47,012 bases of DNA from an uncultured Opitutia bacterium (GTDB taxonomy: Bacteria > Verrucomicrobiota > Verrucomicrobiia > Opitutales > UBA953): NCBI GenBank assembly GCA_903860195.1, contig CAIOPO010000036.1, positions 1 through 47,012 on the forward strand. Reading direction: 5' to 3'. Both the position numbers and the translations under genes were made by a program. Of the stretch, positions 1-47,012 are shown piece after piece (within the stretch, counting starts at the first letter, position 1; each line of letters begins with the position of its first letter). Under the pieces are notes generated by a model, which was not told the DNA's origin, ran no database searches, and saw only the letters and a list, made by a program, of their open reading frames with translations.

Positions 1-1017
1 TCCTACTCGCGCATGAAGGAGGAGCTCGAGAAGCAGGGCGTCATCTTCTGCGGCCCCACCGAGGGCCTCCGGGACCACGCCGACGTCTTCCGCCGCTGGT
101 TCGGCAAGGTCATCCCCGCCGGCGACAACAAGTTCGCCGCGCTCAACTCCGCCGTCTTCTCCGGCGGCTCGTTCATCTACGTGCCGAAGGGCGTCAAGGT
201 GGCCCAGCCGCTGCAGGCCTACTTCCGCATCAACGCCCAGAACTTCGGGCAGTTCGAACGCACGCTCATCATCGCCGACGAGGGCTCCGAGGTCACCTAC
301 ATGGAAGGCTGCACGGCCCCCAAGTTCGAGACGGCCACGCTCCACTCGGCCGTGGTCGAGCTGGTGGCGCTCAAGGGCGCCAAGATCCAGTACATCACCG
401 TCCAGAACTGGTCCTCCAACGTCTTCAACCTCGTGACCAAGCGCGGCGTGGCGGAGGAGGACGCCGAGGTGCGCTGGATCGACTGCAACATCGGCTCCCG
501 CCTCACGATGAAGTATCCGGGCGTGGTGCTGCGCGGCAAGCGCGCCCGCGGCGAGGTGCTCTCGATCGCGCTGGCCAACGACGGGCAGCACCAGGACACC
601 GGGGCCAAGATGATCCACGCGGCGGACGACACCTCCTCCAACATCATCGCCAAGTCGATCTCGGTGGGCGAGGGGCGCTCCACCTACCGCGGCCTGGTGC
701 ACATCCCCCGCACGCTCCGCAACTGCCGCAACAACACCGAGTGCGACGCCCTGCTCATCAACGAGCACAGCCGCACCGACACCTACCCGGCGATCTCCGT
801 CCGCGGCCGCAAGAACTCGGTCCAGCACGAGGCGAGCGTCTCCAAGGTCTCGGCGGAGCAGATCTTCTACATGATGCAGCGCGGCCTGACGGAGGGGGAG
901 GCGATGTCCCTCGCGGTCAACGGCTTCGTCAACGACCTGGTGAAGGAGTTCCCGATGGAATACTCGGTCGAGCTCAAGCGGCTGATCGAGCTGCAGATGG
1001 AAGGGTCGGTCGGATGA
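1..1017 (+). CDS. sufB: Fe-S cluster assembly scaffold SufB, 5' truncated by the window edge
   Basis: SufB is the core subunit of the SufBCD scaffold, which builds Fe-S clusters in the cytoplasm and passes them to apoproteins. The reading frame is open from the first base (it begins Ser-Tyr-Ser-Arg before the first Met at 13), so the start lies upstream. About 338 residues are visible; the family is usually about 470-490, so some 130-150 N-terminal residues are missing. The conserved SufB core is visible, including the blocks [28 protein letters not shown] and, near the C-terminus, [20 protein letters not shown], which marks the SufB/SufD beta-helix end. Its stop overlaps the sufD start in an ATGA, implying translational coupling. 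SufC is not between B and D, so the ATPase gene is presumably upstream or elsewhere. The identification is secure. Confidence 0.96.
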
Positions 1018-2324
1018 GCGCCGTGGCCGTCGGCGGCGTCACCGATCCCGCCCTGCAGTCCGCCCACGCCGGCTCCGGTCCGTCCTGGCTGACGGAAGTG
1101 CGGCGCGCCGGCCGGGACGCCTTCGTCTCCCTGCCCATGCCCGGCCGCGATGACGAGCGCTGGCGCTTCTCGGACGTGCGGACGCTCTCACTCGAGGGCT
1201 TCACGCCCGCCGCGCGCCCCGCCGAGGCGGAGGCCGCCCGGCTCACGCGCGGCTCCGGGCTGACGCCCGACGCCGAGGCGACGCTGGTGTTCGTGGACGG
1301 ACACTGCGTCAGCCGCGCGGTCCTGCCGGAAGCCCTCGTCCGCGCCGGGGTGATCTTCGCGCCCATCGAGGACGTGGTGCGGGACCGTCCGGAACTCCTC
1401 CGGGAAGAGGCCCTGCGCCATCCGGCGCCGCTCGGCGGAGGCAAGATGCTCGCGCTGCACCGGGCCTGGTTCGGTTCGGGCTACGTGCTGCACGTCCCCG
1501 AAGGCGTGGAACTCAGCCGGCCGCTCGCAGTGGTCCATTGGGCGCTGGCGGAGGACTCGGCGTCCTTCCCCCACGCCCTGATCCGCGTCGGCGCCCGGGC
1601 CCGGGCGGCGGTGCATGAATGGCGCCTGGCAGCCCGTCCCGGCCTCAGGTCCCTCTCCGTCTCCGCCACCGACCTCCTCGCCGGCCGCGGCGCGCGCGTC
1701 GAACGGCTCTCCGTGCAGAACTGGGGCTCCGCGGCCCAGTCCTTCGAGATCGACACCGTCACGGCGGAAGCCTCCGCCGAGGTGACCTCCGTCAACGCCG
1801 CCGTGGGCGCCCGTCGCGCCCGCCTCGAGAACGTGGTGCGCCTCGCCGGCGAAGGCGCCGACGTCCGGCTGCTCGGCATCGCCGTGGCCACCGGGGAGCA
1901 GGAATTCGACCAGCGCACGCTGCAGGTCCACGCCGCGCCCGGCGCCCGCTCCGACCTCCTGTTCAAGAACGCCCTGCTTGACCGCGCGCGCACGGTCTTC
2001 TCCGGCCTGATCAAGGTCGAGCCGGGAGCGCAGCGCACCGACGCCTACCAGACCAACCGCAATCTCCTGCTCTCCCCCGAGGCCGAGGCCGACTCCCTGC
2101 CCGGACTCGAGATCGAGGCCAACGACGTCAAGTGCTCGCACGGAGCGACGACCGGCCAGGTCAGCCCCGAGGAGCTGTTCTACCTGCTCGCCCGCGGCAT
2201 CCCGCTGGCCGCGGCGCAGGAGCTCCTCGCCCAGGGATTCCTGGAGGAGGTGCTGACCCGCATCTCCGACGACGGCGCGGCCGAGGGCGTGCGCGGCATG
2301 CTCCGCGCCAAGTTCCATTCCTGA
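1014..2324 (+). CDS. sufD: Fe-S cluster assembly protein SufD
   Basis: SufD is the partner subunit of SufB in the SufBC2D complex. It is 436 aa when started at the ATG that overlaps the sufB stop, close to the family's usual length. The in-frame opening upstream of this ATG is only sufB read in another frame. The C-terminal signature is clear: [27 protein letters not shown]-type sequence with Cys374-Ser-His376, the His being the conserved SufD residue implicated in cluster formation. The N-terminal region (about residues 1-110) is variable, as is normal for SufD. It lies in an operon with sufB and sufT, with 5 nt before the next start. Confidence 0.95.
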
Positions 2325-2329
2325 TCCCC

Positions 2330-2956
2330 ATGAGCGAAGACACCACCGGACAGAGGCACGCCCCCGGCCCGCACGACCGCAATCTCGCGCGGGACGTGCA
2401 GGCCACGGTCATCCCCGCGGGCGAGCCCGCCGTCCTGCCCGCCGGCACGCGCGTGACGATCACCCACCGGCTCGGCGGCAACTTCACCGTGGTCTGTGAC
2501 AGCGGCATGTTCCGGATCAAGGGCGCCGACGCCGACGCGCTCGGCGAACAGCCTCCCGCCGAGGGCGCCGACGCCGAAGGGAAGACCGACGCCTACGGCT
2601 CGACCGGCACGGCGGAACACCCGGGACACAAGGGCCGGCCCTCCGACGAATCCGTCTGGGAGCAGCTCAAGAAGGTCTTCGACCCCGAGATTCCGGTGAA
2701 CATCGTCGATCTCGGCCTGGTCTACTCGATGAAGCTCGAACCCATCGAAGGCTCGGAGGACCGTCACCGCGTCACGGTGGCCATGACGCTCACCGCGCCG
2801 GGCTGCGGCATGGGTCCGGTGATCGCCGAGGACGCCCGCAACCGCGTGCTCAACGTCCCGGGAATCAACGAGGCCCGCGTGGACATCGTCTGGGACCCCC
2901 CTTGGACCCAGTCGATGATCTCCGAGGACGGCAAGATGCAGCTGGGATTGATCTGA
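2330..2956 (+). CDS. sufT: SufT, MIP18/DUF59-family Fe-S maturation factor
   Basis: A 208-aa protein starting at the ATG 5 nt after sufD. The N-terminal ~90 residues carry the SufT-specific part ([20 protein letters not shown], then a short LGGNFTV segment). The C-terminal ~100 residues are a MIP18/DUF59 domain with [16 protein letters not shown] and the conserved [11 protein letters not shown] containing Cys159, the residue expected to act in cluster transfer or repair. Between the two halves is an acidic, Gly/Glu-rich linker. SufT acts as an auxiliary carrier in Fe-S protein maturation, and its location at the end of sufBD supports this. Last gene of the operon; a hairpin terminator follows. 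Confidence 0.9.
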
Positions 2957-2965
2957 CTAGCTAGT

Positions 2966-3080
2966 GACAGGGCCAGGGCTGGGGTCAGGGTCAGTTTAGC
3001 ACCCCAGAAATGTCCGCCACCCGGCGGACTTTCTGTTTTCCGACACTGCCAACCCTGGCCCCGGCCCTGTCCCTGGCCCC
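2966..3080. repeat. Intergenic inverted repeat with degenerate GGGCCA-like tandem units (copy 1)
   Basis: The left arm (about 2966-2993) is built of GGGCCA, GGGCTG, GGGTCA-like hexamer units. The right arm (about 3049-3080) is the imperfect complement (AACCCTGGCCC then GGCCCTGTCCC). The 55-nt spacer contains a separate hairpin terminator. It starts 10 nt after the sufT stop. The same arm sequences, with a different spacer, recur at 16464-16569; AACCCTGGCCC is identical in both right arms. Function unknown. Confidence 0.7.
3006..3040 (+). terminator. Rho-independent terminator after the suf operon
   Basis: AGAAA-T-GTCCGCC pairs with GGCGGAC-TTTCT (12 bp with one bulged T, ACCC loop), followed by a short GTTTTCC tail. 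It sits inside the spacer of the surrounding inverted repeat, 50 nt after the sufT stop. Confidence 0.7.
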
Positions 3081-3143
3081 GTTTCAAGCCTCTTGCCCTC
3101 GTCCGCGTTTTCCCAAATCTGCCCCCTACCCCTTCACCGCTCC

Positions 3144-5828
3144 ATGGATGCCCTACGTCTCCTGATCCTCTCCACGGCCGCCACCCTGCTGGCCGCCACG
3201 CCGTCGGCCGGCGCCGCGGACGCTCCGCCCGAGGACGTCCGCTTTCAGACCGAGACGCTGCTCACCGGCCTGCCGCAGCCGATGCACCTCGAATTCGGTC
3301 CGGACGGCCGCATCTGGTTCAACGAATACGGCGGCGCCCTGAAGATCTACGACCCCAAGACCCGTCGCGTCACCCTCGTCGCCGAACTGGAGATCTTCAA
3401 GCAGCAGGAGAACGGCTTCCTCGCCTTCGCGCTCGACCCCAAGTTCGCGCAGAACGGCCGGATCTTCGTCATCTACTCTCCCGTAGGCTTCGAAGGGCAG
3501 TACCTGTCGCGTTTCGAGGTCAAGGGCGACAAGTTCGTGCCCGGCAGCGAGAAGGTCGTGCTCAAATACGAGGAGCAGCGCCTCCAGTGCTGCCACCACG
3601 GCTCCTCGCTCAAGTTCGGTCCGGACGGCTGCCTGTACTTCTCGACCGGCGACAACACCAGTCCGTTCGGAGACAGCAAGGGCTACGCCCCGCTCGACCA
3701 GCGCCCGGGCAAGGAGCCCTGGGACGGCCAGCGCACCTCGGCCAACACCAACACGCTCGTCGGCAAGGTGAACCGCATCCGCGTCAACGAAGACGGCACC
3801 TATTCGATACCCGAGGGCAACCTCTTCAAGCCCGGCACGCCCAAGACGCGTCCCGAAATCTTCGCGATGGGCACGCGCAATCCCTGGCGCATGAACATCG
3901 ACCCCCGCACCGGCTACGTCTACTGGGGCGAAGTGGGCCCCGACGCGCGGGTCGACGGACCCCGCGGCTCCCGCGGCTACGATGAGATCAACCAGGCGAA
4001 GAAGGCGGGCAACTTCGGCTATCCGCTCTTCGTCGGCAACAACTACCCCTACGCGGAGTACGACTACGCCACCGAGAAGGTCGGAGCCCTCTTCGACCCC
4101 AAGGCCCCGCTGAACAGGAGCCGCAACAACACCGGACTGGTCGAGCTGCCGCCCGCCGTGCCGGCCTTCATCTACTGGCCTTACGCCGCCTCGGAGCAGT
4201 GGCCTGAGCTCGGCGAAGGCGGCCGCACCGCCTGCGCCGGCCCCGTGTTCCACTGGCAGGAGTCCTACGACCGAACCAACGGCTTCCCTAAGCACTTCGA
4301 CCGCTGCCTGCTCTTCTGGGACTGGCAGCGTCCCTTCATCAAGTGGGCGCGGCTCGATGACAATTCCGACCTGAAGGGCATCGAGCCCTTCGCGCCGACC
4401 GCCTTCGTGACCGCGAACACCGAGGAACAGGTCAAGAAGCAGAAGGCGCTCGTCGACAACGGCGCCACGGTCGTACGACGCCCCATCGACGCCGCCTTCG
4501 GTCCCGACGGCTGCCTTTACCTGCTCGACTACGGCGAGACCTGGGGCGTGAACCCCGATTCCGCGCTGCTCAAGATCTCCTACGTGCGCGGCAACCTGCA
4601 GCCCGTGGCCAAGCTTGTGATTTCGACGCCGGCCGGACCGGCGCCGCTCAGGACCAGGCTCTCGGCCAAGGGCTCGCGCGACCTCGACGGAGGCAAGGTG
4701 GGCTACGCTTGGAAGCTGCAGCCCGGCGGGATTCCGCTCGGCGAAGGCGAGGAACTGGACGTCACCCTGCCGGACGCCGGCAATTTCAACGTCGAACTCA
4801 CCGTGACCGACGGACAGGGAGGCGCCGCCCGACGCTCGACGCCGGTGGTCGTCGGCAACGCCGTGCCCGTCGCGAAGTTCCTCACGCCCCAGGACGGAGA
4901 CTTCTACTCGCCGGGACGGCCCATCGACTACAAGGTGGCGGTGGAGGACGCCGAGGACGGCTCCTCGGTGGCCAAGACCGCGGAATTCGCCGTCCGCACG
5001 GCGGTCACTTCCGTCTTCCTGCCCGCTGACGGCAAGGCGGCCGCGGTGGACCCCGGGCTCGCGCTCATGCGTCAGAGCGACTGCTTCAATTGCCACGCCG
5101 TCGAGAGCCAGCTCGTCGGACCTTCCTTCGTCGCGATCGCCGAACGCTACCGCAAGCAGCCCGGCGCCGAGGACCTCCTGAACCAGAAAGTCCGCCTCGG
5201 CGGCAGCGGCGCCTGGGGCCAGGTGCCGATGCTCGCCCACCCGCAGCACACCGAGGACGAGGTCGCCATCATGCTCCGCTGGATGTTCGGACTGGAAGCG
5301 GGCAAGGGCGGTCCGACCTTCACCCGCGGGCTCGAAGGCCAGGTGACCGCCCCCAAGGACGGCAAGCCCGGCTCGGTCCTGCTGGAGGCCGTCTACACGG
5401 ACACCGGCGCCGGTCCGGCCGGCCCTCTTTCCGGGAAGGCCGTCGTCACCCTGCGCCATCGCCGCATCGAGGCCGAGACGGCGGAGATCACCGACGCCAA
5501 GAAGGCCGGCAAGGTGGTCGGCTCCACCAACCACGGAGCCACGATCAAGTTCACCGGCATCAACCTCTCCGACACGCGGAACATCCGCGTCAACGCGTCC
5601 GCCGGCGGCGGCGCGAAGGGCAGCCAGATCGAGGTCCGCATCGACTCCCCGACCGGCCAGCTGCTGGGCACGGTCGACATCGTCCACACGGGAGACTGGG
5701 GCAAGCACGTCGAGAACAAGGCCAAGCTCGCGCCCGTCACGGGACGGCATGACGTGTTCCTCGTCCTGACCAACCCCAAGAAGGGCGGCGGCCTCATGAA
5801 CGTCGACTGGGTGCAGTTCGACCGCTGA
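3144..5828 (+). CDS. Secreted PQQ-type glucose/sorbosone dehydrogenase fused to PKD, cytochrome c and carbohydrate-binding domains
   Basis: An 894-aa exported protein started at the ATG that begins a good signal peptide (MDALRLLILSTAATLLAATPSAGA, cut near residue 25). A TTG start 51 nt upstream is possible but would bury the signal. Order of parts: glucose/sorbosone-dehydrogenase beta-propeller (about 30-480; MGTRNPWRMNIDPRTG and repeated FGPDG-type blade motifs), PKD-like domain (about 490-590), mono-heme cytochrome c with C647-F-N-C650-H651 (about 640-725), and a C-terminal CBM6-like beta-sandwich (about 760-894). It probably oxidises a sugar or polyol in the periplasm and passes electrons directly to its own heme. 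PQQ dependence and substrate are inferred. It shares a tight junction (5 nt) with hflX. Confidence 0.86.
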   Translation: MDALRLLILSTAATLLAATPSAGAADAPPEDVRFQTETLLTGLPQPMHLEFGPDGRIWFNEYGGALKIYDPKTRRVTLVAELEIFKQQENGFLAFALDPKFAQNGRIFVIYSPVGFEGQYLSRFEVKGDKFVPGSEKVVLKYEEQRLQCCHHGSSLKFGPDGCLYFSTGDNTSPFGDSKGYAPLDQRPGKEPWDGQRTSANTNTLVGKVNRIRVNEDGTYSIPEGNLFKPGTPKTRPEIFAMGTRNPWRMNIDPRTGYVYWGEVGPDARVDGPRGSRGYDEINQAKKAGNFGYPLFVGNNYPYAEYDYATEKVGALFDPKAPLNRSRNNTGLVELPPAVPAFIYWPYAASEQWPELGEGGRTACAGPVFHWQESYDRTNGFPKHFDRCLLFWDWQRPFIKWARLDDNSDLKGIEPFAPTAFVTANTEEQVKKQKALVDNGATVVRRPIDAAFGPDGCLYLLDYGETWGVNPDSALLKISYVRGNLQPVAKLVISTPAGPAPLRTRLSAKGSRDLDGGKVGYAWKLQPGGIPLGEGEELDVTLPDAGNFNVELTVTDGQGGAARRSTPVVVGNAVPVAKFLTPQDGDFYSPGRPIDYKVAVEDAEDGSSVAKTAEFAVRTAVTSVFLPADGKAAAVDPGLALMRQSDCFNCHAVESQLVGPSFVAIAERYRKQPGAEDLLNQKVRLGGSGAWGQVPMLAHPQHTEDEVAIMLRWMFGLEAGKGGPTFTRGLEGQVTAPKDGKPGSVLLEAVYTDTGAGPAGPLSGKAVVTLRHRRIEAETAEITDAKKAGKVVGSTNHGATIKFTGINLSDTRNIRVNASAGGGAKGSQIEVRIDSPTGQLLGTVDIVHTGDWGKHVENKAKLAPVTGRHDVFLVLTNPKKGGGLMNVDWVQFDR

Positions 5829-5833
5829 AGCGC

Positions 5834-7144
<1,311 letters not shown>

Positions 7145-7205
7145 TCATTTTTTGCTCCCTTTCTTGGAACCTTCGGGCTAAATCCGGGGTTCTTAGATCA
7201 CACCC

Positions 7206-7592
7206 ATGCGTACCCTCGCCATCCTGACCCTCTCGGCCGCCGCCTCCTCGGCGTTCGCCGCCTCCGAAGCCGCCGAGAAGGCCTACAAGGCCGACATCGC
7301 CCCCATCTTTGAAGCCAGCTGCATCGGCTGCCACGGCAAGGACGGCAAGAAGCCCAAGGGCGGTTTCAACATGACCTCCCTCGCCAAGATGGAGGAAGGC
7401 TTCGGCAAGGAGAAGAAGCCCGCCATCGTCTGGGGCAACGCCGCCAAGAGCCCGCTCTACACCTCCGCCGAGCTCGGCATCAGCAAGCCCGACGACGACC
7501 ACGCCATGCCCCCCGGTGACAAGGAAGGCCGCAAGCCCCTCACCAAGGAGCAGCTCGAGAAGCTCAAGAAGTTCATCGACTCCAACAAGTAA
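7206..7592 (+). CDS. Small exported mono-heme cytochrome c, planctomycete/verrucomicrobial type
   Basis: A 128-aa protein with a short signal peptide (cut near Ala18) and one heme site, Cys-Ile-Gly-Cys-His, about 40 residues in. A distal Met is available in the HAMPPGDKEGR segment. The rest is Lys-rich and ends in LTKEQLEKLKKFIDSNK, matching the end of the cytochrome domain seen in PVC-group oxidoreductase partners. It is likely a periplasmic electron carrier. A strong hairpin terminator follows, so it is probably transcribed alone. Confidence 0.85.
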   Translation: MRTLAILTLSAAASSAFAASEAAEKAYKADIAPIFEASCIGCHGKDGKKPKGGFNMTSLAKMEEGFGKEKKPAIVWGNAAKSPLYTSAELGISKPDDDHAMPPGDKEGRKPLTKEQLEKLKKFIDSNK

Positions 7593-7617
7593 GCCCTCCG
7601 CAAGGAGTCCGCTTCAC

Positions 7618-7652
7618 GAAGGCCCGCGGAACCCCGCGGGCCTTCCTGTTGT
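7618..7652 (+). terminator. Rho-independent terminator after the small cytochrome gene
   Basis: A perfect 12-bp stem, GAAGGCCCGCGG paired with CCGCGGGCCTTC around an AACC loop, followed by CTGTTGT, 25 nt after the stop codon. Confidence 0.8.
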
Positions 7653-7712
7653 CCAAGAGGGACGGCGCCACGGGACTTGCCCGGACCGCCCTTTGGTCGC
7701 AACTTCCCTCCC

Positions 7713-8585
7713 ATGCGCCCGCGCCTGCTGCTCGCCTTCGCCCCGAACCTAGTCCTGGCCCTGCTGGCGTTCCTGCTGCCGCCCGACGGGACTGAGCGCG
7801 GCCCTGAGGTGATGTCCGTCATCGGCAACCTCCACATCCTGGCGCTCCACATCCCCGCGGCCGTGCTGCTGCTGGTGCCCCTGTTCGAGTTCTGGGAACG
7901 CCACGAGGACGCGGCGGGCGTGACCGTCCGGAGACTCTCCCTCATCTCCGCGGTCGGGACCTTCGGCGCGTCCTTCTGCGGCGTGATGCACGCCCGCTTC
8001 AACGGCTTCGCCGGCGACGGCGTCGACAGCCACCTCTGGGCCGGCGTCGCCGCCTCCTTCTTCGCCGCGGGCGCGTGGGTCGTCCTCGAGCAGCCCAGGC
8101 GGCTCCGCATGATCGCCCAGGGGGCGGCCATCGCCGTCATGTCGCTGGCCGCTCACATCGGCGGCGAACTGGTCCATGACGAAGGCTTCCCCTTCCGTCC
8201 CAACAAGACCGTGCGCGAGGCGAACGTCGTCACCAAGGCGCCGCCCGCCGCGCCCGACGACTACCGCGACGTCGTCCAGCCGATCCTGGAGAACTACTGC
8301 GTCGGCTGCCACGGCGCCAAGAAGGTCAAGGGCAAGCTCCGCATGGACTCCCTCGAGGCGATGCTCAAGGGGGGCGAGGAAGGGCCGGCGCTCGTGCACG
8401 GCGACCTCAAGAAGAGCACGATGTTCGTGCGCATCACCCTGGACAAGGATGACGACGAATTCATGCCGCCGGCGGAGGAGGCGCAGCTCAACGCCGCGCA
8501 GATCGAGGCGATCCGCCTTTGGATCGAGCGCAAGCCCATCCCCGCCGCCGTCGCCAAGGAGGCCCGCGTGGGCGCCAGAAAATGA
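7713..8585 (+). CDS. Membrane protein with four N-terminal helices and a C-terminal heme-c domain
   Basis: A 290-aa protein started at the ATG at 7713; a TTG 36 nt upstream is less likely because it falls in a promoter-like TTGCCC. Residues 1-150 hold about four membrane helices resembling the DUF2231-type module that often carries a heme domain in this group. Residues about 180-285 are a planctomycete-type cytochrome c domain with Cys-Val-Gly-Cys-His and EFMPPAEEAQL, the MPP providing a likely axial Met. It is probably a membrane-anchored electron carrier facing the periplasm. Its stop overlaps the start of the next heme protein (ATGA), whose heme domain is a close relative of this one. Confidence 0.8.
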   Translation: MRPRLLLAFAPNLVLALLAFLLPPDGTERGPEVMSVIGNLHILALHIPAAVLLLVPLFEFWERHEDAAGVTVRRLSLISAVGTFGASFCGVMHARFNGFAGDGVDSHLWAGVAASFFAAGAWVVLEQPRRLRMIAQGAAIAVMSLAAHIGGELVHDEGFPFRPNKTVREANVVTKAPPAAPDDYRDVVQPILENYCVGCHGAKKVKGKLRMDSLEAMLKGGEEGPALVHGDLKKSTMFVRITLDKDDDEFMPPAEEAQLNAAQIEAIRLWIERKPIPAAVAKEARVGARK

Positions 8586-9040
8586 TCCGTCCCGCCGGCA
8601 TCGCCTGCCTCGCGCTGGCCGCCGCCGCGGCCCTGTCCGCGCCGCCCGCGCGCAAGGACGCCCCCAAGGTCACGCTCAGCCGGTCGGACTTCTCCGCCGT
8701 CATCGCCCCCATCCTCGACGCCCGCTGCGTGTCCTGCCACGGTCCCAAGAAGGTCAAGGGCAAGCTCCGCCTCGATTCCCTCGACGCCGTGATGAAGGGC
8801 GGCAAGAACGGCCCCTCCTTCGTGCCCGGCCGGCCTGACACCAGCATGCTGCTGGCACGGGTCTTCCTGCACCCCGGCGCGGGCGACCTGATGCCCCCCA
8901 AGGAGGAGAAGCAGCTGACCGACGCCCAGAAGGAAGTCCTCTACACCTGGATCGAAGGACGGCCGATCCCCGCGGCGCTCGCGAAGTCCGCCAAGGACGG
9001 GCTCAAGGCCCAGCCGGCCAAGGACGACGCCAACCGCTGA
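8582..9040 (+). CDS. Exported mono-heme cytochrome c-like protein
   Basis: A 152-aa protein with a signal peptide (MIRPAGIACLALAAAAALSA) and one heme motif Cys-Val-Ser-Cys-His followed by KKVKGKLRLDSLDAVMKGG and LMPPKEEKQL. This block is almost the same as that in the membrane protein just upstream, at both DNA and protein level, so the pair arose by duplication of the heme domain. It is translationally coupled to its neighbour through an ATGA overlap. It is likely the soluble partner of the membrane-bound heme protein; the partner enzyme is unknown. Confidence 0.82.
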   Translation: MIRPAGIACLALAAAAALSAPPARKDAPKVTLSRSDFSAVIAPILDARCVSCHGPKKVKGKLRLDSLDAVMKGGKNGPSFVPGRPDTSMLLARVFLHPGAGDLMPPKEEKQLTDAQKEVLYTWIEGRPIPAALAKSAKDGLKAQPAKDDANR

Positions 9041-9056
9041 GCGGTTTTCGCTTTGC
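9032..9056 (+). terminator. Weak hairpin terminator spanning the stop codon
   Basis: AACCGC and GCGGTT pair around the TGA stop codon itself as a three-base loop, followed by TTCGCTTT. The stem is only 6 bp, so this is tentative. Confidence 0.35.
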
Positions 9057-9093
9057 TCCCGCGCCGCCCGCGCCCCTTCATCAGACCACCCCC

Positions 9094-9960
9094 ATGAACC
9101 CCCGCATCGCCCTGCTGTCGGCCCTGCTCGCCGGCCTCGCCCTCCCCCTGTCCGCCGCGACCAAGCCCCTCGAGGTGCTGCTGGTCATCGGCGGCTGCTG
9201 CCACGACTACGCCACCCAGAAGGACCAGCTCAAGAAAGGCGTCGAGGCGCGCCTCAACGCCCGCGTGACCGTCGAGTTCGTCGACGTCAACGACAAGGCC
9301 TTCACCGACAAGAAGACCCGCCCGGTGTTCGAGGTCTACAAGAAGGCCGACTGGGGCCGCGCCTACGACGTGGTGATCCACGACGAGTGCGCCGCCGACA
9401 TCACCGACCAGGCCTACGTGAACAACATCCTGGACGCCCACCGCAACGGACTGCCCGCGGTCAACCTGCACTGCGCGATGCACAGCTACCGCTGGGGCAA
9501 CTTCGGCTCGCCGGTGAAGCGCGGCGATGACAACGCGCACTGGTATGAGTTCATCGGCCTCCAGTCCACGGGCCACGGCCCCCAGGCGCCGATCGACGTG
9601 CAGTACACGGACGCCTCCAGCCCCATCACCAAGGGCCTCCAGGGATGGACGACCATCAACGAGGAGCTCTACAACAACGTCCAGATCCTCGACGCCAAGG
9701 AGCTCGCCAAGGGCAACCAGAAGATTCCCGAGAAGAAGGACAAGAAGGGCAAGGTCACCCCGGCCAAGGAGGCCTCGGCCGTCGTGGCCTGGACCAATCT
9801 CTACGGACCCAAGAAGACCCGCGTCTTCAGCACCACGCTGGGCCACAACAACGGCACCGTCGGCGACGAGCGCTACCTCGACCTGATCTGCCGCGGCCTG
9901 CTGTGGTCGGTCGGCAAGCTCGGTGACGACGGCAAGCCCGCCGAAGGCTACGGAAAGTAA
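9094..9960 (+). CDS. Exported ThuA-like protein
   Basis: A 288-aa protein with a signal peptide ending near SAAT (residues 1-22), followed by a ThuA (trehalose-utilisation, glutamine-amidotransferase-like) fold: VLLVIGGCCHDY at the N-terminus, YDVVIHDECAA, LPAVNLHCAMHSYRW, and a terminal VFSTTLGHNNGTV with YLDLICRGLLWSVGK. Lys-rich KKDKKGK sequence forms a surface insertion around residues 210-230. ThuA-like exported proteins are common in PVC genomes next to sugar dehydrogenases and heme proteins, but their reaction is not established. A strong terminator follows. Confidence 0.85.
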   Translation: MNPRIALLSALLAGLALPLSAATKPLEVLLVIGGCCHDYATQKDQLKKGVEARLNARVTVEFVDVNDKAFTDKKTRPVFEVYKKADWGRAYDVVIHDECAADITDQAYVNNILDAHRNGLPAVNLHCAMHSYRWGNFGSPVKRGDDNAHWYEFIGLQSTGHGPQAPIDVQYTDASSPITKGLQGWTTINEELYNNVQILDAKELAKGNQKIPEKKDKKGKVTPAKEASAVVAWTNLYGPKKTRVFSTTLGHNNGTVGDERYLDLICRGLLWSVGKLGDDGKPAEGYGK

Positions 9961-9981
9961 GCGCCCCGCCAGGCGCGACCA

Positions 9982-10006
9982 AGCCCCGGCGCGCCGGGGC
10001 TTTTTT
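9982..10006 (+). terminator. Rho-independent terminator after the ThuA-like gene
   Basis: AGCCCCGG pairs with CCGGGGCT around CGCG and is followed by a run of six T, the clearest intrinsic terminator in the window. Confidence 0.9.
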
Positions 10007-10060
10007 GCGCCCGCCGGACCCGCCAATCCCCTTTCCTCCGACGGACTTTTGCCTTACTCA

Positions 10061-10927
10061 ATGGCCACCCCGATGCGCCACGCCGCCCTTCTCCTGCTCT
10101 CCGCCGCGACCTTCGCGGCCGACGCGACCCCTCCTGCGAGGCCCTTGTGGAAGGGCGACGCCCCCGAGGGCGATGGGAAATTCTCCGACTCATCGAAGGC
10201 CCGCATCACGGTCCACCTGCCCGAGAAGCCCAACGGGGCCGCGATGGTCGTCTGTCCGGGCGGAGGTTACGCCATGCAGGTCATCGGACCGGAGGGGCAC
10301 GGCATCGCCCGATGGCTGAACGCCCAGGGCATCGCAGGGATCGTCCTCGAATACCGCCTGCCGGCCGGGCGGCCTTACGTGCCGCTGCTCGACGCCCAGC
10401 AGGCGATCCGCACGGTCCGCGCCAACGCCAAGGAATGGAAGGTGGACCCGGCCAAGGTCGGCATCATCGGCTTCTCCGCGGGCGGACATCTGGCGGCCTC
10501 GGCCACCGTGCACCATGCGACCATCGAGACCGGCGCGCCCGGAGCGGTCACCGGGCACTCCAGCAGGCCTGACTTCTCCATCCTCATCTACCCCGTCATC
10601 AGCATGGACGAAGGGGTGCACCGGGGCTCGAAGAAGAACCTCCTGGGCGAAAGTCCGTCCGATGCGCTGAGCGCGCGCTTCTCGCTCCACCGCCAAGTCA
10701 GCGCGTCCACGCCGCCGTCCTTCCTCGCGCACGCGGTCGACGACAAGACCGTGCCGGTCGAGAACAGCAGGATGTTCCACGAGGCCCAGAAGAAGGCCGG
10801 CGTTCCCAGCCGCCTGCTTGAGCCGGCGACGGGCGGCCATGGATTCAACCGCTACCAGGGGCCTTCCTGGGACGCCTGGCAGCGCGAATCCCTGGTCTGG
10901 CTCCGCGAGCGCGGCTTCATTCCCTGA
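10061..10927 (+). CDS. Exported alpha/beta hydrolase, acetyl-xylan-esterase-like (BD-FAE type)
   Basis: A 288-aa protein started at the ATG before a signal peptide (MATPMRHAALLLLSAATFAA); a second ATG at residue 5 is also possible. It has an oxyanion-loop segment VVCPGGGY (63-70), nucleophile elbow G137-F-S139-A-G-G, a likely acid Asp227/228 in HAVDDKTVP and catalytic His260 in GGHGF. This combination is that of small esterases that remove acetyl or feruloyl groups from plant polysaccharides. The real substrate is not visible from sequence. Its position among secreted carbohydrate-related proteins supports a role in glycan deacetylation. Confidence 0.85.
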   Translation: MATPMRHAALLLLSAATFAADATPPARPLWKGDAPEGDGKFSDSSKARITVHLPEKPNGAAMVVCPGGGYAMQVIGPEGHGIARWLNAQGIAGIVLEYRLPAGRPYVPLLDAQQAIRTVRANAKEWKVDPAKVGIIGFSAGGHLAASATVHHATIETGAPGAVTGHSSRPDFSILIYPVISMDEGVHRGSKKNLLGESPSDALSARFSLHRQVSASTPPSFLAHAVDDKTVPVENSRMFHEAQKKAGVPSRLLEPATGGHGFNRYQGPSWDAWQRESLVWLRERGFIP

Positions 10928-10975
10928 ACGGCTCCCTCCGCTTGTCTTTTGGGCGGGCCGCATCCACCGTGCGGC

Positions 10976-11767
10976 ATGGAGATCATCGTCATGGGATGCG
11001 GCACGTCGCAGGGAGTCCCCCTGCCCGCCCATGACAACCCCGGCCTGGACCTCAAGGAGCCGCGCAACTGGCGCACCCGGGCGAGCGTGCACGTGGTCAT
11101 CGAGGGGCACCATGTGCAGGTCGACGCCGCGCCGGAGTTCCGGCTGCAGTGCATCCACAACGGCATCCGGCAGGTCGACACCTTCATCCTGACGCACGGC
11201 CATGCCGACCACGTGCTGGGCATGGACGACCTGCGGCAGTTCTGCTCGAACCGGGAGGGCTGGGCGATTCCGGTGCATTCGACGCCGGTCGGACTGGAAC
11301 GGGTGCGCGCGGTCTTCCCCTACGCCCTGACGGAGCGCACGATGTCGGGCTACGTGGCCCTGACGCTCCACGAGATGGGCGGAGAACTCCTCCTTCCCGG
11401 CGGCGGCGTCGTGCGCTCGGCGCCGCTCCCTCACGGGCGGGAGGAGGTGCTGGGGCTGGTCTTCGAAGAGCCGTCCACCGGCGCCCGGTTCGCCTATTTC
11501 ACCGACTGCAAGGCGCTGACTCCGGAAGCCCGGGCCCTGGCGGCCGGCGCGGACCTGATGATCATCGACGCGCTCAGGCCCAACGCCCACCCGACACATC
11601 TGACGGTCGACGAGGCGCTGGCCGAGATCGACACGGTCCGGCCGAAGCGCGCGCTGCTCACCCACATGACCTATCAGGTGGGCTGGGCGGAATATTCCGC
11701 AAAGCTCGCCGGGCGTTCGCCCGAAACCGGGCTCTGCCACGACGGCATGCGAATCAGCCTGGGCTGA
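10976..11767 (+). CDS. PhnP-like metallo-beta-lactamase-fold hydrolase
   Basis: A 263-aa cytoplasmic protein (no signal peptide) started at the ATG giving MEIIVMGCGTSQGVP, the typical N-terminus of this family with its GTS-x-G-V-P motif. The metal site T73-H-G-H76-A-D78-H79 is intact, followed by GMDDLRQF. A further likely ligand is the Asp of YFTDCKALT, and LTHM near the C-terminus supplies another His. Related enzymes are phosphodiesterases acting on cyclic phosphates, such as PhnP on ribosyl cyclic phosphate. There are no C-P lyase genes nearby, so the precise role is open. Confidence 0.85.
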   Translation: MEIIVMGCGTSQGVPLPAHDNPGLDLKEPRNWRTRASVHVVIEGHHVQVDAAPEFRLQCIHNGIRQVDTFILTHGHADHVLGMDDLRQFCSNREGWAIPVHSTPVGLERVRAVFPYALTERTMSGYVALTLHEMGGELLLPGGGVVRSAPLPHGREEVLGLVFEEPSTGARFAYFTDCKALTPEARALAAGADLMIIDALRPNAHPTHLTVDEALAEIDTVRPKRALLTHMTYQVGWAEYSAKLAGRSPETGLCHDGMRISLG

Positions 11768-11814
11768 GGCGGTTTTAGGCTTCATCGGAGCGACGCGGCG
11801 GGCCACGATGCGGC

Positions 11815-12552
11815 ATGCGCCTCCTGCCGCTCCTGCCGCTGGCCTTCGCCGTCCGGCTCATGTCCGCCGAAACCGCCCCGGTCTGGTCGGAGGACTTCTC
11901 CGACCCTGCCGCCTTCGCGAAGAACTGGAAGCCGTACGGCTTCCTGGCTTCGGGGATCTCCGAAAAGTCGCCGCTTGGAAAGTCCGTCAGCGGCAAGGAC
12001 GCGCGTCCCGAATGGTGGTCGCTCTCCGAAGGCGCGCTCGTCGGCAGGAACATGGCGGAGGAGAAGCATCCTCCGGGCATCCGACGTGACGTCCAAGGGG
12101 CCGACCTCCGCGTCACCCTGCGCTTCAAGATCACGAAGGAAGGCATGCTCGGACTCAGTTTCGCCGGCCCCAACCGCGCCGTGGAACGGGACTTCAACGT
12201 CGGCGGCATCCATGTCCGCAGCTCGGGAGTCAGCGCGTGGGACAACGACGTCATGCACCCCAAGGACTCCCCGGAGGCGGCGGAGCTGAAGAAGAAGGGC
12301 GTGTGGAACCGCAAGTTCTTCTACGTCAAGACCGCCAAGACCGCCGTGGCTCCCGACGTCTGGCACGGACTCGTCGTCGAAATCCGGGGGCGTCGCCTGA
12401 CGGCCCACCTCGACGGCAAGGAGACGGTCGCCTTCGACACCGTCTGCGGCGACTGTCCCAAGCAGAACATCGGACTTCAGGCCGGCGGGACCAAGAAGGG
12501 CGACCCTTCCGTGCCCACCTGGGTCGATGACGTCAAAGTCGAGCGCCTTTGA
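11815..12552 (+). CDS. Exported protein with a concanavalin-like/DUF1080-like fold, function unknown
   Basis: A 245-aa protein with a signal peptide (cut near AFAVRLMSA). The body looks like a lectin-type jelly roll: WSEDFSD at the start, an internal LRVTLRFKITKEGMLGLSFAG strand pair, VWHGLVVEIRGRRLTAHLDG, and a terminal GLQAGG...WVDDVKVERL closing strand. This order is shared by DUF1080 (3-keto-glycoside hydrolase-related) and LamG-type domains. No catalytic residues can be assigned with confidence. A terminator separates it from ffh. Confidence 0.7.
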   Translation: MRLLPLLPLAFAVRLMSAETAPVWSEDFSDPAAFAKNWKPYGFLASGISEKSPLGKSVSGKDARPEWWSLSEGALVGRNMAEEKHPPGIRRDVQGADLRVTLRFKITKEGMLGLSFAGPNRAVERDFNVGGIHVRSSGVSAWDNDVMHPKDSPEAAELKKKGVWNRKFFYVKTAKTAVAPDVWHGLVVEIRGRRLTAHLDGKETVAFDTVCGDCPKQNIGLQAGGTKKGDPSVPTWVDDVKVERL

Positions 12553-12563
12553 GCTTCCGGATG

Positions 12564-12590
12564 AAGGGGCCTGACGCCCCTTCTTGCCTT
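12564..12590 (+). terminator. Hairpin terminator upstream of ffh
   Basis: AAGGGGC pairs with GCCCCTT around CTGAC, followed by CTTGCCTT. The stem is only 7 bp but GC-rich, and it begins 12 nt after the preceding stop. Confidence 0.6.
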
Positions 12591-12621
12591 CCTCACGGGA
12601 GTCCCTTCTGCTTCCCCTCCC

Positions 12622-13998
12622 GTGTTCGCCAACCTCACAGAGAAGCTGACCAAGGCCCTCCGCGACCTCCGCGGACTGTCCAAGCTGACCGAGGACAACG
12701 TCGCCCCTGCGCTCGCCGAAGTGCGTTCAGCGCTCATGTCGGCCGACGTCAACTTCAAGGTCGCCAAGGACTTCACTGAGCGGGTCAAGGCGGCCTGCCT
12801 GGGCCAGGCCGTGGTCGAATCCGTCAACCCCGGCCAGATGGCCGTCAAGATCGTCTCCGACGAGCTCACGAAGCTCCTCGGCGAGGGCGAACGCGCGATC
12901 GACCCCCGTCGCCCGCTCCGCGTCCTGCTGGTCGGACTCCAGGGCTCCGGCAAGACCACCAGCGCCGCCAAGCTCGCCAAGCACCTCGTGAAGAAGGAGG
13001 GCGTCAGGAAGCCTTCGCTCGTGGCCGCCGACCTGCGCCGCCCCGCGGCCATCGACCAGCTCGAGACCCTGGCGAAGAACGAGGGATTCGACTTCCGGGC
13101 CGACCGCTCCGCCTCCGACGTCGCCGCCATGGTGGGCCGACTGGTCAAGGAGGCCGAGTCCGCGGCCGCCGACCTGGTGATCGTCGACACCGCCGGACGG
13201 CTGCAGATCGACGCGGAGCTGATGGACGAGGTCCGGCGCGTCCGCGAGGCCTTCCAGCCGCACGAGGTGTTCCTCGTGGCCGACGCCGCGCTGGGCCAGC
13301 AGGCCGTCGACGTGGCGACCAAGTTCCACGCCTCGACCCCGCTGACCGGCATCATCCTGACCAAGCTCGACGGCGACGCGCGCGGCGGGGCCGCCCTCTC
13401 CATGAAGTCGGTGACCGGCGTCCCGATCCGCTACATGGGCACCGGGGAGAAGTCATCGGACTTCGACTCCTTCCACCCCGACCGCATGGCCCAGCGCATC
13501 CTGGGCATGGGCGACGTCGTCTCCCTGGTCGAGAAGGCCCAGGAGGTCGTCGACCAGAAGGAGGCGGAACGGCTGGCCGAGAAGATGCGCAAGGCCGACT
13601 TCGACCTGGAGGACTTCCTCTCGCAGATGCAGCAGATGAAGAAGATGGGGCCGCTCGGAGACATCATGAAGATGATGCCCGGCATGGGCGGCATCCAGGT
13701 CGGCGCGAAGGAGGAGAAGCACCTGGCCAAGACCGAGGCCATCGTGCTCTCGATGACCCGGAAGGAACGCCGCAACCCCGACGTCCTCAACGGCTCCCGC
13801 CGCCTGCGCATCGCGAAGGGCTCCGGCACGCAGGTCAGCGACGTGAACGCGCTCATCAAGCAGTTCTCCCAGATGCGCGAGATGATGCGCATGATGAAGG
13901 GCGGCAAGGGCAAGGAGCTGATGCGCCGGATGGGGCAGATGGGCGGCGGCCGCGGGGGCTTCCCCGGAGGCGGCTTCCCGGGCGGAGGGTTCCGCTGA
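12622..13998 (+). CDS. ffh: Signal recognition particle GTPase Ffh
   Basis: A 458-aa SRP54 homologue that binds signal peptides on ribosomes and, with 4.5S RNA and FtsY, delivers them to the membrane. The start is GTG, giving [18 protein letters not shown], the standard beginning. N domain about 1-95; G domain with GLQGSGKT (105-112), DTAGRLQID (189-197) and TKLDG (247-251); M domain from about 300, Met-rich with [19 protein letters not shown] and [23 protein letters not shown]. The C-terminus ends in a Gly-Phe-Pro repeat (GGGFPGGGF), seen in some members. The 4.5S RNA gene was not seen here. Confidence 0.97.
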
Positions 13999-14002
13999 AG
14001 CC

Positions 14003-14611
14003 ATGTCCGCGATGATCCCTTTCGACCCCGCCCTGCTCTCCCGGCCGGGCTGGATCTTCGACTGCGACGGCACCTTGGCCGCCTCGATGTGGATCCACCA
14101 CCGCAGCTGGACGCACATCGTGAGCAAGCAGCTCGGGCGCCCCTTCGACTTCCCTTGGCCGCTTTTCTGCTCCATGGGCGGCCTGTCGGCCGTCGACACC
14201 TGCAAGCGCCTCAAGGCCGAGTACGGCTTCGACCTCGACGTCGAGCGGCTGCTCGCCGACGGCCATGAATTCCTCGAGGAACACCTGGAGAAGGACGTCA
14301 CCGCCCGCGCCGAGGTCGTCGCCGTCGTGCACCATGTCCGCGGCCTCGGCCATCGGACGGCCGTGGCCTCCGCCGGCCGCAAGGCCCACGTGCACACGAC
14401 CCTCAACCGGATCGACGTCGCGCACCTCTTCGACGCGATCATCACCGCCGAGGACGTCGCGCGTTCGAAGCCGCACCCTGACCTCTTCCTGGCCGCGGCG
14501 GACCGCCTCGGGCTGAAGCCGGCCGACTGCGTCGTCATCGAAGACAGCCCGCGCGGCAAGGAGGCCGCCGACGCCGCCGGGATGCCGTGCATCTTGGTGG
14601 AGCCGGCATAG
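14003..14611 (+). CDS. HAD-superfamily phosphatase, beta-phosphoglucomutase-like subfamily IA
   Basis: A 202-aa protein starting 4 nt after ffh, so probably in the same transcript. HAD motif I is D20-C-D22-G-T, with Asp20 the nucleophile; motif II lies in VASAGRK (Ser); motif III Lys in RSKPHPD; motif IV in VIEDSPRG. The cap region (about residues 30-95) is helical as in phosphoglucomutase-like HAD enzymes. A phosphoglycolate- or sugar-phosphate phosphatase is plausible, but the substrate cannot be read from the sequence. Its stop lies 10 nt before the left inverted repeat of the four-helix-bundle cassette. Confidence 0.88.
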   Translation: MSAMIPFDPALLSRPGWIFDCDGTLAASMWIHHRSWTHIVSKQLGRPFDFPWPLFCSMGGLSAVDTCKRLKAEYGFDLDVERLLADGHEFLEEHLEKDVTARAEVVAVVHHVRGLGHRTAVASAGRKAHVHTTLNRIDVAHLFDAIITAEDVARSKPHPDLFLAAADRLGLKPADCVVIEDSPRGKEAADAAGMPCILVEPA

Positions 14612-14620
14612 GCCTACAGA

Positions 14621-14649
14621 GGGGGCACGTGGGCACGGTGACACGTGGA
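14621..14649 (+). repeat. Left 29-bp terminal inverted repeat of the four-helix-bundle cassette
   Basis: Starts GGGGGCACGTGGGCACGGTG and continues with ACACGTGGA. It contains two CACGTG palindromes flanking CACGGTG, so the arm is itself an internally repetitive array of CACG/CGTG units. It differs from the complement of the right arm at one base (G for A at the twelfth position). Confidence 0.9.
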
Positions 14650-14750
14650 TTTGGGGGAAGTTAGCAAAGGAATCCCTTAGCGCAGGATAGGGATTCAGTG
14701 TGCGATGAAAGCGGTGATTTGAATCCGCCCAAGACACAACATGGGCGGCG

Positions 14751-15149
14751 ATGAATGCCCCCAAGCCGCTCGGAAAGGTTAACTCCTATCGTGACCTCGT
14801 CGTCTGGCAGAAAGCGCGGTCGCTCGCGACCGAAGCCTATCGCCTATGCATGACCCCGTCCTTCGAACGACATCGCGGGCTTTCGGATCAGATCATGCGT
14901 TCGGCACTCTCGATCCCTTCGAACATCGCCGAAGGCGACGAACGAGGGACTAATAAAGACGCCCTGCGCTTCCTCCTGATCGCCCGAGGCTCACTCGCTG
15001 AACTCGAGACACAGCTGAGCATCGCCGAAGCCATCGGCATCATCCCCCGGCACATGGTGGGCCAAATAGCGGCGCAGCTTGACGAAGTCGCGCGCCTGCT
15101 GGGCGGCACCATCAAGATGCGTAAAGCAAGAGAGGATGAGGGAGAGTAA
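14751..15149 (+). CDS. Four-helix-bundle protein of the S23/intervening-sequence family
   Basis: A 132-aa protein with the family's hallmark segments: SYRDLVVWQKARSLATEAYR near the N-terminus, then LSDQIMRSALSIPSNIAEG and a third helix ALRFLLIARGSLAELETQL. The family was first known from open frames inside 23S rRNA intervening sequences and is structurally related to the Avd accessory proteins of diversity-generating retroelements; its members are basic and thought to bind nucleic acid. Here it is not in an rRNA gene and no reverse transcriptase is near. It is enclosed by inverted repeats; a 7-bp hairpin (AATCCCT/AGGGATT, 14671-14695) lies in its leader. The molecular role is unknown. Confidence 0.85.
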   Translation: MNAPKPLGKVNSYRDLVVWQKARSLATEAYRLCMTPSFERHRGLSDQIMRSALSIPSNIAEGDERGTNKDALRFLLIARGSLAELETQLSIAEAIGIIPRHMVGQIAAQLDEVARLLGGTIKMRKAREDEGE

Positions 15150-15181
15150 CCTCCTCCCTCATCCCCTTCATCTGCCCCGTG

Positions 15182-15210
15182 TCCACGTGTCACCGTGTCC
15201 ACGTGCCCCC
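15182..15210 (-). repeat. Right 29-bp terminal inverted repeat of the four-helix-bundle cassette
   Basis: Complement of the left arm at 28 of 29 positions, ending in ACGTGCCCCC. It lies 9 nt from the convergent aminotransferase stop, 32 nt after the four-helix-bundle stop. Confidence 0.9.
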
Positions 15211-15219
15211 TGACTGAAG

Positions 15220-16410
15220 TTACTTCTTCAGCTTGGCACAGAAACGAGCCAAGCGCTCGAGGCCCTGGGCGATCACCTTGTCAGAGGTCGCGTAGCTGAG
15301 GCGGATGTAGCCTTCGGAACCGAACGCGGAACCGGGGACGACGGCCATCAGTTCTTCCTCGAGGAGGCGATCGGCGAACTGCGCGGAGGTCAGGCCGAAG
15401 GACTTGATGTTCGGGAAGAGGTAGAAGGCGCCCTGCGAACGGTAGCAGGTCAGGCCGGGGATGGCGTTGAGGCCGGCGAGGAGGTTGAGGCGGCGCTTGT
15501 CGAAGACGGCTCCCATCTCGGCGAGGGAGGCCTTGGCCTTATCGGGGTGCTGGTGGACGGCGAGGGCGCCGAACTGGGCGAAGGTGGTGGCGTTGGATGA
15601 GATCTGGCTCTGCAGATCGGCCACGGCGGCGGCGAGGGCCTTGTCGGAGGCGACAAGGGTGCCGAGGCGCCAGCCGGTCATGGAGTAGCTCTTGGCGTAG
15701 CCGGAGACGGTGATGGTCAGGCGGGCGGCTTCGGGTGAGAAGGTCGCCGGGCTGCAGGTGGTCTGGCCGTCGTAGACGAGGTTCTCGTAGATCTCGTCGG
15801 ACATGATCCAGACATTGGCCTTCACGCAGATGGCCACCAGGGCCTCGAGCTCGGCGCGGGAATAGACGGCGCCGGTCGGATTGGACGGACTGTTGATGAT
15901 GACCATCCGCGTCCTCGGGGTCAGCGCGGCGGTCAGCTGGGCCGGGGTGATCTTGAAGCCGGTGACGTCCTCGGCGTTGACGAAGACGGGCTTGCCGCCC
16001 GCGAGCTTCACCATCTCGGGGTAGCTCACCCAATAGGGGGCGGGGATGACCACTTCGTCACCGGCGCTGATGGTGGCGAGGATGGCGAGGTAGCAGGACA
16101 TCTTGCCGCCCGGCGAGACGACGACGTTGGCGTCGGCTATGCCGGTAAAGCCGCGACGGGCGTAGTCTTCGGCGATGGCCTTGCGGAGGGCGGGGATGCC
16201 GGGCGTGGGAGCGTACTTGGTCTGTCCGTCGGCCAGGGCCTTGGCGCACGCGTCCTTGACGAACTGCGGCGTGTCGAAGTCGGGCTCACCCACGCCGAAA
16301 CCGACGACGTCCTTGCCCTCGGCCTTCAGCTTCTTGGCCTTCGCGTCCACGGCGAGGGTCGGAGAGGGGGCGACATTGCGGGCCCAGGAGGAGAGAGCGG
16401 GATTCGACAT
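15220..16410 (-). CDS. Class I aminotransferase, aspartate aminotransferase type
   Basis: A 396-aa PLP enzyme started at the ATG giving [13 protein letters not shown]; a TTG four codons earlier is less likely. The fold-type I signatures are NSPSNPTG (173-180), [11 protein letters not shown], and the PLP-binding lysine K240 in [15 protein letters not shown]; a C-terminal IRLSYA segment provides the carboxylate-binding Arg. Length and motifs fit the Igamma aspartate/prephenate aminotransferase group, which transfers amino groups between aspartate and 2-oxoglutarate or prephenate. Exact specificity is not determinable. A TTGCCA sits 41 nt upstream of the ATG in a -35 position. Confidence 0.92.
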
Positions 16411-16463
16411 GGCGGAAGCCAAGACGCAAAGGACTCCCGACTGATTGGCAAGACTGAGTAAAA

Positions 16464-16569
16464 GGGCCAGGGCCAGGGACAGGGCTAGGGCTAGTCAAAG
16501 GAAGCCGACGCCAACTGACTTGGACATTCCTCTTAGCGTCTAACCCTGGCCCTAGCCCAAGCTCTGGCC
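16464..16569. repeat. Intergenic inverted repeat with degenerate GGGCCA-like units (copy 2)
   Basis: The left arm (16464-16494) reads GGGCCAGGGCCAGGGACAGG and continues with two GGGCTA units. The right arm (16542-16569) begins AACCCTGGCCCTAGCCC. The 47-nt spacer is unrelated to the spacer of copy 1 at 2966-3080, while the arms are clearly of the same kind. It lies 21 nt past the stop of the minus-strand membrane-protein gene and upstream of the aminotransferase gene. Confidence 0.7.
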
Positions 16570-16590
16570 TCATCTGACTCGCTCCGCGGA

Positions 16591-17043
16591 TCAGACGTCA
16601 ATGACGTCCTCCGGCTTCTCCTTGGCCTTGGTGCGGGCCTCCTGGGCGCGGCGGAGAGGGCGGAACTGGTCGATGCCAAGGGCGGAGGAGATGAACCAGG
16701 ACGTGAGCGAGATCGTCAGGGTGGCCCAGGCCCACCGCTTCACATGGAAGTCGGAGATCAGGCTGTCCGTCAGGTACAGGATGGCGCCGTTGGCGAAGAA
16801 CAGCACGAGATAGGCCCCGAGACCGAGCGTAAGAATGAGCAGGGGCAGGGACACGACCATGAGCACCATCTGGATGATCGGACGGAGGAAGGAATTGAAG
16901 ACGCCGAGCACCACGGCGATCACGACGAGGGTCGAGACACGGTCGCCGTAGGAGAGGAAGCCGAAGGCGGCCGCCACGGCCACCCCGATGGCCAGCGAGG
17001 CCCACTCGAGAATCAGCACGCCCAGACGGCGGATGGGTTCCAT
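16591..17043 (-). CDS. Four-helix membrane protein of the phage-holin IV superfamily (YvlD-like)
   Basis: A 150-aa protein with four predicted membrane helices: about 8-30, 36-58 (with FNSFLRPIIQ), 60-88 and 105-125. The motif N-x-x-LRPI followed by a Leu-rich helix is diagnostic for this small family, often labelled phage holin family protein, though it is chromosomal and not evidently phage-related. The C-terminal tail (about 128-150) is charged and cytoplasmic. It sits 42 nt downstream of phoU and may be the last gene of the pst transcript. Function unknown. Confidence 0.8.
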   Translation of the reverse strand: MEPIRRLGVLILEWASLAIGVAVAAAFGFLSYGDRVSTLVVIAVVLGVFNSFLRPIIQMVLMVVSLPLLILTLGLGAYLVLFFANGAILYLTDSLISDFHVKRWAWATLTISLTSWFISSALGIDQFRPLRRAQEARTKAKEKPEDVIDV

Positions 17044-17085
17044 CCCGCCATCATGGGCGACGGCCGGCCGCCGGACAAGGCCGAT

Positions 17086-17739
17086 TCAGCGGGCGTGGCG
17101 CACGTCCTCCCCGGAGGTCAGGAAGATGACCTGCTCGGCGATGTTCTTCGAATGGTCGCCGATGCGCTCGAGGGCCTTGGAGATGAAGATCAGCTCGACG
17201 TGGGAGGCGGACACCTTCGCGCTGTCTCCGGAGGCGCCGAACAGCCGCTCGTAGTTCCTCCGGTTGAGCGCGTCGACCTCGCGGTCCCGCTCGATGACCG
17301 AGCGCGCCTTGGCGACGTCGCCCTCGATGAAGCTATCGATGGCCATGCGGAGCAGCTCGCAGGCCAGCCGTCCCTCGTCGGGCACGTGGAGCAGGTCCTT
17401 GAGCGGTCCGCGTTCCGAGATGACCATGCAGCGCTTGGCGATGACCGAGGCCTCGTCGGCGATGCGCTCGAGGTCGTGCCCGATGTCACGGGCGGCGAGG
17501 AGCAGTCGCACGTCGCTGCCCATCGGGCCGAAGAGCGTGAGGTAGCGCATGATTTCGCGGTCGACCCGCTTCTCAAGCTCGTCGACGCGGTCGTCCATGC
17601 CGCGGACCTGGAGCGCGAGGGCGTCGTCGCCGTCCTCCAGCGCGCGGAGGACCATGCGGGTCATGTCAAGCGAGCGCTCACCCATCAGGATGAGGTCGTC
17701 CCGCAGCTGGCGGAGTTCGTCGTGGAAGAAGCGTTGCAT
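17086..17739 (-). CDS. phoU: Phosphate-specific transport regulator PhoU
   Basis: A 217-aa all-helical protein consisting of two PhoU repeats, each a three-helix bundle with conserved acidic metal-binding residues (LEKRVDREI and DIGHDLERIAD in the first; RDREVDALNR and ALERIGDHSKNIAEQ in the second). PhoU links the Pst transporter to the PhoR sensor and restrains phosphate uptake when phosphate is ample. It follows pstB by 19 nt in the same direction. No phoB/phoR genes are in the window. Confidence 0.95.
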   Translation of the reverse strand: MQRFFHDELRQLRDDLILMGERSLDMTRMVLRALEDGDDALALQVRGMDDRVDELEKRVDREIMRYLTLFGPMGSDVRLLLAARDIGHDLERIADEASVIAKRCMVISERGPLKDLLHVPDEGRLACELLRMAIDSFIEGDVAKARSVIERDREVDALNRRNYERLFGASGDSAKVSASHVELIFISKALERIGDHSKNIAEQVIFLTSGEDVRHAR

Positions 17740-17758
17740 GGCGTTGGGTGGCGGGAAA

Positions 17759-18580
17759 TCAGCCGAAGCGGCCGGAGATGTAGGCCTCCGTCTGCGCCTG
17801 GGAGGGGTTCATGAAGATCTTCTCCGTGGTATCATACTCGACGAGCTTGCCGAGATAGAAGAAGGCCGTGCGGTCGGAGACGCGCGCCGCCTGCTGCATG
17901 GAGTGGGTGACGATGACGATGGTGAACTGCACCTTGAGCTCATGGATCAGCTCCTCGATCTTGCCGGTGGCGATCGGGTCGAGGGCCGAGCAGGGTTCGT
18001 CCATCAGCAGGATCTCGGGACGGTTGGCGATGGCGCGGGCGATGCAGAGGCGCTGCATCTGGCCGCCGGAGAGCCCGAGCGCGTTGTCGTCGAGCCGGTC
18101 CTTCACCTCGTCCCAGAGCGCGGCCTTGCGGAGCGAAGTCTCGCAGGCCTCCTCGAGGGCACCGCGGTCGGTCACCCCCACCACGCGGAGGGCGTAGACG
18201 ACATTCTCGAAGATCGACTTGGGGAAGGGGTTGGACTTCTGGAAGACCATGCCCACCCGGCGGCGGAGGGAGATGACCTCGAGGCCGGGATCGTAGATGG
18301 AACGCCCCTTGATGAGAATGTCACCCTCGTGCCGTACGCCGTCGATGAGGTCGTTCATCCGGTTCAGGTTGCGCAGCAGGGTGGACTTGCCGCAGCCCGA
18401 GGGGCCGATGAAGGCGACCACCTGGCGCTCGGGGATGTCGAGAGTCATGCCGTCGAGGGCCTTCTTGTCGCCGTACCAGAATCCGAAGTCGCGGATGCTG
18501 ATGAAGTCCTTGCGTCCGTCGTTCTCGGCGGCCGGGCGGACCTTGATGCGGGCTGGGGTGGGGGCGGTCATGGTGGGCAT
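17759..18580 (-). CDS. pstB: Phosphate ABC transporter ATPase PstB
   Basis: A 273-aa ABC ATPase with Walker [10 protein letters not shown] (59-67), signature [14 protein letters not shown], Walker [14 protein letters not shown] and a switch His in [13 protein letters not shown]. The phrase [19 protein letters not shown] is typical of PstB. It energises phosphate import through PstC/PstA at the inner membrane. The first 22 residues, before the conserved start of the ATPase domain, are a short non-conserved extension; Met4 is an alternative start. Confidence 0.97.
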
Positions 18581-18590
18581 CGTTTGAAGT

Positions 18591-20228
18591 TCAGAAGGCG
18601 GCCCCGCGGAAGCGGCGGCGCAGGCGGTTGCGGATCCAGATGGCCCCCAGGTTGAGGGCCACGACGAGGATGATCAGCAGCAGCGTGGTGGCGAAGACCA
18701 TCGGCCGGGCGGCGTCCGAATCAGGCGACTGGAAGCCGAGGTCGTAGACGTGGAAGCCGAGATGCATGAACTTGCGGTCCAGATGCAGGAAGGGAGCGGT
18801 CCCGTCGAACGGCAGGGTCGGCGCGAGCTTGACGACGCCCACCAGCATGAGAGGAGCGACCTCGCCGGCGCCGCGCGCCATGGCCAGGATGATGCCGGTG
18901 AGGATGCCCGGGGCCGAGGCCGGCAGGAGGATGTGGCGCACGGTCTGCCACTTCGAGGCGCCGGCGGCGAGCGAGGCTTCGCGCATGCCGCGCGGGACGG
19001 CGGCCAGGGCCTCCTCGGTCGCGACGATGACGACGGGCAGGGTCATCAGGGCGAGGGTCAGGGAGCACCAGAGGAGGCCGCCGGTGCCGAAGACGGGAGT
19101 GTTGTTGTTGTACTTGAGCTGATCGGCGAAGAACAGCCGGTCGACGGAACCGCCGAGCACGTAGACGAAGAAGCCGAGGCCGAAGACGCCGAAGACGATC
19201 GAGGGGACGCCGGCGAGGTTGTTGACGCTGATGCGCACGGCGCGGAGGACGGGGCCCTGGGCGGCGTACTCCCGCAGGTAGATGGCGGCGATGACGCCGA
19301 ACGGAGTGACGAGCAGGCTCATGAACACCGTCATGACCAGCGTGCCGAACATCGCGGGGAAGAGTCCGCCCTCCGTGTTGGCCTCACGGGGCTCGTCGAA
19401 GACGAACTCCCGGACGCGTGACATCATCAGCCCGAACCTCTCGCCGGGGCCCATGCGGTTGGGAAGCCAGGCGCGGACGAGGGTCAGCGAGGGCGAGACG
19501 ACGGAACGACCGGCCCCGTCCCGGGACTCCAAGCCCCCTTTGCCCGCCTCGGCGAGGACGGCCTCGGCCCGCTCACGCAGGGCGGCGTATTCCTTCTCGA
19601 GCGCGGCGATGCGGGTCCGGATCGGCACGAGGTCTCCGCCCTTGTCCTCGGCCCGGCGCAGGTCGATGCGCGCCGACTCCATCGCGGCGTTCACTCCGCC
19701 GATCGCGTCACGCACGAGCACCGAGTGACGCCGCCGGACGGACTCCGCGCGTTCGACTTCGGCCAGCAGGGCCGGGAAAAAGCCGGGCGAGGACGCCTCG
19801 AGGCGCGAACCGTCGGCGCGCACGAGGGCCACGGGCCGCACGAAGGCGGGGCCGTTCTCCATGCGCTCCAGCCCCACGACGTCGGCGGGGAAGGATTCCG
19901 AGACGACCTCGGACTCGTCCACCCAGAGGAAGGACTGTCCGTTGAGCTCACGGAGGCCCACCTGATACTGCCGCTCATACCGGGGGGCGTTGGCGGGCGA
20001 GGACGGCTTGACGCGCCGTTGCGCGAGCTGGCCCAGCAGAGTCCGCCCGTCCTTGAGCCGGGCCTCCGGCACGGGGGGCGCCCAGAACACCTTGGCGCCG
20101 TTCCAGAGCACCAGGGCGAGCAGGCCGGCGATCATGACCAGGCCGACGACGAGGCCCAGTCCGGTGAACCAGACCCAGGGCTCGCCGCGGGGCGAGGCGC
20201 TGTCGGAGACTTCAGGGAGGGTGGCCAC
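18591..20228 (-). CDS. pstA: Phosphate ABC transporter permease PstA, long form
   Basis: A 545-aa permease starting at GTG, 3 nt after the pstC stop. The first helix (about 17-42) is followed by some 240 residues of extracytoplasmic sequence, partly coiled-coil ([24 protein letters not shown]), before the usual six-helix permease domain (about 290-540) with the transport-loop motif [21 protein letters not shown]. Ordinary PstA proteins are under 300 aa, so this is the extended type paired with an equally extended PstC. Role: phosphate translocation. Confidence 0.93.
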
Positions 20229-20231
20229 GGT

Positions 20232-22517
20232 TCAGACGACCTTGTAACGTTCACGCAGGCGCTGACGCAGCACCTCCGCGAGGGTGTTGAGGATGAAGGT
20301 GAGCAGGAAGAGGCAGCAGGCGCCGAGAAACAGGGCCCGGAAGTGCGTGTGGCCGGCCGGCGCCTCGGGCAGCTCGACGGCGATGTTGGCCGAAAGGGTG
20401 CGCATGCCGTTGAACGGATTGGCCTCCATGACCGCCGTGTTGCCGGTGGCCATCACGACGATCATGGTCTCCCCGACGGCGCGGCCGAAGCCGATCATCA
20501 CCGCCGAGACGATGCCGGAGACGGCGGTGGGCACGACGACCCTCCAGACGGTCTGCCAGCGGCTGGCCCCGAGGGCGAGGGAGCCGGAAGTGAGGGCGGC
20601 CGGCACGTTCGAAAGGGCGTCCTCCGCGATGGTGAAGACCACCGGGATGACGGCGAAGCCCATCACGAACCCGACCACGAGCGAGTTGCGCGCGTCGTAG
20701 GCCAGCCCGGTCGAGACGCGCCACCACTCGCGGAAGTCCGAAACCTGCGCGCCGGAGGGATCCGTCACGGTGAACAGGGCGGACTCCACCGAGGGCCCCA
20801 GCGACCAGGCCGCGCAGACGCACAGGAAGACGACGGGGGCCAGCCAGAGGAACTCCAGCCCCGGCCGGGCGCGGCGACGGACGGGCTGCGGAAGGCGCGA
20901 CCAGATCCAGCCCGAGGCGAGGCCCGCCGGAGCGAGCGCCGCGAGGGCGCAGAGCAGCGGCACGAGGTTGGCGTCCACGACCGGCGCGAGCCAGAGACCG
21001 GCCAGGAAGCCCAGCACGACGGAGGGCAGCGAAGCCATGACCTCCATGAGCGGCTTGACGATCAGGCGGAGGTCGGGGCGGAGGAACTGCGAGACGTAGA
21101 CCGCCGCCAGCAGGGCGATGGGCAGGGCGAAGAGCAGCGCGTAGAAAGTGCCCTTGACGGTGCCGTAGATGAGCGGGACGAGGGAGTACTTGGCCTCGAA
21201 CTCGTCGCTGCCTGAGCTGGACTGCCAGACGAAGGCGGGGCCGTCGGCGCCTTCGTACCAGATGCGGCCGAAGAAGGCGGACCACGAGGAGTCAGGGTGA
21301 TGATCCTCGATCTTCCAGCGGCGCAGCGAGCCGTCCGCCGCGAGCGCCGACATGCGGTCGTAGTTGCGCGAGAACACCACCTGTCGGGCGGAGCCCGGAG
21401 GGGCCTCGCCCTGCCAGCGCACGGAGCCGGTGGTCAGATTGCGCAGCTGCAGTTCGCCTCCGGCGGCCAGGAGGTAGCATTTGTTGCCGGCGGCCGCCCA
21501 GACGCCGGCGCCCGGACCCGGAAGGCGCACGGGTTCGCGCACCTCGCCCCACCGGCGGAGGCTGCGCCCGTCGGACTGTTTGACGGGATGGATGGCCCAC
21601 ACGCGCTGCTCTCCCTCGGCGCTCAGGAACACGGCGGAGACGTCGCCGAATATCAGGCCGGCGGCGGAAGGAGCCCGGCCCGCGCCGGGAAAAGGACGGA
21701 AGGACTGGATGAGATCCATGCGGTCGCCTTCTCCGGCGTAAGCGCGCACCTCGCCTCCGGGGAGAAGCACCAGGACGGAGTCGGCCGTCGAAGGGACGAG
21801 CACCTGGCCGACGTCGTCCACATCCGGCGCGATGGCGAAGGGCTCACCGGGAGTGACGACCGCCCGTCCGCCGAGTCCGCGGCGTTCGGCCAGACGGAGG
21901 GCGCGGAGCTCGGAACCGCGCGGGGAAGCCTGCCGCACCACGAACAGACGCGTGTTGGTCGCGCGCACGGCCCAGACTTCGGTGACCGCCCTGCCCTTCT
22001 CTCCGACCTGGCGGGGAGGCTCGGACTTCACCTCGGGTTCGACCGAACGGCGCCCGTCGGAGGCGAAACTGACCTTGAAGGAGACCGTCACGGAAGAGAC
22101 GCTGCCGTCGGCGTGGCCGAGCAGCACCTGGCCTTCGCGTGACTGCACGCGCACGGCCGTGACGGCGGGGGAGCCGGCCGGAGGCGACCAGTCCGTGACC
22201 GACGACCCGTCCGAAGCCTTGACGAAACGCAGGGTTCCGTCCGGATGCGCCGCGTAGACGACCTCGCCGGACTCATCTTCGCCGAAACCGACGGCCCCGG
22301 GCCGCAGGGCGACGGCGGCCTGAGGAGTGACTTCGGCCCCGGAGAAAAGCGGCACCACCTGCCAGAGCAGGAAGAGCAGCATCCCGATCACGGCGGCGAT
22401 GACTCCGACGCCGCCGAGACGGATCAGCCGGCCCATCCAGACGTCAGCCAGGAGCGTGCCCCTGGCGACTTGGAAACGGGATTCGGGAGGCGTTCCGGTT
22501 ACGACCTTGTCATCCAT
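20232..22517 (-). CDS. pstC: Phosphate ABC transporter permease PstC with an inserted beta-propeller-like domain
   Basis: A 761-aa permease, more than twice the size of ordinary PstC. One helix (about 30-58) is followed by about 350 residues of beta-rich sequence with WD/PQQ-propeller-like repeats (VVYAAHPDGTLRFVKA, QVLLGHADGSVSS, MSALAADGSLRRWKI), and then the normal permease core (about 445-755) carrying EDALSNVPAALTSGSLALGAS. The inserted part should face the periplasm. A related long PstC/PstA pair is known in pseudomonads; what the extra domain binds is not known. Confidence 0.93.
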   Translation of the reverse strand: MDDKVVTGTPPESRFQVARGTLLADVWMGRLIRLGGVGVIAAVIGMLLFLLWQVVPLFSGAEVTPQAAVALRPGAVGFGEDESGEVVYAAHPDGTLRFVKASDGSSVTDWSPPAGSPAVTAVRVQSREGQVLLGHADGSVSSVTVSFKVSFASDGRRSVEPEVKSEPPRQVGEKGRAVTEVWAVRATNTRLFVVRQASPRGSELRALRLAERRGLGGRAVVTPGEPFAIAPDVDDVGQVLVPSTADSVLVLLPGGEVRAYAGEGDRMDLIQSFRPFPGAGRAPSAAGLIFGDVSAVFLSAEGEQRVWAIHPVKQSDGRSLRRWGEVREPVRLPGPGAGVWAAAGNKCYLLAAGGELQLRNLTTGSVRWQGEAPPGSARQVVFSRNYDRMSALAADGSLRRWKIEDHHPDSSWSAFFGRIWYEGADGPAFVWQSSSGSDEFEAKYSLVPLIYGTVKGTFYALLFALPIALLAAVYVSQFLRPDLRLIVKPLMEVMASLPSVVLGFLAGLWLAPVVDANLVPLLCALAALAPAGLASGWIWSRLPQPVRRRARPGLEFLWLAPVVFLCVCAAWSLGPSVESALFTVTDPSGAQVSDFREWWRVSTGLAYDARNSLVVGFVMGFAVIPVVFTIAEDALSNVPAALTSGSLALGASRWQTVWRVVVPTAVSGIVSAVMIGFGRAVGETMIVVMATGNTAVMEANPFNGMRTLSANIAVELPEAPAGHTHFRALFLGACCLFLLTFILNTLAEVLRQRLRERYKVV

Positions 22518-22551
22518 GTGCCATGACTGTGTCGGGGGTCATCCAAAGGGG

Positions 22552-22573
22552 CGGGCGGGGATGTCCCCGCCCG
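22552..22573 (-). promoter_or_regulatory. GC-rich hairpin between pstS and pstC
   Basis: CGGGCGGGGA and TCCCCGCCCG form a 10-bp palindrome, transcribed after pstS and before pstC in a 141-nt gap that otherwise holds nothing recognisable. On the minus strand it is followed by only a short T run. It may stabilise or partly terminate the pstS message so that the binding protein is made in excess. Confidence 0.4.
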
Positions 22574-22658
22574 GAAGGATCCGGTTCCGCATCCGCCGCG
22601 CTTTTGTGGCCGGCCCCGGAGGGCGTGGCGGCGGCGGTGCGGGCCGGACCCGAAGGGA

Positions 22659-23636
22659 TCATTCAGCGACGTAGTACTTGAGGGAGGCGCGGGCCTCGAT
22701 GGCCAGGTCGGCCGTCAGGGGGTAGTAGCCGTCCTTGATCACGATCTCCTGGCCCTGCTTGGAGAGCACGAAGGTCATGAACTCGCGGGTCAGGGCGTCC
22801 ATGTCCACGTTGGGGGCCTTGTTGACGTAGACGTAGAGGAAGCGGGCGAGCGGGTAGCTGCCGCTGAGGCAGTTGTCGTAGGTCGGCTCGACGAAGGGCG
22901 CGCCGTCCTTGGCCGCGATGGCGAGGGCGTTGACGCCCGAGGTCTTGTAACCGATGCCGGAGTAGCCGACGCCGGCTACGTCCGAGGCCACGCCCTGGAC
23001 GACGGAGGAGGAGCCGGGCTGCTCCTTGACGGAGGACTTGAAGTCGCCGTTCGAGAGGGCGTTCTCCTTGAAGTAGCCGTAGGTGCCCGAGGCTGAGTTG
23101 CGTCCGAAGGCCGAGAGGGCCTTGCCGGCGAGGGCCCCCTTGGCGCCGACGTCGCCCCAGGTGGCGGCGTCCTGACCGCCGCGCTTGCGCGTGGAGGAGA
23201 AGATCGAGTCGACCTGGGTCAGCGAGAGACCCTTCAGCTGGTTGTCCTTGTGGACGAAGACGGCGAGGGCGTCGATGGCGACGGCGATGCGGGTGGGCTT
23301 GTGTCCGAACTTGGAGGCGAAGGCGGCGATCTCGGTGCTCTTCATCTCACGGCTCATCGGGCCGAGCTGGGAAGTGCCGGCGGCGAGGGCGGCGGGAGCG
23401 GTCGAGGAGCCCTTGCCCTCGATCTGCACCTTGACGTTGGGGTAGCGGGCCTTGAAGCCCTCGGCCCAGAAGGTCATGAGGTTGTTGAGGGTGTCGGAGC
23501 CGACCGAGTTGAGGTTGCCGGAGACGCCGGAGGCCACCGCGTATTCGGGCAGCTTCGGGTCGAGGGCGACGGACTGGGCGGAGACGCCGGAGGCCGTGAC
23601 GGCCAGCAGGGCGAGGGACTTGAGCGCGGTGTTCAT
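22659..23636 (-). CDS. pstS: Phosphate-binding protein PstS
   Basis: A 325-aa periplasmic phosphate receptor. The ATG chosen gives a regular signal peptide, [20 protein letters not shown]; an in-frame ATG nine codons upstream would add a Cys/Arg/Pro-rich stretch ahead of it. Characteristic segments are [58 protein letters not shown] and [12 protein letters not shown], in which the Ser/Thr/Arg ligands of phosphate are found. It is the first gene of pstSCAB-phoU. I looked for a Pho box upstream and found none convincing. Confidence 0.95.
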
Positions 23637-23735
23637 GGGTGGGATGCGTGGACATCCTCCCATGCGAATGTTACGGAACCGTGGCGGACGGGTGTTTCTT
23701 CGGAAATACGGGGCGGTTTCGGCCCCGAACCCGCG

Positions 23736-24617
23736 TCACTTGGCCAGATAATCGGCCAAAAGCCGGCCGGCGCGCTCCTCCGCCTGGTCCAGCGGGAGTC
23801 CGCCCGGCACGCCGGGACGCTTGTGCCCCACGTGCCGCAGCCACGCGTCACGCAGCACCGACATCTCCTGCCGCAGCAGCGCGAGCTTCTCGCCCTGCGC
23901 GAACGGCACGTGCGGATTCCATTTCAACGCCGGCGCCGCGCCCTCCCATGCGGCCTTGGCCATGAAGCGGTGTCCTTCCTCTCCGGGATGGATGCGGTCC
24001 TTCGCGAACACGAACTTCGGATCGAGAGCGCGGGCCGCGGCGATCTGCTCACGCAGACGCGGACGGATGTCGACGACGGTCCAGCCGTCGGTCCTGCGCT
24101 CCACCAGCCAGGCGCCGTAGGCGTCAAGCACGGCGTCGTAATTCAGCGGATCCTTGGCGCGGTCGTCCGAAGAGAAGAGCGGAGGCGTGACGTACACCAC
24201 GCGGCAGCGGGCCGTGACGAGGGCCTGGTTGAGCCGGATCATGCCGTTGCGGTAGGCGTCGAAGCGCGCGCGGTCGAAGGGCATGTAGATGCCGTCGTTC
24301 ATGCCGTAGCAGACGAAGGCCAGCGTGGGACGGAAGAGCCGGATGACGCGCTCGAGACGCTCGTGCACGTCGGGCCGGGGGAAGGCGCCGCCGGCGTGGC
24401 CGGGCTCGGAGAGTCCCGAAGCGGTCTCGCTCGAGAGCCCGAGGTTCACGATCGTGGCGCGGGCCATGCCCTTCTGGGCGCGGATGGCGGACTCCATGTT
24501 GACGACCCAGCCGCCGCCGAAGGTGATGCTGTCGCCGAGGAAGAGCACGCGGGGCTCCTCCTTGTCGGCGAGAAGCATGACGGGGAGGAGCAGGAGGGCG
24601 AGCGTGCGGCGGAACAT
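23736..24617 (-). CDS. Exported SGNH/GDSL-family hydrolase
   Basis: A 293-aa protein with a short signal peptide (MFRRTLALLLLPVMLLA). SGNH blocks: FLGDS30 (nucleophile Ser), the Gly of LGLSSETASG, YGMNDG (block III Asn) and DRIHPGEEGHRFMA (block V Asp and His). Such enzymes deacetylate sugars or lipids at the cell surface. The frame stays open upstream through the antisense of uvrA, but residues matching the family begin only at this ATG. It is read in the same direction as pstS, 99 nt upstream of it. Confidence 0.88.
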   Translation of the reverse strand: MFRRTLALLLLPVMLLADKEEPRVLFLGDSITFGGGWVVNMESAIRAQKGMARATIVNLGLSSETASGLSEPGHAGGAFPRPDVHERLERVIRLFRPTLAFVCYGMNDGIYMPFDRARFDAYRNGMIRLNQALVTARCRVVYVTPPLFSSDDRAKDPLNYDAVLDAYGAWLVERRTDGWTVVDIRPRLREQIAAARALDPKFVFAKDRIHPGEEGHRFMAKAAWEGAAPALKWNPHVPFAQGEKLALLRQEMSVLRDAWLRHVGHKRPGVPGGLPLDQAEERAGRLLADYLAK

Positions 24618-24722
24618 CCCGCCAGACTGACCTGCGGAAGGCCTCCGCGGAAGCCGCTTCTCGGGAGAGTTATTAACGGGCGGGACAGTTCTCCCTTCAC
24701 CCGGACCGCCGCCCCTCCTAGG

Positions 24723-27557
24723 GTGAGGGTTCTGGAATCGTCGATACACATCAAGGGGGCCCGGACCCACAACCTCAAGGACGTCGAAGTGGCCTTCCCG
24801 CGGGGTCGGCTGACGGTGATCACCGGGGTGAGCGGCTCGGGCAAATCCTCCCTGGCCTTCGACACCCTGCACGCCGAGGGCTCGCGGCAGTATCTTGAAT
24901 CCCTCTCGGCCAAGGCCCGCGGGATGCTTGAGACGGTGCCGCGGCCGGACGTGGACTTCATCCGCGGCCTCTCCCCGGTCATCGCCATCGCCCAACGCAC
25001 GGGCGGCAACACCAACCCCCGCTCCACGGTCGCCACCTTGACCGAGATCGCCGACCACGCCCGGCCGCTCTGGATCGTGGCCGGGGACAGGCGCTGCCTC
25101 AAGGACGGCCGCCCGGTCCGCCGACGTTCGCTCGACGACAGCCTGAAGGCGCTGGAGTCCATTCCGGCGGGCACCCGTCTCATGATCGCGGCTCCGGTGG
25201 CCAAGGACCGTCCTTCCGTCCTGCTGGAGGCCGCGGCCGACCTCGGCCGACGGGGCTTCTCGCGGGTGCGGGTGGACGGGACGGTCGCCACGCTCGAGGA
25301 GGCGGTCGGCCTGCTCTCCGGCCGGGACTCGAAGCAGCTCGACGTCGTCGTGGACCGCGTGGTCGCCGGCCCCGACCAGCGCGGACGCCTGGCGGACTCG
25401 CTTGAACTGGCCTTCCGCGAAGGACGTCAGCGCGCGCTGGTGCTGGCCGAACGCGAAGGACGATGGGAGGAGCATCCGCTCTCGCTTCACCTGGCCTGCG
25501 AACATTGCGGGGAGACCTATGAGCCGATCGGACCGCGCGCGCTCTCGCACAACCATCCCGACGGGGCCTGCCCCGACTGCGGAGGGCTGGGGCGTCAGCT
25601 GCGCTTCCAGGAAAGCCTGTCGGTCGCCGATGATTCGCTGTCGCTGCACGACGGCGCGGTGAAGCCCTGGAAGTGCGCCACGCGCAAGACGCTCATCCGG
25701 CGGAACGCCATCACCCGCGCCCTCGCGGAGCAGGTTCCGTTCGACCTCCGGACCCCGTGGCGCGAACTGCCCAAGGCCGTCCGCGACCTCCTGCTGCACG
25801 GCGACCCGAAGCGCAAGTTCCTGCTCCCTCCGCCCAAGGGCCGCAAGCCGGTCGAGACCGTCTGGAAGGGCATGTTCGACGAACTCGAGCACGCCTACCG
25901 CACGACCACCGGGGAATCCCTGCGTCAGCGCCTGCTGCAGTTCCAGGCCGGCTCGGTCTGCGCGGGCTGCCAAGGAAGGCGCCTCTCCCCTTCCGCCCTC
26001 TCGCTCTCGCTCGGAGGCCTGACGATGGCGGACTTCCTCGCGCTGACGGTCCCGGCGGCGCTGGAGTTCACCAGAAGGCTCGCCACGCATCCTCGCGTGA
26101 TGCCGGCCGAAGAAGCCCGCCGCGGGCTCGAGCAGCGCCTCGCCTTCCTGCACGACGCCGGCCTCAATTACCTCACGCTCGACCGCGAATGCGGGACGCT
26201 CTCCGGCGGCGAGGCCCAGCGCGTGCGCCTCGCCACCCAGCTCGGACTCGGGCTCGTCGGGGTGACCTACGTCCTCGACGAACCCAGCATCGGCCTGCAC
26301 CCGAGCGACCACCGTCGGCTCATCGGCTCGCTGCACGGCCTGCGCGACCTGGGCAACACGCTGGTGGTCGTAGAGCACGACCGGGACATGATGCTCGCCG
26401 CCGACCACCTCGTGGAGATGGGCCCCGGCGCGGGCGTCGACGGCGGACGCATCGTCTTCGAAGGCACGCCCCAGGCCTGCGGCGAAAACGCGGCCTCGCG
26501 CACGGGCGCCTACCTCTCCGGACGCGCCACGCTCACAGGCATCGTCAAGCGCAAGCCCATCGGCAAGGCCGCCATCACGGTCAAGGGCGCCACCGAGAAC
26601 AACCTCAAGGACGTCACCGCGTCCTTCCCCGTCGGCGCGCTCACCGTCGTCTGCGGGGTCTCCGGCTCGGGAAAGAGCACGCTCGCGATCGACATCCTTT
26701 CCGCCGCCGCGGCGCGCAAGATCAACGGCGCCAAGGTCGTACCCGGCCGTCATGCCGGCCTCGAAGGCCTGGAGCAGATCACCGCCTTCACCGCGGTGGA
26801 CCAGGAACCCATCGGCCGCAGCCCGCGCTCGAATCCGGCCACCTTCACCGGCATCATGGACCTCATGCGCGACCTCTGGGCCGCGCTGCCGCTCGCCAAG
26901 GCGCGCGGCTACGGCCCCGGCCGCTTCAGCTTCAACGTCCGCGGCGGCCGCTGCGAGACCTGCGCCGGCGAAGGCTCGGTCGCGCTCGACATGCAGTTCC
27001 TCGGCGAAACGTTCATCGACTGCCCCAGCTGCGCCGGTCGCCGCTTCAACCGCGAGACTCTCGAAGTGCGCTTCAAAGGCCTGAGCATCTCGGACGCCCT
27101 CGGGCTTTCGGTGCAGGAGGCGGCCGAAGTCTTCCGCGCCCAGCCCCGGCTCGCCGAAAAACTCCGCACCCTCGCCGAGGTCGGCCTGGGCTACCTCAAG
27201 CTCGGCCAGCCCGCCAACACCCTCTCCGGCGGCGAAGCCCAGCGCCTCAAGCTTGCCGCCGAACTCGCGCGCCGTGACCACTCGGGCCGTCTCTACGTGC
27301 TCGACGAACCCACCACCGGCCTGCACTGGGACGACATCGCCAAGCTGCTCGCATTGCTCGGCCGACTCCGTGACGCGGGCGCCACGCTCATCGTGATCGA
27401 GCACCAGGCCGACGTCATCCTGGCGGCGGACCATGTGATGGAACTCGGACCCGAAGGCGGTGAGAAAGGCGGCCAGCTCGTCTACGCCGGCCCACCCGAA
27501 GGCCTGCTCAAGCAGAAGGGGTCGCCGACGGGGAGAGCGTTAAGCCAGCAGCAGTGA
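24723..27557 (+). CDS. uvrA: Excinuclease ABC subunit A (UvrA)
   Basis: A 944-aa double ABC ATPase that locates DNA lesions for nucleotide-excision repair. The start is GTG, giving MRVLESSIHIKGARTHNLKD. Walker A motifs are at about 35-42 (GVSGSGKS) and 645-653; each half has a signature LSGGEAQR. Zn modules: Cys259/262/283/286 and Cys744/747/767/770. The UvrB-binding segment is recognisable (RVRVDG... VVVDRVVAGPDQRGRLADSLELA). The first half departs from the consensus in places (GMLETVPRPDVDFIRGL), and the insertion domain looks short, so it could be a second UvrA rather than the main one. The divergent SGNH gene starts 105 nt away. Confidence 0.93.
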   Translation: MRVLESSIHIKGARTHNLKDVEVAFPRGRLTVITGVSGSGKSSLAFDTLHAEGSRQYLESLSAKARGMLETVPRPDVDFIRGLSPVIAIAQRTGGNTNPRSTVATLTEIADHARPLWIVAGDRRCLKDGRPVRRRSLDDSLKALESIPAGTRLMIAAPVAKDRPSVLLEAAADLGRRGFSRVRVDGTVATLEEAVGLLSGRDSKQLDVVVDRVVAGPDQRGRLADSLELAFREGRQRALVLAEREGRWEEHPLSLHLACEHCGETYEPIGPRALSHNHPDGACPDCGGLGRQLRFQESLSVADDSLSLHDGAVKPWKCATRKTLIRRNAITRALAEQVPFDLRTPWRELPKAVRDLLLHGDPKRKFLLPPPKGRKPVETVWKGMFDELEHAYRTTTGESLRQRLLQFQAGSVCAGCQGRRLSPSALSLSLGGLTMADFLALTVPAALEFTRRLATHPRVMPAEEARRGLEQRLAFLHDAGLNYLTLDRECGTLSGGEAQRVRLATQLGLGLVGVTYVLDEPSIGLHPSDHRRLIGSLHGLRDLGNTLVVVEHDRDMMLAADHLVEMGPGAGVDGGRIVFEGTPQACGENAASRTGAYLSGRATLTGIVKRKPIGKAAITVKGATENNLKDVTASFPVGALTVVCGVSGSGKSTLAIDILSAAAARKINGAKVVPGRHAGLEGLEQITAFTAVDQEPIGRSPRSNPATFTGIMDLMRDLWAALPLAKARGYGPGRFSFNVRGGRCETCAGEGSVALDMQFLGETFIDCPSCAGRRFNRETLEVRFKGLSISDALGLSVQEAAEVFRAQPRLAEKLRTLAEVGLGYLKLGQPANTLSGGEAQRLKLAAELARRDHSGRLYVLDEPTTGLHWDDIAKLLALLGRLRDAGATLIVIEHQADVILAADHVMELGPEGGEKGGQLVYAGPPEGLLKQKGSPTGRALSQQQ

Positions 27558-27679
27558 TGGTAGATGGAGGATGCAGGATTGAATGCAGAGGGTCAGGCCC
27601 CGCCCCCATCGTTCATCTCTCATCTTCTATCGCTCATCATCCATCCGCTATCCTTCATCTTCCATAATTCATCCTACAT
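27555..27679. repeat. Intergenic inverted repeat with degenerate GATG-like units
   Basis: The left arm begins at the uvrA stop codon and runs as GATGGTAGATGGAGGATGCA and similar units to about 27588. The right arm (about 27607-27679) is a longer run of the complementary CATC-type units (TCATCTTCTATCGCTCATCA and so on) and ends inside the last two codons of the convergent GAF gene. It has the same architecture as the repeats at 2966, 14621 and 16464 but a different unit. It may act as a bidirectional transcription stop. Confidence 0.7.
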
Positions 27680-28144
27680 CTTCTTCGCCAACAGCCCCGC
27701 AACCGCGTTAAGGTCCGCGATCTCGGCTTCGGTGAAGTCATAGGGCTGCATCTTGCCGATGCCGAGCACGCCGATGACCTTGCCGTCGGTGCCGACGACG
27801 GGGACGGCCAGCGCGCCCTGGACGTTGGTCTTCCGCGCGTCGGGCTTGGCCACGCCGCCGAGGTCTTCCTGGAGATTGCAGAGCTGGACGGCTTCCTTGC
27901 GCTGCGCGGCGCAGCCCGCGATGCCTTTGCCGAACGGGATGTTGTCGATCTTGGGCAGCATCATCGGCAGCACGTGCGGCGGGATGCCCTGATGGGCGAT
28001 GAGCGCGAGCAGGCCCGTGGATGGATCCGTGCGATGAATCGTGCCCGTGACGCATCCGAAATTGGCGAGCGCGCGCGCAAGCACCGCCGTCCAATCGGGG
28101 TCTCCGGCGAGCAGTTCCTGGATTCCGTCGATGCGTGAGGCCAT
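27674..28144 (-). CDS. GAF-domain protein
   Basis: A 156-aa protein that is almost entirely one GAF domain (about 15-153): FGCVTGTIHRTDPSTGLLALIAHQGIP, FGKGIAGCAAQRKEAVQLCNL, and VPVVGTDGKVIGVLGIGKM. GAF domains bind small ligands or act as redox or nucleotide sensors. The Cys spacing of free-methionine-sulfoxide reductases is not present, so that enzyme is unlikely. The gene starts 6 nt after the CCA-enzyme stop in the same direction, and its last codons lie inside the GATG-type repeat, where the stop may have been created. Confidence 0.85.
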   Translation of the reverse strand: MASRIDGIQELLAGDPDWTAVLARALANFGCVTGTIHRTDPSTGLLALIAHQGIPPHVLPMMLPKIDNIPFGKGIAGCAAQRKEAVQLCNLQEDLGGVAKPDARKTNVQGALAVPVVGTDGKVIGVLGIGKMQPYDFTEAEIADLNAVAGLLAKKM

Positions 28145-28150
28145 GGAGAG

Positions 28151-29548
28151 TCAGACAGTGCCGCGGGCCAGGCGTTCCTTGAGCCAGAGGAGGCCGCCGG
28201 CCTCGTCAGTGAAGGCGCCGTCGAGCTGGGCCTCATAGGCCTCGTCGAGGACCCGGGTGAACCATTCGCCCGGGCGATGGCCTTCGGCGATGATGTGACG
28301 GCCCAGCACGAGCCGCTTGGGCGCGGCGGCACGGACGTCCAGTGCGGCGGCGCGCTCCTTGAGCCAGAGGCCCTGCGGCGACGGCTCGACCATCGAGGCG
28401 GGGCCGCGGCCCTTGCGGTCGGCGGAATCGACCCGGATGAGCCGGTCGATGCGCTGGGCCTTGGCGGCCAATCGGCGCACCGCGGCGTCGCCGGCCTTCT
28501 CGCGCTGCTTCCAAAGCTCCAGCGGCGCGCCATGCCAGCGCACGAGCGGCAGCACGGCCTCGATGAGGCGGGTCTCACGGGTGATCCGCGCGAGGAACGC
28601 CTGCGCGAGCGGCACCGAGGCCTCCTCATGGCCGTAGGCGTGCAGCCGGCCGTCATGAGGCTCACGCCGCGTCGTCGTCGCCTTGCCGAGGTCATGCAGC
28701 AGCACCGCGAGGCCGACGATGAGGTCCTCATCACGGTCGCCCTGGCGCTCGCGCGCGAAGGCGTCGAGGCAGAGCAGCGTATGGTTCCAGACGTCGCCCT
28801 CCGGATGCCACTCGGGGTCCTGTTCCACGCCGATGACCGCGTGCAGCTCCGGGTAGGACTTCGTCCAGCCGCAGTCCCTGAGGAAAGTGAGGCCAAGGGA
28901 CGGCTTGCGGCCGCGGAGGAGGAGCTTCGACCACTCCTCCATCAGCCGTTCCGCCGGAAGATGCTCCTGCGTCAGCGTGCCGCAGAGCGCGACCGTCTCC
29001 GGAGCGACCGCGAACTCGAAGCGCGCGGCGAACTGCATCGCGCGCAGGACGCGCAGGGGATCCTCGGCGAACTTGTCCGACACGTGCCGCAGACGCTTGG
29101 CATGCAGGTCGGCCACGCCGCCCCACGGGTCGAGGATCTCGCCCGTGAACGGGTCCCACATCACCGCATTGACCGTGAAGTCGCGCCGTTCCGCGGCCTC
29201 CTTCGGCGTCATCGTCGGGTCGGCCTCGACCGCGAAGTCGGTGTGACGGGCGCCCGTGCGGTTCTCCCGGCGCGGCACCGAGACGTCGACGGGGAGGTCC
29301 TTGAGCTTGGTCACGCCGAAGGCGGCGCCCACCGTCACGACGCCGAACTCACGGCGGAGGGCCGCCTCGACCTGGCGCGTGCCGAGCCCGTAGACCTCGA
29401 CGTCGAAGTCCAGCACCGGGGAGCCCATGAGCGCGTCGCGCACGCTGCCGCCGACCAGCAAAGGCCGGCCGCCGGCCTCCCGGAGAAGCCCGAGCGCGCG
29501 CCGTACGGGCGGCGTGAGCGGGATGAGTTCAGGACACGGCTCCGGCAC
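28151..29548 (-). CDS. cca: CCA-adding tRNA nucleotidyltransferase with HD domain
   Basis: A 465-aa class II nucleotidyltransferase. Motif A: LVGGSVRDALMG (32-42) followed by the catalytic D47-F-D49; then RRDFTVNAVMWDPFTGEILDP and the helical neck region with EDPLRVLRAMQFAARF. An HD phosphohydrolase-like domain follows (WNHTLLCLDAF and LLHDLGKATTT). It adds or repairs the 3' CCA of tRNAs. The tRNA-Val gene in this window has no encoded CCA, so such an enzyme is needed. The HD part may give 2',3'-cyclic phosphatase activity, as in E. coli; this is inference. Confidence 0.93.
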   Translation of the reverse strand: MPEPCPELIPLTPPVRRALGLLREAGGRPLLVGGSVRDALMGSPVLDFDVEVYGLGTRQVEAALRREFGVVTVGAAFGVTKLKDLPVDVSVPRRENRTGARHTDFAVEADPTMTPKEAAERRDFTVNAVMWDPFTGEILDPWGGVADLHAKRLRHVSDKFAEDPLRVLRAMQFAARFEFAVAPETVALCGTLTQEHLPAERLMEEWSKLLLRGRKPSLGLTFLRDCGWTKSYPELHAVIGVEQDPEWHPEGDVWNHTLLCLDAFARERQGDRDEDLIVGLAVLLHDLGKATTTRREPHDGRLHAYGHEEASVPLAQAFLARITRETRLIEAVLPLVRWHGAPLELWKQREKAGDAAVRRLAAKAQRIDRLIRVDSADRKGRGPASMVEPSPQGLWLKERAAALDVRAAAPKRLVLGRHIIAEGHRPGEWFTRVLDEAYEAQLDGAFTDEAGGLLWLKERLARGTV

Positions 29549-29594
29549 GCCTCGGAGTTATCGCGGCGGCCGACGGGTGGCGAGAGGTTTTCCG

Positions 29595-29930
29595 TCAGAG
29601 GTTGGTGGTGAAGCCCGCCTTGAGCAGCCACGCCTTGGCGGAATCCCGGCGGTCGCCCTGGAGCACGATCTCCCTGCCTTCCAATGCGCCGCCCGTGCCG
29701 AGGGCGCGCTTGAGGTCCCGCAGCAGCGCGTCCCGCACGCGGGCCTCCTGTGACTCGATCCACTGGCCCTTGAGGATCGTGACCTCCTTGCCTCCGCGTC
29801 CGGCGCGTTCGTACTGGAGCACGACCTTGCCGAGCTTGCGCGCGGTCTTGGCGTCAGGCGCGGCGGGCTTGGGCGTCGGACCGGGAGGCAGTCCCTGGCC
29901 GTCGAGCCTGTCGAAAGGATTGCCGCTCAT
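29595..29930 (-). CDS. SUI1/eIF1-like translation factor (YciH family)
   Basis: A 111-aa protein with a Pro-rich N-terminal tail (about 1-32) and a SUI1 domain (about 35-108): VVLQYERAGRGGKEVTILKG, LLRDLKRALGTGGALEGREIVLQGD and the closing AKAWLLKAGF. The bacterial members bind the 30S subunit and can proof-read initiation; they are not essential in E. coli. Its ATG overlaps the stop of the small upstream gene (ATGA), so the two are co-translated. It lies 46 nt before cca, in line with a small translation/tRNA-maturation cluster. Confidence 0.9.
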   Translation of the reverse strand: MSGNPFDRLDGQGLPPGPTPKPAAPDAKTARKLGKVVLQYERAGRGGKEVTILKGQWIESQEARVRDALLRDLKRALGTGGALEGREIVLQGDRRDSAKAWLLKAGFTTNL

Positions 29931-30163
29931 GCGCCGCGTCCGCAGGTCCCCGCGCCCGGAGTGCCGCCGTTGAGATAGAGCAGCGCCTTCTCGTAGGAGC
30001 GGCGGCGCAGGTAATGGTCGAGGTCGCCGGGCAGAGGATTCCCGACGTCCTTCAGTTCGTCATCAAGCAGCTTCACGGCGGCCAGCACCTCGGCCTTGGA
30101 GGGAGCCGACGCGGCGAGCCGCTCAAGGGCCTCCTGGATGCGCTGCCTGCGGGCCGGGTCCAT
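29927..30163 (-). CDS. Small protein of unknown function coupled to the SUI1-like gene
   Basis: A 78-aa helical, acidic protein when started at the ATG giving MDPARRQRIQEALERLAASAP. An ATG 19 codons upstream (30220) would add a Pro/Gly-rich stretch that looks non-coding. Its middle contains EVLAAVKLLDDELKDVG, probably an amphipathic helix, and YLRRRSYEKALLYLNGG. No family is recognised. It shares an ATGA overlap with the translation factor downstream, which suggests a role near translation, but nothing more can be said. Confidence 0.6.
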   Translation of the reverse strand: MDPARRQRIQEALERLAASAPSKAEVLAAVKLLDDELKDVGNPLPGDLDHYLRRRSYEKALLYLNGGTPGAGTCGRGA

Positions 30164-30222
30164 GCCGGATGAAAATGGACCGCGGAGGCCCGCGGGCAAG
30201 CCCGGCGGGGCGGTTTTCATAG

Positions 30223-30251
30223 TGGACAAGGCCAGTTTGCGGCCCTATGCC
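30223..30251 (+). promoter_or_regulatory. Promoter of tRNA-Val and probably ilvNC
   Basis: TGGACA, a 17-nt spacer and TATGCC. Initiation about 7 nt further on would place the transcript start around 30258, six bases before the tRNA. It is the only promoter-like sequence I could place ahead of ilvN, because the tRNA-to-ilvN gap is 23 nt. Confidence 0.5.
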
Positions 30252-30263
30252 CCACCTTCCTTC

Positions 30264-30337
30264 GGACGGATAGCTCAGTTGGTTAGAGCGCCTCTCTTAC
30301 ACAGAGGATGTCGTGGGTTCGAGTCCCCCTCCGTCCA
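30264..30337 (+). tRNA. tRNA-Val (anticodon UAC)
   Basis: A 74-nt cloverleaf: acceptor GGACGGA/TCCGTCC, D stem GCTC/GAGC, anticodon stem CCTCT/AGAGG with loop CTTACAC (anticodon TAC at 30298-30300), T loop TTCGAGT, discriminator A at 30337. The T stem has one T-C mismatch (GTGGG against CCCCC). CCA is not encoded (CCC follows). It reads GUA and probably other Val codons. It lies 23 nt upstream of ilvN. Confidence 0.96.
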
Positions 30338-30360
30338 CCCTCACCCGCAAACGACGCAAC

Positions 30361-30864
30361 ATGAAGAAGAAGCACACCCTGTCCGCCCTCGTGGAGAACA
30401 AGTTCGGCGTACTCGCCCGGGTGGCCGGCATGCTTTCCGGCCGCGGCTTCAACATCGAGACCCTCAACGTCGGCCCGACCCATGACCCCGCCTACTCGCG
30501 GATCACGGCCACGGTCGTCGCCGACGACGCCGCCCTCGACCGCTGCGTCAAGGCCCTGGACAAGCTGATCAACGTCATCACCGTCCAGGACTTCTCCCGC
30601 GAGCAGGTCGACCACGTCGCCCGTGAGCTCATCCTCGTGAAGGTGAAGAGCGACCGCAAGAGCCGGAGCGAGCTGATCGAGATGGCCTCGCTCTTCCGCG
30701 CGAAAGTCGTCGACGTCGCGCATGACTCCCTCGTGATCGAATTCACCGGAGGCGAGAGCAAGATCACCGCCTTCCTCGACCTCATCGCCCCCTTCGGCAT
30801 CCTCGAGTCCGCCCGCACCGGCGCCGTCGCCCTTTCCCGCGGACGCAAGAAGGAAGTCCGCTGA
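30361..30864 (+). CDS. ilvN: Acetolactate synthase small (regulatory) subunit
   Basis: A 167-aa protein begun at the ATG giving MKKKHTLSALVENKFGVLARVAGMLSGRGFNIETLNVG, the standard ACT-domain opening of IlvN/IlvH. The second half (about 85-165) is the usual C-terminal ACT-like domain. The subunit activates the catalytic subunit and gives it valine feedback inhibition in the first shared step of valine, leucine and isoleucine synthesis. The large subunit gene ilvB is not adjacent; the space where it would be expected holds a tRNA-Val gene instead. Followed after 22 nt by ilvC. Confidence 0.95.
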   Translation: MKKKHTLSALVENKFGVLARVAGMLSGRGFNIETLNVGPTHDPAYSRITATVVADDAALDRCVKALDKLINVITVQDFSREQVDHVARELILVKVKSDRKSRSELIEMASLFRAKVVDVAHDSLVIEFTGGESKITAFLDLIAPFGILESARTGAVALSRGRKKEVR

Positions 30865-30886
30865 GCCCCTTCCCACCAACGAACCA

Positions 30887-31924
<1,038 letters not shown>

Positions 31925-31947
31925 GGGTCGCCGGGATTCCGTCCAAC

Positions 31948-31973
31948 GAAGGGCCGACGCAAGTCGGCCCTTC
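31948..31973 (+). terminator. Terminator between ilvC and the convergent sulfatase
   Basis: A perfect 11-bp stem GAAGGGCCGAC/GTCGGCCCTTC with a GCAA tetraloop, extended by flanking ACGAA/TTCGT. It lies between two converging genes and probably serves both. Confidence 0.82.
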
Positions 31974-31984
31974 TTCGTGCACGC

Positions 31985-33640
31985 TCACTTCGCGGCGGGA
32001 GCCCTGCCCTGCGGGCTGCCGGGCAGGAACTCCTCGCGGCTGACGGAGCCGTCCCCGTCGGCATCGCGACGGGCGAACCATTCCGCGGCGTCGGCCGCGG
32101 AGCGACCGACGGAGAACTCCGCACGCGAGAGCTTCCCGTCGCCGTCCACGTCCAGCTTCCTGAACAGCGGCGCGCGGTCCTCGGACGCCTCGGCCTTGGC
32201 CTTGCCCTTCCCCTTTCCCTTGGGCGTGACCTTGCCGCTGGGAATCGCCGGCAACGGCAGATAGTCGAAATCGGCGACCATCTTCTTGGCCATCTCGAGC
32301 AGGAGCGCGCGTTCGGCTTCGGCCACCTCGGGCCGACCGCTGAGGTTTTCCAGCTCGGACGGGTCCTTCTCGAGATCATAGAACTCGTAGACGGGACGAG
32401 GCGTCGTGAAATAGGTCGCAGCCAGGCCGGCCGAAAGGCCGCCCTTGGCGTGCAGCTCCTGGATCGACTGCCAGGCCGGACCGCCGGCGCTGTCCACGGG
32501 CGAATAGGGGAGCCACGGCGTGCAGTTGTAGATGGCCTTGTAACGGTCGCTGCGAACGGCACGGGAGAGGTCATAACCGCTGTTGGCCATGCCGACCTTC
32601 ACCGGCGCGCTGCCGTGCGGGCCGCGCTCGGTGAAGACGTGGTCGCGGACCTTGGCGACCTCACCCTTCAACAGGGGGAGGAAGCTGATGCCCGTCATGC
32701 CGGGGGCGGCCTTGAGGCCGGCGGCCGCCAGCACGGTGGGTCCGACGTCCTCGCCGCTGAGCAGGGCCGAGGAGTCGCCGCCCGGCGCCACCACGCCGGG
32801 CCAGCGCACCAGGAAGGGTACGTTGCATCCGGGGTCGTAGAGGGAGCCCTTGCCGTGCGGGAGCGCCTGACCGTTGTCCCCCGCGAAGATGACGAGCGTG
32901 TCCTTGGTCAGGCCGGCGGACTCCAGCAGCGCCAGCAGCCTGCCCAGGCTCGCGTCAACGCGGTTCACCTCGGCGCAGTAGTCGGCATACTGCTCACGCA
33001 CGGCGGGCAGATCGGGCACGTGCCCGGGCAGCTTGAGCGAGGCGGGATCGGGGCGGAAGGAGGCGGGCGCGTTCCAGGCATGGTGCGGGTCGCTGAAGTT
33101 CACCCACAGGCAGAAGGGACGTTCCTTGGGACGTCCTTCAAGGAAGGCGGCCGTCTGCTTGATCGCCAGTTCGTCAGAGCCGTGTTCGACCACGTCAAAA
33201 CGGTCCTTGAAGGTCTTGTAGCCTCCGTCCACGAGGAAGGAGCTGAGCTCACCGGCGCCGGTGATGCCCGACCCGTCCAAGTGATAGGAGCGGCCGACCA
33301 CGCCGACGTAATAGCCCGCCTCCTTCTTGAGGACTTCGGGGAACGTGATGACGTCACGCGGCAGGGGCGAAGAGAAGCGGGTGATGCGCGCGGCCACCGG
33401 CGACCGGCCGCTGAGATAGGCGGCGCGCGAGGGCACGCACTGCGGCGCCGAGGTGAAGAAGCGCCGGAACTTGGCGCCCTCCGAGGCCAGCCGGTCGAGA
33501 TTCGGGGTGCGGACGTTCGTGTCGCCGTAGCAGCTCAGGTAGGGGTAGCTGTGGTCATCGGATAGGATGAACAGGACGTTGGGCCGGTCGGCGGCGGCGA
33601 GGGAGACGGCCAGGACGAAGAGCAGGACGCGAAGCTTCAT
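31985..33640 (-). CDS. Exported sulfatase with C-terminal EF-hand pair
   Basis: A 551-aa type I sulfatase with signal peptide (cut after AVSLAAA). It has the N-terminal metal motif NVLFILSDDH and the formylglycine motif C68-V-P-S-R72 with LSGRSP after it, so it should be matured by a formylglycine-generating enzyme (not in this window). Later IFAGDNGQALPHGKGSLYDPG carries the second metal-ligand Asp-Asn. Residues about 490-550 hold two EF-hand loops (DVDGDGKLSRAEF and DADGDGSVSREEF), which are not part of the standard sulfatase fold. It is predicted to desulfate a carbohydrate in the periplasm. It may follow two TonB-receptor genes. Confidence 0.9.
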   Translation of the reverse strand: MKLRVLLFVLAVSLAAADRPNVLFILSDDHSYPYLSCYGDTNVRTPNLDRLASEGAKFRRFFTSAPQCVPSRAAYLSGRSPVAARITRFSSPLPRDVITFPEVLKKEAGYYVGVVGRSYHLDGSGITGAGELSSFLVDGGYKTFKDRFDVVEHGSDELAIKQTAAFLEGRPKERPFCLWVNFSDPHHAWNAPASFRPDPASLKLPGHVPDLPAVREQYADYCAEVNRVDASLGRLLALLESAGLTKDTLVIFAGDNGQALPHGKGSLYDPGCNVPFLVRWPGVVAPGGDSSALLSGEDVGPTVLAAAGLKAAPGMTGISFLPLLKGEVAKVRDHVFTERGPHGSAPVKVGMANSGYDLSRAVRSDRYKAIYNCTPWLPYSPVDSAGGPAWQSIQELHAKGGLSAGLAATYFTTPRPVYEFYDLEKDPSELENLSGRPEVAEAERALLLEMAKKMVADFDYLPLPAIPSGKVTPKGKGKGKAKAEASEDRAPLFRKLDVDGDGKLSRAEFSVGRSAADAAEWFARRDADGDGSVSREEFLPGSPQGRAPAAK

Positions 33641-33651
33641 GGGGCGACGGG

Positions 33652-33680
33652 ATGTTCGTCCCGGACCGCCCGTCGGTCAA
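33652..33680 (-). promoter_or_regulatory. Promoter-like sequence of the sulfatase gene
   Basis: On the minus strand TTGACC, a 17-nt spacer and GAACAT, ending 11 nt before the ATG, so transcription would begin only a few bases from the start codon. Confidence 0.4.
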
Positions 33681-33690
33681 CACGCCTCGC

Positions 33691-35697
33691 TCAGAACCTG
33701 CCCGTGAGCGACAGCCGGAACTGGATCGGCTCCACCGGGTGGAAGTGGATGCCGTCCGCGCCGCCGGTGGCGGAGGATTCATAAGAATAGGCGATGTCCT
33801 GGTCGAGGCGGTCGAGCAGATTGAGCACGCTGAGCGTGGCCTGCCAGTTGGCGTTCAGCTGGTAGCCGACCGAGGCGTTGAGCATGATGGTCTCGTCGGA
33901 CCGTGCGGCGCCGGCGGCATCGAGGTCCCTGGGCCCGAAATAGCGGAGGCGGAGGGCGCCGGACCAGCCCGACTGGTTGCGGACGGTGACGCCGGCCGCC
34001 ACGACCGTGTCGATGGCGCCCTCGACGTTGCGGGCGCCCGTGGGCAGGTCGCTGTAGAGGGCCTGGGAGGCGGCGACATCGAGGTCGAACGAAAGCCAGG
34101 CGTAGGGCGTCCAGTAATTGGCCCACTCGACCCCGTAGCGATCGCTGGAGTCGGAGGGCTCGACGGTGCCGGCATCGCCGATGAACACCAGCTCCTGCTG
34201 GGTGCGTAGATACCAGAGCGAAAGGGTGCTCTGGAGGTCCTTGACGGCAAGCGTGCGGATGCCGACCTCCGCTCCGCGGGCGGGCACCAGACCGCGCAGC
34301 GGACCGGAGGCCAGGGTGGCGCCGCGGACGTCGTTGCTGTGGAAGCCGTAGCCGGCCTGGAAGAAGTATTCGGTCTTGTCCCAGGGTCCTAGCACCAGGG
34401 TCAGTTTCGGACTGAACTGGGCCGTCTCGACATCACCGGAATCGGCGGGCGTCGCGATGGAATTGACGTCGGCGAACTGCAGGTCGCCGCGGCCGCCGAT
34501 GACGCTGCGGAAACCGGGCGTCCACTGGACGCGGTGCTCGGCGTAGATTCCGACCGTGCCCACGCCGAACTCATGCTGCGCGGTCGTGGAGAGCCGACGA
34601 CGGTCATCCGTGGCGTAAAGTCCGTTGTCGACCCAGTCGTGACGGAACTGGAGCCCCGCCGAAATCTCGGTCGGACGGCCGGCCCATTCGCCATGCGCGT
34701 GATGGGCGTAGCTGAAACCGGCGGCGGTGCGGGCGTCCTGCTGCTCGAACTGGTCGCCGTTGACCGGGTCGTTCAGCGCGTAGGTGAAGTTGGAGAAGAG
34801 GTCGAGGTCGTAGCGGAAGACGTAGGCCTGCAGCCGGTCCTCGGAACCGCCGTGACGATGACGCCAGTCGGCCGACCACGAGACGTAGCGCGAGTCACCC
34901 CCGTTCGTCGGATCCATGTTGCCCCAGGGCGACAACGCCCCCGTTTCGACCAGCGCAAGCGGGATCTGGTCGCTCGTGCGCCACTCGCCCTGATAGAAGC
35001 GCAGGGTGGTCGAGAAGCCGTCGTGGTCGTCCCCGCGCGACCAGGTCAGCTGTCCGTTGGCGCGGCGGAAATTGTCGCCCATCTCCCAGGGTCCGTCGGA
35101 GTGGGCGCCCTGGACGGCGTAAAGAAGTTCGCCCGATCCTGCCTTCACCGTGTCGGCGACGAGAGCGCGGCCGTAGCCGAAGGAGCCGCCTTCGAGGAGC
35201 AGCAGTGACTTTGGAAGCCGCCGGAACGTCTCCAGATAGGCGGCGCCCGCGGTCCCGAAGTCTCCGGTCTGGGCGTAGTAAGGACCCTTCTGGTAATTGA
35301 CCCGCTCGATGAGCTCGGGGATCACGAAGTTCATGTCCGCGTAGCCCTGGCCGTGTCCGTGGGAGGGCATGTTGAGCGGCACGCCGTCGATGAAAGTCGC
35401 GAAGTCCGTGCCGTGATCGAGGTTGAATCCGCGCAGGAAGTACTGGTTGGCCTTGCCGCCGCCTGCGTGCTGCGTGATGATCAGCCCAGGCACCGTCTCG
35501 AGCACCTCGCCGGGACGCAGCAGGGGACGCTCCGAAAGCTGCACCGCGCCGGTGACTCCGATCGTGGCGGAGTCAGCGACGCCCAGCAGGCTGTCCTGCC
35601 GCCCCATCACCACGATCTCCTCCATGCGCTTCGGCACGGGATCGGCGCGGAGCCAGGAAAGCGGGGCGGCTGCGAGCAGCAGGGGCAGGAGACGCAT
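33691..35697 (-). CDS. TonB-dependent outer-membrane receptor (substrate unknown)
   Basis: A 668-aa receptor started at the ATG giving the signal peptide MRLLPLLLAAAPLSWLRA; an earlier in-frame start lacks a signal. The plug (about 40-165) contains the TonB-box region KRMEEIVVMG, PGEVLETVPGLIITQH and the His/Gly segment MPSHGHGQGYADMNFVIPE before YQKGPYYA. The remainder is a 22-strand barrel ending in Phe, as outer-membrane proteins do. It imports a scarce ligand (metal complex, vitamin or sugar) using TonB energy; the ligand is not apparent. It lies 74 nt downstream of the other receptor in the same direction. Confidence 0.9.
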   Translation of the reverse strand: MRLLPLLLAAAPLSWLRADPVPKRMEEIVVMGRQDSLLGVADSATIGVTGAVQLSERPLLRPGEVLETVPGLIITQHAGGGKANQYFLRGFNLDHGTDFATFIDGVPLNMPSHGHGQGYADMNFVIPELIERVNYQKGPYYAQTGDFGTAGAAYLETFRRLPKSLLLLEGGSFGYGRALVADTVKAGSGELLYAVQGAHSDGPWEMGDNFRRANGQLTWSRGDDHDGFSTTLRFYQGEWRTSDQIPLALVETGALSPWGNMDPTNGGDSRYVSWSADWRHRHGGSEDRLQAYVFRYDLDLFSNFTYALNDPVNGDQFEQQDARTAAGFSYAHHAHGEWAGRPTEISAGLQFRHDWVDNGLYATDDRRRLSTTAQHEFGVGTVGIYAEHRVQWTPGFRSVIGGRGDLQFADVNSIATPADSGDVETAQFSPKLTLVLGPWDKTEYFFQAGYGFHSNDVRGATLASGPLRGLVPARGAEVGIRTLAVKDLQSTLSLWYLRTQQELVFIGDAGTVEPSDSSDRYGVEWANYWTPYAWLSFDLDVAASQALYSDLPTGARNVEGAIDTVVAAGVTVRNQSGWSGALRLRYFGPRDLDAAGAARSDETIMLNASVGYQLNANWQATLSVLNLLDRLDQDIAYSYESSATGGADGIHFHPVEPIQFRLSLTGRF

Positions 35698-35771
35698 CAC
35701 AACGGGGATAAGCGGCTGGCCTTGACAAAGCGAGCGCAAGTGATGCCGAACTGTCCCTCACTGCTGGCCGA

Positions 35772-37760
35772 TCAGAAAGTGAGCCGCAGGCCCAGCTCGA
35801 CACCGCGGCCGGGAAGTGGCACGGCATCCTTGACGAAGGAGGAAGGATTGCGGGCCACGCGATCCAGCAGGTTGATGCCCCGCAACGTCACGCGCGCGTT
35901 GGCCCCGGCCAGACGGAAGGAACGTCCCAGCGAAGCGCTCACCAACGGGTAACCCGAGGTCCGCGACTCATCCACCGCGGGATGATCCTGTGTCAGGAAA
36001 TAGGCGACTTCCCCGCGCCAATCCCAGCCGGAGAGCAACCCGTTGAGCCCGAAGCCGACGCGGCCCGGCGAGATGCGCGGCAGGGCGCCGGCGCCGTCGC
36101 GACGCGACGCCCGCAGCGTGTCGGCGAAGACCTCGACGTTGAGCCTGGCCGAGTCGCCCGCCAACGCCGCGTAGTTCAGGCGTGCCTCCGCGCCGTAGAG
36201 ATGGGCGGGGACGGAGGCGTAGTCGTAGCGGACGAGCTCGTCCGCGCCGCCGAGACTGAAATCGGGGCCGCCGACGCCGGTCAGATCCGGCCCGTAGCCG
36301 TTCTCGATGAGCGTGATGAAGGACGAGTAGCGATTGTAGAAGGCCGAGACGCTGCCCGTCAGCGGACCGGCGACCTTCGCCACCTCCCACTCGAGGCCGT
36401 AGCCGCGCTCCTTGCCCAGGGCGCGGTCGCCGAACTCATAGGCGTCCGTGCCGACGTGGGGTCCGTCGGCGAAGAGCTCCTGGTAATTGGGCGAACGCTC
36501 GACGCGGCTCACGGTCAGCGTCGTGCGCCACTCCGCGCCCAGGTCCTTCTCGAGCGCCAGCGAGAGTCCGAGCGGCGTGAACGAGCGGCGAGCCGCGCCG
36601 GGATCGCTCAGCACGCCCTCGTGCGTCCAGGCGTCGGCTGAGACCGAGTCACGCTGGACTCGGAAGCCGTAGCGCAGCCGCAGCCCCGGGGCTTCGAAAG
36701 GCGTGACGAAAGAACCGAACAGCGCGGCATTGCGGCTGGTGGTCGAAGGGAGGAACGCCTCGTCGCCGGTCACGTCAAAGTCGAAGGCTCCGCCTTGGAT
36801 GCCGATCACCGCCTCGGTCGAGCCGATGCGGGCCAGCGTGAGGTCGAGACGGGCGTCGAAGCCCTGGTTGGCGAAAGTGGCGTGGGCCACGCCGCCCTCC
36901 AGCTCGGAGTGCTCATAATCCGTGATGCCGGCGCGGAAGGCCGCCTTGCGGACGGCGCCGTCGAGACGGGCTTCACCGGCGATGTCCCAGCGCCGCTGGC
37001 TCTGTCCGATCACCACCTCGGGTTCGGCGACGCCGTAGTCATTGTCGAGTCCCGACCAGGAGACGCCGACGAAGCCTCCCTCCCAGACCTTGCTCACCCC
37101 GAAACCTCCGCCGACCGCTTCCGAACCCGTGCCGGCGATGCGTCCGACGGGGGTGCGCAAGTCGTCGGTGGAGCGTCCGAAGTAGTCGGCCTGCACGACC
37201 CAGTCGCCTGCGGTCGCATGCGCCTTGAGTCCGCCCGAGGCCAGATTGTCGACCGAGCCGGACCGCCCGACAAGCGTGCCGCCGTTGCCAAGCCGCTGGG
37301 TCGCGATGCGTGTGTCGTTCAGATTGACCACCCCGCCGAGGATGCTGGTCGAGTAAAGCAACGCGGAAGGACCGCGGAAGATCTGCATCTCACGCAGTGA
37401 CAACGGGTCGACACCCACCGCGTGGTCAGGACTGGCGGAGGAGGCGTCGAGCAGCGCCGTGCCGTTCTGCAGGATGCGGATCTTGTCACCGTCAAGGCCG
37501 CGCACGATGGGCCGTCCGGAGTTCGGACCGAACTGGCTGTTGGCGACGCCGGGCAGGGAGCTGAGCGCGTCGCCGACGTTCATGGCGGAGAGCAGGGAAA
37601 GTTCGGCCGGGCCCATGAGCAGCGCGGGCGTGTCGGCGGAGACGGCGGCGCCGATGGAGGAGCCCTTCACCGTGATCGTCTCCATCGCCTTCGGGGTCTG
37701 GGCGAGCAGCGGTGGCACGGAAAGGGCGGCGACGAGCAGAGAGCGCTTCAGATTTCGCAT
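35772..37760 (-). CDS. TonB-dependent receptor, ZnuD-like
   Basis: A 662-aa receptor with a signal peptide starting at the ATG MRNLKRSLLVAALS, followed by a likely TonB box METITVKGS. The plug shows LSSLPGVANSQFGPNSGRPIVRGLDGDKIRILQNG and ASPDHAVGVDPLSLREMQIFRGPSALLYS, the latter very like the SADHAVGVDP segment of ZnuD-type zinc/heme receptors. It ends RLTF. Zinc is the best guess for the ligand but is inference. A palindromic TGCAA/TTGCA operator lies in its promoter region, which it shares with the divergent DUF485/symporter genes. Confidence 0.88.
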   Translation of the reverse strand: MRNLKRSLLVAALSVPPLLAQTPKAMETITVKGSSIGAAVSADTPALLMGPAELSLLSAMNVGDALSSLPGVANSQFGPNSGRPIVRGLDGDKIRILQNGTALLDASSASPDHAVGVDPLSLREMQIFRGPSALLYSTSILGGVVNLNDTRIATQRLGNGGTLVGRSGSVDNLASGGLKAHATAGDWVVQADYFGRSTDDLRTPVGRIAGTGSEAVGGGFGVSKVWEGGFVGVSWSGLDNDYGVAEPEVVIGQSQRRWDIAGEARLDGAVRKAAFRAGITDYEHSELEGGVAHATFANQGFDARLDLTLARIGSTEAVIGIQGGAFDFDVTGDEAFLPSTTSRNAALFGSFVTPFEAPGLRLRYGFRVQRDSVSADAWTHEGVLSDPGAARRSFTPLGLSLALEKDLGAEWRTTLTVSRVERSPNYQELFADGPHVGTDAYEFGDRALGKERGYGLEWEVAKVAGPLTGSVSAFYNRYSSFITLIENGYGPDLTGVGGPDFSLGGADELVRYDYASVPAHLYGAEARLNYAALAGDSARLNVEVFADTLRASRRDGAGALPRISPGRVGFGLNGLLSGWDWRGEVAYFLTQDHPAVDESRTSGYPLVSASLGRSFRLAGANARVTLRGINLLDRVARNPSSFVKDAVPLPGRGVELGLRLTF

Positions 37761-37794
37761 GACGCCCGAGGCATAATTCGTCCCGAAGAAGACC

Positions 37795-37842
37795 TGCAAC
37801 ATCAAATGCAACTTATTTGCATTAAGAGTCCCAAGGGTTGCA
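37795..37842. promoter_or_regulatory. Putative Fur/Zur-family operator array
   Basis: A perfect 19-bp palindrome AATGCAACTTATTTGCATT (7-bp half sites, 5-nt centre; 37805-37823) is flanked by one further TGCAA (37795-37799) and one TTGCA (37838-37842). It lies in the 122-nt space between the divergent ZnuD-like receptor and DUF485 genes. Size and symmetry suit a dimeric metalloregulator; which one is inference. Confidence 0.5.
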
Positions 37843-37882
37843 GTCCCGCTTGGCCTGCGGCTGGATGAGGCCACCCCGCCCC

Positions 37883-38194
37883 ATGAAGGAATCCGAAAGA
37901 ACTCCCGATCACGTCCATTCGGACGCTTTTCTGGCCAAGCTCATGCGAGACCAGCTCAAGCTGTCCGTGGCCTGCGCCCTCTGTTTCGCAGTGGCGCTGG
38001 TCGCCCTGCCCCTTCTCAACTACTGGCAACCTGAGCTCATGGCCCGGCGCGTCGGCGGCTTCACCCTGACCTGGCTGATCCTCGGCGTGCTCTTCTTCCC
38101 CTTCGTCTGGGTCATCTCCTACGTCTTCATCCGGCGCTCCATCGCGCTGGAGGAGGCCGAGGCCAAGGCCGCCAGGGACGGTTCCCGCGCCTGA
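37883..38194 (+). CDS. DUF485 membrane protein (YjcH-like)
   Basis: A 103-aa protein with the DUF485 layout: a short cytoplasmic segment with FLAKLMRDQLKLSVACALCF, two membrane helices (about 33-52 and 66-90) and a charged tail SIALEEAEAKAA. Such proteins almost always precede an acetate/Na+ symporter of the ActP type, and here the symporter starts 3 nt later. The ATG at 37883 is used; an in-frame TTG upstream overlaps a presumed operator half-site. Its own role in transport is not known. Confidence 0.88.
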   Translation: MKESERTPDHVHSDAFLAKLMRDQLKLSVACALCFAVALVALPLLNYWQPELMARRVGGFTLTWLILGVLFFPFVWVISYVFIRRSIALEEAEAKAARDGSRA

Positions 38195-38197
38195 GCC

Positions 38198-39958
38198 ATG
38201 CATCCCGTCCTCGCCATGACCGTCGACCCCTGGATCGCCGCCCTCGCCCTGCTCACCGTGGCCGTCACGGTGGCCATGGGCTTCTGGTCAGCGGGCAAGT
38301 CCAAGAGCGCGGGTGACTTCTTCGTCGCCGGCCGCTCCGTCTCCGTAGGCTGGAACGCCTCCGCCATCTCCGGCGAATACCTGTCGGCCGCCTCCTTCAT
38401 GGGCGTCGCCGGCATGGTGATGCTCAACGGCTACGACGCCCTTTGGTATCCCGTCTGCTACGCCTGCGGCTACCTCTTCCTCCTGCTCTTCATCGCCGGC
38501 CCGCTGCGTCGCTTCGGCGCGTACACCATCCCGGACTTCGCCGAGGGACGCTACGACTCTCCGCTTTTCCGCAAGATCGCGGTGTGCTTCGTGCTCTTCA
38601 TCGGCTTCTTCTACACCATGCCCCAGATGAAGGGCGCGGGCACGACGCTCGCCTACATCTTCCCTGGCCTGCCCTACTGGGCGGGCGTGGTGGTGGTCGG
38701 GGCGGTCATCACCCTCAACGTCTCCCTTGGCGGCATGAAGGGCATCACCCTCGTGCAGGCCTTCCAGTATTGGCTCAAGATGTTCGCGATCGCCCTGCCC
38801 GTCTTCGTGCTGGCTTCGGTCGTCGGGCACTACCACGAGCACCTCGGCGCCAACGCCGCCGCCGGCTCGCCGGCCGTGCCGGCCGCCGCGGAGCGCAAGG
38901 CGCTTCCCGCCAAGGCTCCGAAGGACGAGCAATGGATCGCCCCCTTCGGCAGCCTGACCACCAAGGCCGTGGACAGCGCCATCAAGTCGGCGCCCTCTCC
39001 CGAGGCCAAGGCGGAGCTCGAGGCCGCGCGTCGCCCCTACTCCCTCCTCTACACCTACTCGCTCATCATCGCGCTCGTCTGCGGCACCGCCGGCCTGCCG
39101 CACATCCTGGTGCGCTTCTACACGAACCCCGACGGCGTGGCGGCGAAGCGCACCACGATGTGGGTCATGATCCTCATCGGCGTCTTCTACGTCTTCCCGC
39201 CCGTCTACGGCGTGCTGGGTCGTTCGCTGACCCCCGAACTCTACGAGGCCGTGGGCTCGAAGGGCACGGACAAGGTCGTGCTCGAGCTCCCGACCCTGCT
39301 GGCGGGCAAGGACCATCCGCTTCTGGGCTCGGTCCTCTCCGGCATCACGTGCGCCGGAGCCTTCGCCGCGTTCATGTCGACCTTCTCCGGCCTGCTGGTC
39401 TCGATGACCGGCGCCCTCGCCCACGACATCTACGGCCGGATCCTGCGCCCGCAGTCGACGCCCGAGCAGCGCCTCAAGGCCTTCAAGTGGTCCGCCGTCC
39501 TGATCGGCGGCCTCGCCATCGCGCTGGGCACGCAGGTCGAGAAGCCCAACATCAACTTCCTCGTCGGACAGGCCTTCGCGATCGCCGCCGCCAGCTACTT
39601 CCCGCTGCTCTTCATGAGCGTATGGTGGCGCGGCATGACCATGAAGGGCGCGGCCTCCGGCATGCTCGGCGGAGGCCTGGCGGCCCTCGCGGCCATCACC
39701 CTCACAACGCTCTCCGACGTCTACTCCGTGCAGTCGCTGGCCGACTTCTGGGTCGCGCATCCGCTGCTGCGCATCCTCTGCGAGCAGCCCGCGATCTGGG
39801 CCGTGCCGCTCTCCATCGGCCTCATGATCGTCGTCTCGAAGGCGACCGCCGCCGAGGTCCCGGCCGATGTGCGCATGAAGATGCTGGTGCTCCACGCCCC
39901 CGAGTCGCTGGGCCTGAAGCAGGAGTACATCAAGGAGCACGAAGGCCTGGGGCACTGA
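38198..39958 (+). CDS. Na+/solute symporter, ActP-like (acetate/monocarboxylate type)
   Basis: A 586-aa SSS-family protein with about 13 helices. Hallmarks: GFWSAGKSKSAGDFFVAGRSVSVGWNA at the start, AISGEYLSAASFMG, FAEGRYDSPLFR, SGITCAGAFAAFMSTFSGLLVSM. Between helices there is a soluble loop (about residues 215-275) rich in Ala/Pro/Lys. The DUF485 partner gene upstream supports uptake of acetate or a related short acid. Expression may be controlled by the operator shared with the TonB receptor. Confidence 0.9.
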   Translation: MHPVLAMTVDPWIAALALLTVAVTVAMGFWSAGKSKSAGDFFVAGRSVSVGWNASAISGEYLSAASFMGVAGMVMLNGYDALWYPVCYACGYLFLLLFIAGPLRRFGAYTIPDFAEGRYDSPLFRKIAVCFVLFIGFFYTMPQMKGAGTTLAYIFPGLPYWAGVVVVGAVITLNVSLGGMKGITLVQAFQYWLKMFAIALPVFVLASVVGHYHEHLGANAAAGSPAVPAAAERKALPAKAPKDEQWIAPFGSLTTKAVDSAIKSAPSPEAKAELEAARRPYSLLYTYSLIIALVCGTAGLPHILVRFYTNPDGVAAKRTTMWVMILIGVFYVFPPVYGVLGRSLTPELYEAVGSKGTDKVVLELPTLLAGKDHPLLGSVLSGITCAGAFAAFMSTFSGLLVSMTGALAHDIYGRILRPQSTPEQRLKAFKWSAVLIGGLAIALGTQVEKPNINFLVGQAFAIAAASYFPLLFMSVWWRGMTMKGAASGMLGGGLAALAAITLTTLSDVYSVQSLADFWVAHPLLRILCEQPAIWAVPLSIGLMIVVSKATAAEVPADVRMKMLVLHAPESLGLKQEYIKEHEGLGH

Positions 39959-40013
39959 GCGCGGGCCTCACTTGAAACTTGGAAATCCTCCCTGCCGCGC
40001 GTTTGCTGGCCGG

Positions 40014-40349
40014 GTGAAGGAGACCGTCCACGACGAGGAGGAACTGGGGGCCTACCGCAAGGTGCAGGCGCTGGCCCTCGCCGTTCCCGCGGGGACCCTC
40101 TGGGCGGCCGGCCGGATGGCGGCGGGCGGCGTCGACGTCTGGCTCGGACGGGTGGAAGACGCCTCCGGAAAGATGCTCATGCTGGGAGTGAAGGTCGCCG
40201 TCCCCGCCGCGGTCTGCGGCGCGATCGCGGCCTACCTGTGCGGACAGGACCGCGCGCCCGGCCCCGTGAGGGCGGCCGCCTGGATCCTGCTCGCCGGCAA
40301 CCTGATGATTCCTCTCGCTTGGGCCGTGCTGTGGCTCATCAAGGGCTGA
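40014..40349 (+). CDS. Small membrane protein, unknown
   Basis: A 111-aa protein if started at the GTG giving MKETVHDEEELGAYRKVQ; a TTG 14 codons upstream is the other option. Three hydrophobic segments (about 18-35, 50-70 and 83-108) suggest two or three membrane helices. No family recognised. It ends 3 nt before hemC and so is probably transcribed with the tetrapyrrole genes. Confidence 0.55.
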   Translation: MKETVHDEEELGAYRKVQALALAVPAGTLWAAGRMAAGGVDVWLGRVEDASGKMLMLGVKVAVPAAVCGAIAAYLCGQDRAPGPVRAAAWILLAGNLMIPLAWAVLWLIKG

Positions 40350-40352
40350 AAC

Positions 40353-41210
40353 ATGGCCCGTCCCGTCGTCATCGTCACCCGAGGCAGCCCGCTCGCCCTG
40401 CAGCAGGCCCATGACGCCGCCGGCCGGGTGCGTGAAGCGCTGGGACTGGAGACGGAAGTGCGCGTGCTCTCCACGACCGGGGACCGCCAGGCCTCATGGT
40501 CCCTGGAGAAGCAGGGCGGCAAAGGGCTCTTCACCGCCGAACTCGAGCAGGCGCTGCTGCGCGGCGAGGCCGACCTCGCGGTGCACAGCTCCAAGGACCT
40601 GCCGACGGAGATGCCGGCCGGGCTGACCATCGCCTGCTGCCTGCGGCGCGAGGACGCGCGCGACGTGCTCGTGCGCCGGACGGCCTCGGCTTCGCTCGCC
40701 ACCGTCGCGACCGGCAGTCCGCGACGCCGCGCGCAGGGGGGCGTCATGTTCCCGCAGGCCGCCTGGACGGAACTGCGCGGCAACGTCGACACGCGCCTGA
40801 AGAAGATCGCGGCCGGCGAGGCCGACGGCTCCTTCCTCGCCGCGTCGGGCCTCGACCGGCTTGCGATCCGTTCCTGGGAAGGACTCAGCTTCGAGCGCGT
40901 CGACCTCGACCGCATGGTGCCGGCCGCCGGACAGGGCGCGGTGGCGCTGCAGTGCCGTTCAGGCGACGCCGCCAGGTTCGCGGGCGTCGGGTGCGCGCAG
41001 ACGACCTTCTCGGTGACCGTCGAGCGGCTCTTCCTCTCCAAGCTGGGAGAAGGGTGTCACACGGCCTTCGCCTGCCATCACGCCGACGGCAGGATACGCC
41101 TGTTCCGCGGCGACTTCGGACATCGCTCCCTGCCGTTCCCCGCGACCGGCGTCGAGGAGGCCTCGGCCCTCGCGGACCGCACGCTCAAAGACCTGCTCCC
41201 TTCCCGATGA
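40353..41210 (+). CDS. hemC: Porphobilinogen deaminase (hydroxymethylbilane synthase)
   Basis: A 285-aa cytoplasmic enzyme that joins four porphobilinogens into hydroxymethylbilane. Recognised by TRGSPLALQQA, FTAELEQALLRGEADLAVHSSKDLPTE, the substrate-binding RGNVDTRL and the cofactor-binding Cys235 in KLGEGCHTAFACH, where the dipyrromethane cofactor is attached. It is shorter than most (about 310), mainly at the C-terminal domain. Overlaps hemD by ATGA. Confidence 0.95.
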   Translation: MARPVVIVTRGSPLALQQAHDAAGRVREALGLETEVRVLSTTGDRQASWSLEKQGGKGLFTAELEQALLRGEADLAVHSSKDLPTEMPAGLTIACCLRREDARDVLVRRTASASLATVATGSPRRRAQGGVMFPQAAWTELRGNVDTRLKKIAAGEADGSFLAASGLDRLAIRSWEGLSFERVDLDRMVPAAGQGAVALQCRSGDAARFAGVGCAQTTFSVTVERLFLSKLGEGCHTAFACHHADGRIRLFRGDFGHRSLPFPATGVEEASALADRTLKDLLPSR

Positions 41211-41991
41211 GCAAGCTCCCGCTCCGAGACCGCATGGTGGTGCTGACCCGTCCCGAAGGACGGGGAGCCGACTGGAAGGAGGCGCTCGCGGACGCCGGCG
41301 CCGCCGTGAGCGAGCTCCCGCTGATCGCCATCAGCTTCGAACCCGATGACGCGGTGCTCTCCGAAGTCCTGGATGGCATCAACCAGTACGACTGGGTCGT
41401 CTTCACGAGCGCCAACGGCGTGCGGGGCTTCTTCGACCGGTTCTTCGAGCGCTTCACGGACATCCGCTCGGTCGGGGGCGCGCGCTTCGCCTGCGTCGGT
41501 CCGGCCACGGAACGGCAGCTGAGGGCCTATCACCTCGATTCCGACCTGACCGCCGTCCAGGCCGACGCGCGCGCGCTGGGCCAGGAACTGATCGAGAAGC
41601 ACGACATCGAGAACCAGAAAGTCCTGCTCGTCACCGGCAACCTCAACTCCCCCGAGCTGCCGCGGATGCTGTCGGACGGCGGGCTCGCCATCGTCGACGT
41701 CCTCAAGGTCTACGGCACCGAGGAGAATCCGGTGGGGGCCTCCCCTGAAGCCGCCGAGTTCCGCCGCCGCGGGGCGGACGCCATCGTGTTCGCCAGTCCC
41801 TCCGCGGTGGAGTCATTCATCCATCAGGCGGCCTCGCTGCGGCCGGAAGCCGGAGCCCGGCAGCCCAAGGCCGTGGCGGTCGGCCCCACCACCGCCGACG
41901 CCGTGCGACGGGCCGGCATCCCGCTCGCCGCTACTGCGTCCGCGCCCACCGCGGCCGCCGTCCGTGACGCCGTCATAGCGGCGCTCGCCTC

Positions 41992-41995
<4 letters not shown>
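41207..41995 (+). CDS. hemD: Uroporphyrinogen-III synthase
   Basis: A 262-aa protein starting at the ATG overlapping the hemC stop. HemD is poorly conserved, but this has the standard signs: VLTRPEGRGADWKEAL at the N-terminus, YDWVVFTSANGVRGFFDRF, FACVGPATERQL, VLLVTGNLNSPELPRML, and ADAIVFASPSAVESFI with a late AVAVGPTTADAVRRAG. It closes hydroxymethylbilane with inversion of ring D. The position after hemC and the coupled overlap strongly support it. Confidence 0.92.
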
Positions 41996-43070
<1,075 letters not shown>

Positions 43071-43092
43071 ACAAGACCGCAGCACGGACCCG

Positions 43093-43120
43093 AAGGGCGG
43101 CCTCAGGCCGCCCTTCCTGT
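43093..43120 (+). terminator. Terminator between glnB and the convergent cupin gene
   Basis: AAGGGCGGCCT and AGGCCGCCCTT form an 11-bp stem (closing pairs around a CTCAG-like loop), followed by CCTGTTT. The stem is symmetric and probably serves both directions. Confidence 0.78.
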
Positions 43121-43128
43121 TTGTCGCA

Positions 43129-43644
43129 TCACTTGGCGGCGGAGTTCGCCCTGGCCTTGGCGGCCTTGATCTCCGCCTTGATGGCGTTGTTCTTCTCGAG
43201 CGTCCCGGGTGAGTTCCACTTGAAGACGTGGTAGGTCGCGGGCGTTGCGCCGGCGTTGCGGATGGTGTGCTCCACGCAGGAGGCCTGAAAAATGACCGAG
43301 CCGGGCCCGAGACGCTTCCATTCTCCGGCCACGAGGGCCTCCACCGTGCCCTCTTTCACCACCATGATCTCCTCGTCCGGATGGATGTGCGGCTCATGGG
43401 ACGTCTCACCGCGGTTGAGCGTCGTGATGTGGCATTCGAGCTCGTCGAGCGTGGGGGTCGGGGCGCGGCATACGTGCCTCACCCCGCCCTTGGCGCTGGG
43501 CTTGAACTCCATCTTGTCCCAGTCGAACGCGGTCGAGGTCATGACCGGAGGGCGTGACTTGGAGGCGGCGGGCGAGGCCGCGCATCCGGACAGCGCCAGG
43601 AAGGCCGTCAGGAGGACGAAGAAGGGAAGTCGGGGGTGCCGCAT
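43129..43644 (-). CDS. Cupin-domain lipoprotein
   Basis: A 171-aa protein with a lipoprotein signal (LTAFLALSGC, Cys about residue 21) and a single cupin barrel (about 70-150). The first cupin motif contains EPHIHPDEEIMVVKEG, the second GPGSVIFQASCVEHTIRNAG, so a metal site of two or three His and Glu is present. The C-terminus is Lys/Ala-rich and helical. Such proteins range from isomerases to mere binders; function here unknown. Confidence 0.82.
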   Translation of the reverse strand: MRHPRLPFFVLLTAFLALSGCAASPAASKSRPPVMTSTAFDWDKMEFKPSAKGGVRHVCRAPTPTLDELECHITTLNRGETSHEPHIHPDEEIMVVKEGTVEALVAGEWKRLGPGSVIFQASCVEHTIRNAGATPATYHVFKWNSPGTLEKNNAIKAEIKAAKARANSAAK

Positions 43645-43650
43645 GAACCA

Positions 43651-43679
43651 CCGATAGCGTCGGACGCCCCGGCAGACAA
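43651..43679 (-). promoter_or_regulatory. Promoter-like sequence of the cupin gene
   Basis: On the minus strand TTGTCT, a 17-nt spacer and TATCGG, then 6 nt to the ATG. If real, the transcript would be leaderless or nearly so. Confidence 0.4.
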
Positions 43680-43700
43680 GACCTGCCCGCCTGAGCCGCC

Positions 43701-43730
43701 TTGCCCCCGCGCCCCGCCAGCCCCTATCTT
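43701..43730 (+). promoter_or_regulatory. Promoter-like sequence of the peptide-binding lipoprotein gene
   Basis: TTGCCC, an 18-nt spacer and TATCTT, 6 nt ahead of the ATG; the start point would coincide with the start codon. It faces away from the similar promoter of the cupin gene. Confidence 0.45.
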
Positions 43731-43736
43731 GGCCGC

Positions 43737-45386
43737 ATGACCGCGCCCCGCCGCCTGCTCGCCCTGCTGGTGCTGTCGGCAGCCATGACCGGATGCGGCG
43801 ACCAGGAGACGACCGCGGACCGCAAGGCCCGCGAGGGCGTCCTGGTGATCAACAACATGGCCGAACCCTCCGGCCTGGACCCGCAGACCGTGACGGGCCT
43901 GAGCGAGAGCCGCATCATGTACGCGCTCTTCGAGGGACTCGTGAACTACGACCCGGTCGACCTGAGCCCCGCGCCCGGAGTCGCGGAAAGCTGGACGATG
44001 TCGGCCGACGGACGGACCTGGACCTTCCGACTCCGCCGGGAGGCCCGCTGGTCCAACGGCGACCCCGTGACCTCGGCCGACTTCCTCTTCAGCTGGCGGC
44101 GCATCCTGCTGCCTTCCTTCGGCGCCGAATACGCCTCGATGCTCCATGCGGTGAAAGGCGCGAAAGATTTCAACGAGGGCAGGGAGAAGGACTTCTCCCG
44201 GGTCGGCTTCAGGGCGCCGGACGACCGCACCCTGGTCGTCGAACTCGAATATCCCGTGCCGTACTTCCTGGGACTGCTCTGCCACCACAGCTGGCTGCCG
44301 GTGCACCCTCCGACCATCCTGAAGCACGGGGCCGTCGACGCCCTGCACACGCCTTGGACCCGGCCGGGCTCGCTCGTCGGCAACGGCGCCTTCAGCCTCG
44401 AGTCGTGGGAGGTGGCGCGTCACGTGAAACTGCGGCGGAACCCCCTGTATTGGAACGCCGCCAAAGTCGGACTGAACGGCGTCGAGTTCCGCGCCATTCC
44501 CGACCTCTTCGCCGAGGAGCGCGCGTTCCGCGGCGGCGAACTGCACATCACCGGCGCCGTGCCGCCCTACAAGGTCGGCCGGATGCGCGCGGAGAAGGCA
44601 CCGGAGCTGCGCCTCGACCCGTTCCTGGCGACGGGCTTCATCTGGGTGAACTGCGACTTCCAAGGCAAGGACCCGGCCGTCCGCAAGGCGCTGTCCGACG
44701 CCCGCGTCCGACGCGCGCTCGGCCTCGCCATCGACCGCCAGCAGATCGTCGAGAAAGTCCTGCGCGCCGGCGAGACGCCCGCCCTGCACTTCACGCCGCC
44801 CGGCACGGGCGGATTCCACGCGACGGCGAGATGGCGGCCTGATCTCGAGGAGGCCCGACGCCTGCTCACGGAGGCCGGCTATCCGGACGGCCGGGGCTTC
44901 CCGAAGCTTGAATACCTGTACAACAGTTCCGAGGGCTCCCAGATGGCGGCCCAGGCCTATCAGGAGATGTGGCGCGGCGGCCTCGGGATCCAGGTCGAGC
45001 TCCGCAATCTGGAATGGAAAGTCTACCTCTCCGCCATGCACAAGGGCGACTACCAGATCGGACGGGGCGCCTGGGTCGGCGACTACAACGACCCCAACAC
45101 CTTCCTGGAGATGCTCCAGACCGGCAACGGACTCAACCAGTCCCGTTGGAGCGACCCCGACTATGACCGTCTGCTGGGGCTCGCGGCGCGTGAGACCGAT
45201 CCGGTCAAGCGCCACGGGCATTTCCAGGCCGCCGAGGAGCTGCTCGTGCGGCAGGCGCCCGTGATCCCGGTGGCCTTCGGCCGCAACAAGTTCCTGATCA
45301 GCCCCCATGTGAAGGGATGGCACCCCACCCTCCTCGACCAGCACCCCCTCAACGGCGTCACCCTCGCTCCGAGCAAAGGAGATTGA
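43737..45386 (+). CDS. Peptide ABC transporter substrate-binding lipoprotein (OppA/SBP family 5)
   Basis: A 549-aa protein with a lipoprotein signal (LSAAMTGC, Cys about residue 20). The family-5 pattern is clear: NNMAEPSGLDPQTVTGLSESRIMYALFEGLVNYDP, AESWTMSADGRTWTFRLRREARWSNGDPVTSADF, RRALGLAIDRQQIVEKVL and a late VIPVAFGRNKFLISPHVKGW. It should bind oligopeptides at the cytoplasmic membrane's outer face. There are no permease or ATPase genes beside it, so it must work with a transporter encoded elsewhere. Confidence 0.93.
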   Translation: MTAPRRLLALLVLSAAMTGCGDQETTADRKAREGVLVINNMAEPSGLDPQTVTGLSESRIMYALFEGLVNYDPVDLSPAPGVAESWTMSADGRTWTFRLRREARWSNGDPVTSADFLFSWRRILLPSFGAEYASMLHAVKGAKDFNEGREKDFSRVGFRAPDDRTLVVELEYPVPYFLGLLCHHSWLPVHPPTILKHGAVDALHTPWTRPGSLVGNGAFSLESWEVARHVKLRRNPLYWNAAKVGLNGVEFRAIPDLFAEERAFRGGELHITGAVPPYKVGRMRAEKAPELRLDPFLATGFIWVNCDFQGKDPAVRKALSDARVRRALGLAIDRQQIVEKVLRAGETPALHFTPPGTGGFHATARWRPDLEEARRLLTEAGYPDGRGFPKLEYLYNSSEGSQMAAQAYQEMWRGGLGIQVELRNLEWKVYLSAMHKGDYQIGRGAWVGDYNDPNTFLEMLQTGNGLNQSRWSDPDYDRLLGLAARETDPVKRHGHFQAAEELLVRQAPVIPVAFGRNKFLISPHVKGWHPTLLDQHPLNGVTLAPSKGD

Positions 45387-45424
45387 AGGAAAGCCGCCCA
45401 GAGGCAGGATGAGGGCAGTTCCCC

Positions 45425-45931
45425 ATGCGCCTCCTCCTCGCCGCCCTGCTCTCCACCTCCGCCCTTCTCGCGCAGGAGCCCGCGCCCGCGCGCGCCCTGC
45501 CGGCGGACACCAGCGTCAACAAGCTGCGGGGGATCAACTACCTCTTCATCGACGTGAAAGTGAACGACCAGCGCAGCGAGGACGGGGACCTGCGGGCCGA
45601 ACTGCGCGACGTCGTGGAGCTTGAGCTGCGGCGCAACAACGTGGCCCCCAAGGAGGCGCCGATGGCCCCCAACGAGAGCCACGTGCCGCTGCTGACGATC
45701 GAGGTGCGCTTCGACCGCGCGCTCGGGCGCTCGGCGGCAGACATCGAGCTGTCCATCCGCGACACCGCCACCGTGGTGCGCAACAACGAGAAGGTCATGG
45801 CCGTCACCTACACCCAGGTGAAGAAGGCGATGGCCCCCTCGGACTCCGCGCTCCCCCGTGAGGTCAAGGCCCGCGCCCGCGAACTCGTGACCGAGCTCAT
45901 CGACGGACTGCGCAAGGCCAACGGCCGCTGA
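45425..45931 (+). CDS. Exported protein of unknown function
   Basis: A 168-aa protein with a signal peptide (MRLLLAALLSTSALLAQ). The mature part has two hydrophobic beta strands (INYLFIDVKVND and LLTIEVRFDRA) flanking a helix with ELRDVVELELRRNNV, then DIELSIRDTATVVR and a terminal helical VKARARELVTELIDGL. The layout resembles small periplasmic proteins that bind or form oligomers on the envelope, but no family is recognised. It lies 38 nt after the peptide-binding lipoprotein gene. Confidence 0.7.
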   Translation: MRLLLAALLSTSALLAQEPAPARALPADTSVNKLRGINYLFIDVKVNDQRSEDGDLRAELRDVVELELRRNNVAPKEAPMAPNESHVPLLTIEVRFDRALGRSAADIELSIRDTATVVRNNEKVMAVTYTQVKKAMAPSDSALPREVKARARELVTELIDGLRKANGR

Positions 45932-46011
45932 GGCGTCCGGTCCTCGCACGGCACAGGCCCCGTCACCGGTTGCGCCGGACCTCTCCGACGTTCCATTCTC
46001 CGTCACGCACC

Positions 46012-46476
46012 ATGTCATCCGTCGAATCCCGCATCGCCGAACTCGGCCTCACTCTGCCCACGCCGCCCGCGGCCGCCGGAGCCTACGTGCCCGCCGTGCG
46101 GTCCGGAGCCCTGCTCTTCCTGGCCGGAACGCTCCCCGTGAGGGACGGCAAGGTCGTCTCGCTGGGCAAGGTCGGCCGTGAAGTGGACCTGGTGCAGGCG
46201 GCGGAGGCCGCGCGCCTCTGCGCCCTGAACGCCCTGGCCAACGCCAAGGCGGCGCTCGGCTCGCTGGACCGCGTCGAAAGGGTCGTGATGGTCAACGGCT
46301 TCGTCAACGGCGTCGACGGCTTCAGCGACAGCCCCAAGGTGCTCAACGGCGCCTCGGAGTTCCTGCTGCACGCCTTCGGCGAGGCCGGCAGACACGCGCG
46401 CGCCGCGGTCTCGGTCAACGGACTGCCGCTCGGCGCCTCGGTCGAGGTGCAGATGACCCTGCAGGTGCGCGACTGA
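46012..46476 (+). CDS. RidA/YjgF-family protein
   Basis: A 154-aa protein of the RidA superfamily (chorismate-mutase-like trimer). It starts at the ATG giving MSSVESRIAELGLTLPTPP, an N-terminus typical of the 150-aa subgroup. Recognisable strands: YVPAVRSGALLFLAGTLP, ALNALANAKAALGSLDRVERVVMVNGFVN, and a C-terminal RAAVSVNGLPLGASVEVQMTL. Canonical RidA has an Arg at about position 105 that binds the imine; here the C-terminal strand has SVNGLPLGASVE, in which the Pro-Gly-Glu pattern is partly kept, so hydrolase activity is uncertain. Its stop is 3 nt from the convergent next gene. Confidence 0.87.
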   Translation: MSSVESRIAELGLTLPTPPAAAGAYVPAVRSGALLFLAGTLPVRDGKVVSLGKVGREVDLVQAAEAARLCALNALANAKAALGSLDRVERVVMVNGFVNGVDGFSDSPKVLNGASEFLLHAFGEAGRHARAAVSVNGLPLGASVEVQMTLQVRD

Positions 46477-46479
46477 GCC

Positions 46480-47012
46480 TCAGCCTCCGCTCACGGAGAC
46501 GTTGGGGAAGTCGATGCCGAAGCCCTTGCCGTCGGGCGGGGATCCGCAGTTGCCGATGCGCGCGCAGGCGCGACGGACGAGCTCGGCGATGCGGGGATCG
46601 GAGGGCTGACGGATCCATGAACCGAAACGCACGTTGCCGGCGGCGTCCACGGTCAGCGTGACGCCGCAGGCCCCGACGCTCTGGAGCTCGCCGCCGTCCT
46701 GGCTGATGATCTCGACCCAGGCGGAACGGAAACGGGCGAGCACCTCGCCCGCATAAAGCTGCTTGGCCGAGGCGCTGCCGCCATCGCCGCCGTTCTCTCC
46801 CGTGCCCGTGGACCGTCCGCGGACCGCGACGCCCCCGATCGACCCGGTCTTGCCGCTGGCGCCCGAACGCCCCCCCTTGGAGGAAAGGAAATCATTGAGG
46901 GAGGTGCGCCCGGGACCGGAACTCTTGGCGAGGTTCTTCGCAGTCTTGGTTTCCGACTTGGAGGAAGAATTGGACTGAGAGGAGGACTCGGCCTGCTGCT
47001 GGGCCCGGCGCA
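46480..47012 (-). CDS. TolA/TonB-like periplasmic protein, 5' end beyond the window
   Basis: The frame is open from the last bases of the window to the stop at 46480, giving about 177 residues. The visible N-terminal part is a Ser/Lys/Gln-rich stalk (RRAQQQAESSSQ and SKSETKTAKNLAKS), then a Gly-rich linker (GSIGGVAVRGRSTGTG), then a C-terminal domain (about the last 95 aa) with YAGEVLARFRSAWVE, VTLTVDAAGNVRFGSWI and IAELVRRACARIG, as in TolA/TonB C-terminal domains that contact outer-membrane receptors. A GTG at 46743 should not be used as start. Its membrane anchor is expected upstream; tolQ/tolR/exbBD may be there. Confidence 0.78.
   Translation of the reverse strand, partial: RRAQQQAESSSQSNSSSKSETKTAKNLAKSSGPGRTSLNDFLSSKGGRSGASGKTGSIGGVAVRGRSTGTGENGGDGGSASAKQLYAGEVLARFRSAWVEIISQDGGELQSVGACGVTLTVDAAGNVRFGSWIRQPSDPRIAELVRRACARIGNCGSPPDGKGFGIDFPNVSVSGG

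Follow-up and report, generated by a model that had tools for sequence, protein, structure and literature searches.

The stretch of DNA analysed here (the window, 47,012 nucleotides) belongs to an assembly of 2.1 Mb in 209 contigs, whose relatives include contigs of the Opitutae bacteria BS6 and BS10. Between a HAD-family phosphatase gene on the plus strand (14003..14611; PF13419, E=4e-26), whose ortholog was found in 39 of the 55 genus genomes, and a convergent aspartate aminotransferase-like gene on the minus strand (15220..16422; PF00155, E=3e-73), we identified a cassette of 592 bp (14620-15211). It ends 8 bases from the stop codon of each neighbor (14609-14611 for the phosphatase, 15220-15222 for the aminotransferase), close to the 10 and 9 bases given in the preliminary description of this DNA. 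Its two ends, which together form inverted repeat I1, are arrays with an 8-bp period (AGGGGGCACGTGGGCACGGTGACACGTGGATTTGGGG): a left arm on the plus strand (14620..14656), G-rich when read inward, and a right arm with the array on the minus strand (15175..15211). The near-perfect inverted ends and the tandem arrays within them, both described previously, were recovered in our analysis, with 28 of the outer 29 nt complementary, and the repeat was found to reach 37 nt in each arm at 89% complementarity. We scored arms by the best local alignment of the 300 nt upstream with the reverse complement of the 300 nt downstream, and the cassette pair reaches 55 against a shuffle maximum of 27. The sole gene between the arms, as had been claimed, encodes an S23 four-helix-bundle protein of 132 amino acids (14751..15149, plus strand); it is preceded by a leader hairpin (GAATCCC...GGGATTC; 14670..14696, plus strand) obtained from the consensus fold of 11 orthologous leaders, and a second hairpin lies at its 3' end (15131..15167; inverted repeat I2). 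The G+C content also proved lower than that of the surroundings (59.6%, compared with 69.5% and 66.3% for the two flanking genes), as did the GC3 of the S23 gene (70% versus 94% and 90% in its neighbors).

The protein matches the profiles PF05635 (111 bits, cut-off 33.8) and TIGR02436 (110.5 bits, cut-off 24), both with E=4e-32, and its AF2 model (pLDDT 94) is a four-helix bundle with a TM of about 0.8 to the S23 structure 2GSC; 2RLD was also matched. The next structural match is Avd of the Bordetella phage retroelement (4DWL, TM 0.7), which has the same four-helix fold; the Avd protein of diversity-generating retroelements is a pentamer. At the profile level the similarity to Avd is weak (E=1e-3 to 6e-9), with 19.4 bits against a cut-off of 80 for NF033474, and, unlike in Avd systems, no reverse transcriptase lies beside the cassette's S23 gene. 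Since RVT_1 is absent from the cassette's genome and from 54 of the 55 genus genomes, a retroelement-like route that uses a reverse transcriptase in trans is unlikely in the genus and was rejected there. A diversity-generating retroelement was discarded as well, on the lack of RVT_1 in the cassette's genome and an Avd profile score under the cut-off. Profile searches of the S23 protein gave no match to a HUH nuclease or any other catalytic domain, carriage by phages was set aside because no S23 match occurred among 50,697 phage records, and a role as a defence system was dismissed for want of a PADLOC match. Strong purifying selection acts on the S23 protein at all tested sites, with a dN/dS of 0.08 among 10 orthologs of the cassette's protein and of 0.05-0.16 over all S23 sites tested. 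In-frame stop codons (TGA or TAG) interrupt a few S23 copies (G040:C12:3553-3867 and G016:C16:5419-5733), which may be decaying.

The second S23 gene of the same genome (L002) is enclosed by a 47-nt inverted repeat with a GTTGACAC-type unit, unlike the arms of the cassette, and its arms adjoin two convergent genes at their stop codons. Because the arms at this locus differ, we carried out a systematic arm test over S23 genes. Scores above the highest shuffle value (27) were obtained at 114 of 124 S23 loci in genomes of the same genus, family or order, which are not independent of one another, as the genus loci represent 94 genes at 24 sites; whether each S23 gene owns inverted repeats, a check suggested at the outset, can thus be answered in the affirmative for nearly all of them. 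The median score is 51.5 for own pairs and 19 for arms taken from different loci, and only 6 of 322 ordinary genes, taken as controls from the window itself and, in stretches of 20 kb, from relatives, score above 27. The pattern extends to the phylum, where 20 of 27 further S23 loci beat every shuffle, and to named genomes spanning Bacteroidota, Bacillota, Pseudomonadota, Planctomycetota, Acidobacteriota and others, where 54 of 77 S23 loci exceed the 99th percentile of the cross-locus scores. Most arm units are 7-8 nt long or multiples of this, with lengths of 11-12 and 6 nt also seen, and the upstream arm is G-rich, reading inward, in 109 of the 114 cases. The many unit lengths and sequences, together with this polarity, indicate that arm sequence is free to vary while the layout is kept: complementarity, tandem build and polarity are retained, and the unit itself is particular to a subfamily or genome. 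Inverted matched tandem arrays around S23 genes are a family-wide rule and not a curiosity. In a literature search that lay mostly outside subscription journals, we found no paper linking S23 genes with inverted tandem arrays except for the heptamers of the Coxiella intervening sequence. At four loci (L042, L112, L121 and L165), two nested pairs of inverted arrays, one outer and one inner, enclose the S23 gene.

These data bear on the possibility that the cassette is a neutral by-product, that is, a small gene that happens to lie in an intergene rich in repeats and whose arms are kept by replication slippage and palindrome template switching. Slippage would be expected to lengthen short tandem arrays, the intergenes of these genomes consist of mixed repeat modules, and at most sites the arm pairs of orthologs do not change in a consistently concerted way. 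However, the specificity of the arms to S23 genes relative to the 322 controls, and the way they recur in different phyla, keeping their polarity while the unit sequence takes many forms, make this origin very improbable. Fast concerted evolution of both arms was considered separately and set aside, as close orthologs gave no clear signal; own arm pairs win at the three sites with diverged orthologs.

When the entire cassette is folded as RNA, its arms pair (z = -8.7). Excision of the cassette from RNA, which the preliminary description had raised, may occur. The leader hairpin shows changes on both sides in 2 of its 10 pairs among the 11 orthologous leaders, with a weak covariation term. A consensus scan for a sigma-70-like promoter in the cassette leader found none. 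The arms were rejected as intrinsic terminators, as neither contains a terminator-like site; a single such site occurs within the cassette, namely the minus-strand hairpin at 15131-15167. Outside the genus, where S23 genes lie between codirectional genes, they are in the sense orientation by 52 to 2 in the named set, by 19 to 2 in the order and by 16 to 1 in the phylum, which is the pattern to be expected of an element acting in RNA. This bias is gone in the genus, where 11 of the 24 sites lie between convergent genes and the arms are farther from the gene. Read-through from host genes is therefore not a general route there, which suggests that S23 expression in the genus is independent of it.

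A genome search for the ends of the cassette showed that more copies exist: the arm motif matches at 32 places when up to 3 mismatches are allowed, and the reversed control at 0. Most of these copies begin no more than tens of bases away from a stop codon, and their G-rich strand is then the sense strand of that gene; a few are arranged as inverted pairs that are 170-330 bp apart and enclose no gene. Many arrays in the cassette's genome are found without S23, and arrays may be independent of it. The intergenes of this genome (L003-L032) are composed of repeat modules that often form nested inverted pairs, including runs of GGGCTGGGGCTGG, hairpins of the type GGTAGGGTCG...CGACC, and arrays of TAGAGGCTCGGAGGC and of GTTGACA. 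A genome of the same order (G067) has 517 overlapping matches to its arm unit GGCACAAA, compared with 0-1 in four other genomes, and several of its orphan arrays continue into the first codons of the L034 S23 gene. In BLAST searches of G067 with this gene, near-full copies turned up at two different sites, one further copy has an internal deletion, and about 20 others are truncated; this is the clearest sign of such an element spreading within a genome. In one Pseudoalteromonas genome, the unit TAGGTTC is likewise dispersed (80 matches versus 0-2 elsewhere). At three Pseudoalteromonas loci (L370, L372 and L373, in G095), TAGGTTC arrays enter nearly identical downstream sequence (TAGGCAAAGTGTACTTGTAGGAATGG), a larger dispersed repeat.

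Dispersal of this kind could also be produced by a mobile element acting at the DNA level, in which the arms would be terminal inverted repeats for a transposase supplied in trans, as in REP/RAYT systems, and S23 would be an accessory DNA-binding protein. S23 elements resemble REP/RAYT in having a single gene, their own genome-specific repeats and dispersed non-coding derivatives, and both the truncated G067 copies and the gene-free inverted pairs of the cassette's genome agree with it. REP sequences depend on RAYT proteins, and RAYT genes with palindromes of their own are indeed present in some relatives. Nevertheless, S23 repeats are short tandem arrays and not REP palindromes, no Y1 gene lies between the arms, and the search for a Y1 (HUH) transposase gave no match in the cassette's assembly and a patchy distribution in relatives, with several S23-carrying genomes lacking it. 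In addition, target duplication was not seen, and the strong sense bias outside the genus is unexpected of plain DNA transposition; we regard an element of this kind as unlikely. RAYT acting in trans was rejected as a specific candidate, given its absence from the cassette's genome, its patchy presence elsewhere and palindromes unlike the S23 arms. The Y1/RAYT genes found in the genus (L218 in G050 and L219 in G052) are flanked by GGGGTCAGACC palindromes, which differ from these arms.

To follow the history of the site, we compared the intergene between the phosphatase and aminotransferase genes across 30 genus genomes. The S23 cassette is present with identical borders in about 10 species, and it is scattered over the tree of the neighboring genes, which implies several losses or exchanges; a recent insertion at this locus was rejected on these two observations. 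The comparison, which had been suggested at the outset, also revealed sites lacking S23: the intergene of G019 has only 30 bp, with an 18-nt palindrome (AGGGGACACGTGTCCCCT) that corresponds to the two outer arm ends joined, and that of G005 is a 45-bp stub that keeps both outer arm ends. At a second site, genomes without S23 keep short inverted array stubs (L331 and L332). Such stubs are consistent with deletion between the arms, and it is also possible that they represent an older array into which S23 came later. Other relatives carry in the phosphatase-aminotransferase intergene HigBA-like toxin-antitoxin genes (named from translation), hairpins or a terminator, and this intergene resembles a hot spot of small cassettes. 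Other cargo at this position was seen at L068 (an unknown ORF), L075, L079, L081 and L087-L090, and paired hairpins (GGTAGGGGCAGCACCGCG) occur among the cargo of sister species.

Within the genus, the S23 clades track sites closely (94 genes, 24 sites), indicating that moves to new sites are rare, and mobility of S23 there is weakly supported. Multi-site relics are clear only in G067, and sites without S23 elsewhere keep arm stubs. At site 3 of the genus, a single gene pair, different S23 subclades are carried by different species (L129 and L165 versus L002), and each gene is flanked on both sides by an arm unit of its own, as though the entire cassette had been exchanged. It is important to note that these results divide the earlier proposal of a minimal mobile element: other copies and empty sites stand in its favor, while the shared borders mark the cassette as an old resident, and current mobility is not supported at this site. 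The opposite outcome that the preliminary description had envisaged, a cassette with the same borders in all relatives and no copies elsewhere, was not encountered as a whole: the borders are the same in about 10 species, but other copies and empty sites exist, and nearly every S23 gene has inverted repeats of its own.

The long residence of the cassette could also reflect a regulatory function, with the arrays acting as 3'-end or intergenic structures of the host (for example, mRNA stabilisers) and S23 as a host RNA-binding protein that reads them, the whole being immobile now. The position of most arrays of the cassette's genome a few tens of bases past stop codons, their G-rich strand in gene sense, the conservation of the protein (dN/dS near 0.1) and the fact that copies stay at their sites are in line with this explanation. 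The patchy presence of the cassette, its replacement by other cargo in sister species, the many genomes without S23, including the near-complete G041 with 0 S23 genes, and the truncated multi-copy relics in G067 are difficult to reconcile with it, and we consider it quite unlikely.

The intervening sequences of 23S rRNA (Coxiella, Leptospira, Brucella) share with S23 elements the S23 ORF, inverted complementary ends and sense insertion. In Coxiella, an intervening sequence of 428 nt holds the S23 ORF behind three or four tandem GACAGAT heptamers and is excised by RNase III, which cuts at the first heptamer (PMC4990558). These 5' heptamers are purine-rich in sense, as in S23 elements, whose median size is 574 nt, and both kinds are patchy across species. 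Unlike the 23S intervening sequences, S23 elements adjoin protein genes, have longer arms with a locus-specific unit, and are accompanied by dispersed arrays without S23. The cassette lies outside any 23S rRNA gene, between two protein genes, and the window holds one tRNA match only; no rRNA matched around either S23 copy of the cassette's genome, and none was found at the 78 named loci scanned (80 minus L221 and L222). The arms also resemble the heptamer arrays of Xanthomonas and Nostoc and the STRR repeats of cyanobacteria, which are G-rich 7-mers, intergenic and often convergently inverted. The Xanthomonas (GGGAATC) and Nostoc (GGGGA(T/C)T) arrays, with 70 convergent inverted pairs in X. 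campestris, have been reported with S23 unmentioned (PMC4692102). We found that two of three examined S23 genes on Nostocales plasmids sit between inverted (TAGGGAG)n and (CAGGGAA)n arrays.

These results provide evidence that the cassette belongs to a widespread group of minimal S23 elements, each composed of one S23 gene between inverted arrays of short units, with a unit particular to the subfamily or genome. Their architecture (an ORF, inverted heptamer-type arrays and sense placement) bears out the earlier suggestion of a free-standing relative of the 23S intervening sequences, and we infer that the two are counterparts. The anatomy shared with the Coxiella intervening sequence suggests a single class of which the 23S copies would be a special case. 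With a probability of roughly one half, we interpret the cassette itself as a free-standing element of the intervening-sequence type, old at its site and rarely moving, acting by way of a stem in its RNA and a pentamer of S23 that binds RNA. A pentameric state has been reported for the S23-family protein XCC0516 (PMC4990558). By analogy with intervening sequences and Avd, the element would be transcribed and its arms would pair into a long RNA stem, which double-strand-specific RNases such as RNase III may cut, and the S23 pentamer may bind the RNA of its own element, protecting or escorting it. Deletion between the arms, along with exchange of the whole intergene, would account for the loss or replacement of the element between species, and rare moves to new sites would follow a route needing no reverse transcriptase. 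The orphan arrays of a genome would be worn-down or non-coding derivatives of the element, as is observed in one relative and is presumed for the cassette's genome. In a wider reading, tentative but quite conceivable, a pan-bacterial class of non-catalytic elements would have S23 genes as its coding members, with an RNA-binding pentamer and inverted arrays whose unit varies between subfamilies while G-rich inward polarity and complementarity are kept; the orphan 7-8-nt arrays of many genomes, among them Xanthomonas and Nostoc, would be its non-coding derivatives, and the 23S intervening sequences a special case.

S23 proteins have been annotated across bacteria without a function, and the matched inverted arrays give the family a common anatomy. 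The arm rule links the 23S intervening sequences with free-standing elements and offers an origin for unexplained heptamer arrays in bacteria. It also prompts one to ask how such an element, having no catalytic gene, can persist and at times spread, and it makes the role of S23 testable, namely whether the protein recognizes the arms of its own element. The most useful result of our study is the family-wide rule of inverted arrays, together with their dispersed derivatives.
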